Below are positions 1 through 63,657 of a stretch of DNA of 63,657 nucleotides, one piece after another. The position numbers and the translations under genes are program-made. Positions within the stretch are counted from its first letter, which is position 1. Each line of letters opens with the position of its first letter. Below the pieces are notes generated by a model. The model was not told the origin of the DNA. It searched no databases and saw only the letters and a program-made list of their open reading frames with translations. The DNA is from Pseudomonadota bacterium (GTDB taxonomy: Bacteria; Desulfobacterota; Desulfobulbia; Desulfobulbales; SURF-16), in contig JAHIVT010000142.1 in NCBI GenBank assembly GCA_018816555.1, positions 1 to 63,657 on the forward strand, in the 5' to 3' direction.

Positions 1-762
1 CTGTGTGTCAACGCCCGGGATGCCATTACGGATGTGGGCAGGATCACCATCGAAACGGGCAAGGCGATATTTGACGAAGACTATTGCGCCGACCATGTCG
101 GATTTGTCCCCGGTGAGTATGTATTGTTTACCGTAAGCGACGATGGCAGCGGCATGGCGCCAGAGACTCTGGACAATCTGTTCGAGCCTTTTTTCACCAC
201 CAAGGATGTCAATAAGGGCACCGGATTGGGGTTAGCCACTGTTTATGGTATTATCAAACAAAACAATGGGTTCATCAATGTATACAGCGAACTTGAAAAG
301 GGGACTACCTTCAAGATCTACCTGCCTCGTCATGAAACCGAAACGGATCAGATCTGCAAGAAAGATCCGGTGGTGCCCGATGTGCGGGGAAGCGAAACCA
401 TCCTGTTGGTGGAGGATGAACCGGCGATTCTGAAAATGACAACGATGATGCTCGAACGGTTGGGCTACACCGTTCTGGGGGCAGGCACGCCGGGCGAGGC
501 CATCCGCCTGGCCCGTGAGCATTCCAGAGAAATTCACCTGCTCATGACCGATGTGATCATGCCCGAGATGAATGGCAGGGACCTGGCCAGAAATCTGCTG
601 TCTTTATATCCGAGCCTTAAGCGCCTGTTCATGTCCGGTTACACGGCCAATGTGATTGCCCACCATGGCGTTTTGGATGAGGATGTGCACTTTATTCAGA
701 AGCCTTTTGCCAGGCAAGATCTGGCATTCAAGGTGTGGGAGGTGCTATCCGAAACGAAATAG
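1..762 (+). CDS. Hybrid sensor histidine kinase/response regulator, C-terminal part (5' cut by window edge)
   Basis: The reading frame is open from base 1, so the gene begins outside the window. The visible part opens in the N-box of a HATPase_c domain (CVNARDAI), followed by the G1 box (DDGSGM), F box (FEPFFTTK) and G2 box (GTGLGLA). A receiver domain follows, with acidic residues VEDE, the phospho-acceptor in LLMTDVIMPEMNG and the conserved lysine in QKPF. The protein would autophosphorylate on a histidine upstream of the window and pass phosphate to its own receiver; no output domain follows. It is clearly paralogous to the disrupted kinase at 60778-63058: QNNGFINVYSE and FMSGYT-NVI are shared almost exactly. 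The signal it senses cannot be inferred. Confidence 0.93.
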   Translation: MCVNARDAITDVGRITIETGKAIFDEDYCADHVGFVPGEYVLFTVSDDGSGMAPETLDNLFEPFFTTKDVNKGTGLGLATVYGIIKQNNGFINVYSELEKGTTFKIYLPRHETETDQICKKDPVVPDVRGSETILLVEDEPAILKMTTMMLERLGYTVLGAGTPGEAIRLAREHSREIHLLMTDVIMPEMNGRDLARNLLSLYPSLKRLFMSGYTANVIAHHGVLDEDVHFIQKPFARQDLAFKVWEVLSETK

Positions 763-1117
763 GCGGTTCAAGTCTGTCAGACGAAGCTGAATTGTAACAA
801 ATTTCCCCTTTTTCTCCCTTTCTTCGCTTGATCTCATTTGCTGTTCGTTTTCTGGAGATACTTATCCCTTCCGCCGCCAAGCCGATCCTTTCCTGTTGTC
901 ATCCCCTGATCCTGCCTGAAAACTCTCCATCACCAGACCTTCCCACTTCTATAGGCTGTTTGGGGAAATTCTTTCCTACTTCATCATAATATTGCGGCGA
1001 GAATATCCCTTGCCCGTTTTTTTTATTTGTTCATCCCTTTATGCCTGCCAGGCTAACAGCCTGAAATGATAACTTTTCCCGGAAAACATTTTTTCATCCG
1101 CTGACGGCACATGATGT
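763..1117. other. Intergenic region between the hybrid kinase and fliK
   Basis: About 350 bases without a convincing gene. It is AT-richer than its surroundings, with several T runs (for example near 1018-1026), but no clear stem precedes them. The only recognisable signal is the sigma-54-type promoter at its right end. Confidence 0.5.
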
Positions 1118-1133
1118 TGGCATTGCGGTTGCA
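1118..1133 (+). promoter_or_regulatory. Sigma-54-type (-24/-12) promoter for fliK-flgD-flgE
   Basis: The bases TGGCATTGCGGTTGCA match the sigma-54 consensus TGGCAC-N5-TTGCA, with the GG and GC dinucleotides at the required 12-base offset. It lies about 47 bases upstream of the fliK ATG at 1180. Middle and late flagellar genes are often RpoN-dependent in this phylum. It also argues against a fliK start at 1111, which would overlap the promoter. Confidence 0.7.
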
Positions 1134-1179
1134 TTTAGCTTGCTTCAAGAAAAAAAATTATGTGCCAGGAGGTCGATGC

Positions 1180-2970
1180 ATGTCCATTCTAATGAACCCG
1201 GTTTTACCTGTTCCCGGACCGGAGATGTCAGTAAAGAAAACACGAGGAACCCGTGATTTCGAGAGTTCCTTTGCCCGGCATCTCGACCGCCAGCTGGATA
1301 AAAAATATGGTGGCAACAAAGATAAGCTGGGAGTTGCCCAAAATAATGCGCAAAGCCGGCAGGCGTCCAAGGCCGAAGACAATGCCGCCCGTGCAGCCAA
1401 AAGCAAATCCGATGAGCAGCGCGATGATGAAACCAAGGCCGGTTCCGTAGAAGAACTGCTGAGCCAGTTTCTGGCGGAACTGCAGAATGTTGCCGAACAG
1501 AAGACCGGGGTCCCCGGCGAATGGAAGGCGGAGCTGCCGGATACGGAAATCCTGCAACAGCTTGCCGCTGATGCGGGAATGGAGGAGGCAGATTTTGCCC
1601 AGTTCCTGCAGCAGCTGCAAAATCAGGACAACAAGGTCAGCCTGGTCGATTTTTTTCAGGCATTGACCAGCCATTTTCAGGAAATGAACCAGTCCGTCCC
1701 CACCACCGTCCCTGAGGCCGAATTGCCCATGCTGGAAGCGCTGCTGGCGAAAATGGGTATTGATGAGGAAACCATTGCCCAGATAGCCGACAAGGCCGTG
1801 ACCGGTGACGGAAAGCTTGACCTGAGCCTGCTGGTTAAAGGGATTGACAGCGCGGCCGGGGAAGAAGGACTTGTCCCGGCCACCCTGACGGACTGGGAGA
1901 CGGAGCAGCTGCAGAATCTGCTGTCAGAGGCCGGCCTTACCCTGGAAAAGCAGAATGAGCTTTTGCCGGAAAGGTTTCTGAACCAGGTGCTGGGGAAAGA
2001 AAATGCCGGAGATCCGACTCAGCTCACCATTGAAAGGCTGCAGAGTATTATAAATGATGCCATTGCCGCAGTGAAGAACAGTCAGCCGAAGGTTGATCTG
2101 CCGGCATTCCTCACTGATCTGCAGAAGATCGTTTCCCAGTCTGATTTTGAAGCACAGGGTGTGGGCTTCACTCCGGTGGTGGAGGAATCGGTCAGCGCCG
2201 TTTTCCAGCAACTGCAGGAGCTGGTTGATCTGGCCCGGGTCAAGGTTGAGGGAAGCAAACTGCAGGAAAATAAGTTTCAGGAGGAGCAGGATCTGCAGAG
2301 TGATTTTGCCAAATGGGTCAAAGGGCTTGCTGAAAAATTCGACCAGTCGACAGCACAGGATGATACGGCAGATTTTTCCGGCGAAATGACCTTTGGCCAG
2401 ACGGACGGAGAAGTGACTGTGGCAAAAACCGAATCCGACAGCCAGCCGGCTACAACTTTCGCCGTCAAGTCGGAAGGTCAGAGTGTGGTTTCCACTCCGG
2501 ATGCAACCAAAGGAGAAGCCGCTGCCAGAACCCCATTCCGTCAGATGCAGCAACAGGTTTTTCAGCAGCTTTCCGACGGGGTGATCAAGGGGCTGAAAAG
2601 TCAGGAACATCATCTAGTGCTGCGCCTCTTTCCCCAGGATCTCGGTGAGGTCAGGGTCAATCTCACCGTGCGGGATGAACACATATCCGTATCATTCAAC
2701 ATGGAAAACGCCCGGGTCAAAGAGATGCTGGAAAGCAACATGGAAGAATTCAAGCAAAACATGAGCCAGCGAGGGTTCAGTCTCGGGGAATGCTTTGTTT
2801 CCGTGGGCCAGGAGAATAACGGACAGAGCTGGCAGAGGTTTGAAATGGCCCGGCAGACGGTAAAGGCTGCCATGGAAACCATGGCGGATCTTCCTGCTGA
2901 TGCGCTGTATCTGCAGGCTGCGTCGACCCGTACGGATGGACAGCCAAACGGCATCAACCTGATTGTCTGA
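1180..2970 (+). CDS. fliK: Flagellar hook-length control protein FliK
   Basis: A 596-residue protein exported by the flagellar type III apparatus, where it measures hook length and switches substrate specificity from hook to filament. The N-terminal three quarters is low-complexity, rich in Q, E, D and A, as usual for FliK. The C-terminal Flg_hook domain (about residues 470-560) has the family signature LRLFPQDLGEVRV followed by MLESNMEEF-QNMSQRG. The ATG at 1180 is preceded by AGGAGG (1167-1172) at a 7-base spacing. An in-frame start at 1111 overlaps the -24/-12 promoter and has no ribosome site. It is followed 25 bases later by flgD, its usual neighbour. Confidence 0.92.
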   Translation: MSILMNPVLPVPGPEMSVKKTRGTRDFESSFARHLDRQLDKKYGGNKDKLGVAQNNAQSRQASKAEDNAARAAKSKSDEQRDDETKAGSVEELLSQFLAELQNVAEQKTGVPGEWKAELPDTEILQQLAADAGMEEADFAQFLQQLQNQDNKVSLVDFFQALTSHFQEMNQSVPTTVPEAELPMLEALLAKMGIDEETIAQIADKAVTGDGKLDLSLLVKGIDSAAGEEGLVPATLTDWETEQLQNLLSEAGLTLEKQNELLPERFLNQVLGKENAGDPTQLTIERLQSIINDAIAAVKNSQPKVDLPAFLTDLQKIVSQSDFEAQGVGFTPVVEESVSAVFQQLQELVDLARVKVEGSKLQENKFQEEQDLQSDFAKWVKGLAEKFDQSTAQDDTADFSGEMTFGQTDGEVTVAKTESDSQPATTFAVKSEGQSVVSTPDATKGEAAARTPFRQMQQQVFQQLSDGVIKGLKSQEHHLVLRLFPQDLGEVRVNLTVRDEHISVSFNMENARVKEMLESNMEEFKQNMSQRGFSLGECFVSVGQENNGQSWQRFEMARQTVKAAMETMADLPADALYLQAASTRTDGQPNGINLIV

Positions 2971-2995
2971 TCGAAAATAAGAAAAGGAAATTCCC

Positions 2996-3664
2996 ATGAG
3001 CGTATCAACTGTCAACACAACCCTGCCCCAGTATGAAGAGGAAAGCCTTTATCCGACGGTGGGTAAAAAAGAACTGGATCAGTATGATTTCATGAATCTG
3101 CTGATCACCCAGCTCCAGTACCAGGATCCGATGAAACCCATGGACACCTATGAGATGGCGTCACAGCTCTCCCAGTTCAGCAATATGCAGGCCACCCTGG
3201 AAATGTCTAGCAACATGGAAAAGCTGCTGGATTACCAGACCTCCCAGAACAACCTGCAGCTGCTGACCCTGCTTGACAACCAGGTGCAGATTGTCGGCAA
3301 TACCATGGGCGTCAATGAGGGTGTGCCGGGCGGCGGGGAGTATATTCTGCCCGAGGACGCCGATACCTGCGTGGTGGAAATCTATGATGCCGGCGGCCAT
3401 CTGGTGCAGATGGTTGATGCCGGGGCATTGTCCTCCGGCACCTATCCCCTGGAATGGGACGGCAAGGATGCCCTGGGTGAAACCGTTGACGACGGCGCCT
3501 ATACTTATTGGGTCAAGGCATATAATGCCTTGGGTGAACAACTTGAGGTGGATTACCGGGTCAGCGGCATGGTGACGGGAGTCACCTTTGACAGCGGTGC
3601 GGCACAGCTCAAACTGGATAACTGGGTCGGCGCCGATGTCGGTTCCGTGGTCAGTGTTTTATAG
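2996..3664 (+). CDS. flgD: Flagellar hook assembly (cap) protein FlgD
   Basis: A 222-residue scaffold that caps the growing hook and directs FlgE polymerisation; it is later discarded. The conserved FlgD N-terminal region is clear (residues about 25-70: DFMNLLITQLQYQDPMKPMD, then a QLSQFSNMQ segment). The C-terminal FlgD Tudor/Ig-like region follows (about 100-215), including the Ig-type strand YPLEWDGKDALG. AAAAGGAA precedes the ATG. It lies between fliK and flgE, the standard order. Confidence 0.95.
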   Translation: MSVSTVNTTLPQYEEESLYPTVGKKELDQYDFMNLLITQLQYQDPMKPMDTYEMASQLSQFSNMQATLEMSSNMEKLLDYQTSQNNLQLLTLLDNQVQIVGNTMGVNEGVPGGGEYILPEDADTCVVEIYDAGGHLVQMVDAGALSSGTYPLEWDGKDALGETVDDGAYTYWVKAYNALGEQLEVDYRVSGMVTGVTFDSGAAQLKLDNWVGADVGSVVSVL

Positions 3665-3750
3665 AAAATGACATGTTCTTTGGCGGGTAAAGATCTTTCA
3701 TGGTGTGCTATGGCTCGGTTGCGGGCTTTCAGAGTAAGGAGGAATAAATA

Positions 3751-6168
3751 ATGGCGATTGCAAGTTCACTGTATTCAAGTATCAGCGGCATTAACACCAT
3801 GGGTAATGCCATGTCCGTGCTTGGTGATAACGTGGCCAACGTTAATACCCTGGCATTCAAGTCGAGCCGCACGGTTTTTCAGGATGTGCTGTCTCAGTCG
3901 GTTTCCACCGCATCCGGCGCGGCCCAGGTGGGCCGTGGCGTTACCCTGAGCACCGTTGACGGTCTCTTTGCCCAGGGTTCTTTTCAGAGTTCCTCCATCG
4001 CCACGGATATGGCCATTGGCGGCCAGGGCTTTTTCATGCTCCGTGCCACGGAAAACGCTGAGGCGGACATGTATTCCAGGGCAGGTGAGTTCCGTTTTGA
4101 CCAGCAAGGATATCTGGTGACACCCATGGGATATTTTGTCCAGGGTTGGACCATTGACAAGACCACCGGCGAGCGGGCCGGCACCATCGGCGATATGCGC
4201 ATCGATAAGACCACCCCTCCGGTTGAAACCGAACTGGTGGAAGTTATCGCCAACCTCGATTCCCGGGAGGATAACGAACTCAACGAGGTGCGTCTGTTTG
4301 ATTCCTGGAACGGCACCAACGCGTCGGCGATCAAACCCACAGCCCCCATTGATCCGCTGCAGTATGAATATACCTCTGCCATCAAGATTTACGATTCCAA
4401 GGGTGCAAGCCATGATATCTCAATTTATTATGACCGGACCACGAGGGATAATGAATGGGAGTACCTGATAACCTGTGACCCTTCCGAGGATTTGCGCTAT
4501 CTGGATCAGCGGGAGCAGTCCATTTATGCCCCCAATGACACCTATAACTACGAGGATCATAAAGGGGCGGGCGCCCTGCTTTACGGTACGATCCAGTTTG
4601 ACACCTCGGGTAATATCAAGGAGATCTCCGCCTATGACGTGCCGCCGGACGGCAATGTTGATCCGGCCCGGTCCGATAACCGGATTATTCTGGAAAATAC
4701 GGACAGCTATTACAGCTTTGAGGCCAACTTCACCGGCGCCACCACCAACCAGAGCGTGCTGGTTAACTTCGGCGCCCAGTACAGCGGCTTGACCTCAACC
4801 ACCCGGCAGTCGCTGGTCAGCGAGCTTGGCGCGGTTGACAGCAACCTCACCGGCGCAAGTTATATCACCAGCGAAACCTACTGGCGCGATGTCTATGACA
4901 CCAATGGGCTGCAGCTGCAGGGCGATGGTGTTGCACTCTCCAGCGATACCATCTTCATTGAAGGTTTTCAGAATGACGGCAGTTATGCCTCCGTAACCTA
5001 TAATGTCAATACCGATGCCAAGGTGCAGGAGTTTCTCGATGCCGTGGGTACGGCATTCGGCTGCACCGCCACCATTGACGCCTATGGCCGGTTGAAAATG
5101 ACCGACCTGACCGCCGGCAACAGCGGCATGCATATCACCAATGTGGTGGTGGACGGCAGCGTAACCGGTCCCGCCACCCAGGATGACGCCAATCCCTTTG
5201 GTGAAAGCGGCGTTAATGGCGATACCGTCATCAATATCACCACCTCAAAGCAGAAGATTTTCTCCACCGGTCAGGGGCTGAGCACCGGCGGCACCGTGCC
5301 GGTCATTACGGCGAATACCCCTTGGGAACAGGTTTTTGACAGCACCAATACCGCCATAGCAGACGGCGATGTGTTTACCTTTAACGGCTTTGCCAGTGAC
5401 GGCACCCCGGTGGTCAACGCTACCTATACGGTTGACGCGGTGATCACTCCCACCAATACGGGCACGGTGCAGGATATGCTCACCTGGCTTGAGACCACCT
5501 TTAACGCCGATGCGGAGATTGATTTTGCCGGCCGTCTGGTACTCACCGACCGCGTGGCCGATGAGGCTTCCGCCACCGGCTATCACAGTCAGTTGGCCAT
5601 GACTTCGGTTTCAGACGGGTCGATTTCCGGCGCCGACCCCTGGGGCAATGGTCTCACAGCTTTCCTCACCCTGGAGGCCGATGTGAGCGGTGAGGATGGC
5701 AGTCTGCAGGGAGGAGTCGTCAGTGCGGATTTCTCTCCCGAGGCCTTGGCCACCACCCAGTACGCCAACAGCTCCACCACCATTTTTCAGGATCAGAACG
5801 GCTATGCCTCAGGCTTTTTGCAGGCGGTGGCCGTCAATACGGAAGGCATTATTACCGGCAACTATTCCAATGGCCAGGTGTTGAAGAAGGCCCAGGTGGC
5901 CTTGGCAAATTTTGCCAGCCTGGAAGGTCTCTTCAAAAGAGGCGGCAATATTTTCACCGAAACCACCGAATCAGGCGCGCCGGTGACAGGCGCTCCCGGC
6001 AGCAACGGTCTGGGAACCATTGCCCCCAACGCCCTGGAGGCATCCAACGTGGATATCGGCACGGAGTTCGTCAATCTGATCACCGTGCAGAGAGGTTTTC
6101 AGGCCAATACCAAGATAGTCACCACCACCGATGAGATGATCACGGATGTCATTAATATGAAGAGATAA
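3751..6168 (+). CDS. flgE: Flagellar hook protein FlgE (long form)
   Basis: Structural subunit of the flagellar hook. The N-terminus carries the rod/hook signature (NVANVNTLAFKSSRTVF) and the C-terminus the matching coiled-coil segment (ALEASNVDIGTEFVNLITVQRGFQANTK), which together form the D0 core. At 805 residues it is about twice the length of enterobacterial FlgE. The extra mass is in the middle, where two related segments (about residues 383-483 and 518-631) share a layout: a DxxG or D--A start, a FxxxGFxxDG strand, T(Y)-V(N/D), a helix with FLDAVGTAF or MLTWLETTF, A-IDxxGRL-(M/L)TD, and a DPWG or NPFG end. An ideal AAGGAGG precedes the ATG. A terminator follows. Confidence 0.95.
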   Translation: MAIASSLYSSISGINTMGNAMSVLGDNVANVNTLAFKSSRTVFQDVLSQSVSTASGAAQVGRGVTLSTVDGLFAQGSFQSSSIATDMAIGGQGFFMLRATENAEADMYSRAGEFRFDQQGYLVTPMGYFVQGWTIDKTTGERAGTIGDMRIDKTTPPVETELVEVIANLDSREDNELNEVRLFDSWNGTNASAIKPTAPIDPLQYEYTSAIKIYDSKGASHDISIYYDRTTRDNEWEYLITCDPSEDLRYLDQREQSIYAPNDTYNYEDHKGAGALLYGTIQFDTSGNIKEISAYDVPPDGNVDPARSDNRIILENTDSYYSFEANFTGATTNQSVLVNFGAQYSGLTSTTRQSLVSELGAVDSNLTGASYITSETYWRDVYDTNGLQLQGDGVALSSDTIFIEGFQNDGSYASVTYNVNTDAKVQEFLDAVGTAFGCTATIDAYGRLKMTDLTAGNSGMHITNVVVDGSVTGPATQDDANPFGESGVNGDTVINITTSKQKIFSTGQGLSTGGTVPVITANTPWEQVFDSTNTAIADGDVFTFNGFASDGTPVVNATYTVDAVITPTNTGTVQDMLTWLETTFNADAEIDFAGRLVLTDRVADEASATGYHSQLAMTSVSDGSISGADPWGNGLTAFLTLEADVSGEDGSLQGGVVSADFSPEALATTQYANSSTTIFQDQNGYASGFLQAVAVNTEGIITGNYSNGQVLKKAQVALANFASLEGLFKRGGNIFTETTESGAPVTGAPGSNGLGTIAPNALEASNVDIGTEFVNLITVQRGFQANTKIVTTTDEMITDVINMKR

Positions 6169-6195
6169 TTAGCTGTTAAGCTGATGAGCCGGTAA

Positions 6196-6237
6196 GCTCA
6201 TGGCTCATGGCTCATGGCTCATGGCTCATGGCTCATG
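6196..6237. repeat. Tandem heptanucleotide array, six copies of GCTCATG
   Basis: Six perfect head-to-tail copies of a 7-base unit begin 28 bases after the flgE stop codon. Just upstream, ATGAGCC (about 6183-6189) is the inverted complement of the array unit, so the start of the array could fold into a hairpin. It is intergenic and non-coding. Confidence 0.85.
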
Positions 6238-6242
6238 GAAGG

Positions 6243-6286
6243 ACGGATGGCGGGCAGGATGACTGCGCCGCCATCCGTTTTTTTAT
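6243..6286 (+). terminator. Rho-independent terminator after flgE
   Basis: A perfect 11-bp stem, ACGGATGGCGG (6243-6253) with CCGCCATCCGT (6268-6278), is followed directly by a T run. It ends the fliK-flgD-flgE transcript and faces the convergent cooC gene. Confidence 0.85.
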
Positions 6287-6319
6287 TGTAACTCCAGCTA
6301 GATATGCCATCGTGGCGTA

Positions 6320-6385
6320 GGAGCGGGCCATGCCCGCGACCTTTGGCATTGCCAAAACCCCGTTATCGCGGGCAAGGCCCGCTCC
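6320..6385. repeat. 66-bp palindromic repeat, copy 1 (REP/MITE-like)
   Basis: A 20-base arm at 6320-6339 pairs with 6366-6385 with one mismatch (GGAGCGGGCCATGCCCGCGA against the reverse complement of the right arm). The centre holds a second small palindrome, TTTGGCATTGCCAAAA. A second copy of the same length lies at 7402-7467, on the other side of cooC. Confidence 0.85.
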
Positions 6386-6485
6386 TTGGGAAAAATGGGT
6401 TGCCGGGCAGCTTCATCCGGGATATGGCTGCGTCTCGATTCCTCATTGTGTGGCTAACAGACTAAACACCTTCAGACTATCCACC

Positions 6486-7247
6486 TTACATGAAAATCCG
6501 GTCAAAGGCGGCAAAGGCCGCCTGCACCACCGGCACATAATCCCCCAGTTTCAAATAGGAGCCGCCAATGATCTCCTGTTTGATCAGGTCCTCGCTGGAC
6601 GGGAAAATGCCGCCCAGGGGCAGATCGCTTTCCTGCACCGCTTCTCTGATCTTGGCGTCAAGCTCGGGGGACATGGGCTCCGGAGCCCGGTTGACGATGA
6701 GATATCTGTTTTTCACCGTGAGTCCCAGGGGGCCGGTGATTTCCGCAATGCGGCGGGCGGTAAGGATGCCCCGGGCCGACGGGTCGGAAACGATGAGCAG
6801 ATAATCGATGACCCGCAGATTCATGCGGCTCAGGTGCTCCATGCCCGCCTCGTTATCCACCAGAATATACCGGTAGTTGGCGGCCAGGTGGTCCATGGTC
6901 ATGGCCAGGTACTGGTTGGCCGAACAGTAGCATCCCGGTCCGTCGGGCTGGCCCATGACCAGCAGATCAAAACCGCTTTCTTCGATAATGGCCTGCTGGA
7001 TCTTCATGTTCATGAACTGGTCCCGGGTCATGCCCGGCGGCAGATCGCCTTTCAGCTCCTTTCTGATCTGGCCGATGGTGGCCCCTACCTCCAGCTGCAG
7101 CAGTTCGTTGAGGTTGGCGTTGGCGTCGGCGTCCACCGCCAGCACCGGGGTTAGTTGTTTTTGCAGCAGATATTTGATCAGTAGGGCCGTGGTGGTGGTT
7201 TTCCCGGTGCCGCCTTTGCCTGCCAAGGCTATTACTTTCGGGGTCAT
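6486..7247 (-). CDS. cooC: CooC/AcsF-type nickel-insertion ATPase
   Basis: A 253-residue MinD/ParA-like P-loop ATPase. In characterised relatives it drives nickel insertion into carbon monoxide dehydrogenase or acetyl-CoA synthase. The deviant Walker A is at residues 10-18 (GKGGTGKTT), a DADAN switch at 39-43, and the family-defining CxC pair at Cys106 and Cys108 (GPGCYCSAN), which binds metal at the dimer interface. Length is normal for CooC. The start is preceded by a GGAGAAG purine tract. No CODH or ACS gene lies in the window, so the client is elsewhere. The gene stands alone, convergent to flgE, with a copy of a 66-bp palindromic repeat on each side. Confidence 0.9.
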   Translation of the reverse strand: MTPKVIALAGKGGTGKTTTTALLIKYLLQKQLTPVLAVDADANANLNELLQLEVGATIGQIRKELKGDLPPGMTRDQFMNMKIQQAIIEESGFDLLVMGQPDGPGCYCSANQYLAMTMDHLAANYRYILVDNEAGMEHLSRMNLRVIDYLLIVSDPSARGILTARRIAEITGPLGLTVKNRYLIVNRAPEPMSPELDAKIREAVQESDLPLGGIFPSSEDLIKQEIIGGSYLKLGDYVPVVQAAFAAFDRIFM

Positions 7248-7401
7248 GGTCTTTCTTCTCCGGATGAAATTCCGCCGGCCGGGAAGTCAGCGCCTGTATT
7301 GATCTCTGACGCGGGTTTCTTTAGGCCGGGCAATAATGATGAAATGTTTTCCTGTAAGCATGATAACGCAAGCGGGAGCAATAAAGCATGAAAGTGCGCA
7401 A

Positions 7402-7467
7402 GGAGCGGGCCTTGCCCGCGACCTGTGGCATTGCCAAAATCCCCGTATCGCGGGCATGGCCCGCTCC
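7402..7467. repeat. 66-bp palindromic repeat, copy 2
   Basis: Arms at 7402-7421 and 7448-7467 surround a centre containing TGGCATTGCCA. It matches copy 1 (6320-6385) closely and in the same direction in the centre. The one A/T difference in the outer arms is exchanged: the left arm of this copy equals the complement of copy 1's right arm, and vice versa. Confidence 0.85.
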
Positions 7468-7772
7468 TGCAAGGATGACACGCTGCGCAACGAAAATGAC
7501 TTTCATGCTAACAGAGGATTGCATTTTACCGGAAAGGCAAAAAGAGGCAAGGTGCAAAACAAAAAAAACATTCTTCCGGTCTGAAGCTCATTAAACCCTT
7601 GCAAGTTGGAACTGAATTGGTATTCTATCTGGTTTGTTATAAGATGCATGTTTTTTGGGTTTTGACGAGCGACTGTCAGGAATCTGTCGGATATTTTTAC
7701 CCTTAAAGGGCATAAATACCCTCCAGGGGCATAAATACCGAATCATCAATTTTTATATACGGAGACACGACC
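7468..7772. other. Intergenic leader upstream of ileS
   Basis: About 300 bases between the palindromic repeat and ileS. It contains a short direct repeat, GGGCATAAATACC, near 7709 and 7729, and an AT-rich stretch. No T-box specifier structure was recognised. No gene is supported here. Confidence 0.45.
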
Positions 7773-10574
7773 ATGGACTACCGGGCGACGCTTAATCTGC
7801 CCCAGACCAGTTTCAAGATGAAGGCCAACCTTGCGCAGAAGGAACCTGAGCTGTTAAAGATCTGGGAACAGGAGGGGCTCTACAACAAGGTGCAGCAGGC
7901 CAGTGAAGGTCGCCCCCTTTATCTGCTCCATGACGGACCTCCCTATGCCAACGGCTTCATCCACCTCGGCACCGCGTTCAACAAGGTGTTAAAGGATATT
8001 ATCCTCAAATCCAAGCGCATGGCCGGCTTCCACTGCCCGTATATCCCCGGCTGGGATTGCCACGGCCTGCCCATTGAGCATAATGTTGACAAGGAGCTGG
8101 GCGAGAAGAAAAAAGTCATCGGCAAACTCGCCTTTCGCGGCGCCTGCCGCAAATACGCCCAGAAATGGATTGAAAAACAGAAGGCGGATTTCAAACGGCT
8201 GGGCGTGCTGGGGGATTGGGACAATCCCTACCTCACCATTGACTTCAAATATGAGACGGCCATTGCCCGGGAGTTCAACCGTTTCCTGGCCAACGGTTCG
8301 GTCACCCGCAGCAAGAAACCGGTGTACTGGTGTTCCTCCTGTGTCACCGCCCTGGCTGAGGCCGAGGTGGAATACGAAGACCATTCCTCGCCCTCCATCT
8401 ATGTGAAATTCCCGCTGGATGAGGATTTGGGAGACGTGGTTCCCGTTTTGTCCGGCAAAAAGGTTTTTGCCGTCATCTGGACCACCACCCCCTGGACCCT
8501 GCCGGCCAACCTGGCCGTGGCCCTGCATCCCCAGTTCACCTATGCGGCGGTCAAGGTGGGTGATGAGGTGCTGCTCATGGCCGAGGGACTTGTGGAGCGG
8601 GCCTGTGAGGCCTGCGGCATCTCCGGCTATGAGATTCTTGCCACCTTTGCCTCCGGGCCCCTTGAAGGGAAAAAATGCAAACACCCCTTTCTGGAACGGG
8701 AATCCGTCATGGTGCTGGCTGATTATGTGACCCTGGACAGCGGTACCGGCTGTGTGCACACCGCGCCGGGCCATGGCCGGGAGGACTATCTCACCGGTCT
8801 CCGCTATGGTCTGCCGGTTCTTTCGCCGGTGGATAATTTCGGCAGATTCACCGATGAGGCCGGTCCCTATGCCGGCATGAATATCCTGGAGGCGAACCCG
8901 CGGATCTGCGATGATCTGCGCGCCGCAGGCTTTCTGCTTGAGCAGGCCAAGCTTTCCCACAGTTATCCCCATTGCTGGCGCTGCAAGAAGCCGGTCATCT
9001 TTCGGGCCACGGAACAGTGGTTTATCGGTATGGACAACAATGACCTGCGCAAGAAAGCCCTGGCGGCAATCAGGGAGGTCAACTGGACTCCGTCCTGGGG
9101 CATGGAGCGCATCTACGGCATGGTGGAGGGCCGGCCGGACTGGTGCCTCTCCAGGCAGCGGGCCTGGGGCGTGCCGATCACGGCCATCATGTGCACCAAG
9201 TGCGGACACATTATCAACGATGAGGCGATCAACAGCAGGATTGAGCAGCTGTTTTTAAAGGAAGGGGCAGATGCCTGGTTCTCCCATGAGCTGCAGGATT
9301 TTATCGGCACTGAAGCCAGATGCGGCAAATGCGGCGGCCTGGACTTTGCCATGGAAACAGATATTCTCGATGTCTGGTTTGACTCCGGCGTAAGCTTTGC
9401 CGCGGTGATCGAGCAGCGCGGTCTGCCAACCCCGGCCGATCTGTATCTGGAGGGCAGCGATCAGCACCGCGGCTGGTTCCAGAGCTCGCTGCTCGCCTCG
9501 GTGGGCACCAGGGGCAGGGCGCCCTACAAGGGAGTGCTGACCCACGGTTTTGTGGTGGATGGCCAGGGCCGCAAGATGTCCAAGAGTATCGGCAACGTCA
9601 TTGCCCCCGGTGAAATCATCAAGGAGTATGGCGCGGATATCCTGCGGCTGTGGGTATCCTCCGAGGATTACCGGGATGATATCAAGATCTCCGGGGAGAT
9701 CCTCAGGCGCCTGTCCGACGCCTATCGGAAGATCCGCAATACCGTCCGCTATATGCTGGGCAATCTCAGCGATTTTTCGCCGGCTAAAGATATGGTGGCG
9801 GTGGCCGATATGCCTGAGATCGACCAATGGGCCATCTCCCGCTTTGAGCTGGTCAAGCGCAGGGTGATGAATGCCTATGAGTATTTCGAGTTTCACACGG
9901 TTTTCCATACCCTCTATAATTTCTGCACCGTGACCATGAGCGCCTTTTACCTAGACATCCTGAAGGACCGCCTCTATACGGAGCTGGACAGTTCCCTGGC
10001 CCGCAGGTCGGCCCAGACGGTGCTCTATGAGATTCTTGACGGCATGACCCGGCTGATGAGCCCGGTGCTTACCTTTACCGCCGCCGAGGTGTGGAATCAT
10101 CTGCCCGCGGATGACGGCCGGGAGGAAAATATCTTTCTGGCCGGTTTCCCGCCGATAAAAGAGGGCAATCTCAATAAGGATCTGAATCTCACCTGGGAGA
10201 GGCTGAAGGGCGTACGGGACGAGATCACCAAGGTGCTGGAGGTGGCCCGGCAGGATAAGATTATCGGCCATTCGCTGGAGGCCGAGGTGTGGTTGGCAGT
10301 TCCTGCTGATCTGGCCGATTTCCTGCAGGAAAAATGGCAGACGCTGGAGACCATCTGTATCGTTTCCAAGCTGCATAGAACCGAAACTGCGCCGGTAGGG
10401 GCCATGGCCAGCGGGGAGATCCCGGGGCTTGCTATTCTGGTCAAGTCCGCTGCCTCGGAAAAATGCGAGCGCTGCTGGATGCGCAGTGAGACCGTGGGGC
10501 AGAACGCCGATCATCCGACCATCTGCGGCCGCTGTTCCTCGGTTATCGCCCAGATCGGACCAGCAGGCGAGTGA
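7773..10574 (+). CDS. ileS: Isoleucyl-tRNA synthetase
   Basis: A 933-residue class I aminoacyl-tRNA synthetase that charges tRNA-Ile with isoleucine and edits misactivated valine. The HIGH-type motif is HLGT at residues 64-67, within PYANGFIHLGT. The KMSKS loop is at about 601-605 (GRKMSKSIGN). The editing domain lies between them (TTTPWTLPANLAVA, GTGCVHTAPGHG). A C-terminal zinc finger, CERC near 895 with CGRC near 920, ends the protein, as in the bacterial IleS1 type. Length is typical. The stop codon overlaps the lspA start, so the two are translationally coupled. Confidence 0.98.
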   Translation: MDYRATLNLPQTSFKMKANLAQKEPELLKIWEQEGLYNKVQQASEGRPLYLLHDGPPYANGFIHLGTAFNKVLKDIILKSKRMAGFHCPYIPGWDCHGLPIEHNVDKELGEKKKVIGKLAFRGACRKYAQKWIEKQKADFKRLGVLGDWDNPYLTIDFKYETAIAREFNRFLANGSVTRSKKPVYWCSSCVTALAEAEVEYEDHSSPSIYVKFPLDEDLGDVVPVLSGKKVFAVIWTTTPWTLPANLAVALHPQFTYAAVKVGDEVLLMAEGLVERACEACGISGYEILATFASGPLEGKKCKHPFLERESVMVLADYVTLDSGTGCVHTAPGHGREDYLTGLRYGLPVLSPVDNFGRFTDEAGPYAGMNILEANPRICDDLRAAGFLLEQAKLSHSYPHCWRCKKPVIFRATEQWFIGMDNNDLRKKALAAIREVNWTPSWGMERIYGMVEGRPDWCLSRQRAWGVPITAIMCTKCGHIINDEAINSRIEQLFLKEGADAWFSHELQDFIGTEARCGKCGGLDFAMETDILDVWFDSGVSFAAVIEQRGLPTPADLYLEGSDQHRGWFQSSLLASVGTRGRAPYKGVLTHGFVVDGQGRKMSKSIGNVIAPGEIIKEYGADILRLWVSSEDYRDDIKISGEILRRLSDAYRKIRNTVRYMLGNLSDFSPAKDMVAVADMPEIDQWAISRFELVKRRVMNAYEYFEFHTVFHTLYNFCTVTMSAFYLDILKDRLYTELDSSLARRSAQTVLYEILDGMTRLMSPVLTFTAAEVWNHLPADDGREENIFLAGFPPIKEGNLNKDLNLTWERLKGVRDEITKVLEVARQDKIIGHSLEAEVWLAVPADLADFLQEKWQTLETICIVSKLHRTETAPVGAMASGEIPGLAILVKSAASEKCERCWMRSETVGQNADHPTICGRCSSVIAQIGPAGE

Positions 10575-11077
10575 TGGGACAAAGGGGCAGATCGCAATCG
10601 TCTCTGCTGTTGGTGCTGCTGGCCGGACTGATCATTGTTGCCGATCAGCTGACCAAATGGCTCATCATGTCCCGTTTCGGATTGTATGAGTTCAAGGTGG
10701 TGGTGCCGGGTTTCTTCAACCTGACCTATCTGCACAACACCGGCGCGGCGTTCGGCCTGCTGGCCAATGCCAACCCGGCCTGGCGGTCCTATTTTTTCAT
10801 CGGCATCGCACTCCTGGCGCTGGTTTTTGTCTTTTTTTCCTTTCGGCAGTTTCGGCAGCGCAGCCCGGTGTATGTCTTTTCCTTTGCCTTTATTGCCGGT
10901 GGCGCGGTGGGCAATCTGATTGACCGGGTCCGCTTCGGCTCGGTGGTGGATTTTCTCGATTTTTATGTGTCCACGTATCATTGGCCGGCCTTTAATGTGG
11001 CGGATTCAGCCATCGTGGTCGGTGTCGGCCTTTTTCTGTTGGCCAGCCTGCTGGACAAGGACGGGGAGCCTTCCTGA
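10574..11077 (+). CDS. lspA: Lipoprotein signal peptidase (signal peptidase II)
   Basis: An inner-membrane aspartyl peptidase of 167 residues that removes the signal peptide from diacylglyceryl-modified prolipoproteins. Four hydrophobic segments are visible. Both catalytic aspartate motifs are present: GNLIDRVRFGSVVDF and FNVADSAI, plus the conserved NTGAAFG segment. The ATG at 10574 overlaps the ileS TGA by one base; an in-frame GTG at 10571 is an alternative start. Likely substrates in the window are the lipoproteins at 19501 and 21275. ileS-lspA is a very common bacterial pair. Confidence 0.96.
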   Translation: MGQRGRSQSSLLLVLLAGLIIVADQLTKWLIMSRFGLYEFKVVVPGFFNLTYLHNTGAAFGLLANANPAWRSYFFIGIALLALVFVFFSFRQFRQRSPVYVFSFAFIAGGAVGNLIDRVRFGSVVDFLDFYVSTYHWPAFNVADSAIVVGVGLFLLASLLDKDGEPS

Positions 11078-11140
11078 GCGGGGGCTGGTTTTTGTGTTTT
11101 GGTTGAGGATTATTGATAGAAAAGAATTGAAGGATTGAAG

Positions 11141-12103
11141 ATGACAGCTACTATAAATGATGCCGCAAAAACGGCTTTTCTTTTTCCCGGCCAGGGGTCG
11201 CAGTTTGTCGGCATGGGCAGGGACTTTCTTGCCGAAAGTGATGATGCCCGGCGGTTGATGAGCATGGCCGAGCAGGTCAGCGGCTTTCCCCTGGAAAAAC
11301 TCTGCCTGGAAGGACCGCTGACAGAGCTGACCCGCACCCTGCACCTGCAGCCGGCCATGACCGTGTTGGACCTCATCTGTCTGCAGGCTTTGCGGCAGGC
11401 GGGAATCAACGCTGAGTTCTTTGCCGGCCACAGCCTGGGCGAATACTCGGCCCTGGCCGCGGCCGGTGTGCTGAGCGCAGAAGACACCCTGCGCCTGGTG
11501 ACGGAACGCGGCCGGTTGATGGAAAGGGAAAGCGCCGCTCATCCCGGCGCCATGAGCGCCATTTTGAAGCTCGGACTGGCCGAGGTGCAGGAGGTGGTGC
11601 AGGCTGTCGCGGCACAAGGGGTGGTGGTGGCCGCCAACCACAATTCGGAAATGCAGGTCGTCATTTCAGGCGATGCGGCGGGCGTTGAGGCGGCTTCCGC
11701 CCTGGCCGGCCAGAAAGGCGGCAAGGCCGTTGCCCTGCCGGTGAGCGGCGCCTGGCACAGTCCACTGGTTGCCGAGGCGGTGCCGGATTTTGAAAAGGCC
11801 ATGGAGCCGATCGCCTTCCATGCACCTGCCGGCAAGATCTTTTTTAACGTAACCGCGGCCCCGGAAGCAGATCCCGCCGCGATCCGTTCCATCATGAGCA
11901 GCCAGATCGCCTCCATGGTCAGGTGGTACGACACCATCCTCGCCATGCGGCAGCAGGGGGTGACCACCTTTATCGAGGTGGGGCCGAAAAATGTGCTCAC
12001 CGGTCTGTTGAAGAAGATTCTGCCCAAGGGCCATGACTGCATCTGCCTGCAGGTGGAAGATCCTGCTTCGCTTAAAGTCTGCCTGGAAACCCTGCAGCAC
12101 TGA
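11141..12103 (+). CDS. fabD: Malonyl-CoA:ACP transacylase
   Basis: A 320-residue enzyme that transfers malonyl from CoA to acyl carrier protein, supplying the elongation units of fatty-acid synthesis. The nucleophilic serine is in GHSLGEYSAL and the catalytic histidine in AWHSPLV; the oxyanion region FPGQGSQFVGMG opens the protein. The ATG at 11141 has AAGGA upstream. An upstream in-frame TTG at 11135 is less likely. No other fab genes are near; it follows lspA by 63 bases. Confidence 0.96.
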   Translation: MTATINDAAKTAFLFPGQGSQFVGMGRDFLAESDDARRLMSMAEQVSGFPLEKLCLEGPLTELTRTLHLQPAMTVLDLICLQALRQAGINAEFFAGHSLGEYSALAAAGVLSAEDTLRLVTERGRLMERESAAHPGAMSAILKLGLAEVQEVVQAVAAQGVVVAANHNSEMQVVISGDAAGVEAASALAGQKGGKAVALPVSGAWHSPLVAEAVPDFEKAMEPIAFHAPAGKIFFNVTAAPEADPAAIRSIMSSQIASMVRWYDTILAMRQQGVTTFIEVGPKNVLTGLLKKILPKGHDCICLQVEDPASLKVCLETLQH

Positions 12104-12127
12104 GACGGCAGATCGTTGTGCTGCCTT

Positions 12128-12150
12128 CTGCTCCCGGCGCAGGGGAGCAG
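12128..12150 (+). other. Hairpin in the fabD-ffh spacer
   Basis: A perfect 8-bp stem (CTGCTCCC with GGGAGCAG) around a 7-base loop, lying 25 bases after the fabD stop. No T run follows, so a terminator role is only possible. Confidence 0.4.
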
Positions 12151-12169
12151 GAGTTCAGTATTTAAAATC

Positions 12170-12198
12170 TTGACATTCTGTTCATATCCAATTATTTT
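12170..12198 (+). promoter_or_regulatory. Candidate sigma-70 promoter for ffh
   Basis: A perfect TTGACA (12170-12175) is followed after 17 bases by TATTTT (12193-12198), about 70 bases upstream of the ffh start. The spacing is ideal and the -10 box differs from TATAAT at two positions. Confidence 0.55.
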
Positions 12199-12268
12199 TC
12201 TTTGTTTACTGTGAGTAATTTGCCTTTCTTGCACCAGGAGAAGGCCTTGTATAAAGAGACAGGATATT

Positions 12269-13633
12269 ATGTTTGAAAATCTTTCGGATCGCTTACATAA
12301 GGTATTTAAAGACCTCCGCGGCCACGGCAAGCTTACCGACAAGAATATTGATGATGCCCTGCGGGAAGTACGCATGGCCCTGCTTGAGGCTGATGTCAAC
12401 TTCAAGGTAGTCAAGGAGTTTATTGCTGCCATCGGTGAGAAGGCCGTTGGGGTGGAGGTGCTTGAAAGCCTCTCCCCCGGGCAGCAGGTTATCAAGATTG
12501 TCCATGAAGAGTTGATCGGCCTGCTGGGCGGCGCCACGGCAGGGCTGGATTTTGCCGGGAAAACCCCTGCCATTCTGATGATGGTGGGACTCCAGGGCTC
12601 AGGAAAGACGACGTCTGCCGGAAAACTTGCCAAACTGTTGAAAAAACAGGGGCGAAGACCCTATCTCGTGCCTGCCGACATCTATCGTCCGGCGGCTATC
12701 GAGCAGCTGCATGTGCTTGGCCGGTCCATCGATGTGCCGGTGCACCCCTCGCAAGCTGACCAGGATCCTGTCACCATATGTAAAAATGCGCTTACCGTTG
12801 CGCAAAACAGCAATTATGACACCCTGCTGATCGATACGGCCGGCCGTCTGCATATCGATGAGAAGCTGATGGGCGAGCTGGCCAACATCAAGGCGGCGGT
12901 AAACCCGGCTGAGATACTGTTCGTGGCCGATGCCATGACCGGACAGGATGCGGTGACGGTTGCCGACAAGTTCAACAAGGATCTTGCCATCACCGGCGTT
13001 ATTCTGACCAAGATGGAGGGTGATGCCAGGGGCGGCGCGGCTCTCTCCATCGCCAACGTGGCGCAGCGGCCGATCAAGTTCATCGGTACCGGAGAGGATC
13101 TCGATGCCCTGGAGATCTTTCATCCCGACCGCATGGCCTCACGTATTCTCGGCATGGGTGACGTGCTCACCCTGATTGAAAAGGCCGAAGAGGTTGTTGA
13201 CCGGAAAAAGGCGGACACGCTTGCCAGGAAGATTCAGAAAAGCACCTTCAGCCTGGAGGATTTTCTCGATCAGATCCAGCAGATCAAGAAGATGGGTAGT
13301 CTGGAACAGATCATGGGCATGATTCCGGGCCTGAACCGGATGCGGCAGCTCAAGGATATGCCTAAGCCGGATGAGAAGGAGTTGGGCAAGGTTGAGGCGA
13401 TTATCCGTTCCATGACCTTTGAAGAGCGGCGCAAGTATCAGATTATCAATTCCAGCCGCCGGATGCGGATTGCCAAAGGCAGCGGCACCACTGTTCAGGA
13501 TGTGAACAAGGTCATCAAGAGCTACAGTGAGATGTTGAAGATGATGAAAAAGATGAAGGGTAAAGTCGGGGGCGTTCCCGTGACCGTAGGCGGCCAGAAG
13601 CGGCGCAAACTGCCCAAGGGCATGTTCCGTTAA
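12269..13633 (+). CDS. ffh: Signal recognition particle protein Ffh (SRP54)
   Basis: A GTPase of 454 residues that binds 4.5S RNA and signal sequences and delivers ribosomes to the FtsY receptor for co-translational membrane insertion. The N domain occupies about the first 85 residues. The G domain has [21 protein letters not shown] and [10 protein letters not shown]. The C-terminal M domain (about 300-454) is methionine-rich, with the RNA-binding [12 protein letters not shown] segment. It leads an operon with rpsP, the standard arrangement. No 4.5S RNA gene was recognised nearby. Confidence 0.98.
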
Positions 13634-13707
13634 CATATAGCGAAAAATATCAATTTTTAAAGTCAATAAACAACCCCGGCAAAGCCGGTTACGGAGGAAA
13701 ACAGAGT

Positions 13708-13950
13708 ATGGCAGTAAGAATTCGACTCACCAGAATGGGCAAAAAGAAAAAACCTTTCTATCGTATCGTTGTGGCAAATTCAGAGTCCAAGCGTGATGGC
13801 AAGTTCCTGGCGATTGTGGGAACCTATGACCCGATGCAGAAACCTGCAGCAGTCAATATCCACAAGGATAAGCTGCAGAGCTGGCTGGACCAGGGCGCGC
13901 AGCCCACCGATACCGTGAGAAATATTTTAAAAATGGCGGTAACTGCATAG
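13708..13950 (+). CDS. rpsP: 30S ribosomal protein S16
   Basis: An 80-residue small-subunit ribosomal protein with the family start [22 protein letters not shown] and the central GTYDP motif. GGAGG lies 9 bases before the ATG. A small perfect hairpin, CCGGC-AAA-GCCGG (13676-13688), sits immediately upstream of this ribosome site and might modulate initiation. It is followed by khpA, rimM and trmD, as in most bacteria. Confidence 0.97.
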
Positions 13951-13978
13951 TCTTTCGACTGTTTGGCAGAAAATTCCT

Positions 13979-14209
13979 ATGAAAGAACTGGTAAACTTTA
14001 TTGCAACATCGCTTGTTGATCAGCCGCAGGCGGTGGAGGTGAATGAAACCGCCCAGGAAGATGCTGTGGTGGTTGAACTTCGTGTGGCCAAGGAAGACCT
14101 GGGCAAGGTTATCGGTAAGCAAGGGAGAACCGCCAGGGCTATCAGGGTACTTTTGAGTGCCGCGGCAACAAGGCAGGACAAGAGAGCCAGGCTGGAAATT
14201 GTTGAATAA
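13979..14209 (+). CDS. khpA: KH-domain RNA-binding protein KhpA
   Basis: A 76-residue single KH domain with the RNA-binding GxxG loop as GKQG, in [15 protein letters not shown]. Relatives bind many cellular RNAs and affect cell division or elongation in Firmicutes; the exact role in this phylum is not known. Its position between rpsP and rimM is highly conserved. Confidence 0.93.
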
Positions 14210-14231
14210 TGCGTCCCGGAGACGTCAGCCG

Positions 14232-14780
14232 TTGAACAGCGAAGAAAATGCGCCTGCAGAGGGCAGGGAGTTGCCGGTTGGTGAAATCGGCCGGCCCCAC
14301 GGCATCAAGGGAGAAATTAAAGTTTATCCCTATTCAGGTAATCCTGAAAATTTTACATCATACAGCAGACTGATTGTTCAGCCGCCTGGTGAGGGCGCGG
14401 CGAAGTCATATGACCTTCACAGCTGCCGTATCCAGGGGCAAGTTGCCGTCATAAAGCTCCCCGGGGTTGATACCCGCAGTCAGGCCGAGCTGTTGACGGG
14501 CGGCCAGGTTCTGGTTGAACGGCAGGAGATACCGGAACTGAACGACGATGAGTTTTACTGGGACGATCTGCAGGGTATGGCCGTCGTGACCGCCCAGGGG
14601 CGGCAGTTGGGCACGGTGAACCGGTTGCTGGCCACCGGAGCCCATGACATACTTGTGGTGGTAGACCGCGGCCGGGAGTATCTGATTCCGGCCCTTGATG
14701 AATTTGTAGTGGCAATCGATGCAGAGACCGGAACGATTACGGTTGATCCTCCGGAAGGACTCCTGGAAATAAACGACTGA
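14232..14780 (+). CDS. rimM: 16S rRNA processing protein RimM
   Basis: Ribosome maturation factor that binds S19 and assists assembly of the 30S head. The RimM N-terminal barrel starts at VGEIGRPHGIKGEIKVYPYS, and the C-terminal PRC-barrel is visible as FYWDDLQGM-V and LIPALDEFV. The start is uncertain. The open frame runs upstream into khpA, but the first reasonable initiator after khpA is TTG at 14232 with GGAG 10 bases upstream. It ends by overlapping the trmD start by one base. Confidence 0.92.
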   Translation: MNSEENAPAEGRELPVGEIGRPHGIKGEIKVYPYSGNPENFTSYSRLIVQPPGEGAAKSYDLHSCRIQGQVAVIKLPGVDTRSQAELLTGGQVLVERQEIPELNDDEFYWDDLQGMAVVTAQGRQLGTVNRLLATGAHDILVVVDRGREYLIPALDEFVVAIDAETGTITVDPPEGLLEIND

Positions 14781-15529
14781 TGCGTTTTCATGTCCTGACT
14801 ATTTTTCCGAATCTGCTGGAATCGCCTCTGCAGGAAGGGATTATCCGCCGGGCTCTGCAGGCCGGCAAAATTGAGGTTGAACTGGTCGATATCCGGGATT
14901 TTGCCACGGATAAACATACCATGACCGATGACCGACCTTTTGGCGGCGGCGAGGGCATGGTCATGAAGCCTGAGCCCCTGGCCGCGGCAATCAGGCAGAC
15001 CAGGCTGGGACATGATAAGAGCCATGTGGTGCTGCTCTCGCCCCAGGGCAGACAGTACAACCAGGATGTGGCGGTCGAATTTTCCCGCCTGGATGATCTG
15101 ATTCTGATCTGTGGGCGCTATGAAGGGGTGGATGAGCGGATTCGGCAGCATTTCGTCGATGAGGAGATTTCCATCGGCGATTATATACTCACCGGCGGAG
15201 AACTGGCGGCCATGGTCATCATTGATTCCGTCACCCGTCTGTTGCCCGGTGTGCTCGGCTGCGAAGGATCAGTTACCGGTGATACCTTCAGCAGGGGGGG
15301 GATTAAGTATCCCCAGTACACGCGGCCCCGGGATTTTGAAGGATATGAGGCGCCGGAAGTGCTGCTGTCCGGTGATCACACGAAAATAGCCGAGTGGAGG
15401 TTTGTGGCCGGCGTCAAAATGACCCGGGAAAAACGTCCGGATCTCCTGGCGGCAATGACCTTCAGCAAAAAGGAACTGCAGGTGCTCAAAAAGCACGGCG
15501 TGCTGCTTGAAGCAAAGTGCGAGGCGTAG
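14780..15529 (+). CDS. trmD: tRNA (guanine37-N1)-methyltransferase TrmD
   Basis: A SPOUT-fold enzyme of 249 residues that methylates G37 of tRNAs reading CNN codons and so prevents frameshifting. The family start MRFHVLTIFPNLLE is intact. The knot region contains DDRPFGGGEGMVMKPEPL, CGRYEGVDERI and SIGDYILTGGELAA, which bind S-adenosylmethionine. The stop codon overlaps the next gene by 13 bases. Confidence 0.98.
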   Translation: MRFHVLTIFPNLLESPLQEGIIRRALQAGKIEVELVDIRDFATDKHTMTDDRPFGGGEGMVMKPEPLAAAIRQTRLGHDKSHVVLLSPQGRQYNQDVAVEFSRLDDLILICGRYEGVDERIRQHFVDEEISIGDYILTGGELAAMVIIDSVTRLLPGVLGCEGSVTGDTFSRGGIKYPQYTRPRDFEGYEAPEVLLSGDHTKIAEWRFVAGVKMTREKRPDLLAAMTFSKKELQVLKKHGVLLEAKCEA

Positions 15530-16107
15530 AAGCTCAATTGAATTGGCCGGTGCATGTGGATGTGGCCCTGGTGCATTATCCTGTTTACAACAAGAATCAG
15601 GAAATCATCGGTTCGGCGGTAACCAATCTTGATATCCACGATATTGCCCGGGCAGGCAGGACATTCGGGGTGGGCACCTATTACATCGTCACCCCTTACC
15701 AGGATCAGCAGAAACTGGTGGGGGAGATCGTCAGCCATTGGCAGGACGGCTACGGGGCCCGCTACAATACGGACAGAAAAGAGGCCTTTGCCTCAATTAA
15801 GATTTGTGACGACCTGCTGAGCCTCTATGAACTGGCTGCAGTGAACGGACACAAGCCGCTGGTGGTGGCCACCAGCGCCAGGGAGCATGCCAAAAGCATC
15901 TCCTATGGCGTCATGCGGCAAAAGATAGATGAGGGCAGCCATGTGCTGCTCCTTTTCGGCACGGCCTGGGGGCTTACCGAGCAGGCACTGGCGGGAGTGG
16001 ATCACATGTTGCCGCCCATCAGCGGCTATGGTGGTTACCGGCATCTTTCGGTGCGGTCGGCGGTTTCCATCGTGCTGGACAGGTTGCTTGGCAGACCTGA
16101 TGAATAA
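15517..16107 (+). CDS. SPOUT-family RNA methyltransferase (TM1570-like, Methyltrn_RNA_4)
   Basis: About 190 residues. The core has the family segments VALVHYPVYNK, TNLDIHDIARAGRTFGV and LLLFGTAWGLTEQ, which form the trefoil-knot cofactor site. Relatives are encoded next to, or fused with, TrmD in Aquifex, Thermotoga and several anaerobes; their RNA substrate has not been settled to my knowledge. The GTG start at 15517 overlaps trmD by 13 bases. A TTG at 15538, just before the conserved region, is an equally plausible start. It separates trmD from rplS, which are adjacent in many bacteria. Confidence 0.88.
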   Translation: MRGVEAQLNWPVHVDVALVHYPVYNKNQEIIGSAVTNLDIHDIARAGRTFGVGTYYIVTPYQDQQKLVGEIVSHWQDGYGARYNTDRKEAFASIKICDDLLSLYELAAVNGHKPLVVATSAREHAKSISYGVMRQKIDEGSHVLLLFGTAWGLTEQALAGVDHMLPPISGYGGYRHLSVRSAVSIVLDRLLGRPDE

Positions 16108-16180
16108 AGGATTATAATAGAGACATTTAACAGTGTATTTCAGATAGAATTAACACCAGAAAAAACAGGAATAGAGCATT

Positions 16181-16528
16181 ATGAATATGTTAGAGCGGAT
16201 CGAAAAAGAGAACATGCGTTACGACATCCCCAAATTCCAGACCGGGGATACCGTCAGCGTTCACATTCGTATTGTCGAGGGCGCCAAAGAGAGGGTGCAG
16301 ATTTTCAAGGGAGTTGTCATCGGCAGAAAACGTGGAACCATGGGAGCGAATTTCACCGTTCGCAAGATTTCCCACGGTGTCGGCGTGGAAAAGACCTTTC
16401 CCGTCCATTCTCCCCGTATTGAGAAAATCGAAGTGAACAGCCAGGGCCGGGTCAGGCGTTCCAAACTGTACTATCTCCGCAACCTGCGCGGCAAGGCTGC
16501 CAGAATCCGGGAGAAGGGTATTATTTAA
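16181..16528 (+). CDS. rplS: 50S ribosomal protein L19
   Basis: A 115-residue large-subunit protein at the 30S-50S interface. Diagnostic segments are [29 protein letters not shown] and [13 protein letters not shown]. It is followed without any gap by rnhB, which starts at the base after its stop codon. Confidence 0.97.
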
Positions 16529-17161
16529 TTGCCGGCTGCGCTGCCTGCAGAGTTGGATACCTTTTCCTTTGAACGTGAACTGACGGGAAAAGGTGTCCGT
16601 CTTGTTGCCGGGGTGGATGAGGCCGGCCGGGGACCGCTGGCCGGCCCCGTTGTCGCTGCCTCCGTTATTCTGCCGGCCGATTGCCACTATTTTCTCTTTC
16701 AGGATTCAAAAAAGCTGACAGAGAAACAAAGAGATACCCTATTTGCGACCCTGACCGGCATGGGGATTCCCATTGGTGTCGGGGTCGCAACTCCTGCGGA
16801 GATTGATGAGATCAATATTCTGCAGGCCTCCCTGCTTGCCATGAAAAGGGCTGTGCTTGATTTGCCTGCAATGCCTGATTTTCTTCTTGTTGACGGTAAG
16901 TTTACCGTTCCTCTCAAAGTGAACCAGCAAGCGCTTGTCAAAGGTGAATCAAAGAGCGCTTCCATTGCTGCCGCCTCCATTGTCGCCAAGGTGACCCGGG
17001 ATCGCATCATGCGGGAATATCACGCCGCCTATCCCCGGTATAATTTCAAGAAACATAAGGGGTATCCGACAAAAGAGCATCGAGACTTACTGATACAGTA
17101 TGGTCCCTGCGAGATCCACCGCAAGACGTTCGGCGGGGTGCGGGAACTGCTGGCACGGTAA
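16529..17161 (+). CDS. rnhB: Ribonuclease HII
   Basis: A 210-residue enzyme that cleaves RNA in RNA-DNA hybrids and initiates removal of misincorporated ribonucleotides. Catalytic residues are in VDEAGRGPLAGPV and FLLVDG; the conserved KSASIAAASIVAKVTRD segment is intact. The TTG start immediately follows the rplS stop, so translation is probably coupled. Confidence 0.95.
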   Translation: MPAALPAELDTFSFERELTGKGVRLVAGVDEAGRGPLAGPVVAASVILPADCHYFLFQDSKKLTEKQRDTLFATLTGMGIPIGVGVATPAEIDEINILQASLLAMKRAVLDLPAMPDFLLVDGKFTVPLKVNQQALVKGESKSASIAAASIVAKVTRDRIMREYHAAYPRYNFKKHKGYPTKEHRDLLIQYGPCEIHRKTFGGVRELLAR

Positions 17162-17176
17162 TGGGCAAGGGCAGTC

Positions 17177-17542
17177 ATGAGCCGACATCGGCAAAGCATC
17201 GGAAAAGAGGGCGAGGAAATCGCCCGAAGATATCTGGAAAAGCGCGGCTATAAAATCATCACGGCAAATTACCGGACACGGCATGGTGAAATTGATCTGA
17301 TTGCCAGAGATGGCGCCACCCTGGTTTTTATCGAGGTGAAGACCCGCACCCAGGAAAGGTTCGGTTCTCCCTTTGCTGCCCTGACTGCCAGAAAATGCCT
17401 GAATATTTCCAGGGTTGCTCAGCATTATCTGATCACCCACGGCGGTACGGAGCAGCCGGCCCGTTTTGATGTTGTCTCAGTGCGTCCCGGAGAAACGGTG
17501 GAAGTGGAGATTGTGCGGAACGCCTTTGATCTCAGCCCCTGA
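17177..17542 (+). CDS. yraN: UPF0102 family protein YraN
   Basis: A 121-residue member of UPF0102 with a restriction-endonuclease-like fold. The typical GEIDLIARDG-TLVFIEVKTR core gives the acidic and lysine residues of a PD-(D/E)xK nuclease site, but the biological role is unclear. It follows rnhB by 15 bases, its usual neighbour, and is the last gene of the ffh-to-yraN operon. Confidence 0.93.
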   Translation: MSRHRQSIGKEGEEIARRYLEKRGYKIITANYRTRHGEIDLIARDGATLVFIEVKTRTQERFGSPFAALTARKCLNISRVAQHYLITHGGTEQPARFDVVSVRPGETVEVEIVRNAFDLSP

Positions 17543-17656
17543 AATAAAATGGATGTATGCCGGTACTGGGCAGCACGGCAGAGGTGTTGCTGCCGCGCAG
17601 ATGAACTGTTTGTTAAAACGCTTGTGGCGATAAGGGAAGGCGAAATTCTTTAATAC

Positions 17657-18667
17657 ATGAAACCGCTGGCCATCACAATGGGCTGCCCGGTGGGGATCGG
17701 CCCGGAAATCATTCTCAAGTTTTTTGCCGCAGCAGACCACCGCGCCGCTGATGCCCCGGCAGTTGTTGTGGGTGATCCCGGAATTCTGGAGTGGTGCAGC
17801 CGGCAGCTTGGGATTCCGGCAAGGGTTGTCGCCTGGCAACCCGGTGATGAAGTGGCAACCCAGGTCATCCCTGTCTTCCGGCCAGCTGATTTCCCTGATC
17901 TTGATCCTGCAACGCTCATCTGGGGCAGGCCGGACAGTCGAACCGGCAGGGCCATGGGCTGTTGTATCGAAACTGCCGTTCAGTTGATTCGGCAGCAGGT
18001 TTTCAGCGGCATGACCACCTGTCCCATTACCAAAAAATCCCTCAATGAAGCGGGCTACGCCTTCCCGGGCCACACCGAGATGCTGGCCTCACTTTGCCGC
18101 AGCGGTGACTATGCCATGATGATGGCCGGCACCAGGTTGCGGGTTACCCTGGTTACCATCCATACCCCGCTGCATGCCGTGCCCGGCGCATTGACCCCTG
18201 AAAAAATAGATAAGCTGATTGCGATGACGGCAAGGTCACTGCAGCAGGATTTTGCCATTGCCGTGCCCCGCCTGGCGGTGGCGGCGCTGAATCCCCATGC
18301 CGGCGAGGACGGCATGTTCGGTAATGAGGAAGAGACCCTGATCCGCCCGGCCATACTGCGAGCCCAGCGGGCCGGATGGAGGATAAGCGGCCCCTATCCT
18401 GCCGATACGGTGTTTTACAAGGCCGTATCCGGGGACTATGATGCCGTGGTGTGCATGTATCATGACCAGGGGCTGATCCCCTTTAAGCTGTTGCATTTCA
18501 AGGATGGGGTGAATGTGACCATTGGTCTTCCCATTGTCCGGACATCGGTTGACCACGGCACGGCCTATGATATTGCCGGCAAGGGGAAGGCCGATCCGGC
18601 AAGTCTTGCGGCGGCGGTTGCCATGGCCTGGGAGATCATTGCCAACCGGAGCAGAGGCGCACAATGA
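17657..18667 (+). CDS. pdxA: 4-hydroxythreonine-4-phosphate dehydrogenase PdxA
   Basis: A 336-residue NAD-dependent metal enzyme of the DXP-dependent pyridoxal-phosphate pathway. It oxidises 4-phosphohydroxy-threonine before PdxJ condensation. Typical segments are MGCPVGIGPEIILK at the start, the metal-site PGHTEML, NPHAGE-G-FG-EE and CMYHDQGLIPFK. It overlaps the next gene by 4 bases (ATGA type). Confidence 0.96.
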   Translation: MKPLAITMGCPVGIGPEIILKFFAAADHRAADAPAVVVGDPGILEWCSRQLGIPARVVAWQPGDEVATQVIPVFRPADFPDLDPATLIWGRPDSRTGRAMGCCIETAVQLIRQQVFSGMTTCPITKKSLNEAGYAFPGHTEMLASLCRSGDYAMMMAGTRLRVTLVTIHTPLHAVPGALTPEKIDKLIAMTARSLQQDFAIAVPRLAVAALNPHAGEDGMFGNEEETLIRPAILRAQRAGWRISGPYPADTVFYKAVSGDYDAVVCMYHDQGLIPFKLLHFKDGVNVTIGLPIVRTSVDHGTAYDIAGKGKADPASLAAAVAMAWEIIANRSRGAQ

Positions 18668-19227
18668 ATAAGGGCATCGGCCTCTGCGGCAGCCACAGAA
18701 CCGGTAAAACGACCCTGGCCCGGGAGATTGCCGCGCGCACCGGCATGGAATTTCTGCAGACCACAACCAGCGAGGTCTTTGCCCGCAATGGTCTGGACCC
18801 TTCCTCGGCCATGGATTTCCATACCCGCCTCTGGATCCAGCATAAGGTGGTGGAGACGGCAGAAGCAGTCTGGCAGGGGGCCTGCGGCCCTTTTATCAGC
18901 GACCGGACGCCCATTGACATGATGGCCTATACCCTGGCTGATATTCAGGGTGGCACAGCGGTTGATTATGCCGAACTGGAGAAGTATCTGGACCACTGTT
19001 TTGCTGTAACAAACGGATTCTTTTCGGAACTGGTGGTGATTCAGCCTGCCATTCCGCTGGTGCATGAGGAGGGGAAGGCGGCCCTCAACCGGTCCTACAT
19101 GGAGCACCTGAACGTGCTGGTCAAGGGGCTCTGTTGTGATGAGCGGTTGCACTGCCGGTTTACCTTGATGAACAGAGGCATTGTTGATCTGGATGAGCGG
19201 GTCGGAGAAGTACTGAAATTACTCTGA
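18664..19227 (+). CDS. AAA_28/NadR-like P-loop kinase or ATPase
   Basis: A 187-residue protein with a Walker A motif, GSHRTGKTTLA, at residues 9-19 and SDRTPIDMMAYTLAD in the middle. This pattern is typical of the AAA_28 group, which includes the NadR ribosylnicotinamide kinase domain and phage deoxynucleoside-kinase-like proteins. No second domain is present. The ATGA overlap with pdxA implies translational coupling and a cofactor- or nucleoside-related substrate, but no substrate can be assigned from sequence. Confidence 0.75.
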   Translation: MNKGIGLCGSHRTGKTTLAREIAARTGMEFLQTTTSEVFARNGLDPSSAMDFHTRLWIQHKVVETAEAVWQGACGPFISDRTPIDMMAYTLADIQGGTAVDYAELEKYLDHCFAVTNGFFSELVVIQPAIPLVHEEGKAALNRSYMEHLNVLVKGLCCDERLHCRFTLMNRGIVDLDERVGEVLKLL

Positions 19228-19233
19228 AGACTG

Positions 19234-19316
19234 ATTACCATTTTTTCAGCTAACCCGGAAAGGGAAGACTAGCATGCCAGGTCTCTTATTCCTTCGGCTG
19301 AAAATCAGTGGTAACC
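19234..19316. repeat. Imperfect inverted repeat between the P-loop kinase and the TPR lipoprotein
   Basis: ATTACCATTTTTTCAGC (19234-19250) faces GCTGAAAATCAGTGGTAACC (19297-19316), which is imperfectly complementary to it. No T tract follows. It may be a transcript hairpin or a decayed mobile-element end; nothing else in the 270-base gap is recognisable. Confidence 0.4.
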
Positions 19317-19500
19317 AACATTTGTCCAGGCTTGGCTAGCAGCGACAAGCGAGTTGAAAAACGTGCATTTTGGCCGGTGATTCTGTCCGGGCTGACCACG
19401 ACGTCATGGCACTTCAGCTATTAAATGCTGGAATTCCCTGATGTTGAATGGTAGAATAGCCCTTACACTCAATTTCATTAAATAATTTTTATCTCACGCA

Positions 19501-21291
19501 ATGCTGAAAAAAATACTGTCCATACATTCTTCCTGGAAAAGGCACCTGGCTTCCGCCGGGGTGATAAGCCTGTCAATGCTTTTTTTCCTCGGCAACAGCT
19601 CATGCTCAGGCGGCAGTCAGGCCACGGATAATACCCTGCAAGCTGGTGAAGCCCTCACTGCTGAAAGCAATGATGAGCCTGCTGATTCCGCCTGTGCCTA
19701 CTTTTACTTTCTCTGGGGTAAATCCGCTGAGGAGGAACAGAAGTACGAAGAGGCCATGGAGGCTTATGAAAAGGCTCTTGTCTGTGATCCCCAGGCCGTC
19801 TATGTGGATCAGAAACTGGCTGTTCTGCTTTTCAACATGGGTAAAAAGGAGCAGGCCATTGTCCAGCTGGAGAAGATGATCGCGGACGACCCGGCCAATA
19901 TCCAGAACAGACTGCTGCTGGGCAATATTTACAGCTCCATGGGCCAGAAGGATCAGGCGCGGACCGTGTATGAGTCTATCCTGAAGATTGTCCCGGATGA
20001 CCCCCAGTCGTTACTCATGCTCGGCGCCCTTTACGCCAGTGAGAGGGATTACCAGCAGGCCCAGAAGATGCTGGAAAGACTGGTGACGGTGGACGACAAG
20101 TCTTATGCCGGTTATAGCTATCTGGCCAAGTTGTACCGGGAACTCAACTATTACGACAAGGCCATGGAGGCCTATGATAAGGCGCTGGCTTTGAACTGGT
20201 CGCCCATGCTGGCCTATGAGGCTGCCGATCTTTATGAATACCGTCAGAAGTATGATGAGGCCGCTGCCATTTATAAGCGACTGCTGGAGGATGACGAGGC
20301 AAACACCAAGGTCAGGGGCCGCCTGGCACGTCTTTATATCGTGCAGGGCAAAATCGATGAAGCGCTGGCCGAGTTGCAGGAAATGAAAAATTACACCGCT
20401 GACACAGGCGTTGTCGATCTGGCCATTGGCCGGGTATTGCTGGACGAAAAGCGGTATCCGGAGGCAATCGCCCTCTTTGAGAAGATGCTGGAGCAGAATG
20501 AGAACAAGGATGTGGCCAGATCGATGCTTGCCCTGACTTATTACGAGTCCGGTGACACGGATAAGGCCAAGAAGATGCTGCAGGAGGTCCCTGTCACCAG
20601 TAAGGATTACGAGGAGTCCGTTCTGATGCTGGCCCAGATCCTGCTCGGTGAAAAAGATAACCAGCGCGCTGCCACGCTGTTGCGCAGTGTTATTGCCAGT
20701 GAAGATACCCGGCGGCCCTCTTTTTACTTTCTCCTTGCCAGCCTGCTGCGTGAGGAGGGTGACCCTGATGCCGGCAGGGAAGTTTTCGATCAGGCCGTGC
20801 AGACCTTTCCGGAAAATCCCAGGGTCTTTTTCGAATACGGCCTGTATTTCGACCGCCTCGGCAAGCCTGATGAGGCAGTGGCCAAGATGGAGCAGGTGCT
20901 GGCCATGACGCCGGAGGATTCATACGCCTTGAATTATGTGGGCTATACCTGGGCGGACCGGGGCGTCAACCTGGAAAAGGCCCTGGAGTATATCAAACGG
21001 GCGGTGGACCTCAAACCTGATGACGGATTTGTTCGCGATTCCCTGGGCTGGGTCTATTTCAAAATGGCCATGTACGGAGAGGCTGTCAAGGAACTTGAGG
21101 CAGCCGCAGGAATGCAGCCGGATGATCCGACCATTCAGGAACATCTCGCCGATGCCTATCAGAAGGACGGTCAATTACAGAAGGCTGTGGCGGCCTACGG
21201 CAAGGCCGTGAGCCTGTATACCGATGACCTGAAAAAGGCCCATGCCCTGGCTGAGCTGAAGGCTTTGCAAGACAGTGACAAAAAGGATTAA
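19501..21291 (+). CDS. TPR-repeat lipoprotein
   Basis: A 596-residue protein with an N-terminal hydrophobic segment (about residues 17-33) ending at Cys37 in GNSSC, which makes a lipoprotein anchor likely although the lipobox is imperfect. The rest is a continuous run of roughly fifteen tetratricopeptide repeats (for example KYEEAMEAYEKALVCDP, YDKAMEAYDKALALN, YPEAIALFEKML), ending in EALEYIKRAVDLKPDDG and AVAAYGKAVSLY. Such proteins scaffold envelope complexes or export machinery. Its end overlaps the LolB-like lipoprotein gene by 17 bases. The partner is not known. Confidence 0.88.
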   Translation: MLKKILSIHSSWKRHLASAGVISLSMLFFLGNSSCSGGSQATDNTLQAGEALTAESNDEPADSACAYFYFLWGKSAEEEQKYEEAMEAYEKALVCDPQAVYVDQKLAVLLFNMGKKEQAIVQLEKMIADDPANIQNRLLLGNIYSSMGQKDQARTVYESILKIVPDDPQSLLMLGALYASERDYQQAQKMLERLVTVDDKSYAGYSYLAKLYRELNYYDKAMEAYDKALALNWSPMLAYEAADLYEYRQKYDEAAAIYKRLLEDDEANTKVRGRLARLYIVQGKIDEALAELQEMKNYTADTGVVDLAIGRVLLDEKRYPEAIALFEKMLEQNENKDVARSMLALTYYESGDTDKAKKMLQEVPVTSKDYEESVLMLAQILLGEKDNQRAATLLRSVIASEDTRRPSFYFLLASLLREEGDPDAGREVFDQAVQTFPENPRVFFEYGLYFDRLGKPDEAVAKMEQVLAMTPEDSYALNYVGYTWADRGVNLEKALEYIKRAVDLKPDDGFVRDSLGWVYFKMAMYGEAVKELEAAAGMQPDDPTIQEHLADAYQKDGQLQKAVAAYGKAVSLYTDDLKKAHALAELKALQDSDKKD

Positions 21292-22099
21292 CAGCCGGCA
21301 GACCCGGGCAGGACTCTGGCAGGGGGTTATCCTCTGCCTTTGTCTTTTCTGTCTGGCCGGTTGTGCCACGCTGCCCGGCAGGGAAGAAATCTCGGAAAGG
21401 GAGCAGGAGCGGCTGATCCGGGAGTTCAGGGAAGTGATTGCCCGGCAGCAGTCATGCCACTGCTGTATCGATGCCCAGGCCACCGTGTCTTTTTCCTCGA
21501 TCTGGCAGAAAGGGAAACTCAGCGGTTATCTGCAGGCCATGGCCCCTTCCTCTCTGAAATTTCTTGCCGTCAATCCGCTTGGGCAGACCATGGTTATCTT
21601 TGTCACTGACGGTGATTTCTTCCGTTACGTGCCGGTTTTTGAGGCAAAACAGTATGAAGGAAAGGTGACGGGCACCACCTATGCAAAGTATGCCCCGGCC
21701 GGTTTTCTGCCGGAGCATGGTTTCTACTGGCTGATCGGCCGGCTCTATCCCGGCAGGATTACGATCCTGGATGTGACTCTTGACGGGCAAAAACAGGGGT
21801 ACTGGTTTGAAATCAGCTACGGCAACGGCACGAGAAGTCTGGTTCTTTTTGACGAGCAGCAGCGCGTCCTTCTCCGCCATATCGTGATGAATGACAAAGG
21901 TGAAAAAATTTTCAACGTGCTCTATGATGAATATACGGAAGCTGCCTGCCCATTGCCCGGCAAAGTCACCGTTACCGCTTTGGTCCATAACAGTACCTTG
22001 GAGATTCGTCTCGCCGACTGGCTGGATGTCCCCTCCTTTTCACGAGATGATTTCAGCTATGATGCACCTCCCTCCTTTGACAGAGTAATGGTTCAGTGA
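21275..22099 (+). CDS. LolB-like outer-membrane lipoprotein
   Basis: A 274-residue protein with a clear lipoprotein signal peptide, LCLFCLAGC, with the modified Cys near residue 29. The mature part has the LolB/DUF4292-like pattern: a strand with KGKLSGYLQAMAPSSLKFLAVNPLGQ, then FVTDGDFFRYVP. LolB-type proteins accept lipoproteins from LolA and insert them in the outer membrane. It could serve that role or assist the upstream TPR lipoprotein. The GTG start lies within the end of the upstream gene. It ends overlapping the radical SAM gene by 4 bases. Confidence 0.7.
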   Translation: MTKRINSRQTRAGLWQGVILCLCLFCLAGCATLPGREEISEREQERLIREFREVIARQQSCHCCIDAQATVSFSSIWQKGKLSGYLQAMAPSSLKFLAVNPLGQTMVIFVTDGDFFRYVPVFEAKQYEGKVTGTTYAKYAPAGFLPEHGFYWLIGRLYPGRITILDVTLDGQKQGYWFEISYGNGTRSLVLFDEQQRVLLRHIVMNDKGEKIFNVLYDEYTEAACPLPGKVTVTALVHNSTLEIRLADWLDVPSFSRDDFSYDAPPSFDRVMVQ

Positions 22100-24600
22100 A
22101 TCCTGATTATTTTCTGCCGCTGGTCCGTAAACCCGGGCGATATAGCGGTAATGAATTCAATATCATAAAAAAAGATTGGCAGAAAGCGGACCTGCATGTA
22201 GTGCTCTGCTTTCCCGATCTCTATGAAATCGGCATGTCCCATCAGGGACTGCAGATTCTCTATCAGCTGCTCAACAGCCGGGCGGATCTGCTGGCTGAGC
22301 GGGTGTATGCCCCGGATACTGATCTGGAAAAACTGCTGACCGAAAGCGATACCCCGCTCTTTGCCCTGGAGTCGCGCAGACCGGTGGCGGATTTTGATAT
22401 GCTGGGCATAACCCTGCCCTATGAACTCTGCTACTCCAATATCCTCACCATTCTTGCCTGCAGCGGTCTGCCCTTTTTTGCCAGTGAGAGAAATGAAGAG
22501 CATCCGCTGGTCATTGGCGGTGGTCCCTGCGCCTTTCACGCCGAGCCGGTTGCCGATTTCTTTGATGCCATCCTGCTGGGTGACGGTGAAGAGGCCATAT
22601 TTGACCTTGCCGACCTTATGGTTGTAGCAAAAAAGGAGAAGTGGAGCCGGGCCAGGCTGCTGGATAAGCTGACTGAAATCGAAGGGGTATATGTCCCTTC
22701 CTTTTTCCGTCCCGAGTATGATGATGACGGTAATTTTGCCGGAATGACCCCTTTAAAAAAAGGGTATGAGTCTGTCCGGCGGCGGGTACTGCCTTCTCTT
22801 GCAAGTGATGCCTCCCATGCCCCGCTGGTGCCGCTGTTTAAAATCGTCCATGACCGGCTGGGTATTGAAATCGCCCGGGGATGCACCCGCGGCTGCCGTT
22901 TCTGCCAGGCCGGCATTATCTACCGACCGGTGCGGGAGCGAAGCCCCCAGGAGGTCATGAGGCTGGCAAAGTCTGGCATCGCTTCCTCCGGTTTTGAAGA
23001 GATCGCCCTGTTGTCGCTGTCCAGCGGCGATTACGCCTGCCTCCCCCCGCTGCTCACCGAACTGATGGATACCTTTGTCCCGAAAAAGGTCTCCGTGTCC
23101 ATGCCCTCCATGCGGGTGGGCACCCTGACGCCTGAGATCATGCGGCAGATCAAACGGGTGCGCAAGACCGGCTTTACCGTGGCGCCGGAGGCCGGCACCG
23201 ACCGGCTGCGGCGGGTCATCAACAAGGGCATCACCGAGGAAGACCTGCTTGCCACCTGTAAATCGGCCTTTGCCCTGGGCTGGAAACTGATCAAGTTCTA
23301 TTTTATGTTCGGCCTGCCCACGGAAACCGAGGAGGATCTGGCGGCCATCCCCGAGCTTGCCCGCAAGGCCATGGCCCAGGGGCCCGGCAAAAGGGCCAAT
23401 ATCACGGTCAGCGCCTCCACCTTTGTGCCCAAACCCCATACCCCTTTCCAGTGGGAACCCCAGCTGAACATTGAGGAAGGTTTTTCCCGTATCGATTTTC
23501 TGAAGAAAAATCTGCGGGACAGGCGCATCCAGCTGCGCTGGGGTGATCCGCGTCAGAGTTTTCTTGAAGGGGTCATGTCCCGGGGCGATCGCAGATTGTC
23601 GCAGCTGATTGTTGCCGCCTGGCGCAATGGCTCCCGGTTTGAGGCCTGGTCCGATCATATCAATGTAGACATCTGGCGGCAGGCGGCCGCATCCCTTGGC
23701 ATCGAGCTTGAGAACTATCTCAGACGCCGCTCCTTTGACGAGCCCCTGCCCTGGAGCCATCTCGATGTGGGCCTTGATCGTGATTTCTTCAGACAGGAGC
23801 TGGAAAAGGGACTGGCCGAGGGGTACACGCCCGACTGTCGCACTAACGGCTGCCAGCAGTGCGGGCTCTGTGATTTTAAAAAGATCAAACCCGTGGTAAA
23901 CGCAAGCAGTCAGGCCGGCGAGGGTGAAGAGAGGGTTGCGGTCCCGGCGGACGAACCGCAAGCGCCAGCCCATTTTTTCTACCGGTTTGCCTACCAGCGC
24001 ACCGGCAGGGCGCGCTTTATCAGTCATCTCGAGCTGCTGCAGCTGTTTTTCCGCACCTTTAACCGGGCGGATCTGCCGCTCAATTTTTCGCAAGGGTTCA
24101 ATCCGAGCCCCAAGGTTTCTTTCAGTCCGGCCTTGCCCCTGGGCACCGAGAGCCTGGCGGAATACCTGGTCATTGACACCCATGAGCCGCTGGCTGATCC
24201 GGCCCAGTGGCGGGAACGGCTGAACAGACAGCTGCCAGATGGACTTGCCATCACTGCTATCGAGGCTTGCGATGAAAAGAATATTCCGGAAAAGGTAGAA
24301 AATGTTTATCTTATAGAAATTGAAGGTGAAATTGACCGGCAGAAGGCGAGCGACTTCATGGAGAGCACGAGTTTTCCGATCAAAGTGGTCAGAAAGAAAA
24401 AAGAGCGGGAAATCGATGCCCGGCCCCAGGTCGCCTCACTTGATTTCAGCGAGGACGGCAGGCTGAGACTGGCAATGATTCACGAAATATGCAAGGCGGG
24501 TCTGAAACCTCTGGAGATTGTCTCCTCTGTTTTTTCCTGCACGGAAAAAGAGCTTCAGCAGGCACGCGTGCTGAAAATTGAAGAAAGAGTAATCCGATAA
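22096..24600 (+). CDS. Radical SAM protein (TIGR03960 type) fused to DUF2344
   Basis: An 834-residue protein in two parts. The N-terminal part is a radical SAM enzyme with the [4Fe-4S]-binding CTRGCRFCQAG near residues 262-269 and the downstream segments SLSSGDYACLP, MPSMRVGTL and FYFMFGLPTETEEDL. From about 625, after a linker, lies a DUF2344 domain: FYRFAYQRTGRARFISHLEL, LNFSQGFNPSPKVSF and PLGTESLAEYL. In many Firmicutes these are two adjacent genes next to rng and rplU. The reaction is unknown to me; the conserved neighbourhood suggests an RNA or ribosome modification. The GTG start overlaps the upstream lipoprotein stop; the end overlaps rng by one base. Confidence 0.9.
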   Translation: MNPDYFLPLVRKPGRYSGNEFNIIKKDWQKADLHVVLCFPDLYEIGMSHQGLQILYQLLNSRADLLAERVYAPDTDLEKLLTESDTPLFALESRRPVADFDMLGITLPYELCYSNILTILACSGLPFFASERNEEHPLVIGGGPCAFHAEPVADFFDAILLGDGEEAIFDLADLMVVAKKEKWSRARLLDKLTEIEGVYVPSFFRPEYDDDGNFAGMTPLKKGYESVRRRVLPSLASDASHAPLVPLFKIVHDRLGIEIARGCTRGCRFCQAGIIYRPVRERSPQEVMRLAKSGIASSGFEEIALLSLSSGDYACLPPLLTELMDTFVPKKVSVSMPSMRVGTLTPEIMRQIKRVRKTGFTVAPEAGTDRLRRVINKGITEEDLLATCKSAFALGWKLIKFYFMFGLPTETEEDLAAIPELARKAMAQGPGKRANITVSASTFVPKPHTPFQWEPQLNIEEGFSRIDFLKKNLRDRRIQLRWGDPRQSFLEGVMSRGDRRLSQLIVAAWRNGSRFEAWSDHINVDIWRQAAASLGIELENYLRRRSFDEPLPWSHLDVGLDRDFFRQELEKGLAEGYTPDCRTNGCQQCGLCDFKKIKPVVNASSQAGEGEERVAVPADEPQAPAHFFYRFAYQRTGRARFISHLELLQLFFRTFNRADLPLNFSQGFNPSPKVSFSPALPLGTESLAEYLVIDTHEPLADPAQWRERLNRQLPDGLAITAIEACDEKNIPEKVENVYLIEIEGEIDRQKASDFMESTSFPIKVVRKKKEREIDARPQVASLDFSEDGRLRLAMIHEICKAGLKPLEIVSSVFSCTEKELQQARVLKIEERVIR

Positions 24601-26129
24601 TGGCAACTGATTTAATCATCAATGCAACATCCTTCGAGATCCGCATTGCCTTGATAGAACACGGCAATCTTGTGGAGTTTTATCTGGAGCGGCCCACCGA
24701 GAAGGGGCTGGTCGGTAATATTTATAAGGGAAAAGTCGTCCGCGTCCTGCCCGGCATGCAGGCGGCTTTCGTCGATATCGGCCTGGAGCGTACCGGTTTT
24801 CTCTATGTGGATGATATCCACGTCAACCGGGCTGATTTTGAAAAACGCTACCAGAATCCGGATGAGGAAGAGTGCTGCTGCATTGAGGCCCCGGAGTCTT
24901 TAAGCAACAGGGTACCCGGCAAGAGTATCGATGATCTGCTGGTGGAGGGACAGGAGCTGCTGGTACAGATCTGCAAGGAGCCCATGGGCAGCAAGGGGGC
25001 CAGGCTGACCGGCCATATCACCCTGCCCTGCCGCAACCTGGTTTTCATGCCCATGACCGATCATATCGGCGTGTCGAGAAAGATCGAGGAAGAGGAGGTC
25101 AGGGAAAAACTTCGCCATGATATCGAGAAACTGCGGCCGGCCGGTACCGGCTTTATCGTCAGGACCGTGGCGGAAGGGGCAAGCAATGAGGAACTCGAGG
25201 CTGATATGGAGTTTCTGCTGCACCTGTGGAGCGAAATCCTTGATAGAGAGGGCAAGGCGTCCTGCATGACCCTGGTCTACGAGGATCTGGATATCATTCT
25301 GCGGGTGGTGCGCGACATCTTTTCGCCAAACATCGACCGGGTTGTGGTTGATGATCGGCGGACCTATGAGCGGGTCATTAATTTTGTTGAAACCTTCGTG
25401 CCCCATCTGCGGCCCAAGGTGCATCATTACGACAGCAAGATTCCGATTTTTACCGCCTACGGGGTTGAGATGGATATCAACCGGGCCCTGTCCAGAAAAA
25501 TCTGGTTGCGCTGCGGCGGGTATATCATCATCGAGGCCACCGAGGCGCTTACCGTAATTGATGTGAACACAGGCCGCTATGTGGGTAAAACCGACCTGGA
25601 GGAGACGATTTTCAAGACCAATATGGAGGCGGTGAAGGAAATCGCCTATCAGCTGCGGCTGCGGAATATCGGCGGCATCATTATCATCGACTTCATCGAC
25701 ATGGAAAGCGAGGAGCACCGGGACGAGGTCTTCCGGGTGCTGCAGGAGGCGATCAAAAAGGACAAGAGTCGCATCAATATCCTCAAATTTTCGGAATTCG
25801 GGCTGATTCAGCTCACCCGCAAGCGCAACAGGGATGATCTGACCCGTATCATGTGTGAGCCGTGCCCCTGCTGCAGCGGCTCGGGCAGGATCAAATCAGC
25901 CCGCACAACCTCCTATGAAATTTTTCGCACCATTGCCCGAGATGCCGACAAGATGAAGGCCTCAACGGTGACCGTCAATGTCAACCCCAAGGTGGCGGCG
26001 ATGATGCTAAAAGATGAGGCGATGACCATAAAGAATCTTGAAGACGAGATCAAAATGACCCTGATTATTTTCCCTAACCGGGAGCTGCATATGGAAAAAT
26101 ATGAGATCAGCTGGGATAAGGGGAAGTGA
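24600..26129 (+). CDS. rng: Ribonuclease G
   Basis: A 509-residue RNase E/G family endonuclease that matures 16S rRNA 5' ends and degrades mRNA. An S1-like domain opens the protein (GNIYKGKVVRVLPGMQAAFVDIG). The catalytic metal site is in VIDVNTGRYVG and GIIIIDFIDM, and the Zn-link is CEPCPCC. The C-terminal scaffold of RNase E is absent, so it is the short RNase G type. In related genomes rng is followed directly by rplU; here a divergent three-gene island intervenes. Confidence 0.96.
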   Translation: MATDLIINATSFEIRIALIEHGNLVEFYLERPTEKGLVGNIYKGKVVRVLPGMQAAFVDIGLERTGFLYVDDIHVNRADFEKRYQNPDEEECCCIEAPESLSNRVPGKSIDDLLVEGQELLVQICKEPMGSKGARLTGHITLPCRNLVFMPMTDHIGVSRKIEEEEVREKLRHDIEKLRPAGTGFIVRTVAEGASNEELEADMEFLLHLWSEILDREGKASCMTLVYEDLDIILRVVRDIFSPNIDRVVVDDRRTYERVINFVETFVPHLRPKVHHYDSKIPIFTAYGVEMDINRALSRKIWLRCGGYIIIEATEALTVIDVNTGRYVGKTDLEETIFKTNMEAVKEIAYQLRLRNIGGIIIIDFIDMESEEHRDEVFRVLQEAIKKDKSRINILKFSEFGLIQLTRKRNRDDLTRIMCEPCPCCSGSGRIKSARTTSYEIFRTIARDADKMKASTVTVNVNPKVAAMMLKDEAMTIKNLEDEIKMTLIIFPNRELHMEKYEISWDKGK

Positions 26130-26171
26130 GGGGGCGCTTTTATTTGATAGTTTTGAAAGAATTGGAAAGTT

Positions 26172-26250
26172 ACCACGGAGAGCACAGAGCCCACAGAGCA
26201 ACTGACTGTAACAAAAAATATTTCTCTGTGGTCTCTGTGTGCTCTGTGGT
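26172..26250. repeat. Long imperfect inverted repeat between rng and the cyclase gene
   Basis: A 27-base arm at 26172-26198 (rich in CCAC and AGAG) pairs with 26224-26250 at 23 of 27 positions, with about 25 bases between. It lies between the convergent ends of rng and the cyclase gene and could act as a bidirectional terminator or be an intergenic repeat element. Short A and T runs flank it (AAAAAA after the right arm). Confidence 0.7.
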
Positions 26251-26277
26251 GAAAAAAGACTTTTAAGGTGTTCCTTT

Positions 26278-28527
26278 CTATTTCGTGGTAAAGGTAAAGA
26301 CTCCGTCCCAATCCCGCGGTGGCGGCGCGCTGAGGAAAACATCGATTCTCTCCAGATAGAGGCGGTAGAGCTTGAGGTTGTTTTGCTCATACAGTGCGCT
26401 CATGATCTGCCGGGCAGCAATAAAATCCTGCTGCCGATAGGCGGTTATCGCTTCCTGGAAACGTGTCACCTCCCGGCGCAGATCCCCATCCGGTTCACCC
26501 TCGCACAGCGGTTCAAAGATGTTTACCGGCAGTTTTTTGCCCTTGACCTGCACCCGGTCGACAAACCTGCAGAAAAAACCCGCTCCTGCCGCATCCCTGG
26601 TTGATTCGCTGATCAGGATGCGGCAGCCGTAGACCTTGGTCAGCCCCTCCAGGCGGGAGGCCAGGTTGACATTGTCGCCGATTACCGTGTAGTCAAAACG
26701 CTGGGTGCTGCCGAAATTTCCCACATTCATCTCGCCGGTGTTGAGTCCGATGCCGATTTGTATTTCCCCTTGCTGTTCTTCTTGGAGTTCCTTCTGCAGC
26801 TCCGCCAGTTGTCTGATTGAGGCCAGCGAGGCCCGGACGGCCCTGGCCGCATGATTGTGGTCCGCCAGGGGCGCGCCCCAGATGGCCATGATCGCATCGC
26901 CGATATATTTGTCCACCGTGCCGCCATGTTCCAGCAGAACCGAGCTCATGGCGGTGAGATAGAGATTCATGAAGCGCCCAAGCTGGTTTGGGGTCATCTT
27001 CTCGGAAATTGTCGTAAAATCACGAATATCGCTGAAAAAAACCGTCAAGTTCCTCACCTGGCCGGAAAGGGAGAGATTGGCCGGATTCTTGATAATCTCG
27101 CTCACCACATCAGGTGAGACATAATGTCCGAAGGCATCCCGCAGAAAACGTTTCTCCCGGCCGGCAAAAAAGTAATTGCTCAGGGTCACCACCAGAAAGA
27201 CCGTGATAATGGTCAGCAGCGGATAGGTAATGCCGATGATCTTGTTGTTTAAAAAGAAAAAATAGGATCCGCCGGCGGTGGCCAGCAGACACAGCAGACC
27301 GCCCAGTGCCCCGGCCACGGGGGTGGCGTAGGCCAGCAGGGCGCTGAGCAGCAGGCCGCTGCCCGCCACCAGGGCATAGGTCATGCCGATTTCCGTGTAG
27401 AGATCATAGGTCAGCGGATCGCCGGCCAGCAGATTGTCCATGACGGTGGCCTGGATTTCCACCCCGGGAAAGATGTTGGCAAAGGGGGTGGCCCGCAGGT
27501 CAAGCAGCCCGGCTGCCGAGGTGCCGATGAGCACGTATTTATCCCTGAGCCTGTCAAGATGAAGGCCGGCAAGTACATCGGCAGCCGGAACATAGGCAAA
27601 GGTTTTCACCGGTCCCCGGTAGTTGACGGTGAGCTGGCCCTGGTCATCGGTGGGGATGAATTTGCCGGCCGCGGTGATTCCCAGGATGCCTTTCTGCGTC
27701 GTCTCCACCTGCTGGGAAATGTGGATGGTCACCTCCTGTTCCCCACCCAGGCCGATCCGCATGGTTTCCAGAGCCAGCGAAGGGTAGGGCACGCCGTTTA
27801 AGGCCATGAAGAGCGGCACCTTGCGGATGGTGCCTGAGGGATCTGGAAAGACGTTGAAAAAACCTTCGCTTTCCGCCTGGGATACATCCGTGATGTTGAC
27901 AATGGCATTGCTGGCCTGGATAAAATTGATCGAGGACAGTGAAGTGGCCGGCGGGTCAAGGTGGATGGTGCAGGAGGGAAAAGGGACATTGTCCTCAAGA
28001 TCTTTTTGCGGGCTGGTAAGAAAGACATAGCCCAGGACACTGGGTATGGTCGCCAGGGTGTCTCCCAGGATCAGGTCATGGTCCAGGGAGGGATTGGCGC
28101 GGAGGGCGTTTCGTTCTTCTTCGGAAACAGGGTTGGTCAGCAGATCGATGATGCCGTCGAGATGATTTTTCGGAGAGGTCCTGTCCGGTTCGGCAAAGAC
28201 AATATCAAAGCCGACGACCCTGGCTCCGGCCTGATGGATCTGCGTTATCAGGTCAGCCACGGTGTTTCTGGGCCAGGGCCATTGACCGATCCTGGCCAGG
28301 CTCGCATCGTCAATATCCACAATCACCACCTGACCGCTGATGGGGGTTTGGCCCCGGATGGTGAACATGACATCGGTCAGCCGGTTGTCAAAGGAGGTGA
28401 GCAGCTGCGGCTTGCGATTGCCGAAAAGGTAAAATAGGCAAAGCGCCGCAATCACCACCATGCAGCCGATTTTAAAGGGGGATGGTTTGAGGTATGAAGG
28501 TATCATCCGGATGTCTGTTTGGGTCAT
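26278..28527 (-). CDS. CHASE2-domain class III adenylate/guanylate cyclase
   Basis: A 749-residue membrane protein. After one N-terminal membrane segment (about 18-34) comes a CHASE2 sensory domain (about 42-365; FDNRLTDVMFTIRG, VVIVDIDDASLARIGQWPWPR, YVLIGTSAAGLLDLRATPF). Three membrane segments follow (about 375-460), then a catalytic class III cyclase domain (about 490-690). The two metal aspartates are in VFFSDIRDFTT and KYIGDAIMAIWG, and the transition-state region in FDYTVIGDNVNLASRLEG. The enzyme should make cAMP (possibly cGMP) in response to a periplasmic cue. It starts 12 bases after the FecR gene, so they form one operon. Confidence 0.93.
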   Translation of the reverse strand: MTQTDIRMIPSYLKPSPFKIGCMVVIAALCLFYLFGNRKPQLLTSFDNRLTDVMFTIRGQTPISGQVVIVDIDDASLARIGQWPWPRNTVADLITQIHQAGARVVGFDIVFAEPDRTSPKNHLDGIIDLLTNPVSEEERNALRANPSLDHDLILGDTLATIPSVLGYVFLTSPQKDLEDNVPFPSCTIHLDPPATSLSSINFIQASNAIVNITDVSQAESEGFFNVFPDPSGTIRKVPLFMALNGVPYPSLALETMRIGLGGEQEVTIHISQQVETTQKGILGITAAGKFIPTDDQGQLTVNYRGPVKTFAYVPAADVLAGLHLDRLRDKYVLIGTSAAGLLDLRATPFANIFPGVEIQATVMDNLLAGDPLTYDLYTEIGMTYALVAGSGLLLSALLAYATPVAGALGGLLCLLATAGGSYFFFLNNKIIGITYPLLTIITVFLVVTLSNYFFAGREKRFLRDAFGHYVSPDVVSEIIKNPANLSLSGQVRNLTVFFSDIRDFTTISEKMTPNQLGRFMNLYLTAMSSVLLEHGGTVDKYIGDAIMAIWGAPLADHNHAARAVRASLASIRQLAELQKELQEEQQGEIQIGIGLNTGEMNVGNFGSTQRFDYTVIGDNVNLASRLEGLTKVYGCRILISESTRDAAGAGFFCRFVDRVQVKGKKLPVNIFEPLCEGEPDGDLRREVTRFQEAITAYRQQDFIAARQIMSALYEQNNLKLYRLYLERIDVFLSAPPPRDWDGVFTFTTK

Positions 28528-28539
28528 GTCGCCGCCGGA

Positions 28540-30822
28540 TTACCGGGTGCCGCCGTATATGCCGATGTAGCTTTTGCCCGAACTGAACGGGGCATAAAAG
28601 TTGCCGGCTATTGATTTTGCCTTGGGGCCGTAAAATGCGCCGTTGAAGGTACCGTTCGACATGATGCCGGCCGGGCCGGTCACGCCGTAGACATTGTTGC
28701 TGAAGCCGCCGGCAGAGGCGTTGCCGGCCGGACCGCTGTTGACGTATAGATCCATGCCGTCCAGCTTGATGACTCCCTGCACCGCGCTGGCGGCATTGAG
28801 GTTGCCGAAGTCAACGTCGATCTCAACGGTGCCCTGGAGGTCGGTCACCTGTTTTGCCGCCGTGGGGTCGATTTTGCTGGCATAGGCTGTGCCGCTGTAG
28901 TGGCCGGTGAAGCTGGTGCTGACCAGTTCATTGACCTCGGCCACCGAGGTCGGTTCGCCGGCAATCCAGCGGGAGCCGGGGACATGGGTGTGGTATTGGG
29001 CGCCGCTGGCCGGATCCCTATAGGCGATCTCCCAGTAGCCCCAGGTGACGTAGTCGCTGATGGTATTGACATGCGGGTCGGCCGAGATCAGGTAATTGCC
29101 GTATTTTTTCAGGCCGGTGGGCGTAGCCGCACCACTGGTGATACAGTCGCCGGTGGCACAGCCCAGTTCCGCGGCGAAATTATCCTCCAGCACAAAGGCC
29201 GAGGCCAGAGCCCCTCCCAGGCCTATTTTGACGAGCCGGGCGTTGGAACCGTTCATGTCAATAGCGGACAGGCTGCCGCTTAAGGTGCCGTTGTCCTTGT
29301 CCACGGTAAAGGAAAAATCACCGGGGCTGCTGTTCATGAATAAGCGTCTATCCGAGTTAATAGAGGCCATATTTTCGGAAACACCTACCACATAACCCTT
29401 CCACGTCTTGACTCCCTTGGGAGAAGTCACGTCGGCCGGATCCTGGGGTTCCTTGGTGCCGGTCCCCTGGATAGTCCAGGAGTCATGCAACGGCTGGTTG
29501 AACGGTTCGATCTCATAAGCGTTGCCCGAGCCGGTGAAATTGAAAAGATCCAAGGCGGTGCCGCCTAGGGTGCCGCTGGCCGAACCATAGAGAGCCGTGA
29601 CCTGCCCCAGTGTCCCATCGGGAGTTTCCAGGTTGCTGCCCAGGATTCTGACATTGGTGATCTGGTTGCCGCTCACCTTGCCGATAAAAAAGACAGGCGG
29701 CTCGCCGGGCTGGCCCTTGATGCGGCCCAGCACCTTGCCGCTGTGCCAGTTTACTTCCATCCATAACTCATCATTAATGGTGCTGGTTGTGCCGTCCGCA
29801 TTGGTGGCGGTGCCGGTAAGGGTGCCGAAGTAGCTGGAAATTCCATCAGTCGGCACGGTGGTTGCGGCGGGCGAGGTATCAATGACCGGCGCTAGTTCAT
29901 TGGGCGGCGGCAGCTCAATGACCGGCGTGTCAACAGTCGTATCCGTGGTCACGGGGGCGATATCGGCAATGGTTGCAGTGTCAGCTTGATCGCTAACCTG
30001 TTCATCCACCGCGGTTTCATCAGCTGCCGGTTCTGCCGCCGGTTGGGCAGCTCCTTCATCTTCGCTGCCGTCAACGGCCTGCTCATCCTGGGCAGCGGCC
30101 TCGTCGTTGCTTCCCTCTTCCACGGTGCCGGTGGCCTGGTCTTCGTCCCCTTCGCCAGCGGCGGTCAGCTCATTACTGAAGGCGGCCAGATCCTGCTCGG
30201 ACAGCTGGCGCGGCGCCTCGGGCGCACTGTTCATGGTGACATTGGTGCCATGGCCCGGCCTGGAAATCGCCACCGTGCCGAAGGGATTGGTCACATTAAT
30301 GCCCTTGCCGCCCTGGAAAACCACGGCGAGTGAGGTAGGGGTCACGGTTCCGGCGTACATGGAACCGCGGATGCCGATGGTGGCGGCCGGGGTCTCGGTG
30401 GTGAAGTTCTGCGGGGAGGTCTTGGTGATGGCGCCCCCCATCACCCGGAAAACCCCCTCCTTGATCTTTGTTTTCAGGGAGCCGTTCTTTTCTTCCGGCT
30501 GCCATCTGTATTCGGCGATCTTCATTTCGCTGCTCTGGCCGAGACTGTAGATGGTGTTGTCGGTAAAGAGGATCTGGATGCGGCCACCTTTGGCTGTTTT
30601 GATGGTGTCTTCAGTATGGATCGGCGACTTGACAACAAGTTTGCGCATCTCGCCATTGCTGTTGATGGCCTGCACATTGCCCCGGCAGGCCACCACCGTT
30701 GCTGCAGCCTCTTGCCCCGGTTCTTCCCCGGCCTGAACCGCGAGTGGCAGGAGCAGAAGCAGGATAAGCAGGGCAAAAAAGGAACTGAAGTATTGAGTGG
30801 GCAGGCAGCTTCTTTTCTTCAT
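28540..30822 (-). CDS. Secreted FecR-domain protein with C-terminal TbpB-like (Slam-substrate) segment
   Basis: A 760-residue protein with a signal peptide ending near AVQA-GEE (residue 31) and no lipobox. A FecR domain spans about 40-190: PIHTEDTIKTAKGGRIQILF, DNTIYSLGQSSEM and TPAATIGIRGSMY. An acidic, alanine-rich linker follows (about 215-310). The second half is Gly/Ser/Thr-rich and ends with EIDVDFGNLNAASAVQGVIK, then SNGTFNGAFYGPKAKSIAGNF. The pattern of a DVDFGN strand and a GxFYGPxAxxxxGxF turn is the signature of the small beta-barrels of transferrin-binding-protein-B-like proteins. Those barrels are recognised by Slam translocons, and a Slam-like gene lies 35 bases upstream. FecR domains in this setting probably bind glycan or protein; this is inference. 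Confidence 0.8.
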   Translation of the reverse strand: MKKRSCLPTQYFSSFFALLILLLLLPLAVQAGEEPGQEAAATVVACRGNVQAINSNGEMRKLVVKSPIHTEDTIKTAKGGRIQILFTDNTIYSLGQSSEMKIAEYRWQPEEKNGSLKTKIKEGVFRVMGGAITKTSPQNFTTETPAATIGIRGSMYAGTVTPTSLAVVFQGGKGINVTNPFGTVAISRPGHGTNVTMNSAPEAPRQLSEQDLAAFSNELTAAGEGDEDQATGTVEEGSNDEAAAQDEQAVDGSEDEGAAQPAAEPAADETAVDEQVSDQADTATIADIAPVTTDTTVDTPVIELPPPNELAPVIDTSPAATTVPTDGISSYFGTLTGTATNADGTTSTINDELWMEVNWHSGKVLGRIKGQPGEPPVFFIGKVSGNQITNVRILGSNLETPDGTLGQVTALYGSASGTLGGTALDLFNFTGSGNAYEIEPFNQPLHDSWTIQGTGTKEPQDPADVTSPKGVKTWKGYVVGVSENMASINSDRRLFMNSSPGDFSFTVDKDNGTLSGSLSAIDMNGSNARLVKIGLGGALASAFVLEDNFAAELGCATGDCITSGAATPTGLKKYGNYLISADPHVNTISDYVTWGYWEIAYRDPASGAQYHTHVPGSRWIAGEPTSVAEVNELVSTSFTGHYSGTAYASKIDPTAAKQVTDLQGTVEIDVDFGNLNAASAVQGVIKLDGMDLYVNSGPAGNASAGGFSNNVYGVTGPAGIMSNGTFNGAFYGPKAKSIAGNFYAPFSSGKSYIGIYGGTR

Positions 30823-30857
30823 GGCATGGGTCCCTTTTTTTCTTGCATGGGCAGATA

Positions 30858-32156
30858 TTAAAATCCCAAGGTCATTGAAAGCGTGATGACACTCTTCCGG
30901 TAGGTGTAGATGTCGATATTGGATTCCGAGTCCAGATAATTGTAGACAAGCTGGGCTGAAAGGGTCCTGCGTGCGTCCTCGGACTGCCAGAGCAGCTTTG
31001 CCAGGCCTGCCCGTAAATCCTCAATGGTATCGGAGCGGGTGACCAGGAAGAAAGGATCCGCTTCCTTATAATCGCTCTTCTGCATGCCGATGCTGGCGAA
31101 GGCGGAGATGTCTCCGCTCAGTTGCCGGTCATACTGAAGGGTCCAGCCGATCCGGTCGTACCCGTACACCTTGGCCTCGGCGTCTTCAACCTCCTTGTAA
31201 AAATTGGCGGAGAGCCGATTGGGGCCGACCACCAGCACCGGGTTGACATAAAGCAGGTAGTTGGTGGCATCCCGGAAGCCATCCGTAAAATTGTTCTTTT
31301 CTTCCAGGCGGCCGCCGAAGTTGAGGAGCATGGGGTCTGCGGGCAGGGTCAGGGCGGTGGCGAAGCCGAGGGATTCCTGGTAGCGGTCGTGCTCCACATC
31401 AATATGCTTGGCGGTCACGTTGTTGTTCCACATGAATTTGTCGGTTTTCCAAACCGGCCCGCTGCTCAGGCCGAAGTAGTAGACATCGAGGTCCTGCTGG
31501 TTCTCGTACAGGGCATTATAGTTGGTAAAGGTGGTTTTCCAGGAGAACTGCTGCTCTTCAAAAAGATACACATGGTTGATCACCGCGGTGGTGTCATAGA
31601 TCTGATCACTTTTCGGCGTGGCCGTGGGACCGGTAAGCTGAATTCCCAGGACGGTATCGGAAACCGGCGACTGGTAAACATTGTCATCCCAGTTGACCCC
31701 GGCGGTCAGGGTGCCGGTGACGAAGTGCCGTCTGTCCCCTTCCTTGATGGCGGCAAGATACCTTTCAATATTTTTCCACACCGGCTCCGGCGGATTGGTG
31801 GCCAGCACCTCCCGGAAATACTGTTTGGCCATTTCCTTAAAACCCAGGCGAAGATGGCAGCGGGCAATTTCCAGCTTGACCCGGGTGGCGTTAGGGTCCA
31901 TGATCAGCACCCGGTCATAGGCCATGAGCGCGGTTTCATAGTCGCCCAGTTCAAAGGCAGTGCGGCCGAGATAAAAGTTGATGTCGGGATTGGCCGGGTC
32001 CTCCCTGAATGCCCTGTCAAAATATTTTCGGGCCTCAGTATAGTTGCCGGAAAGAAAGAGTTGTTTGCCCTGTTCGAAATCGGTGGGTGCGGTGGCGGCC
32101 GACCCAGGGCAGGGCAGAAAAAGCATGAACAGCAAAATAGTGAGGAGAAGACGCAT
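30858..32156 (-). CDS. Slam-like TPR/outer-membrane beta-barrel protein
   Basis: A 432-residue protein with a signal peptide (LLFMLFLPCPGSAA), tetratricopeptide repeats at about residues 27-160 (GNYTEARKYFDRAFREDPANP, GDYETALMAYDRVLIMDPN) and a C-terminal half of alternating aromatic and hydrophobic strands, ending in ITLSMTLGF. A terminal phenylalanine is the usual mark of outer-membrane barrels. TPR followed by a barrel of this size (DUF560-like) is the architecture of surface lipoprotein assembly modulators, which move TbpB-like barrels to the cell surface. It is the first gene of the operon, upstream of the FecR gene. Other TPR-barrel proteins, such as those of polysaccharide export, are an alternative. 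Confidence 0.75.
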   Translation of the reverse strand: MRLLLTILLFMLFLPCPGSAATAPTDFEQGKQLFLSGNYTEARKYFDRAFREDPANPDINFYLGRTAFELGDYETALMAYDRVLIMDPNATRVKLEIARCHLRLGFKEMAKQYFREVLATNPPEPVWKNIERYLAAIKEGDRRHFVTGTLTAGVNWDDNVYQSPVSDTVLGIQLTGPTATPKSDQIYDTTAVINHVYLFEEQQFSWKTTFTNYNALYENQQDLDVYYFGLSSGPVWKTDKFMWNNNVTAKHIDVEHDRYQESLGFATALTLPADPMLLNFGGRLEEKNNFTDGFRDATNYLLYVNPVLVVGPNRLSANFYKEVEDAEAKVYGYDRIGWTLQYDRQLSGDISAFASIGMQKSDYKEADPFFLVTRSDTIEDLRAGLAKLLWQSEDARRTLSAQLVYNYLDSESNIDIYTYRKSVITLSMTLGF

Positions 32157-32451
32157 GATGATTTTTTCCAGATTATAAAAGATGTTAGAAGTTATTTTAC
32201 GTTTATAGGCTAGCAGATGAGGCGGGGAAAATAAATTATAAATTTTTGCAACCTGGAGCGAAAATTTGTTTTTCAGTGGTTATCGGGTAAAAAATGTAGG
32301 GGAAAAATCGAACTTGACAAATTTGTCCATTATGGTAATTATGTCTGTTTCCGTTACTTAGATATAACTCCTGCCTGTTCGGAGCCGGTTTGACATTGGC
32401 ACCTCATGCAGGAGATACAGATCATTTTTCGTTTTGGTGTTGGAGGAAGAA
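32157..32451. other. Divergent intergenic region between the Slam-like gene and rplU
   Basis: About 295 bases separating the minus-strand island from rplU. It must hold promoters for both directions. The only clear one is the rplU promoter at 32314-32342. The part next to the island (32160-32280) is AT-rich. Confidence 0.5.
32314..32342 (+). promoter_or_regulatory. Sigma-70 promoter for rplU-rpmA-obgE
   Basis: A perfect TTGACA (32314-32319), a 17-base spacer and AATTAT (32337-32342), about 110 bases upstream of rplU. The -35 and spacing are ideal; the -10 is weak but AT-rich. Confidence 0.6.
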
Positions 32452-32763
32452 ATGTACGCTATTATTCGTACCGGCGGTAAACAGTATCAGGTGGCAGCAG
32501 GCGAGCGTCTTCGAGTTGAAAAGCTTGTCGGCGAAGTAGGCGATACCGTGGAGTTGAATGATGTTTTGCTGGTGGCTGAAGGCGAGACCGTTAAAATTGG
32601 GCAGCCTGCAGTGGAAGGCGCCAAGGTGACGGCTCGGATCGTTGAGCAGGGCAAAGGCAAAAAGATTCTGGTCTTCAAGAAAAAACGCCGCAAAGGCTAC
32701 CAACTGATGAGAGGCCATCGTCAGCTGTATACCTCATTGGAAATTAAAGAGATTTCATTATAA
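32452..32763 (+). CDS. rplU: 50S ribosomal protein L21
   Basis: A 103-residue ribosomal protein: MYAIIRTGGKQYQV at the start and KRRKGYQLMRGHRQ near the end. The ATG at 32452 is preceded by GGAGG at an 8-base spacing (TGGAGGAAGAAATG), so this start is preferred over an upstream in-frame codon at 32434. Confidence 0.97.
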   Translation: MYAIIRTGGKQYQVAAGERLRVEKLVGEVGDTVELNDVLLVAEGETVKIGQPAVEGAKVTARIVEQGKGKKILVFKKKRRKGYQLMRGHRQLYTSLEIKEISL

Positions 32764-32832
32764 CGTTACCTACGGATCAGCGGGAAAGTGGTTGTATCCC
32801 CTATTCGTATTTTTTATTGAAGAGGTCAAACT

Positions 32833-33096
32833 GTGGCACATAAGAAAGCAGGCGGTAGTTCAAAGAACGGCAGAGACAGTAATTCCCAGCGGCGTGGCGT
32901 AAAGAGATTCGGCGGTCAGGTTGTCAGGGCAGGCAATATCCTCGTACGTCAGCTCGGCACCAAAATTCATCCCGGTTCCAATGTGGGCCTGGGTCGTGAT
33001 TATACCCTCTTTGCCTTGGTTGACGGCGTTGTCACCTATGAGAAGTTCGGGAAAGACCGCAAAAGAGTGAGCGTTTATCCTGTAGAAGCTGTTTAA
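32833..33096 (+). CDS. rpmA: 50S ribosomal protein L27
   Basis: An 87-residue protein starting at GTG, with [16 protein letters not shown] and [10 protein letters not shown]-type sequence. The N-terminal AHKKAGGS reaches the peptidyl-transferase centre. There is no N-terminal cleavage extension of the kind seen in Firmicutes. It follows rplU as usual. Confidence 0.97.
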
Positions 33097-33108
33097 GCTT
33101 TTTTTTGA

Positions 33109-35329
<2,221 letters not shown>

Positions 35330-35378
35330 AGGCATAAGGGATTAGGCAGAAGGAAGTAGGCAAAAGGCATAAGGGGAT
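35330..35378. repeat. Degenerate heptanucleotide array between proB and proA
   Basis: Seven consecutive 7-base units, each beginning AGG (AGGCATA, AGGGATT, AGGCAGA, AGGAAGT, AGGCAAA, AGGCATA, AGGGGAT). It starts directly at the proB stop codon. The unit is the same as in the longer array at 38839-38936. Confidence 0.75.
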
Positions 35379-35447
35379 GTCGGGGCGATTCGCGAACCGC
35401 CCGCCTGCGCCGGCAACCTGGCAATTTATAGAGAGAGGTGAGTAACC

Positions 35448-36707
35448 ATGAGCACCATTGAAGAGACCATTAAAACCATGGCCGTTGCTGCCAAAAAGGC
35501 TGCGCAGAAGATGATCGGCCTTTCCACCGAGAGCAAGAACCGCGTTCTGCTGCGCATGGCTGATGCCCTGGTGGAGCAGAAGGAGTTCATCCGCCGGGAA
35601 AACGAAAAGGATCTTGAGGCTGGTAGAACAAAAGGGCTGTCCAGCGCCATGCTGGATCGCCTCAACCTGTCCGACAAGGTCATGGCCGCCATGATCAACG
35701 GACTCAAAGAGGTTGTCGCCCTGCCTGATCCGGTGGGCGAAGTGACGGAGATGGTCAAGCGGCCCAACGGCATCATGGTAGGCCGTATGCGGATTCCCCT
35801 GGGCGTCATCGGTATGATCTACGAATCACGGCCCAATGTCACCGTTGATGCGGCGGCCCTGTGTCTGAAGGCCGGCAACAGTATCCTCTTGCGGGGCGGC
35901 TCCGAGGCCATCCACTCCAACCTGGCCCTGGCCAGGGTGCTGCAGGATTGTCTGGCTGCTGAAAATATCGATGCCGCGGCCATCCAGGTGATCCCGGTCA
36001 CCGATCGTGCGGCGGTTACCTACATGCTGGGACTGGAAGAGCAGATTGACCTGATCATCCCGCGGGGCGGCGAGGGACTGATCCGCTTTGTCTCGGAAAA
36101 TTCCCGCATTCCGGTGCTCAAACACTACAAGGGCGTTTGTCATGTCTTTGTCGATGAAACCGCGGACCACGACATGGCGATCAACATTGTCATGAACGGC
36201 AAGGTGCAGCGGCCAGGGGTGTGCAACGCCCTGGAGGCGCTGCTGGTGCATGAGAGGATTGCCGCCGATTTCCTGCCCAAGGTGGGTGATGCCCTTGCCA
36301 GGGCCGGGGTGGAGATCCGGGGCTGCGTAAAAACCTGCTCGCTGCTGCCCTATGCCAAAGCAGCGGTGGACGGTGACTGGGGCATGGAGTTTCTTGATCT
36401 GATCCTGGCGGTGAAGGTGGTGCCGGATCTTGATGCCGCCCTGCAGCATATTGTCACTTACGGTTCCCAGCACACCGAGGTCATTGTCACCAACAGCTAC
36501 GCCAACGGCCAGCGCTTTTTGCGGGAAGTGGATGCCTCAGCGGTTATGATTAACGCCTCCACCCGCTTCAGCGACGGCGGCCAGTTCGGCCTGGGCGCCG
36601 AGATCGGCATCAGCACCACCAAGCTCCATGCCTACGGGCCCATGGGTCTTAAGGAGCTGACCACCAGAAAATTTATCGTCTATGGCGAGGGACAGGTGAG
36701 GGCTTAA
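35448..36707 (+). CDS. proA: Gamma-glutamyl phosphate reductase
   Basis: A 419-residue NADPH-dependent enzyme of proline synthesis, reducing the ProB product to glutamate semialdehyde. Family segments include RIPLGVIGMIYESRPNVTVDAA, KAGNSILLRGGSEA and the catalytic cysteine region VQRPGVCNALEALLVH. The C-terminal FGLGAEIGISTTKLHAYGPMGL is intact. GAGAGGTGAG precedes the ATG. Confidence 0.97.
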   Translation: MSTIEETIKTMAVAAKKAAQKMIGLSTESKNRVLLRMADALVEQKEFIRRENEKDLEAGRTKGLSSAMLDRLNLSDKVMAAMINGLKEVVALPDPVGEVTEMVKRPNGIMVGRMRIPLGVIGMIYESRPNVTVDAAALCLKAGNSILLRGGSEAIHSNLALARVLQDCLAAENIDAAAIQVIPVTDRAAVTYMLGLEEQIDLIIPRGGEGLIRFVSENSRIPVLKHYKGVCHVFVDETADHDMAINIVMNGKVQRPGVCNALEALLVHERIAADFLPKVGDALARAGVEIRGCVKTCSLLPYAKAAVDGDWGMEFLDLILAVKVVPDLDAALQHIVTYGSQHTEVIVTNSYANGQRFLREVDASAVMINASTRFSDGGQFGLGAEIGISTTKLHAYGPMGLKELTTRKFIVYGEGQVRA

Positions 36708-36730
36708 CCGCTAGAAGCCAGAAAGAGAAT

Positions 36731-36818
36731 ACAGGAGACAGAAGGAGAAAACGAGATCATGAACGCTTCCGCCAGTTATTCTGACTTCTGCCTCCTGACT
36801 TCTGTCTCCTGTCTCCTG
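36731..36818. repeat. Inverted heptanucleotide repeats covering the nadD leader
   Basis: The right arm (36781-36818), read on the minus strand, is a run of 7-base units (CAGGAGA twice, CAGAAGT, CAGGAGG, CAGAAGT). The left arm at 36731-36747 (ACAGGAGACAGAAGGAG) is complementary to part of it, so a hairpin can form. The array ends two bases before the nadD ATG and occupies its ribosome-binding position. Confidence 0.75.
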
Positions 36819-36820
36819 CC

Positions 36821-37489
36821 ATGAAAAAAATCGGCCTGTTCGGCGGCACCTTTGATCCGGTGCATCATGGACATCTGGCGGTGGGCCGGGCCGCCCTCCG
36901 GCAGCTTGGGCTTGATACCCTTTACTTGATACCCGCCTCCTCGCCGCCCCATAAGTCGGACCAGCTCATAACCCCTTTTTTTCACAGGATGGCCATGCTG
37001 CGTCTGGCTGTGCAGGGTGAACCCCGTTTTGTCGTCTCCGACATCGAAGGGCAACGCAGCGGCCCTTCCTACACCATCGATACCCTGTCGCAGTTCCGGC
37101 AGAACCTGGGACCGGAGGCGGATTTTTTTTTCATTATCGGTCTCGACGCCTTTGCCGACATCACCACCTGGAAAAAGTACCAGGAGCTGCTGAATAGGAC
37201 CTCTTTTGTGGTGATTGACCGGCCTTCCCACGGCTGCCGGACTGTGAACGAGGTGGTCAGCAAATGCTTTCCCGCCTATGAGCAAGAGGAGAAAGGAATA
37301 TGGGGCTGCGAGGGAAGCCAGAGGATTTATGCCCTGGAGATGGAGCCGGTGCCGGTTTCCTCATCCATGATCCGCGACAGGTTACGCCGGGGTGAGGCGA
37401 TTGATGATCTGATCCCGGCAGTCGTGGTGGATTATCTGCAGTGTAACCGGCTTTTTCCTGCGGCAAAAAAGAAGGGGCGGGAGAACTGA
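36821..37489 (+). CDS. nadD: Nicotinate-nucleotide adenylyltransferase
   Basis: A 222-residue enzyme making deamido-NAD from nicotinate mononucleotide and ATP. The nucleotidyltransferase motif GGTFDPVHHGHL is at residues 8-19, and the C-terminal VSSSMIRDRL matches the SxTxxR motif of the fold. No Shine-Dalgarno sequence is visible because a pyrimidine-rich heptanucleotide repeat lies directly upstream. In many genomes rsfS follows; here folE2 lies convergent instead. Confidence 0.95.
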   Translation: MKKIGLFGGTFDPVHHGHLAVGRAALRQLGLDTLYLIPASSPPHKSDQLITPFFHRMAMLRLAVQGEPRFVVSDIEGQRSGPSYTIDTLSQFRQNLGPEADFFFIIGLDAFADITTWKKYQELLNRTSFVVIDRPSHGCRTVNEVVSKCFPAYEQEEKGIWGCEGSQRIYALEMEPVPVSSSMIRDRLRRGEAIDDLIPAVVVDYLQCNRLFPAAKKKGREN

Positions 37490-37511
37490 GATTGACCGGT
37501 AATCGGATTTT

Positions 37512-38273
37512 TTAGGAATTGCCTTCTGCAGTATCCTCGATCAGGCAGCTGCTGTCGACAAAGGCATAGGCGCTGTGCTTGTGGATTGACTCGAAGCTTT
37601 CCACGCCCACGGAGAACCAGTAGATGTCCGGTCGGGCGTGGACCAGTTCCGCCACCTTGCGCACCACGTCCTCGACAAACATGGGGTTGTTGTATGCCTG
37701 TTCCGTGACAAACTTCTCATCAGGCCGCTTGAGGATGGAATAGACCTCACAGGAAACACCTGATTCCACCAGGCTGATCAGGTCTTCCACCCAGATAAAG
37801 CTTTTTGATTTGATATTGAGATTGATTTCCGCCCGCTGGTTGTGGGCGCCGTATTGGCTGATTTCCTTGGAGCAGGGACATAATGTGGTGCTGGGCACCC
37901 AGACCGATAGGATAAAATCCTCACCCTCGCCGATGCCGCCGGTAAAACGGCAGGTATACTCCATCAGGCCGGGAGTTTTCGTCACCGGCGCCTTTTTTTC
38001 CAGGAAATAGGGGAAGGTCATCTCCAGGTGGGCGGAGTTGGCCTGCAACTGGTCTTTTATCTCCTGCAGCAGTTTCGAGAAGATGGAGACACTCATCTCC
38101 TCCTGGTATTTGTTCAACACGGCCAGAAAGGTGGAGACGCAGGTTTCCCGGAAGTCCCGCGGCAGGTTGACCTGGAGCATGATGCTGGCAACGGTATCCT
38201 GCAGCCCGCCTGATTTTTCCCGGACTTTCACCGGATAACGGATGTTTTTGATTCCTACGGTTTTCAGTTTCAT
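37512..38273 (-). CDS. folE2: GTP cyclohydrolase FolE2
   Basis: A 253-residue type IB cyclohydrolase that opens GTP to dihydroneopterin triphosphate for folate and queuosine synthesis. It uses varied metals and so replaces zinc-dependent FolE. The segments IRYPVKVREK, the metal-binding cysteine region TTLCPCSKEISQYGAHNQR and FVEDVVRKVA identify it. It is a single gene converging on nadD. Confidence 0.95.
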   Translation of the reverse strand: MKLKTVGIKNIRYPVKVREKSGGLQDTVASIMLQVNLPRDFRETCVSTFLAVLNKYQEEMSVSIFSKLLQEIKDQLQANSAHLEMTFPYFLEKKAPVTKTPGLMEYTCRFTGGIGEGEDFILSVWVPSTTLCPCSKEISQYGAHNQRAEINLNIKSKSFIWVEDLISLVESGVSCEVYSILKRPDEKFVTEQAYNNPMFVEDVVRKVAELVHARPDIYWFSVGVESFESIHKHSAYAFVDSSCLIEDTAEGNS

Positions 38274-38456
38274 TTGAGAGCCTTTTTACCTTTTTTTGCC
38301 TGCATAGCCAACAGGTTTTTGCAGCAGGAGGATTTCCGGCATGACATTCCTGGCCGGGACAGGCTCTTAATAATGGATATTGAAGTTCTTTGCAGTCAGG
38401 ATAAAATGTGGTAATTTGGCCCAGTATTTTTGCTTGAATTACTTGGTTTGCGCATA

Positions 38457-38846
38457 ATGACCGATGAAAAGGTACGTATAGACAAGTGGCTGTGGGCGGC
38501 CCGGTTTTTTAAGACCAGATCCCTGGCTGCGGCAGCGGTGACCGGCGGTCATGTGCATGTGAACGGCGCCAGGGTCAAGGCGGCCCGGGCCGTGGCAATC
38601 GGCGATGAACTGCGGATTGTCAGAAATGAGGAGGAGTATGTGGTCATTGTCCAGGTTCTTTCCGACAAACGGGGTCCTGCCACGGTGGCGCGTACCCTTT
38701 ATGAAGAGACGGAAGAGAGCAAGACCGCCCGGGAAACCCAGGGGGCTGAGCGACGGCTGATAAACCTGGGACGGTCTTTTCCACCGCCGAAACGGCCGGG
38801 GAAAAGGGACAGGCGGCTGATTCGCAAATTTACTAAGAAGGCATAA
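38457..38846 (+). CDS. S4-domain RNA-binding protein, Hsp15-like
   Basis: A 129-residue protein with an N-terminal S4 domain, [35 protein letters not shown], and a basic tail ([21 protein letters not shown]). Hsp15 (hslR) binds free 50S subunits carrying nascent chains after heat shock, and this is the closest family. The ATG at 38457 is chosen because the S4 domain begins directly after it. The stop codon lies inside the first unit of a heptanucleotide array, so the last residues (KKA) may be repeat-derived. Confidence 0.9.
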   Translation: [129 protein letters not shown]

Positions 38847-38983
38847 GGCATAAGGCATAAGACATTAGGCAAAAGGCAAAAGGCAAAGGGCAAAGGGCAA
38901 AGGGCAAGAGGCATAGGGCACAAGGAGTTAGGCAGGAGTTTTTTGCCTTCACTTATGCCTTGTGCCTTATGCCTTATGCCTAT
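38839..38983. repeat. Long heptanucleotide array with an inverted copy, upstream of purH
   Basis: Fourteen consecutive 7-base units run from 38839 to 38936 (AGGCATA three times, then AGACATT, AGGCAAA, GGGCAAA and related forms). After a T run, 38944-38983 holds the same units in the opposite direction (GCCTTATGCCTTATGCC), so a long hairpin can form. It fills the whole gap between the S4 gene and purH. Confidence 0.85.
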
Positions 38984-39007
38984 CAATTTAAAAACAGGGA
39001 GAACATT

Positions 39008-39622
39008 ATGAAAAAAGCAGAAAGGGCGCTGATCAGCCTGACGGATAAATCAGGAATAGAGGGTTTTGCCAGGGAGCTTGAAAGTCTGGGCATCGAGATA
39101 CTTTCCACCGGTGGTACTGCCAAAAAGATGCGTGACAACGGCATTAAAGTCAAGGATGTCTCCGAGTTCACCGGCTTCCCCGAGATGCTTGACGGCCGGG
39201 TGAAAACACTCCATCCCAAGGTGCACGGCGGCATTCTGGCCCAGAAAACCAATCCGGACCATCTGCGCCAGATGCAGGAGCACGGTCTGCAGGCCATTGA
39301 TATTGTGGCGGTCAACCTTTATGCCTTTGACAAGACCACGGCCGATGCAAACTGCACCCTGGCCAATGCCATTGAAAATATTGATATCGGCGGCCCCACC
39401 ATGCTCAGGGCTGCGGCCAAGAATTTCCAGGATGTGACGGTCATTGTTGATCCTGCCGATTATCCTGTTGTCATCGCTGAAATCAAAGAGCATGGCAATA
39501 CCACCCTGAAAACCCGTTTCCGTCTCTGCGCCAAGGTCTTTGCCCTGACCAGCAAATACGATACGGCAATTTCCGCCTGGCTGGACAAGGTCGATGTTGA
39601 CAAAAACCCTCATTTTGCCTGA
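39008..39622 (+). CDS. purH: Stand-alone IMP cyclohydrolase (PurH N-terminal domain only)
   Basis: A 204-residue protein matching only the MGS-like inosinicase half of bifunctional PurH (about 530 residues in E. coli). Conserved segments are [24 protein letters not shown] and [15 protein letters not shown]. It closes the ring of FAICAR to give IMP. The AICAR transformylase half is absent and no remnant follows, since purN starts 13 bases later. A separate transformylase must be encoded elsewhere. The ATG at 39008 has AGGGAG upstream. Confidence 0.93.
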
Positions 39623-39634
39623 GGAGAGACCATC

Positions 39635-40201
39635 ATGAAAATGGCAGTTCTTCTTTCCGGCAGCGGCCGCACCCTGGATAATTTCCATGAGAGAATCACA
39701 GCTGGCACCATGCAGGGCAGCATTGCGCTGGTCATCTCCAATGTGAAAGACGCCCTTGGTCTGCAGAAGGCCCGCAACTATGGCTATCCCGCCTTTCACG
39801 CTGCCGACAACGCCGTTATCAATCAGCTGATCATCGATCATGGAGTGGAACTGATTCTCCTGGCCGGGTTTCTCAAACTGTACACCCCGCCGGATCATCT
39901 GAAGCGGAATGTGCTCAACATCCATCCCTCATTGATCCCCTCTTTCTGCGGCGCCGGTTTTTATGGCATGAAGGTGCACCGGGCCGTGCATCAGCGGGGG
40001 GTGAAGGTGAGCGGCTGCACCGTGCATTTTGCCAATGAGGTGTATGACGAAGGTCCCATCGTGGTGCAGCAATGTGTGCAGCTGGTGGAGACTGACACCC
40101 CCGATGATATCGCCCACAAGGTCTTTGATGTGGAGTGCGAGGCGTATCCCGCAGCAATCAACCTGGTGCATGAAAAGGGTATTGACGCCTTCTGGCGTTA
40201 A
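39635..40201 (+). CDS. purN: Phosphoribosylglycinamide formyltransferase
   Basis: A 188-residue folate-dependent enzyme transferring a formyl group to GAR in purine synthesis. The start MKMAVLLSGSGRTLDNF gives the substrate loop. The catalytic residues are in NIHPSLIPSFCG (Asn and His) and DEGPIVVQQ (Asp). It is coupled to the IMP cyclohydrolase gene. Confidence 0.92.
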   Translation: MKMAVLLSGSGRTLDNFHERITAGTMQGSIALVISNVKDALGLQKARNYGYPAFHAADNAVINQLIIDHGVELILLAGFLKLYTPPDHLKRNVLNIHPSLIPSFCGAGFYGMKVHRAVHQRGVKVSGCTVHFANEVYDEGPIVVQQCVQLVETDTPDDIAHKVFDVECEAYPAAINLVHEKGIDAFWR

Positions 40202-40226
40202 CGGCTGACAGAGCAAGGAGACCGAG

Positions 40227-40769
40227 GTGGCAAAAAAAAATACAACGATTATGACCGCTCCTGACATAGAGCGATCCCTGACCAGGATGGCGCTGCAGAT
40301 GATGGAAGACAACCGGGGCATCAAGAAGCTCGGTCTGATCGGCATCCATACCGGCGGGGTTTTTCTGGCGGACCGGCTGCAGAAGATCATCAGAGAGCAT
40401 GAGGGACTTGAGCTGCCGGTGGGTTATCTGGATATCACTTTGTACCGGGATGACTGGAGTCTTGTCAGCCAGAATCCCATTGTCAAAAAGACGGCGATTC
40501 CTTTTTCCGTGGAAGAGTATACCCTGATCTTAATTGATGATGTGCTCTATACCGGCAGAACGATCCGCGCCGCACTTGATGCCATCATGGATCTGGGTCG
40601 GCCCCGCGTTATCCAGCTTGCCGTGCTGATCAACCGCCAGTGCGGCAGGGAGCTGCCGATTCAGCCCAATTACTGGGGACTCGATGTGCATGAAAACCTC
40701 ACGGATCATGTTCATGTCATTCTCCAGGAAAAAGGGGGAAGGGACGAAGTTGTACTGGAATCTGACTGA
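40227..40769 (+). CDS. pyrR: PyrR-type regulator/uracil phosphoribosyltransferase
   Basis: A 180-residue type I phosphoribosyltransferase. The PRPP loop is LILIDDVLYTGRTIRAALDA and the RNA/UMP-binding family pattern LPVGYLDITLYRDDWS is intact. In Gram-positives PyrR attenuates pyr operons; in other phyla it often acts mainly as an enzyme. No pyr gene lies in the window. The GTG start follows a GGAGACCGAGGTG purine tract. Confidence 0.92.
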   Translation: MAKKNTTIMTAPDIERSLTRMALQMMEDNRGIKKLGLIGIHTGGVFLADRLQKIIREHEGLELPVGYLDITLYRDDWSLVSQNPIVKKTAIPFSVEEYTLILIDDVLYTGRTIRAALDAIMDLGRPRVIQLAVLINRQCGRELPIQPNYWGLDVHENLTDHVHVILQEKGGRDEVVLESD

Positions 40770-40810
40770 TGACCGGACGCATGGAAGCGTTCACTTAGAG
40801 GGACAAACGA

Positions 40811-42151
40811 TTGGAAGAGATCAATAAACGTATTGCGCAGAAGAAAGCTGATTATGTGCGTTATAATTTCAGCAAGGTGCAGAATGATATTCTCAAGACA
40901 TTTTTTGATCTGGCCCAGGAATACAGTACTCTGGAGGATTTCTATCAGATCAGTGTGGCGGTCCTCCAGGAGTTCATGGGAGTGGAGGCAAGGCTCTATC
41001 TGGCAAATGATACGCCCCATGAGCTGGAGTTTATCTGCGACAGCAGCCACGGCCTGCAGGCGCCAGGAGTAAAGGCTCCGGAGCATATCATCCTCTGTGA
41101 TAAAATGTATGCCATTGACGGGGCCTTTGTGGTGCCCATTATCAGCAAGATGATGCAGTCAGCCCCTGAACCATCCAAGGCTAAGGAGCTGCTGCAGGGT
41201 ATGCTGGAAGTTGAAGCCCCGCAGGCCTTAACCTCTCAGGAACAGTTTTTTCTCTGTAAATTCGCCAACCGCATCGGCTTTAATCTCTATAATCGCCGCA
41301 TTTCCATCCAGAACATCAAGCATCTGAAATTTATTAACACTCTGGTCATGGATATTGAGCATAATGTCATTATCCCCAACATGTACTTCAAACATCTTTT
41401 CAATCGGATCCGCGCCAAGATCCGCGATGTGGAAGACCTTGAGAAGAAGATGCGGGACATGAAAAACGCCATCCGGATGGACCGCTCATCATGTGAGAAT
41501 ATCATAACAAAGGTATCCGTCCTGCACCAGGATCTGATCGATTATCATCAGGAGATGCTCAGGCATCACAACAACTGCAGCCTGTTTCTGGAAAGTCTTT
41601 TCCGGCGCGATCACTTTGAAAAAGGGCATCTCGTTCTCCATTCCAAGAAATGTTTCGTGGAAAAGGAGATCATCCTCCCCCAGCTTGAACATTTCACCAG
41701 AAGGCTTGAGGGCCAGGGAATCACCATTGAACGGCCCACCGACATGTCAGCGGAGCAGATCCCATTGCGGGTTGACATCGGCCTGCTGTCCCAGGTCTAT
41801 GCCAATTACTTTTCCAATGCGGTGAAATACGCGGAAGTGATTATTGATCATGCCGGACGGCCACGCAAGGCCCTGGCTTACGGGCGCAAGGCCTTGCCTG
41901 ACTATTTCGGCGTGGGGCTGCCGGGGGTCAAATTCAATGTTTTTACCACCGGGCCTCATCTTGACAGTGAAGATGCCGCGGCTCTCTATACGGAAGGCTT
42001 CCGGGGCAAGAACAGCGTCCGGCAGGCCGGCACCGGCCATGGCCTTACCTTTGTCAGCCAGGTGGTGGAAATGCATGGCGGCGAAGCAGGTTATGAAGCA
42101 ACGGAAGAAGGCAACAACTTCTTCTTCATTCTTCCTGTTGATGAAATATGA
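40811..42151 (+). CDS. GAF-domain histidine-kinase-like protein
   Basis: A 446-residue soluble protein. The N-terminal part (about 20-185) looks like a GAF sensor (AVLQEFMGVEARLYLAN). A helical coiled-coil region follows (about 190-260), with histidines but no canonical HExxxP phospho-acceptor motif. The C-terminal HATPase_c domain has the N-box LSQVYANYFSNAVKYAE and the G2 box GTGHGLTFV. It may therefore be a non-canonical or signalling-defective kinase. TTG is used as start. Its stop overlaps the next gene (ATGA), coupling it to a U32 family protein. Confidence 0.8.
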   Translation: MEEINKRIAQKKADYVRYNFSKVQNDILKTFFDLAQEYSTLEDFYQISVAVLQEFMGVEARLYLANDTPHELEFICDSSHGLQAPGVKAPEHIILCDKMYAIDGAFVVPIISKMMQSAPEPSKAKELLQGMLEVEAPQALTSQEQFFLCKFANRIGFNLYNRRISIQNIKHLKFINTLVMDIEHNVIIPNMYFKHLFNRIRAKIRDVEDLEKKMRDMKNAIRMDRSSCENIITKVSVLHQDLIDYHQEMLRHHNNCSLFLESLFRRDHFEKGHLVLHSKKCFVEKEIILPQLEHFTRRLEGQGITIERPTDMSAEQIPLRVDIGLLSQVYANYFSNAVKYAEVIIDHAGRPRKALAYGRKALPDYFGVGLPGVKFNVFTTGPHLDSEDAAALYTEGFRGKNSVRQAGTGHGLTFVSQVVEMHGGEAGYEATEEGNNFFFILPVDEI

Positions 42152-44364
42152 GGGGGGCTCTGGTTAAAAAGCCCGAACTTCTTGCTCCGGCCGGGTCCCT
42201 TGATGTCTTTGCCACTGCTGTGGAGGAAGGGGCTGATGCGGTTTATATCGGTGCTCCTGCCTGGAATGCCAGGGCTCTGGCCAAGAATTTCACCCCGGAG
42301 GAACTGGCCGCCATGATCGATTACGGCCACAGGAACGGGGTCAAGGTCTACCTGGCCATGAACAGCCTGGTGAAAGAGGACGAGATCCCGCAGTTGGTGG
42401 AGTTGCTGGCGCTGTTGGAACAGCTCGCACCCGACGCCCTGATCATCCAGGATCTGGGGCTCTACTCCCTGGTCAGAAAATATTTCCCCTCCTTTACCCT
42501 GCATGCCAGCACCCTGATGGGTGCCCACAACTCTCTTGCCGTTCAGCAGTTTGCCGACATGGGTTTTAAACGGGTGGTGCTGGCCCGGGAGGTCACCCTG
42601 GCCGAAACGCAAAAGATCCATGAGGCGTGTCCTGTGGAACTCGAGGTGTTTGTCCATGGCGCGCTGTGCTTCAGCTATTCCGGCCTCTGTCTTTTTTCCA
42701 GCTATCTGGGGGGTAAGAGCGGACTGCGGGGCCGCTGCGTGCAGCCGTGCCGCAGGCGTTACAGCTGGGCGGATGCCGGCAAGGGGCAACAACCCGGCTA
42801 TTTCTTTTCCATGAATGATCTGGAGGCGATCGATTTGCTGCCCCAGCTTGCCCGCGCCGGGGTGGTTTCCTTCAAGATCGAGGGCCGCATGCGCAGCGCC
42901 AGCTATGTGGGGGCGGTGGTCAAGGCCTATCGCCAGATCATTGATGCCGGCGACAATATCGCCGATGTCCTGCCCCAGGTGCGCGGCCTGCTCTATGACG
43001 CCATGGGGCGCCGGCCCACCGGCGGTTATTTTTCCTCACCCCAGCCCGCGGATGCCATCACCCCTTTTCAGACCGGCAACATCGGCCATTATCTCGGCCG
43101 GGTGACCGGGGCCAAGGGTGGGCGCGTCTCGGTTGTTCTCGAGGAGGCTGTGGAACCGGGCGACCGGGTGCGCCTGCATCAGGAGAATAGCGGTGAGCGC
43201 AGTTCCTTCACCGTAAAGGAGATCCGGCTGGAGGGCAGAGTACTTGACCGGGGCGAAAAAGGGGAGGCTGTTTCGCTCTTCATGCCCGGGGTGCAGGCGG
43301 AAAGCGGGGACGTCCTCTACAAGGTGGATGTGCGCAGCCGCCGGCAGATGGAGGCCCGCAAAAGCAGACTGACGCCGCCGGCGCAGTTTAAAAAAATGAT
43401 TGAAAAGGCGGGCAAACAGGGCAGGGCACAGAACGTTCTCAAGGCCTTGGCCTTGCTGGGTCCGGCGGCAATGCCCCAGCGCCCGGCTTTCCGCGGCAGA
43501 CAGGCTCCTGCCGGCAAACAGCTTGCCGGCGGCCGCCGAGGCAAGCCGGCGGAGCTGCCGGTCTGGCTCAGGGGCGGCGATCTCCGCCTGCTCAACCAGG
43601 CGGTTATCGAGAGGCCGGAACGGCTGCTGGTGACCCTTGACCGGGAGAGCCTCAAACAACTCCAGCAGCAGAAAAAATCACAGCAGCATCTGCTGAAGTC
43701 CATCACCTGGGTTCTGCCGCCGGTGATTCTGGAAGACGACGTGCCCTTTTACCGGCAGTTGGTAAATGATATGGTTCGCCAGGGTTTCCGGCAGTGGATG
43801 GTGGGCCATATCGGCCAGCTGCAGCTGTTCCGGGCTTTGGCCGGCAAAGGGGATGGGGGCGGCAGACGCTCCGCCGCGGCGAAACTCGAATTGTGTGGCG
43901 ATTATACCCTGAATGTCCTGAATTCCCTGGCCCTGGGGCTGCTGCGGGAAATGGGCCTTGATACGGTGCTGCTTTCCATCGAGGCTGACCGGGAGGCCCT
44001 GCAGAAAGTGTGCGCCCATAAGAAGAAGAGCCGGACAGGGCTCGTCGTCTTCGGCCGGCCGCCGCTCTTTACCGCCCGGCTCCAGCCTGATTTTTTCCAG
44101 TTCAACAAAACCTTTATCAGCCCCAGGGGGGAACGCTTTGAGCTGGTCCGTAAATGGGGGCAGACCCTCGCCCTGCCGGATAAGCCTTTTTCCCTCTATT
44201 CCCAGCTGGCGCAATTAAAGGAGGCTGGTTTTGATTTTGCCCTGGTAGATCTCTCCTTTGTCCCGCTGCACAAAAAGGAAATGGCGGCGCTGCGCAAAAC
44301 CTTTGCCACGAAAAGCAGGGATCGCTCAGTGGATACATTCAACTTTTCCCGCACCCTGCAGTAG
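42148..44364 (+). CDS. Peptidase U32 family protein (YhbU/RlhA-like)
   Basis: A 738-residue protein. The N-terminal half is the U32 domain, starting KPELLAPAGSLDVFATAVEEGADAVYIG and with the family signature EVFVHGALCFSYSGLCLFSSYLGG plus CVQPCRR, cysteines that can bind an iron-sulfur cluster. A PRTase-like beta region and a C-terminal extension (about 480-738) follow. Members hydroxylate 23S rRNA (RlhA) or tRNA uridine (TrhP), so an RNA-hydroxylation role is more likely than proteolysis, although the family was named for a collagenase. Confidence 0.88.
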   Translation: MRGALVKKPELLAPAGSLDVFATAVEEGADAVYIGAPAWNARALAKNFTPEELAAMIDYGHRNGVKVYLAMNSLVKEDEIPQLVELLALLEQLAPDALIIQDLGLYSLVRKYFPSFTLHASTLMGAHNSLAVQQFADMGFKRVVLAREVTLAETQKIHEACPVELEVFVHGALCFSYSGLCLFSSYLGGKSGLRGRCVQPCRRRYSWADAGKGQQPGYFFSMNDLEAIDLLPQLARAGVVSFKIEGRMRSASYVGAVVKAYRQIIDAGDNIADVLPQVRGLLYDAMGRRPTGGYFSSPQPADAITPFQTGNIGHYLGRVTGAKGGRVSVVLEEAVEPGDRVRLHQENSGERSSFTVKEIRLEGRVLDRGEKGEAVSLFMPGVQAESGDVLYKVDVRSRRQMEARKSRLTPPAQFKKMIEKAGKQGRAQNVLKALALLGPAAMPQRPAFRGRQAPAGKQLAGGRRGKPAELPVWLRGGDLRLLNQAVIERPERLLVTLDRESLKQLQQQKKSQQHLLKSITWVLPPVILEDDVPFYRQLVNDMVRQGFRQWMVGHIGQLQLFRALAGKGDGGGRRSAAAKLELCGDYTLNVLNSLALGLLREMGLDTVLLSIEADREALQKVCAHKKKSRTGLVVFGRPPLFTARLQPDFFQFNKTFISPRGERFELVRKWGQTLALPDKPFSLYSQLAQLKEAGFDFALVDLSFVPLHKKEMAALRKTFATKSRDRSVDTFNFSRTLQ

Positions 44365-44379
44365 CTGGTCTCAAGGGGA

Positions 44380-45168
44380 TTATACCTCTTTTCCCGGCAC
44401 AAAACCGATCAGTCCAGGCAAACTGATGTGGGCCGGAAAGATGATTTCCCCGCCCCCTGCCGCTGCCCGGCCAAGGGCCTCTCTGATGCGCGCCATGCCG
44501 ACGGCAAACTCATCATCGCTTAACAGCGAGAGCTGCGAGGCCCCGTCTTTCCGCAGAATGGGATCATGGAAGACCTCAACTCCGGCGAAATCCTGCTGCA
44601 GGCGAGCGCTGGAGAGATGCTCGCAACCGACAAAACCGGTCTCCCCCATCAGTCCGAGCAGAGCTTTCGAAGAGGGATAGCGCCGCAGGTCCCTCTCACG
44701 GGTGCCGGGGAAATAATCATAAACATACCAGCTGTCCTGCCCGAGATGCGGGTCCATGCCGATGATGGTCAGCACCCCGCCGGGCCGGAGAAGGCCAAAG
44801 GCCTGTTTGATGAAATTGTCCGGCCCGTTGAAATGTTGGATGGCATGGATACAGTAGATAAAATCAAAGCTGGAGGGCGCAAAAGGCAGGCGCGAGGCCT
44901 CACCCCGGCAGAGGTGAAAAGTTCCGGACTTTACCCTGGCCTGGGCCAGCATGCCGGAGGAATAATCCAGTCCGTAAAGCTCCGCACTCCCCTGCAGCAG
45001 GCCCAGCCAGTGGCCGGTGCCGCAGCCCACTTCAAGGATCCTGGCGGCGCGCACCCGGCCGGCGCAGGAACCGAGAATTTCGGCGACCCCCTGGGGCCCG
45101 GCAGTGTAGCGCAGGTCGTAGAGTCTTGCCACCTCATCATAGGCAACAGACGACAATGGCGACGGCAT
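44380..45168 (-). CDS. Class I SAM-dependent methyltransferase
   Basis: A 262-residue Methyltransf_11-type enzyme. Motif I is ILEVGCGTGHWLGLL, motif II is YGLDYSSGML and motif IV is FDFIYCIHAIQHF. The substrate is not indicated by context. The ATG has GGAGG at a 7-base spacing. It converges on the U32 gene with a 15-base gap. Confidence 0.9.
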   Translation of the reverse strand: MPSPLSSVAYDEVARLYDLRYTAGPQGVAEILGSCAGRVRAARILEVGCGTGHWLGLLQGSAELYGLDYSSGMLAQARVKSGTFHLCRGEASRLPFAPSSFDFIYCIHAIQHFNGPDNFIKQAFGLLRPGGVLTIIGMDPHLGQDSWYVYDYFPGTRERDLRRYPSSKALLGLMGETGFVGCEHLSSARLQQDFAGVEVFHDPILRKDGASQLSLLSDDEFAVGMARIREALGRAAAGGGEIIFPAHISLPGLIGFVPGKEV

Positions 45169-45193
45169 GTTTTAACCTCCCTTTGCTGCAGGC

Positions 45194-45451
45194 CTAAAAT
45201 GAAGGTTCCTTGATTTTTTTGTCCTGTTGCGGGGCAGGGGAGAAATCCACCGCCGGCATTTCCCTTTGGGTAGCAAGTTCCAGGGCCAGGTAGCTCTTTT
45301 TGCTGAAGCCGAACCGTCTGGCAATGATACTGGAGGGGAAGGATTCCACCAGGGTGTTCCGGTATCTGACGAACTTGTTGTAGGTGCTGATCGTCCAGGC
45401 AAAAAGAACGAAAACAAAGAAACACAAAGGAATGATAACCTCCGGCCGCAT
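45194..45451 (-). CDS. Small single-pass membrane protein with a LemA-N-terminus-like motif
   Basis: An 85-residue protein with one hydrophobic segment (residues 5-21, IIPLCFFVFVLFAWTIS) followed by TYNKFVRYRNTLVESFP. This resembles the YN-xxxLRN motif after the membrane helix of LemA proteins, but the long helical body of LemA is absent. It may be a truncated LemA or an unrelated small protein. It is probably cotranscribed with the methyltransferase 25 bases downstream. Confidence 0.5.
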   Translation of the reverse strand: MRPEVIIPLCFFVFVLFAWTISTYNKFVRYRNTLVESFPSSIIARRFGFSKKSYLALELATQREMPAVDFSPAPQQDKKIKEPSF

Positions 45452-45478
45452 ACCGAATAATCTCCTTGTCTGATGTTA

Positions 45479-45659
45479 AGGGACTCGGAAAATGCCAAAA
45501 TACCATAACGCATCCCGTCTTCAGGCCATCTTTAGCCGCGCCTCAATCGCAAAATCCTCGCCGGAGCACAGCTACGCCTGCGGTTTTGCTCAATCGGCGC
45601 AACCAAATCTGACCCAAATCCGGGCGCGATCCAGGTAAATTAACATTTTCCGAGTCCCT
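45479..45659. mobile_element. 181-bp MITE-like element with 16-bp perfect terminal inverted repeats
   Basis: The ends AGGGACTCGGAAAATG (45479-45494) and CATTTTCCGAGTCCCT (45644-45659) are exact inverted copies. The inside is GC-rich with a further imperfect inverted repeat (about 45538-45600, GCGCC...GGCGC) and no coding capacity. The flanks (TTA left, AAG right) do not show an obvious target duplication longer than TA. This is the structure of a miniature inverted-repeat element mobilised in trans. Confidence 0.75.
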
Positions 45660-46183
45660 AAGTTGAGTGAAGGCTGGTTGGACGATACGCCTTGTCGTTA
45701 CCGGTCGGCCTGTAAGTTGTCTTTAACCCTCACCCTGCCAGCTTGATAAGGCAAATCCCTGTAAATAATGATTCTGTGCAGCAATATTCCTAGCATACGC
45801 CCAAGCCCATGGCAAGGCTATATTGTTGCTGGCAGCAGATGGAGGGGGCAGGAGGAAAAAGATGCCTCTCATCTGCTCGGGAATAGGTCATCTTTGCCGG
45901 CATATCGTCAAATTGTTGACCGTCATATGAGCGACTTAGCCGGGCAAGATGGCAAAAACATCATGGAAATAACCTGTTATGCGCAAAAAACAGGTCATAT
46001 CTCTACAGAGCAGGGGGATGGCGCGAAATCTGCTTGACGTATTGATATGGTACGATAATTGGGTAGATTTATTCATTTTTAGTGTATGAAATACTATGAC
46101 TTGTAATGTATTCGTGATATCGTAAAAAAATAGAGCGAAACCTAACTGATTTCAGCTGTAACTTCACTATCCGGGTGACTGTC
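45660..46183. other. Intergenic region between the MITE-like element and the NlpC-like gene
   Basis: About 520 bases with no supported gene. A candidate promoter lies near 46034-46062: TTGACG with TAATTG at a 16-base spacing, overlapping TGGTACG-N4-TTGG (46048-46062), which resembles a sigma-54 site at all but two key positions. Confidence 0.4.
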
Positions 46184-47587
46184 ATGAGAGTCCAATCCTC
46201 GAAAATTGTGGAATCGATCTGTCACAAACAGAATTCAGGCAAATCACCCTCTGCCGCTTCCTTTGCGGAAGTTCTGGAAGATGCCAATACCTTCAGAAAC
46301 CCCGTCACCATGCCTGAAAGAGAAATTCTGCCCCTTGGGGTCATTTCAGACGAGAAGCCCACCGTCTCAGACATACTGATCAACAACAGCCAATACCGCA
46401 AGGATACCTGGAAGATCATTTTCTCCGATAAAAATGCCCAGAAGGATTATGCCAGGATGCAGCCCGGCACCAGGATATTCATCGATAAGGTCACACAGGA
46501 GTTGCTCTGGGAAGAGGGCGCCACCCCTGCAGATTCCCGGCCGGCCCAGTATGCCCTGCAATCATCAACACCCCAGGGAGAGCAGGCGGCAGGCAGCGTC
46601 TCTGCTGCCAGCGGTCCCCTCTCTGCTGTTTTGCCGGCGGATACCGGTGGGGAGGCAGTCAGGGCAGGCGGGGAAAAAATTTCCCTTGGCCGGCTTGAAG
46701 GGGAAAGTGCCACAGTTTCCCATCTGCTGCTGCAGAATCCCAGATTTAGCAGAGAGGCCTGGCGGATTATCCAGGCGGATAGCAACTGCGACAAGGCTTT
46801 TACCCAGATTCAGGACGGTGAGGAAATCTTCATTGATCCGCAGACCCTGGAACTGAGCTGGCAGCAGAGTTCTCCGCTGCAGGTGGCTGCTGCGCCGCTG
46901 GAGGAATTTGATGAATATGGGCAAGCAGCGGCGGTGAACGTCCCTGCTGAGGAGGAATTGCCCGTTGCCGAAGAGGACCAGTCTGATCCCTTTTCCTCTA
47001 ATCTGGTGCGGGCGGTGCAGTCGTATCTGGGCAAATCCTACCGGGAAATCAATTGTTACGGGCTGGTGGTCCGGGGTTTAAGCCAGATGGGCATAAAATA
47101 TGGCGGCCGCGGGGGGCTGCAGGATCAACTCGTGCAGATGGCAAAAAGCAGGGGCCTGCCTGCAAACGCCTATATGACCGGGGAAGGATTGATTGAGGTG
47201 TCAGGTGAAAAGGTCTTTACCGCCAGCCTGAACACTGTAAAAAACGTCGAAAAAGCGGCCGGGAAGATCTTTAACGAGATAACGCCATACTTACAGAAAG
47301 GGTACATCCTCTCCTTTTCCACTCCGACCCGGGGGCATACCGGCATCATCTCCCAGCATGATCAGATGTGGACTTTTATCAATTCCGGCTACATGGACAA
47401 CCGGATTGAAAAAACAGGGAGATCAAAGGGTGTCGGCGAAGAGGTCCTTGCCAAGGAGATCAAAAACTGGTGTAAGGTCGCGGCTAAAAGTGGAGAGTCA
47501 TTGGTGATCACTCTCGGCCGTCTGCAGGAGGAAAAGCTGCGCACCGCCCAGCGCCAGGATCTGCCAACAGGGCAGAAAGTTCTGTGA
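46184..47587 (+). CDS. NlpC/P60-like cysteine hydrolase with a duplicated N-terminal module
   Basis: A 467-residue protein without a signal peptide. Two copies of a ~50-residue module lie at about 61-110 and 178-227 and share VS-LL--N, a central W-II--D-N, then G--IFID--T-EL-W. The C-terminal region (about 270-450) has INCYGLVVRG with Cys291 and RGHTGIIS with His385, a cysteine-histidine layout like NlpC/P60 peptidoglycan hydrolases, except that Asn replaces the usual Asp before Cys. The N-terminal SFAEVLEDA resembles the export region of flagellar and type III secreted proteins. An envelope hydrolase exported without Sec is possible. A GTG at 46175 is an alternative start. Confidence 0.6.
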   Translation: MRVQSSKIVESICHKQNSGKSPSAASFAEVLEDANTFRNPVTMPEREILPLGVISDEKPTVSDILINNSQYRKDTWKIIFSDKNAQKDYARMQPGTRIFIDKVTQELLWEEGATPADSRPAQYALQSSTPQGEQAAGSVSAASGPLSAVLPADTGGEAVRAGGEKISLGRLEGESATVSHLLLQNPRFSREAWRIIQADSNCDKAFTQIQDGEEIFIDPQTLELSWQQSSPLQVAAAPLEEFDEYGQAAAVNVPAEEELPVAEEDQSDPFSSNLVRAVQSYLGKSYREINCYGLVVRGLSQMGIKYGGRGGLQDQLVQMAKSRGLPANAYMTGEGLIEVSGEKVFTASLNTVKNVEKAAGKIFNEITPYLQKGYILSFSTPTRGHTGIISQHDQMWTFINSGYMDNRIEKTGRSKGVGEEVLAKEIKNWCKVAAKSGESLVITLGRLQEEKLRTAQRQDLPTGQKVL

Positions 47588-47614
47588 GGGGGCGCCCCAA
47601 CCTGCTCCCGAAGG

Positions 47615-48265
47615 TTAACGCTGATAACGCAGAATCTGACCCGGAAACGGCAGGGGCAGATAGTCAACATTTTCAGGTTTCCGCTGGCTGTGTGAGTAAC
47701 CCAGACCCACCATTTTTTTACTGAAGTGCGCATGGTGACCGCGTCCCGGATCCACAAGAATCACTTCACAATGCTGCCTGGCATGCTGATCAATAAAACC
47801 GGCCAACAGCTTGACATGGCCCCTTTCATACAGCAGGTCGCTCCCTATCACGAGATCAAACTCTCCCAACCCGCTGTCTGCATCGCCCCATCCCGTTCGA
47901 ATAAATGGTATTTTTTTATCTTTATTGAGAGTAACATTTTCCAGAAGAAATTGTTCCACCTCCGGATGGTAGTCTGTGGCGGTAATATCCGCCAAACGAT
48001 GATTCAGCACCAGGCTCGCCAGGGCGATTCCGCATCCCACCTCTAAAACCCGCCGCCCTTCGACCGCATAGTCAAACATGAGATGAGCGAGAATCTCTCC
48101 CGAAGCCCAGATCACCCCGAAGAGAGGCCAGGTGGCCGAAGATATCCCTAAGTTTGCGGCAACGTCGCCATCATCAGCATATTGTTGCCTGTCTCGTAAA
48201 GTCCGTACATGGATATCCGTGTTGCCAAACTCAATGGTTTGATAACGAATGCGCACCGAAGACAT
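47615..48265 (-). CDS. METTL21/Methyltransf_16-like SAM methyltransferase
   Basis: About 216 residues. Motif I is VLEVGCGIALASLVL, followed by ITATDYHPEVEQFLLENV and FDLVIGSDLLYE, the pattern of the Methyltransf_16 family that includes protein-lysine methyltransferases. The ATG at 48265 is preceded by AAAGG at a 6-base spacing. The frame continues upstream to 48364 but without a ribosome site. The substrate is not known. Confidence 0.82.
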   Translation of the reverse strand: MSSVRIRYQTIEFGNTDIHVRTLRDRQQYADDGDVAANLGISSATWPLFGVIWASGEILAHLMFDYAVEGRRVLEVGCGIALASLVLNHRLADITATDYHPEVEQFLLENVTLNKDKKIPFIRTGWGDADSGLGEFDLVIGSDLLYERGHVKLLAGFIDQHARQHCEVILVDPGRGHHAHFSKKMVGLGYSHSQRKPENVDYLPLPFPGQILRYQR

Positions 48266-48542
48266 AAAATACCTTTTGATATGATGATACGCAGCCCGCT
48301 TATCTCGAACCTGATTCGCTACGCAGAATGTTTTATTATACCTGTATTTGCCAGGTTTGGCCAACGAATAACCCAGAGGCCGCGCTGCCGGCCGGCCGTG
48401 AAGATAAAAAAGAAGGCGTTGGGTGCGACCGAGCTGATGCCACGGAACGATCAGTACAGCCTGCAGGAGGGGAAAATGCCGGAGAGCATGGCAGACGTCG
48501 CCTGAACGTATGGCGCAACAGTTGTCATGCTGAAACGGGTGG

Positions 48543-48956
48543 CTATTTTTTCTCCGCCTGTTTGCGTTTGTTGCTCACATCTTCCGCCCAGTCCTGGCAG
48601 GCATGGTACTCGGCCAGGATCGGCTCACGGCCTTCCTTTGCCACCAGGCCGCAATAGGTGGAGATCTCGGCATGTTTCAGGCATAAGTCGGTCAATATTT
48701 TTTTCTGCCTCGGGTTCAGCCTGATGTAGGCCCTGAGTTTGCCGCCGAAATAGCCGACGACCACCGACGGCGCAACCAGCAGGGCCAGGGACGTTTTCTC
48801 CAGGGTGTCGCTCTGCGGGGTGTCCGAGACAAACCCATACACCATCAGCAGCATCCCGCTGACCGCCAGGGACAGGAGCGCCATGAAGATCCGGAGATAT
48901 TTGGCCCGGTCCCGGAAGATATCGGTTGGCGGCTCGCGGGTAATGTCTATTTTCAT
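48543..48956 (-). CDS. Hypothetical two-helix membrane protein
   Basis: A 137-residue protein I do not recognise. Two hydrophobic segments lie at about residues 24-43 (IFMALLSLAVSGMLLMVYGF) and 55-72 (LALLVAPSVVVGYFGGKL). The C-terminal half is charged and helical with two cysteines, and ends KRKQAEKK. It stands alone between the methyltransferase and the iorA gene on the opposite strand. Confidence 0.6.
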   Translation of the reverse strand: MKIDITREPPTDIFRDRAKYLRIFMALLSLAVSGMLLMVYGFVSDTPQSDTLEKTSLALLVAPSVVVGYFGGKLRAYIRLNPRQKKILTDLCLKHAEISTYCGLVAKEGREPILAEYHACQDWAEDVSNKRKQAEKK

Positions 48957-49356
48957 AGTTTTCTGTCGTTCCTTTTATTATCAAAAGTGGTTTTGGGCCT
49001 GCCACATTGGCTGATTAAACTTCATCAGCATGTCGTCCAAACAGATTACAACCTGTTTGGCTATTAAAAAAGTAAATTCGTCCTGTTTTTTCGACCTCTC
49101 ATGGTTATAAACAAGGGCGCGCTCCATTATTTGTTCAGGCAAAGGACAGCGGGAAATAACGCAGAATTAACTTGACAGGGGGACCGGAAAAAAATTAGGT
49201 TTTTCTCAGACTTTGTTCTGCTCCTATATCCTAATAGGAAATACTGCATTTAACCCGACTGCCGCCGGCTTCCCAAGCAGAGGCCGCCGGCATTTACACG
49301 GGGCCATATCACCGATTGTTTCTTCTCGACAAACTCTGCAAAGGAAGGTGACCATC
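48957..49356. other. Divergent intergenic region upstream of iorA
   Basis: About 400 bases without a gene. A possible promoter for the iorAB pair is TTGACA at about 49173 with ATTAGG 16 bases later, which is weak at -10. A short inverted repeat, CCTAT-ATC-CTAATAGG, lies near 49226-49240, and GCCGCCGGC is directly repeated near 49260 and 49282. Confidence 0.4.
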
Positions 49357-49821
49357 ATGATTTCACTCAACATCAATAACAAAAACTATCAGGTGGAAGT
49401 TGAGGGGGATGTACCGCTGCTCTGGGTCATCCGGGAGCATGTTCGGCTTACCGGCACGAAATTCGGCTGCGGCATCGGGGAATGCGGGGCCTGCACCGTG
49501 CATCTTGACGGCGAGGCCATGCCTTCCTGCCAGGTAACGGCCAAGGAGGCGGAGGGGAAAAAGATCACCACCATTGAAGGGCTGGGGGAAAGCCATCCGG
49601 TGCAGCTTGCCTGGATCGAGGATGAGGTGCCGCAGTGCGGCTACTGCCAGTCCGGGCAGATCATGCAGGCCTCGGCTCTGTTGACCGTTACTCCGCATCC
49701 CACCGATGACGACATCGATTACGCCATGAATGGCAACAGCTGTCGCTGCGGGACCTATCCGCGGATTCGCCGGGCCATTCACCACGCTGCGGAAAAAAGC
49801 GGAAAAGGAGGGAAATCATGA
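49357..49821 (+). CDS. iorA: 2Fe-2S subunit of a molybdenum hydroxylase (IorA-like)
   Basis: A 154-residue small subunit. The plant-type ferredoxin cluster is bound by [16 protein letters not shown] plus a later cysteine, and the second cluster by [10 protein letters not shown] and [11 protein letters not shown]. This gives the electron path from the molybdenum site. The ATG at 49357 has AAGGAAGGTG upstream; the frame opens earlier without a ribosome site. It overlaps iorB by 4 bases. Confidence 0.92.
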
Positions 49822-51998
49822 GCTGGATCATCAATGTCAGCAGACGGGAATTCTGTAAAGCCGGGGCACTGCTCGGCGGCGGGCTGGTTCTCGGGTTCTA
49901 TCTGCCGGAAGGGCTGTCTGCCGCGCAGCAGGCGGCAAAGGTGGACGGCCCGTTTATTCCCAATGCCTTTATCCGCATCGGCCGGGATGATACGGTGACC
50001 ATTATTGTCAACCATTCGGAAATGGGGCAGGGGGTTTATACCTCGCTGCCCATGCTGGTTGCAGAGGAACTGGAAGCGGACTGGCAGAAAATTCGCATCG
50101 AACCGGCGCCGGTGGATCCGGCCTATAACCATACCCAATGGGGTATGCAGGGTACCGGCGGCAGCACCAGCATCCGGTCCAGCTGGGAGCAGCTGAGCAA
50201 GGCCGGGGCCGTGGCCAGGATCATGCTGGAAAAGGCGGCCGCCGCCGCCTGGAATGAAGATGTGAAGAACTGCCGGGCCGAGAACGGCTTTGTGGTGCAC
50301 CCCGACGGCAAGCGCCGTCTTTCCTTCGGCGAACTGGCGGAAAAGGCCGCGCAGATGGAGGCGCCCCAGGAGGTGGTCTTGAAGCAGCCCAAGGATGACA
50401 AGGTGCTCGGCACGTCGAAAAAACGGCTCGACACCCCGGATAAGACCAACGGCAAGGCGCTGTACGGCATCGATATCATGGTGCCCGGCATGCTCACCGC
50501 CGTGGTGGCCAGACCCCCGGTTTTCGGCGGCACGGTAAAAGGCTTTGATGATACCTGGGCCAGAAAGATCCCCGGTGTCAAGGCCGTGGTGCAGATTGAC
50601 CGGGGTGTGGCCGTGGTGGCTGATTATTTTACCGCTGCCCTGCGCGGCCGGAGTGCCCTGAAAATCTTTTGGGACGATGGCGCCCTGGCCGGACTCGACA
50701 GCAACGTACAGTTGCAGCAGTACCGGCAAATGGCGGAAAAGCCTGGAGCGGTGGCAGCCCAGCGGGGTGATTTCGGTGCAGCCATGGGCCGGGCCGCGCA
50801 AAAAATAGAGGCGGCCTACCACTTCCCCTACCTGGCCCATGCGCCCATGGAGCCGCTCAACTGCGTGGCTGATGTGCGGCCGGACAGCTGTGAGATCTGG
50901 GTCGGCACCCAGATGCAGACCCTTGACCGCAATAAGGCGGCCGAGATCACCGGTTTGCCGCCGGAAAAGGTCACCCTGCACACCACCTATCTGGGCTGCG
51001 GCTTCGGCCGGCGCGCGGTGCCGGATTCCCATTTTGTCAGTGAGGCGGTGCAGATTTCCAAGGCAATGCAGGCGCCGATCAAGGTCATCTGGACCAGGGA
51101 GGATGATATTCACGGTGGCTATTACCGGCCCTCGGCCTACACCTCCCTGGTGGCCGGGCTCGGCGCGGACGGCATGCCGGTCGCCCTGCGGCAGCGCATT
51201 GTCTGCCAGTCGATTGTCAAGGGCACCCCCTTTGAAGGGGGACTGATGAAAAACGGCATTGATGCGACTTCAGTGGAAGGGGCGGCTGACTCGCCATACG
51301 AGATTGCCGATTTCCTGGTGGAGTATCACATGGCACCGGCCGGAGTGCCTGTGCTCTGGTGGCGTTCGGTTGGGCATTCGAGCACAGCCTTTGCCAAGGA
51401 ATGCTTTATCGATGAACTGGCCCATGCGGCAAAGCAGGACCCCTATACCTATCGCCGCAAACTGCTCGCCAACCATCCGCGGCAGCTGGCCGTGCTTGAT
51501 CTGGCCGCCCGGCAAGGCGGCTGGGGCAAACCCACCGTGGCCGGAGCATTTCAGGGCATTGCCGTGCATGAGTCCTTCGGCAGTCATGTGGCCCAGGTGG
51601 CCGAGGTGTCGGTCAATAAAAAGAACGCCATCAGGGTGCATAAGGTGGTCTGCGTGGTTGACTGCGGCCGGCTGGTGAATCCCGATACCATTGAGGCGCA
51701 GATGGAATCAGCCATTGTTTTCGGTCTGTCGGCCGCCCTCCATGATCAGATTACCTTTACAAGGGGTCGTGTTGAGCAGAGCAATTTCGATAACTATGAG
51801 ATTCTGCGCCTGAAGGAAATGCCCCAGGTCAAGGTCTACATCATAAAAAACGATGAACCGCCGGGCGGCATAGGTGAGCCGGGCGTGCCTCCGATAGCGC
51901 CGGCGGTTGCCAATGCCTTCTTTGCCGCAACCGGCATCCGTCTGCGGGCTCTGCCCATGACGCCCGCGGCCATCAAGGAGGCGGTAACGATGATCTGA
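49818..51998 (+). CDS. iorB: Tat-exported molybdopterin-binding hydroxylase subunit (IorB-like)
   Basis: A 726-residue large subunit of the xanthine dehydrogenase family, closest in layout to isoquinoline 1-oxidoreductase beta. The N-terminus SRREFCKAG followed by a hydrophobic stretch is an exact twin-arginine signal, so the enzyme works in the periplasm. The cofactor site contains [24 protein letters not shown] and the active-site glutamate in [14 protein letters not shown]. There is no FAD subunit, as in the Ior type, which passes electrons to a cytochrome. No cytochrome or XdhC chaperone gene lies beside it. The substrate (aldehyde or N-heterocycle) is not determinable. Confidence 0.9.
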
Positions 51999-52201
51999 TA
52001 GCGGCTTGTGGATTGCGGATAGTGGATAGAAACTGATTGTTTTGCAAGCCGATGGGTGCAGGGGAAAGTCCCGCTTTCCTTTTCCCGGCACCCGCGTTTT
52101 CATCCCAATTGAGAAGGGTCCATGGAAAAAATAACCGCCCAACACGTACTGCAGCTGCTCATTGAATATGTTGAAGCCGGCAATAAGGAAACAGAAATAG
52201 T

Positions 52202-53563
52202 CTATTCTGTTTCGGACCGGATGGGCAAGCGAATCGTGAACCTGCTTCCCTGTCCGACCCGGCTTTCGACCTGGATCTCCCCGCCGTGTTTCTTGACGAT
52301 GTCGTAGCAGATGGAAAGCCCCAGTCCAGTCCCTTTACCCACCTCCTTGGTGGTGAAAAACGGTTCGAAGATCCTGCCCTGCGTTTGTTGCGGAATCCCG
52401 CCGCCGGTATCCGAAATCACGACCAGGACGGACTCGCCTTCGCGGCGCGTCTCCAGGTTGATTTTTCCATGTTTTTCGATGGCCTGGGCCGCATTTACCA
52501 ACAGGTTCATGAACACTTGGTTCAGTTGGCCGGGGTTGCACAGGATCAGAGGAATGTCGCCATACACTTTTGTGATCGTTGCCTTGTATTTCAGCTCGTT
52601 CCAGATGATATTGAGGGTGCTTTCAAGTCCCTCGTTGATATTTGCCATTTTATCTTCCTGGTCATCCACCCGGGCAAAACTCTTCAGATTCTGCACAATC
52701 CGTTTGACATGATCGCCGCCCTCAAGGGACTCCTGGATGAGGGGCTCGATATCATCCGTCATCAGATCAATCTTCAGCGACTTCCGCTTGTGGTCGAGCT
52801 CCGTCAAGATGTACCGGCCGGTTTCCGGCGCTAAGCCGGCAAATTTACCCAATGCCTCATCCTGGTTGTGCTGGAAATCGATGAGCCGTGCCGTGTATTT
52901 CTTAAGCGTGTTCAGGTTGCTGATGATAAAACCTATGGGATTGTTGATCTCGTGCGCCACACCCGCAGCAAGCTGGCCAACCGAGGCCATCTTTTCCTGC
53001 TGCAGGATGCGTGACTGGGCCTCATGCAATTCGTCGTAGGCCCTTTGCAGGTCAGTATTGATGGCGGTCTGGGCCGCTGTCGATTCCTGGAGCTGTCGCT
53101 CCGTTTTCTTGCTCTTGGCAAGCGCCGCCTCAAGTTGGGCGGTTTGCTGGTTCAGTTGCCTGTTGATTTGACCCAGTTCGACATTGCGTTCCTTGACCGC
53201 CGACTCCAGGGAGACGCGATCGGTAATGTCGCGACAGACCTCTACCCCGGCCACGATGTTGCCCTGGTGATCGAACAGGGGGAAACAGGAATTTTCCAAG
53301 TACAAGCTGGTGCCGTCCTCTAGAGTGGCGGTGCGGATAACCATGTTCGGTTTGCCGGTCTCAAAGGCCTTCTGAACCCCGCACCTCTCGCATATCCGGT
53401 CCCTGCGTTCATAAACGGCATAACATTTCTCCCCGAGATGGTTCCCAAAGGCTTTTTCCATGGCGTTGTTCTGGAAGATGATATTGAACTCCCTGTCCTG
53501 AATGGTGATGCCGTCGGGGAGATTGATCAACACCTGTTCCAGGGGGATGGGTATGGATCGCAC
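52202..53563 (-). CDS. PAS-domain sensor histidine kinase
   Basis: A 453-residue cytosolic kinase. A PAS domain occupies about 10-125, with an unusual set of cysteines (GEKCYAVYERRDRICERCG) that could bind a metal or iron-sulfur cluster. A coiled coil follows (about 125-195), then the H box SVGQLAAGVAHEINNPIGF and a HATPase_c domain with DTGGGIPQQ, FEPFFTTKEVGKGTGLGLSI. GTG start with AGGAGG 6 bases upstream. No cognate regulator is adjacent. Confidence 0.93.
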   Translation of the reverse strand: MRSIPIPLEQVLINLPDGITIQDREFNIIFQNNAMEKAFGNHLGEKCYAVYERRDRICERCGVQKAFETGKPNMVIRTATLEDGTSLYLENSCFPLFDHQGNIVAGVEVCRDITDRVSLESAVKERNVELGQINRQLNQQTAQLEAALAKSKKTERQLQESTAAQTAINTDLQRAYDELHEAQSRILQQEKMASVGQLAAGVAHEINNPIGFIISNLNTLKKYTARLIDFQHNQDEALGKFAGLAPETGRYILTELDHKRKSLKIDLMTDDIEPLIQESLEGGDHVKRIVQNLKSFARVDDQEDKMANINEGLESTLNIIWNELKYKATITKVYGDIPLILCNPGQLNQVFMNLLVNAAQAIEKHGKINLETRREGESVLVVISDTGGGIPQQTQGRIFEPFFTTKEVGKGTGLGLSICYDIVKKHGGEIQVESRVGQGSRFTIRLPIRSETE

Positions 53564-54241
53564 GGTTTGCCTCCTTAGGGTTTAAACCGGATGGTCCTGG
53601 CAGCAGTTCCGAGTTAATCCAGCCACTGCCAAGAGGCCCATATAAATAATGGGTTTTAATCCGATAAACTTGTCATTCATGATTTCGATTGCCTCCCGCA
53701 TGTTTTTAGAGCTTTGCGGGGTTTGAACACGGCCTGGCAATTGCCGGTAACCGGACGATGATGGGCGTTTAACTGTTTAAGAAGTTCCGCGGCTTGAGAT
53801 TTGAGTCAGTTTTTATGTCGTGAATGATAGTCATAATTAACCCCAGCTTTTATTTATAGTATCAAATCAGCGCCAAAGGTCAAGCTAGCATCTGGGTGAA
53901 TTATTTTTTACTGCTGACGAATCGAGCCCCCTTTTTTTGCGATAAGAGATTGCTCCGGTTGGTGCTCGATTTGAAAAGATCCGTGATCTGACGGAATCGA
54001 AAGTGTTTTATTTGGTGTTTTGTAGTTTTGGCTCATCAAATTTGTTAGGGAATACAAACCATGGGGATGGAGTCGAAGGAATTCCTTCATTTTGATTGAT
54101 TACTAAAAGGGTTTCAGCTATCTTTCCGCTATCAATGGGGACGATGTGCCTGCCGGATGGGACCAGGCCGGTTCACCAGAAAGAAAACGATTGCTTGTAA
54201 CCTGTAATCAGGTTCTTGCAATCAGGCGTGAGGAATGGACG
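53564..54241. other. Long intergenic region between the PAS kinase and exbB
   Basis: About 680 bases where I see no supported gene. It separates divergent genes and must contain promoters for both directions, but no strong consensus box is evident. A CCCCC-T7 stretch near 53926-53937 is not preceded by a clear stem. Confidence 0.45.
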
Positions 54242-54880
54242 ATGACCGTGGAATTCTTGTTGAAAGGAGGTATCCTCACTTGGCCGATATTGTTCTGTTC
54301 CATTGCCGCCTGGACTATTTTTTTTGAACGTTTCCTCTGCTATCGGGCCGCCGCCAAGATCCACCCCCAGTTGATCAACGCGATCTATCAACTGGTGGGT
54401 AATGGCAAATTTGAGGAGGCCCGCGCCAGGCTCCAGGTCAAAGATCGTGATGAGGCCCGCAAGACACCGCCGGCCGAACGCATCCTGCGCGAAGGCCTCG
54501 CCGTTGACCCGACCGACCGTGAGTCCCTGGAACTGGTTCTTTCCCACAGCGTCAACCGGGAGCTGAAGCTCCTGGAACGCCATCTCGGCACCATGGCAAC
54601 CCTGGGCAACATTGCCCCGCTGCTTGGCCTGCTCGGCACTGTTTTCGGGATGATCAAGGCCTTTATGGCCGTCCAGGAACTGGGAGGCCGGGTTAATGCC
54701 TCGGTCTTGGCCGGTGGCATCTGGGAGGCCCTGCTGACCACGGCCTATGGCCTGGTTGTCGCCATCCCCATCGTCTTTTCCCACAACTATCTGGAAAATC
54801 GTTTGGAGGAGCTGCAGGCCATACACGAAGAGGTGGCGATCTTCCTGGTCAAGGCCTGGCTCGCCTCTCGGTCGGAGTGA
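54242..54880 (+). CDS. exbB: MotA/TolQ/ExbB proton channel family protein
   Basis: A 212-residue inner-membrane protein with three hydrophobic segments: residues ~8-28, and the conserved pair [20 protein letters not shown] and [22 protein letters not shown]. With ExbD it converts the proton gradient into mechanical work on an outer-membrane partner. The ATG at 54242 is chosen because the first membrane helix begins directly after it and GAGG lies upstream. exbD follows 3 bases later. Confidence 0.93.
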
Positions 54881-54883
54881 TCC

Positions 54884-55285
54884 ATGTTCACCTTTTCCAG
54901 ACGCTCCCGACCCCAGGTCTCCGTTCCCCTGACCTCCCTCATTGATGTGGTTTTTCTGCTGCTCGTCTATTTTCTGCTGACCAGCAATTTCGTCACCCAG
55001 GAGGCCTTTGACATCCGTCTGCCCCAGGTGGACACCGAGACGCCGGCCGCCGAACAGTTGGTGGTGATCACCCTGGACCGGCAGGGCAATTTTTACATCG
55101 GCGACATACGGGTGGATGAACGGCTGCTGGCCCAGCAGGTTCGGCGCGGCCTGGCCGCCGCGGACAGTCAGGATGTGGTGATCAAGGCTGACCGGGATGT
55201 CCGCTATGACCGGGTGATCGCGGCCATGGATATTGCCAAAGAGAACGGAGCCAGTCGCCTGCACCTGGCCATTGAACATAAATGA
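54884..55285 (+). CDS. exbD: ExbD/TolR family protein
   Basis: A 133-residue protein with a short cytosolic basic start, one membrane helix with the essential aspartate (PLTSLIDVVFLLLVYFLLTSNF) and a periplasmic domain (DKRVR-type KADRDVRYDRVI). It partners ExbB. No TonB or TonB-dependent receptor gene is present nearby. Confidence 0.93.
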   Translation: MFTFSRRSRPQVSVPLTSLIDVVFLLLVYFLLTSNFVTQEAFDIRLPQVDTETPAAEQLVVITLDRQGNFYIGDIRVDERLLAQQVRRGLAAADSQDVVIKADRDVRYDRVIAAMDIAKENGASRLHLAIEHK

Positions 55286-55352
55286 GGGCAACAGCGCGAG
55301 CAATGGGGAAGTTTCCAGGTCATTTCGTGCCCCACCACTATCTATCGATAAA

Positions 55353-57305
55353 ATGTTTTTCCTGAGCAAGCTTAAATTACGCGGCAAACTGCTGGTCATG
55401 GTGTTGCCACTGGTTCTGGTCCCTATCCTTATTGTCGGCATGGTTGTGGGCTACATCGCCAATCAGCAGGCCTATCTCGGCATCACGAAAACGAGCAAGG
55501 ATGATCTGGACCATATGACCAGCTTCAGCCTTGATCTCCTGCAGGGCCATTATCAGCAATATCAGGTCTATAAGCAGGACAAACTGGCCACCGTGCGCAA
55601 CAACCTGGCCACCCTGGTCAATCTTGCCTATGATCTGGTTGCGTCCCTGGAACAGCAGCACGCCGCATCCGGACTCACTCTTCAGGAGGCCAAGGCCAGG
55701 GCCAATCGCTCCCTGAAAGATGTGCGGGTGGGGGAAACCGGTTACATCTATGCCATGACCACTGCGGGAGATCTTGTGGTGCACAAGGCCGCGGAGGGTA
55801 CCAATATCATGGATGCCAGGGATGAGCGGGGCCGTTACTTTATCCGAGAGATGTGCCGACAGGCGCCGGCCGCTCAGCCTGGAGAAATACTCTATATCAC
55901 CTATCCCTGGCGCAATCCGGTGCTCGGCGATGAGCATGAACGCCAGAAAATCGTGGCCTATCGTTATTTCCCGGAATGGGACTGGATCATTGGCGTGGGC
56001 AGTTATCTTGACGAGACTTACGAGGACCTTGCCTTTGAAAATGAGGCATTTGCGGAGCTCAAGGAGCAGATCAAGGCCAAACGGGTGGGAGATGCCGGTT
56101 ACATCTATGTCATGGACATCAAAGGAAATTTGAAGATCCATCCCTTTCGCGAGGGAGACAATATTTATGACACCCGTGATGAAGACGGTCGTTATTTTAT
56201 CCGTGAAATGTGTACGAAAAAGCAGGGCTGGATTCGTTATCCCTGGCGCAATGAGGGGGAGAAGTCGGCTCGGATGAAGATTGTCCGCTACAGCTATTTC
56301 GAGCCTTGGGGGTGGATAGTTGCAGTTGGCTCCTATGAAGATGAGTTTTACGGACCGGCCAATCTCATAAAGCATAAAATCTTCTGGAGCGTGGGGTTGC
56401 TTGTTCTGCTTGTCGGCCTTGGCGCAAGTTTTTTTGGCTATTTTGCGGCAAAGGTGTTTACCGCCCCCATCTATGAAATGATTTCCGTCATGCGTCAGAT
56501 AAAAAAAGGACGGATGGATAAAAGGGTGCGGGTGCAGGGTAATGATGAACTGGCCGAACTTGCGGAAACCTTTAATGCCATGAGCGAGAAGTTAAAGGAG
56601 AATAAGGAGATTGAGAGCAATCTGGCTCAACAGGGAAGAATTGCCTCCCTTGGGGTGCTTTCTTCTTCCGTGGCCCATGAGATCAATAATCCTCTTGGGG
56701 TCATTCAGGGGTATGTCGGTTATCTTGAGGGCAAAATAGACGAACTGGATCCGAATCACAAGATTGTCAGGGAGATAAAGCAGGAGAACAGGCGTTGCAT
56801 GAAGATTGTCAACAATCTTTTAAGCTATACCCGCACTCCGTTGCCTGACCCCCGGCAAACCGATCTCAATGAATTGCTGGGCCAGATAGTGGGGCTCATT
56901 GCCGGTCATCAGGAGTTGCGGAATGTGGCGGTGGAAAGAGATTTTGCCCCTGATCTGCCATATGTTATGGTGGATGCCGATCAGATCCGGCAGGTGGTGA
57001 TCAACCTGCTGATGAATGCCGGCAAGGCCACGGGAGAAACCGGCAGGGTGAAACTCAGTACGGCTTTGGTTGCGGGTGATCAGGTGCGGATAGTCTGTGA
57101 GGACTCAGGACCCGGTATCAATGAGGCTGATCTTCCCCAAGTATTTGAACCGTTTTTTACCACCAAGCCGAGAGGCACCGGACTGGGCCTTGCCATCAGC
57201 AGGCAGATCATCGAGGCCCATCACGGCAGCATTACAATTGAAAGCAGGGTGGGCAAGGGGACCAAGGTCATTATCACCCTGCCGCATAGTTATAGGGAAT
57301 TCTAA
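55353..57305 (+). CDS. Double-Cache sensor histidine kinase
   Basis: A 650-residue membrane kinase. After one membrane helix (about 12-32) the periplasmic part has two sCache_2-type copies, each with VG-TGYIY or VGDAGYIYVM, a G(N/D)L strand, H and RDE-GRYFIREM; these usually bind small carboxylates. A second membrane helix (about 345-370), a HAMP region, the H box SLGVLSSSVAHEINNPLGVI and a HATPase_c domain (DSGPGI, FEPFFTTKPRGTGLGLAI) follow. The start is the ATG at 55353, directly before the first helix; the open frame extends into exbD. The end is followed immediately by its cognate response regulator. Confidence 0.93.
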   Translation: MFFLSKLKLRGKLLVMVLPLVLVPILIVGMVVGYIANQQAYLGITKTSKDDLDHMTSFSLDLLQGHYQQYQVYKQDKLATVRNNLATLVNLAYDLVASLEQQHAASGLTLQEAKARANRSLKDVRVGETGYIYAMTTAGDLVVHKAAEGTNIMDARDERGRYFIREMCRQAPAAQPGEILYITYPWRNPVLGDEHERQKIVAYRYFPEWDWIIGVGSYLDETYEDLAFENEAFAELKEQIKAKRVGDAGYIYVMDIKGNLKIHPFREGDNIYDTRDEDGRYFIREMCTKKQGWIRYPWRNEGEKSARMKIVRYSYFEPWGWIVAVGSYEDEFYGPANLIKHKIFWSVGLLVLLVGLGASFFGYFAAKVFTAPIYEMISVMRQIKKGRMDKRVRVQGNDELAELAETFNAMSEKLKENKEIESNLAQQGRIASLGVLSSSVAHEINNPLGVIQGYVGYLEGKIDELDPNHKIVREIKQENRRCMKIVNNLLSYTRTPLPDPRQTDLNELLGQIVGLIAGHQELRNVAVERDFAPDLPYVMVDADQIRQVVINLLMNAGKATGETGRVKLSTALVAGDQVRIVCEDSGPGINEADLPQVFEPFFTTKPRGTGLGLAISRQIIEAHHGSITIESRVGKGTKVIITLPHSYREF

Positions 57306-58667
57306 GTGAAAAAAGACAGGCGTATCCTGGTCATTGACGATGAGCAAGCCTTTTGCCGCATGCTCGATCTTGTTCTCACGGATAACGGATATCAGGTCCG
57401 TATTGAGACAAATTCCGCCCGGGCGGTGGAACAGTTCCAACCGGACAGTGCTGACCTGGTAATAACGGACGTGAAGATGCCGGTGCTTGATGGTTTGGGG
57501 GTCCTGCGCGCTATCAAGGCAAAGGATGCCGCTGTTCCGGTACTCATGATGACAGCCCATGCCACGGTTGATATGTCAATCCGGGCCTTGAGGGACGGTG
57601 CTTTTGACATGCTGATCAAACCCTTTGAGCCTGATGAGCTGTTACACCGGGTGGCGAATGCCTTAAAACAGAGCGCTCTCATCGAGGAGAACAAAGAGCT
57701 CAGACAAGAGCTTGCCCAGGGGCAGTTCCCTGACATCATAGGCCAGGACAAGGAATTTCGTGCCGTCCTTGATACGGCACATAAGCTTGCCCAGCGGGAT
57801 ATTTCCGTGCTCATATCCGGTGAATCCGGCACCGGAAAAGAATTGGTGGCTCGTGCCATCCACGAGCATTCGGGCCGCCAAGGCCAGCGCTTTGTGGCCA
57901 TCAACTGCGGGGCTCTGCCGGAAACCCTTTTGGAAAGTGAGCTTTTCGGACACCGCAAAGGGGCCTTTACCGGGGCCGGTCAGGATAAAAAAGGCCTTTT
58001 GGAGACTGCTGATCAGGGCACCTTACTGCTTGATGAGGTGGGCAACCTGCCCATGCAGGTCCAGAAGACCTTGCTCAGATTTCTCCAGGAAAGGGAATTC
58101 TACCGGGTGGGGGAGAGCCAACCAACCAGGGTTGACGTGCGTATTCTCTCGGCAACCAACGCAGATTTAAAAGAGCAGATGGAGCAGGGCCGGTTTCGCG
58201 AAGACCTCTATTTCCGGCTGGCCATGGTTAATCTGCACCTGCCTGCCCTGCGGCTACGGCGAACGGATATCCCTCTGTTGGCCCATCATTTTCTGGAGGA
58301 ACAAAACGAGCGTTTTGCTTCAAAGGTACGGGGTATTTCGCCGGAGACCATGGAAATACTGCTGCAGTATGACTGGCCCGGTAATATCAGAGAGTTGCGC
58401 AACGTGATAGATGCCGGGCTTGCCATCGAGAGCGGCGACATGCTGGGTGCTGACGTGATCAGGAGGCTTCTGAAGATTGAGGAACGGCAAGAGAGCCTCC
58501 CGAAAGCTGATGCTGATTATTCCGTTGCCCTTGCCCGCTTTGAACAGGGCTATTTTGCCAACCTCCTCCAGCAGAGTGCCGGCAATGTGGAAACCGCGGC
58601 AAAGAATGCCGGGGTCAATTTGGCTACCTTTTATCGTAAAATAAAAAAATACGCGCTCCGCTCATAG
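57306..58667 (+). CDS. NtrC-family sigma-54-dependent response regulator
   Basis: A 453-residue transcription activator. The receiver domain (1-120) has the acidic IDDEQ and phospho-acceptor VITDVKMPVLDG. The AAA+ domain (about 135-365) has Walker A GESGTGKE, the sigma-54-contact loop GAFTGAGQDKKG and RAIHEHSGR. A Fis-type HTH ends the protein (NVETAAKNAGVNLATFYRKIKK). GTG start directly after the kinase gene stop. Its likely target is the transporter gene downstream, where a -24/-12 promoter and a palindrome lie. Confidence 0.96.
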   Translation: MKKDRRILVIDDEQAFCRMLDLVLTDNGYQVRIETNSARAVEQFQPDSADLVITDVKMPVLDGLGVLRAIKAKDAAVPVLMMTAHATVDMSIRALRDGAFDMLIKPFEPDELLHRVANALKQSALIEENKELRQELAQGQFPDIIGQDKEFRAVLDTAHKLAQRDISVLISGESGTGKELVARAIHEHSGRQGQRFVAINCGALPETLLESELFGHRKGAFTGAGQDKKGLLETADQGTLLLDEVGNLPMQVQKTLLRFLQEREFYRVGESQPTRVDVRILSATNADLKEQMEQGRFREDLYFRLAMVNLHLPALRLRRTDIPLLAHHFLEEQNERFASKVRGISPETMEILLQYDWPGNIRELRNVIDAGLAIESGDMLGADVIRRLLKIEERQESLPKADADYSVALARFEQGYFANLLQQSAGNVETAAKNAGVNLATFYRKIKKYALRS

Positions 58668-58685
58668 GCGAGTTTACGTTTTTAG

Positions 58686-58739
58686 TTTTTTGCACAGATG
58701 CGAAAAATCCGCTCGGTTTTTTCGCATCTGTGCAAAAAA
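58686..58739 (+). terminator. Strong terminator after the response regulator
   Basis: A near-perfect stem of more than 20 bp: TTTTTTGCACAGATGCGAAAAA facing TTTTTTCGCATCTGTGCAAAAAA, with a 9-base loop. A and T runs on both sides make it able to act in either direction. It separates the two-component operon from the transporter gene. Confidence 0.9.
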
Positions 58740-58844
58740 GATCAAAAAATCTCTTAATTTCAGTATATTATCCCATTGTTCTCTTTTTGATCAAGAGCGT
58801 CCTTTCCAACCTTCGGCTCAAACAGTGTTAATTCCCTTGATTTT

Positions 58845-58862
58845 ATTTGCAGCGCTGCAAAT
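58845..58862. promoter_or_regulatory. 18-bp perfect palindrome, candidate NtrC-type enhancer site
   Basis: ATTTGCAGCGCTGCAAAT is exactly self-complementary. Its centre lies about 110 bases upstream of the -24 box at 58961, the usual range for an upstream activator site of a sigma-54 activator. A degenerate half-similar element (TTTTGCAGC...CGCTTTGAAA) is at about 58897-58918. Confidence 0.6.
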
Positions 58863-58960
58863 CCTCTTTGCCGCGCAACTCTTTCATATAGATGATATTT
58901 TGCAGCTAACGCTTTGAAATAAAAAGATATTTCCTTTTTTGTCTGCCAGAGTGGCGCTGC

Positions 58961-58976
58961 TGGTATGGGCCTTGCT
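58961..58976 (+). promoter_or_regulatory. Sigma-54-type promoter for the OFA transporter
   Basis: TGGTATGGGCCTTGCT matches TGGCACG-N4-TTGCW with the GG and GC elements at correct distance and G at position 7. It lies about 66 bases before the transporter ATG. It fits control by the adjacent NtrC-type regulator. Confidence 0.7.
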
Positions 58977-59041
58977 CTATATAACGCAAATTTGCCATGA
59001 ATGCGGATTAAAAGGATAAATTAAGCAGACAAGGGAGTAAA

Positions 59042-60379
59042 ATGAGCGAGCAAATGAAGAATAAGGGATGGACGGTCGTACTGGCAGGTACAGCAATCAA
59101 TCTGGCGCTTGGTATTCTGTATACCTGGTCCATTTTTAAAGGAGAGATCCGGGCCTCCATCGAGAGTGGTGCCGGATTGTTTCAATGGGATCTTGCCTCG
59201 ATCAATGATCCCTACGCCGTCTGCTGCCTGGTTTTTGCTTTTACCATGATTGTGGCGGGAAAATGCCAGGATCGTATCGGGCCACGCTTTACTGCCATGA
59301 TCGGCGGCCTGCTGGTGGGAATCGGTTTTATCATGATCTCCCAGACCACAAGCTACTGGGGATGGGTTCTCGGATTCGGTGTTCTGGTGGGCGCAGGACT
59401 GGGTTTCGGCTACTCTTCCGCTACTCCTCCGGCCCTGAAATGGTTTCCTCCGGCCAAGACCGGCCTGGTGGCTGGTATCGTTGTTTCCGGTTTCGGGCTG
59501 GCCTCCGTTTACATAGCTCCCCTTGCCCAGTATCTGTTAAAGGGCTGGGGGCTGCAGACCTCCATGCTTATTTTTGGCATTGCTTTCGCCGTGGTGGTTT
59601 GCGTTTTTGCCAATCTTCTGGTTAATCCGCCCCAGGGTTATTCGGTTGCCAAGGCAGCGCCCAAAAAGGATACAGCTGCCCAGGCGGCAACTCACTGCGC
59701 TGATGTCACTCCCTCCCGGATGATGAAATCCGTTGACTTCTACCTGTTGTGGCTCATCTATTTTATCGGTGCGGGCGCCGGCCTCATGGTAATCGGCAGT
59801 GTCGCCGGGATGGCTAAAAAGAGCCTGGGGGAGATGGCCTTTGTCGCTGTGGCCCTGGTTGCCGTTGGTAATGCCGCGGGTCGTATTGTGGCGGGTATGC
59901 TTTCAGACCGAATCGGACGCAGCAAGACCCTGATTATTATGCTTCTTTTCCAGGCCCTGCTCATGTTTGCCGCAATCCCTGTTGTGGGTTCGGCTTCCAC
60001 CAGTGCCGTGGTGCTGGTCCTGCTTGCCGCTTTCATCGGATTTAACTACGGCACCAACCTGGCTCTTTTCCCATCCTTTGCCAAGGACCTCTGGGGCTTG
60101 AAAAACTTCGGCACCAACTACGGCATCCTTTTTACCGCCTGGGGTATGGGCGGTTTTGTCATGGGGCGGGTTTCACAGATGATCCAGGCCAGTACAGGCA
60201 GCTATAATATGTCTTTTATGATTGCCGGTACAGCTTTGGTTGTCGGTGCAGGCCTCACCTTGAAACTCGGTGGAGAAAAGGCTATGTCCCACGTCGAAGT
60301 CCCTCAGGGGGCAGGACTTGGCCGACCGCGTTTGCACGTCAATCATAACTGGATGCTTCGGACACGAAGGAATCAATAA
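59042..60379 (+). CDS. OFA-family MFS transporter (oxalate/formate antiporter type)
   Basis: A 445-residue membrane transporter with about twelve hydrophobic segments. The family pattern is clear: GWTVVLAGTAINLALGILYTWSIF, then GLGFGYSSATPPALKWFPPAKTGLVAGIVVSGFG, and YGTNLALFPSFAKDLWGLKNFGTNYG in the second half. OFA members move small monocarboxylates or oxalate. The exact substrate is not shown; the upstream Cache kinase suggests a carboxylate. AAGGGAG precedes the ATG. Confidence 0.93.
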   Translation: MSEQMKNKGWTVVLAGTAINLALGILYTWSIFKGEIRASIESGAGLFQWDLASINDPYAVCCLVFAFTMIVAGKCQDRIGPRFTAMIGGLLVGIGFIMISQTTSYWGWVLGFGVLVGAGLGFGYSSATPPALKWFPPAKTGLVAGIVVSGFGLASVYIAPLAQYLLKGWGLQTSMLIFGIAFAVVVCVFANLLVNPPQGYSVAKAAPKKDTAAQAATHCADVTPSRMMKSVDFYLLWLIYFIGAGAGLMVIGSVAGMAKKSLGEMAFVAVALVAVGNAAGRIVAGMLSDRIGRSKTLIIMLLFQALLMFAAIPVVGSASTSAVVLVLLAAFIGFNYGTNLALFPSFAKDLWGLKNFGTNYGILFTAWGMGGFVMGRVSQMIQASTGSYNMSFMIAGTALVVGAGLTLKLGGEKAMSHVEVPQGAGLGRPRLHVNHNWMLRTRRNQ

Positions 60380-60402
60380 ATCTATCGGGTGATAGAGCGA
60401 CA

Positions 60403-60471
60403 GGGGTAACCTGCAGCGCCACCGAGCCTTGCCCGTCAAGGCTGCCGTGCTTCTCGCTGTCAGGTTGCCCC
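60403..60471 (+). terminator. Imperfect hairpin after the OFA gene, likely terminator
   Basis: GGGGTAACCTG-CAGCG (60403-60418) faces CGCTGTCAGGTTGCCCC (60455-60471) with one bulged base. A T-rich stretch (TTTATCGTTTTACTG) follows, and the stem lies just after the transporter stop codon. Confidence 0.65.
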
Positions 60472-60777
60472 TTTATCGTTTTACTGTAATTTCAGAACTC
60501 CTGAGGTCATGACGTAATTTCAATGAGTTAAGCCACCATCTTGGATTCTGTCCTGTTACCGGTTTGAGTACTTAAAGTGAAAGGTTTTATCTGATGTCTT
60601 TAACCACTTTGAACAACCTGACTATCCATGATATTGCCTTGATAATGCGAAAAGTTGCAGCCGGTTAGTCGCCCAGCTTTCCTTTCCAAAGCTCTACGAG
60701 ATGTCTCTCTATCAATTGTGGTTGAGGTATCCATGCGATACTTCTTGTCTGAAGCCCATAGTGTTGGGGGCAGGTCG
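60472..60777. other. Intergenic region between the OFA terminator and the disrupted hybrid kinase
   Basis: About 300 bases between convergent genes. No gene, promoter or repeat was recognised. Confidence 0.4.
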
Positions 60778-63058
60778 TCATCCCGTGGGATCAGGCGCCG
60801 TGGTCAGCACTTCCCTGATTTTGTCGGCGAGCTCGTTTTTAGAAAAAGGTTTCTGCAGCAGGAAGACGTCCTTGTCCAGAACCCCCCTGTGAACGATAAC
60901 GTTTGAGGTATAACCGGACATGAACAGCACTTTGAGTCCGGGGTAAATTTTCTGCAGCCGAATTGCCAGATCCCGCCCGTTCAATTCCGGCATGATCACG
61001 TCGGTGATCAGCAGATCGATTGTCGCCGGGCTGTTCTCGGCCATGGCGAGGGCCTCCAGGGGTGAATTCGCGGCCATAACCCGATAGCCGAGACCCTTGA
61101 GCACTCTTTCCGCCAGCTTGAGTATAGCTACTTCGTCTTCCACCAGCAGCAGGGTTTCGTTATTGCCAAGGGATGTTGCCACTGTGCTTTTGGCAAGAAT
61201 CTCTATGGACTGTCCGGTTGCCCGGGGCAGGTAGATCTTGAATGTGGCGCCGTGCCCCGGTTCGCTATACACGTTGATAAACCCATTATTTTGTTTAACG
61301 ATGCCATAGATGGTTGCCAGACCGAGCCCGGTACCATGACCGACGGTCTTGGTGCTGAAAAATGGTTCGAAAATATTGTTGAGAATCGTTGCATCCATAC
61401 CTGCACCGTCGTCGCTCACCGTTAGTCGGGCAAATTCGCCGGGAACGAATCCCTGATGCAGAGAACAATAGGCGTCGTCAATTACAAAGTTTGCGGTCTC
61501 GATGATGATTTTCCCCACACCGCTGATCGCGTCTCTGGCATTGACGCAGAGATTAGCCAGAATCTGATCGATTTGGGAGGGATCGATTCGAATCGGCCAG
61601 ACCTGTTCGCCCGGACACCAAACGAGATCAATATCCTCTCCGATCAGGGGGTGGAGCATCTTGAGCATACTCTGCACGGTATTATTGATCTCCAGAACCT
61701 TGGGAGCGATGGGTTGGCGGCGGGCAAAGGCTAACAATTGGCGGGTAAGTTCCTTGGACCGCTTGCCTGCATGAATGACCTCCAGAAGATCATTATATAA
61801 AGGATCGTTGCTCGCTACTCTTTCAAGGGCCATCTCCGTATAGCCCAGGATCACGCCGATCATGTTGTTGAAGTCGTGGGCCACGCCGCCTGCCAGTCTG
61901 CCCACGGCCTCCATCTTCTGAGCTTGGCGCAGCTGACTTTCCATCTCCTGCCGATGCTTTTCCGCCAGACTGAGACGGGCGCTCATTTTGTTGAACTCAT
62001 CAACCAGCGTAGACAGGGTATTGGTCGGCGTAGTCTGGATGCGGTGGGAGAAATTTCCGTCGGAGATCTGCCGGAAGGCCTGCTGCAGCCGTTTGGTGGC
62101 TGCTTCTTCCATCGCCGCCTTCGGAAGACCGGAAAAGAGGAGCCAGTCAACGCCGGGTACATGACAATGACAATATACCCACTCCATGCCGGCGGCATCC
62201 GTTACCTTCAGCACGCCTGCTTCCTTTGTGATGATCGCCTCCGGATCGAGATGCTGCCACTGTCCGCCGATTTCAGCCAGGGGATGCAGAAAAAGGCGCC
62301 CCTGTGCCTGATCGATTTCAGCCTGTAGTTTTTCATGCAGCACCAGCATCCCCTTTTTATCCACGATGAACTGGGTTTGCTGGGGAAAGGATTTTGCACA
62401 GGTAAAATCCCGATAAAGATAGCGGATAGGCAGATCGATGCTCCACAGGCCAAGAAAGGCCTCGTCGCGCCAGACCGGAATGGAAACGGAAAGGATCACC
62501 CCCTTCACCTGCATAATCCACAGTGGGTGGCGTCCAGCGGATTTGCCGTTGCGGATTGTTTTGGGGGCAGACGGAAAGAAAGGTGTGATAGGTCGTCCAA
62601 TCGAAATCAGCGGAAATCGCAAGGCGTTGGTCGATGAACGGGTATTGCAGGGAGCTGTTGGAGGCATCCTGGTAATAGATCCAGCCGACATCCCCGAGGC
62701 GGTCGTGGATATGTTTCAGATGGCTGCCGATATGGCGATGGCGGTACATCTGCCGTCGCACCGTCGGATCTGTCTTCAGGTGCTTGCCCCAGGAAATGCT
62801 GACGGCATCCTGTGGCGCGGTGCCCTGTCTGAAGGCCGACAGCAAGGGTTGACTTTGGAAAAAACCGTCTTCGTCTACGGTAAACCCCGCAAGTTGCAGC
62901 CATTCGTCGATTTTTTTATCTGGGTCGGCATCCAGGCCGACAAGGAGCAGAGTGGTTCGCTGAAGCTCTTCCAATGCATTGTACAGCCTGTCAACCTGTT
63001 GGGAAAGAACCGCGCGATACCTTTCCAACTCCCACCGTAAGGCTTCTATTTCATTCAT
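60778..63058 (-). pseudogene. Hybrid sensor kinase/response regulator split by a frameshift
   Basis: Two overlapping minus-strand frames encode one protein. The first (63058-62357) starts with an ATG and a coiled coil (residues 1-43) and enters a Cache/PDC-like sensor region (GWIYYQDASNSSLQYPF, DFDWTTYHTF). The second frame (coding to 60778) continues that domain (ILSVSIPVWRDEAFLGLWSIDLP). A HAMP-like region (ISDGNFSHRIQ), H box GRLAGGVAHDFNNMIG, HATPase_c (GAGM, FEPFFSTK, GTGLGLATIYG) and a receiver (LLITDVIMPELNGRDL, QKPF) follow. Frame changes near 62563-62590, in a stretch with five Gs and A runs, so either the gene is inactivated or one base is wrong in the sequence. Confidence 0.85.
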
Positions 63059-63349
63059 AACCAGCTCCCTGGAAACACGGTTTCCACCGGCATGTAAATT
63101 CTGTATATTGGCCCGGTTTGAAATAAAATAAATCAGTTTCTTTTATTATGGCTCAGCCTGGTTCTTTGGGGAGGCAAATCAACATTGTAAGCACAGCGTT
63201 GGATCTTGAAATATAAGTTTTCCGGGAAGTAGTCCTTGAAATTCCTGTTTCAAGATCTGCCCCCGCCCAATTGAAGGTATATTTTGAATTTGTAATAAAA
63301 TAAGATAGTTATATGATTTCGGAGAATTGCTGGACTAAAGTCGAAAATC
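63059..63349. other. Intergenic region between the hybrid kinase and the GGDEF remnant
   Basis: About 290 bases, AT-rich. It should contain the promoter of the disrupted kinase. No gene was recognised. Confidence 0.4.
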
Positions 63350-63547
63350 TTACAGTATGACAACCTTATTACGGCCTTGGTTTTTGGCTAAATAAAGAGC
63401 TTTGTCTGCTTTTTTAATAATATCATCATGCAAAGCATCTTTATTATCAACAACTGTCATTCCAATGCTGACGGTAAATCTTATAAGCACGCCACTGTCG
63501 GTGCTGACTTCTATCTTAGTACTTGTATTCATAAATACGATGACGTA
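63350..63547 (-). pseudogene. C-terminal remnant of a GGDEF (diguanylate cyclase) domain
   Basis: The frame encodes FTVSIGMTVVDN and ADKALYLAKNQGRNKVVIL, the last ~50 residues of a GGDEF domain (the VSIG strand and the ADKALYxAKxxGRN helix). The catalytic GGDEF loop and everything before it are missing; the frame meets a stop at 63548-63550. The ATG at 63532 is only an internal methionine. The break point lies where transposase-type sequence begins to the right, so an insertion probably removed the rest. Confidence 0.8.
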
Positions 63548-63610
63548 TTACTGTTGACAGTTTGACTTTTAGCGTGATAACGTACTTCCTAAAAACAAAG
63601 GAGGTGCGAT

Positions 63611-63657
63611 ATCCCAAGAAAAAGCCCATACACAATACTGCTTGATACCAAAGAAAA
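63611..63657 (+). CDS. IS630-like transposase, first codons only (cut by window edge)
   Basis: The last 47 bases encode PRKSPYTILLDTKE after an ATC codon at 63611. This matches the usual beginning of IS630-family/helix-turn-helix transposases (MPRKSPYTI-L). An excellent AAAGGAGG lies at 63597-63604 with a 6-base spacing, so translation probably starts at this place with the non-standard ATC, or the start was mutated from ATG. The rest of the gene lies outside the window. Confidence 0.55.
   Translation, partial: MPRKSPYTILLDTKE

Follow-up and report, generated by a model that had tools for sequence, protein, structure and literature searches.

A conserved operon encoding a Slam-type outer-membrane protein, a FecR/TbpB-like secreted protein and a CHASE2 cyclase: a candidate cell-surface signalling system

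Why should a Slam-type outer-membrane protein, a secreted FecR/TbpB-like protein (hereafter, the cargo) and a CHASE2 nucleotide cyclase be encoded together? The question is raised by a three-gene operon on the minus strand (positions 32156-26278, in the order just given) of the window, that is, the whole 63,657-nucleotide stretch of DNA that was analysed. We give a probability of roughly 0.6 to the reading that the operon constitutes a trans-envelope cell-surface signalling system; the computed part of this reading comprises the genes, their order, their domains, the predicted folds and the conserved catalytic positions. As shown in Table 1, the three tightly spaced genes described by the initial annotation are present as open reading frames, with gaps of 35 bases between the Slam-type and cargo genes and 12 bases between the cargo and cyclase genes. 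On both strands of positions 26000-32600, promoter-like matches numbered 9 against a shuffle mean of 4.1 (SD 1.8), as counted by patterns only, and terminator-like matches showed no excess (8 versus 7.3 in shuffles). A search of Rfam over positions 26000-33200 gave nothing at the gathering threshold.

Table 1. Positions in the window of the three genes, their domains and the upstream intergenic region
Feature	Position	Strand	Basis
CHASE2 class III nucleotide cyclase, 749 aa	26278..28527	-	Pfam
Cyclase catalytic domain, residues 490-665	26533..27060	-	Pfam; catalytic positions
CHASE2 sensor domain (residues 30-371), presumably in the periplasm	27415..28440	-	Pfam; hydrophobic windows
FecR/TbpB-like cargo, 760 aa	28540..30822	-	Pfam FecR and TbpB_B_D above cut-off; AF2 model
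Predicted 8-stranded barrel at the C-terminus, residues 639-759, presumably recognised by Slam	28546..28908	-	TbpB_B_D 639-760
Predicted handle domain, residues 471-636	28915..29412	-	AF2 model
Predicted first 8-stranded barrel, residues 328-457	29452..29841	-	Eight strands in AF2 model
Disordered acidic linker, residues 220-326	29845..30165	-	Low pLDDT, composition
FecR domain, residues 39-219	30166..30708	-	PupR CCSSD fold match
Putative Sec-type signal peptide, near residues 1-31, no lipobox found	30730..30822	-	By eye; AF2 helix 12-30
Slam/T11SS-type outer-membrane protein, 432 aa	30858..32156	-	Pfam SlipAM and TPRs; AF2 model
Predicted 14-stranded beta barrel, residues 144-431	30864..31727	-	AF2 strands; VIA-align
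TPR domain, presumed periplasmic, residues 26-140	31737..32081	-	Pfam TPRs; helices in AF2 model
Intergenic region 5' of operon	32157..32433	.	Divergent + strand ORF starts at 32434; promoter-like pattern matches

The Slam-type protein matched the Pfam family SlipAM (PF04575; 3.4e-7, 30.5 bits against a cut-off of 22) as well as TPRs, and SlipAM was found at E ≤ 0.01 in 16/16 homologues, while the TPR_Slam model scored 20.5 bits on the N-terminus against a cut-off of 35.2. The AF2 model of the protein (mean pLDDT 89.2, pTM 0.65) consists of TPR helices and 14 strands, the latter being the T11SS barrel topology according to the accessible text of PMC8406197. Comparison of the predicted barrel by VIA-align gave a Z of 22.3 with CymA (rmsd 3.1, 271 aligned) and of 21.1 with OmpG (rmsd 3.3, 258 aligned), and the best Foldseek match of the model was BcsC (E 1.0e-11), with no Slam chain among the matches listed. 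The Slam likeness of this protein is thus one of sequence profile and predicted strand count, both of which support the TPR-barrel of Slam architecture that had been proposed.

The cargo was above the Pfam cut-offs for both FecR (1.3e-7, 32.4 bits against 24) and TbpB_B_D (6.6e-10, 40 bits against 26), which at E ≤ 0.01 were present in 17/17 and 16/17 cargo homologues, respectively. Its AF2 model (mean pLDDT 75.7, pTM 0.60) contains two 8-stranded barrels, and the predicted barrel-handle-barrel region matches TbpB, fHbp, NHBA and hemophilin. Specifically, TbpB aligned over 500 columns (E 1.2e-10), the fHbp and TbpB C-lobe matches span residues 468 to 760 or so, and the C-terminal barrel resembled the fHbp C-barrel 4ayn (Z 14.5, rmsd 2.1, 111 aligned). 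A His-x-His in the handle makes haem and metals the first candidate ligands to consider. The initial annotation had read the cargo as ending in a TbpB-like signature, and this agrees with the predicted C-terminal barrel. As refinements, two barrels are predicted instead of one, and the FecR domain is probably retained on the periplasmic side. This domain matched the PupR CCSSD 6ovk (Z 16.4, rmsd 2.8, 140 aligned) and follows a hydrophobic N-terminal stretch recognised by eye and as an AF2 helix at residues 12-30, a putative Sec signal peptide. No lipobox was found at the end of the signal peptide in 17/17 cargo rows by pattern scan and by eye; elsewhere, lipobox patterns were matched inside the mature FecR domain in three rows and ahead of the hydrophobic stretch in L004. 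The NCBIfam model slam_lipo (NF041636) scored 49.8 bits on the cargo, below its equivalog cut-off of 80, and matched 16/17 members at E ≤ 0.01. Between FecR and the lobes, pLDDT falls below 50 at residues 220-320; the linker holds 26% D+E and 0% K+R in the window protein and is 63-324 aa long over the 17 homologues.

The third gene was confirmed as that of a membrane cyclase with a CHASE2 sensor (Pfam CHASE2 2.1e-60, Guanylate_cyc 5.9e-23). Hydrophobic windows are located at residues 18-36 and, several of them, within 380-448, with a weaker one at 152-170. In the catalytic site, the metal-binding Asp pair and the Lys, Asn and Arg positions were kept in 16/16 rows (the window and 15 homologues). 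We take these positions to have the catalytic roles given to them here, and the Lys/Thr pair to fit class IIIb adenylate cyclases; ATP is the presumable substrate.

Absence of linkage in other genomes had been set beforehand as refuting the proposal, as had a missing C-terminal barrel on the cargo or a partner barrel unlike Slam. None of the three was encountered, and the linkage was found to be conserved: among 25 loci having a FecR-to-barrel cargo and readable flanks, 24 showed the order Slam, cargo, cyclase on one strand, and the remaining one is a decayed copy with the order unchanged. Note that loci were located mainly via the cargo, so that this count describes the surroundings of the cargo and not the frequency of Slam or CHASE2 genes without it. 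Loci left out of the 25, at contig ends or with no position, agreed with the order where cargo was followed by cyclase (L007, L019 and G271) or Slam by cargo (G010, G015, G016:C121, G017 and G019); G014 was also left out. The order was kept in G133 and G281, where the C-terminal barrel was not seen, and the Slam barrel is lost in G203. An apparent fusion of the cargo and cyclase genes in G281 was dropped, an unread run lying in the contig between both parts. Carriers among named strains include Desulfospira joergensenii DSM 10085 (L011), with a diverged form in Paracoccus aminophilus JCM 7686, and 2/6 alphaproteobacterial plasmid loci opened had diverged versions in the same three-gene order. 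Furthermore, FecR lies near CHASE2 without a TbpB-type cargo on contig C179 of the same genome as the window and in 9/17 of the barrel-less FecR loci retrieved (L062-L078). The linkage and this recurrence favour the signalling reading, and they bear on the explanation that the genes share a transcript and no function, namely that a secreted T11SS cargo whose N-terminal domain binds in the periplasm is encoded, with its exporter, next to an unrelated cyclase. Such an arrangement would fit an opposite-strand HAD-type gene (named by eye) that separates cargo from cyclase in L009 and L018, a finding that, like the loss of the Slam barrel in G203, also weighs against the signalling reading; the FecR-CHASE2 contact is, moreover, one that we infer. 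However, the linkage in 24/25 loci, the recurrence of the FecR/CHASE2 pairing in other contexts and the repetition of the gene order on two alphaproteobacterial plasmids make it improbable.

If the operon is a signalling system, Sec would export the cargo to the periplasm, where its N-terminal FecR domain would fold and remain, and the Slam-type barrel would recognise the C-terminal TbpB-like barrel and translocate the barrel-handle-barrel region onto the outside of the cell. The disordered linker would join FecR to the lobes and may pass through the Slam pore or beside Slam. Binding of an outside ligand would alter the FecR-CHASE2 contact, and the cyclase would in turn alter its cAMP output; export by Slam, FecR retention, this contact and the direction of the cAMP change are what we infer. 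The accessible text of PMC9090332 describes TbpB as moved by Slam1 in unfolded form; by this route the FecR part might leave the periplasm as well, which counts against its retention. The same report of unfolded transport would suit an export checkpoint, in which the cyclase senses the export state of the cargo instead of an outside ligand: unexported cargo in the periplasm would show FecR to CHASE2, and exit of the whole protein via Slam would stop the signal, or the reverse. This requires only Slam and a FecR-CHASE2 contact, and agrees with the lipid anchor not found on the cargo in the lipobox scan of 17 rows. Nevertheless, we regard it as unlikely, given that retention modules similar to the cargo FecR domain remain inside in other systems, that FecR is near CHASE2 also where TbpB-type cargo was not seen, and that an outside protein triggers NsrA/CyaK, as far as described in PMC7529298.

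The distribution of conservation was counted for the surface-signalling reading. Judged from the alignments, the presumed periplasmic pieces (median pairwise identity 0.54 for FecR, the best-conserved part of the cargo, 0.53 for CHASE2 and 0.52 for TPR over 16 aligned sequences) are better conserved than the presumed outer ones, i.e. cargo barrel 1 (0.26), linker (0.21), handle (0.42) and barrel 2 (0.38), and the Slam barrel (0.34). The cytoplasmic cyclase domain has the highest identity of all (0.61), so that conservation of the inner parts may reflect ordinary constraint. The moderate conservation of the Slam barrel also argues against that barrel itself being the receptor or gate, as is thought for the barrel of Sinorhizobium meliloti NsrA, with the cargo as a ligand-binding co-receptor or plug. 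In its favour, the NsrA type unites FecR, TPRs and an outer-membrane barrel in one protein, the barrel being placed at about residues 600-1200 (PMC7529298, in its accessible part). On pSymB of S. meliloti 1021, the gene for a 1219-aa FecR-TPR protein overlaps a CHASE2 cyclase gene; by position and length, this gene (L105:3875-7534) is presumably nsrA. Its FecR domain aligned with that of the cargo over 191 columns (E 2.1e-13), which was counted for the surface-signalling reading, and no TbpB-type match was found in the 1219-aa protein. In a profile alignment of NsrA with the Slam-type protein, only TPR columns aligned (111 columns, probability 83.7%); a Slam-like origin of the NsrA barrel is therefore unsupported, although a failed profile alignment does not prove difference. 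With the barrels not aligning, and TbpB-like lobes, which bind ligands elsewhere, sitting on the cargo, a receptor role of the Slam-type barrel seems quite unlikely. Another FecR-domain protein of S. meliloti, SMc02177, was dispensable for plant signal perception, according to the accessible text of PMC5498481; this result, like the failure of the NsrA and Slam barrels to align, was counted against the surface-signalling reading.

Returning to the surface-signalling reading, a more specific form of it makes the Slam pore a permanent receptor seat, with FecR as the periplasmic stop, the linker in the barrel and the lobes outside, controlling a cAMP cyclase. We put this forward tentatively, at somewhat less than an even chance; if true, it would be a new use of the T11SS and a new signal route across the outer membrane. 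In 2016 the ligand or partner of CHASE2 domains was described as not known (PMC5192318, accessible part), and a FecR-tethered surface protein is a possible answer. If the signalling reading is true, signalling in environmental bacteria would be added to the roles of Slam/T11SS, which so far comprise nutrient capture and adhesion and were described mostly in animal-associated bacteria, and information would have a way past the outer membrane that needs no TonB receptor. The surface-sensing system had been suggested to be undescribed, which stands for the link with Slam and a TbpB-type cargo but not for the pairing of FecR with a CHASE2 cyclase, already in print (PMC9239204; NsrA/CyaK). The new element is therefore that link between parts that each belong to a known type, and our literature searches gave no description joining FecR/CHASE2-cyclase clusters to Slam or TbpB-type cargo.

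Among known systems, Campylobacterota have CHASE2 cyclase clusters including FecR and a TPR protein, for which one pathway was proposed by the authors; the accessible description leaves Slam and a TbpB-type domain unmentioned, and the cluster contains a phosphodiesterase (PMC9239204), whereas none is among the three window genes. The Burkholderia BiofilmReg operon likewise places a FecR-domain extracytoplasmic protein beside a CHASE2 sensor protein, but FecR is joined there to LysM and CHASE2 to a histidine kinase, and Slam or TbpB-type cargo is not mentioned in the accessible text (PMC5192318). Slam/T11SS systems (TbpB, fHbp, HphA/HrpC) share the TPR and 14-stranded exporter and a cargo with a handle and C-terminal 8-stranded barrel (PMC8406197, PMC12282271, PMC8560813, each in its accessible part). 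Among the cargo architectures given in the accessible part of PMC12282271, whose survey covers T11SS clusters 1 and 3, no FecR domain is mentioned, and the terms FecR, cyclase and CHASE2 were not found when that paper was searched. FecI-FecR-FecA and PupR have a periplasmic FecR-type domain with the PupR CCSSD fold; in contrast, the cargo is without an anti-sigma domain, its FecR follows the putative signal peptide, the three window genes include no sigma factor or TonB receptor, and a cyclase serves as the output. The cargo resembles LapA-type retained adhesins in its N-terminal domain, which is like their retention module, and in the proposed picture of a protein that stays lodged in a pore of the outer membrane. 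The LapA module is reported to reside in the periplasm, which was counted for the surface-signalling reading; however, these adhesins are exported by type 1 secretion (PMC13090378, accessible part). The NCBIfam model retention_LapA scored 31.8 bits on the cargo, below its cut-off of 50, with 16/17 members matching at E ≤ 0.01, and the solved retention domain 5ix9 matched the alignment profile (E 1.4e-4) but not significantly the window FecR domain alone (E 0.062). A conserved LapG cleavage site in the linker was rejected by eye (TAAG at residues 220-223 of the window cargo, AAAG at the corresponding place in L003, not conserved there in the other rows). Finally, NsrA and CyaK convert an outside protein signal into cAMP, with an outer-membrane-linked FecR and TPRs encoded beside a CHASE2 cyclase (PMC7529298, PMC13001267, in their accessible parts); NsrA is one protein, whereas the window operon splits exporter and sensor into two.

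The three minus-strand ORFs were found at the positions given in the initial annotation, spaced by 12 and 35 bases, and its domain claims were likewise borne out, as the Pfam models all scored over their curated cut-offs. Specifically, the Slam-like gene encodes TPRs and SlipAM, the Pfam model for Slam, the outer-membrane exporter of type 11 secretion systems (T11SS); the cargo gene encodes FecR and TbpB_B_D; and the cyclase gene encodes CHASE2 and Guanylate_cyc. The operon stands alone, its neighbours being a divergent ORF at 32434 and a convergent one ending at 26129.

Conservation was assessed in a first set of 17 loci from a search of genome contigs, and in further loci from 22 genomes of the family and 395 of the phylum (the window's own genome included), with ORFs labelled by profiles for FecR, barrel 1, handle, barrel 2, Slam barrel, CHASE2 and cyclase. 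The FecR-cargo search matched 115 of the 395 phylum genomes, the majority of the matches listed having the FecR domain only. We counted 25 loci with a FecR-to-barrel cargo and readable flanks, namely the window, 15 contig-search loci and 9 further genomes, told apart by the lengths of their contigs. The same-strand order of Slam, cargo and cyclase was found in 24 of these 25, indicating that the proposed linkage of the three genes is conserved across genomes; the remaining locus (genome G203) has remnants in unchanged order, without the Slam barrel. Among aligned members, FecR was detected in 17/17, TbpB_B_D in 16/17 and SlipAM in 16/16 (Pfam, E ≤ 0.01). The contig-search loci are titled as Desulfurivibrio, Desulfobacterium, Desulfobacteraceae, Syntrophaceae and Desulfospira joergensenii, and Desulfobulbaceae appeared among them as cut loci only; these names suggest Desulfobacterota as the phylum. 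Local variations among the 24 included two tandem cargo genes with a single Slam and a single cyclase in common (L008:2655-7345), an opposite-strand gene preceding the cyclase (loci L009 and L018), a sequence ending within the cyclase (L010), and genes split into two ORFs (Slam in genomes G001 and G206, cargo in G012). Furthermore, the G206 cargo lacks a barrel 1 match, and two additional loci, G133 and G281, retain the order with no visible C-terminal barrel. The three-gene operon is present, conserved and coherent. Note that in the relative G010 a second Slam (locus L046) adjoins a TbpB-type cargo whose sequence, as far as it was read, shows no FecR domain.

The cargo and Slam-like proteins were modelled with AlphaFold2 from alignments of 17 and 16 proteins, respectively. 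The cargo model (mean pLDDT 75.7, pTM 0.60) was divided as follows, and the 8-stranded barrel expected at the C-terminus was indeed predicted.

Predicted parts of the cargo protein
Feature	Cargo residues	Strand	Source
FecR domain	39-219	minus	AlphaFold2
Disordered stretch	220-320	minus	AlphaFold2
First 8-stranded barrel	328-457	minus	AlphaFold2
Handle	471-636	minus	AlphaFold2
Second 8-stranded barrel	639-759	minus	AlphaFold2

TbpB was the top Foldseek match of the cargo (E 1.2e-10), with TM-scores of 0.18 to 0.26 and an rmsd of 19.5 over 500 columns, poor values because the lobes are placed differently; hemophilin, fHbp and NHBA were among the lower-ranked matches. VIA-align gave Z 14.5 against both TbpB (rmsd 18.0, 299 aligned) and the fHbp C-barrel (rmsd 2.1, 111 aligned). 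The FecR part matched PupR and another anti-sigma factor in Foldseek, and the PupR CCSSD in VIA-align (Z 16.4, rmsd 2.8, 140 aligned). In addition, the handle carries a His-x-His at residues 611-613 (28984-28992), kept in 14 of 17 homologues, which is a possible candidate haem or metal site. For the Slam-like protein (mean pLDDT 89.2, pTM 0.65), the model has TPR helices followed by 14 strands, in agreement with the TPR-plus-barrel layout proposed earlier. Its best barrel matches were CymA (Z 22.3) and OmpG (Z 21.1; VIA-align), both 14-stranded barrels, and BcsC, a TPR-barrel cellulose exporter, topped the Foldseek list (E 1.0e-11). No Slam chain was among the fold matches listed, and we therefore base the Slam label on SlipAM and the number of strands.

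As for topology, no lipobox was present at the signal-peptide end in any of the 17 cargo proteins, and the linker spans 63-324 aa with 0-5% K+R and 11-30% D+E. Median pairwise identities of the parts placed inside were 0.54 (FecR), 0.52 (Slam TPR), 0.53 (CHASE2) and 0.61 (cyclase domain), and those of the other parts were 0.21 (linker), 0.26 and 0.38 (barrels), 0.42 (handle) and 0.34 (Slam barrel). Conservation is thus stronger in the parts placed inside. The cargo FecR domain also resembles the retention module of the adhesin LapA, a likeness not significant from a single sequence; the available text of PMC13090378 describes this module as periplasmic, with the adhesin remainder anchored through an outer-membrane channel. 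The conservation pattern and, by analogy, the LapA likeness support an arrangement in which FecR would lie inside and the lobes outside. A TAAG at residues 220-223 (30154-30165), after the FecR domain, is LapG-site-like but unconserved, and was rejected. Elsewhere in the window's genome there is a LapG-family protease gene (G000:C95, 69 bits). At L125:8588-12774, a LapG-like protease, an HD-domain-like sensor (by eye) and a second SlipAM-matching TPR-barrel protein stand in a row, followed by a PEP-CTERM-like protein (by eye).

On the output side, catalytic positions were retained in all 16 aligned cyclases, and 13 matches to cNMP-binding domains score over cut-off in the window's genome, making cAMP receptors plausible there. 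The operon is a putative FecR-to-CHASE2-cyclase signalling system with a T11SS front end. The interpretation given in the initial annotation is supported in part.

Beyond the phylum, we sampled six alphaproteobacterial plasmid loci around a CHASE2 cyclase, and the three-gene order was found in two, on Paracoccus aminophilus pAMI5 and a Shinella plasmid. In profile comparisons, the pAMI5 FecR protein matched the cargo profile over 614 columns (E 4.6e-15) and its TPR protein the Slam profile over 361 (E 4.2e-21); the Shinella cargo matched in its FecR (E 7e-10) and C-terminal (E 5.7e-7) parts, and the Shinella Slam part matched over 294 columns (E 4.6e-22). Because Pfam SlipAM and TbpB_B_D were under cut-off or absent in both loci, these are diverged versions. 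In the other four, FecR adjoins the cyclase without a Slam/cargo pair, the Methylocystis one being of the NsrA type (NsrA being the S. meliloti FecR-TPR-barrel protein). Close to the Paracoccus version lies a cNMP-binding patatin-like phospholipase (L080:2146-3972), a candidate cAMP target. On two rhizobial plasmids (L081, L082), NHLP bacteriocin-type export genes adjoin FecR and CHASE2-cyclase genes.

The FecR-CHASE2 pair also recurs in other settings. Among the matches listed, CHASE2 lay within about 1.5 kb in 9 of 17 barrel-less FecR loci (L062-L078); it was not found in the DNA read around the other 8, and in three of these (L062, L063, L074) a weak match to the Slam profile adjoins FecR instead. 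In the window's own genome, contig C179 encodes a FecR-only and a CHASE2-HD protein with one gene between. FecR-only, OmpA-like (by eye) and CHASE2-HD proteins are encoded at L085:8206-11487, a FecR-CHASE2 sensor pair with another output domain.

Among the papers searched, we found no publication on DUF560 together with FecR, and no CHASE2 among the matches listed for DUF560, SlipAM or TbpB. The accessible part of a T11SS survey (PMC12282271) describes about ten cargo architectures, none with mention of FecR, and searching the paper for FecR, cyclase and CHASE2 gave no occurrence; in the portion seen of PMC8406197, 9 of 10 T11SS clusters are uncharacterised. Campylobacterota clusters with a CHASE2 cyclase, a FecR-domain outer-membrane protein, a TPR protein and a phosphodiesterase are reported, and one pathway is proposed for them, in the available text of PMC9239204. 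One case speaks against a general FecR-CHASE2 rule: SMc02177, an S. meliloti protein with a FecR domain, was reported to be dispensable for signal perception (PMC5498481). On S. meliloti 1021 pSymB, the gene for a 1219-aa FecR-TPR protein overlaps a CHASE2 cyclase gene, and from position and length we take the pair for NsrA and CyaK, which are reported to convert an outside protein signal to cAMP (PMC7529298, PMC13001267, in the sections available). The FecR domains of NsrA and the window's cargo align (E 2.1e-13), whereas beyond FecR the alignment reaches the TPRs only. Given this restricted alignment and the recurrent pairing, FecR-CHASE2 looks like a constant module whose outer-membrane front ends vary.
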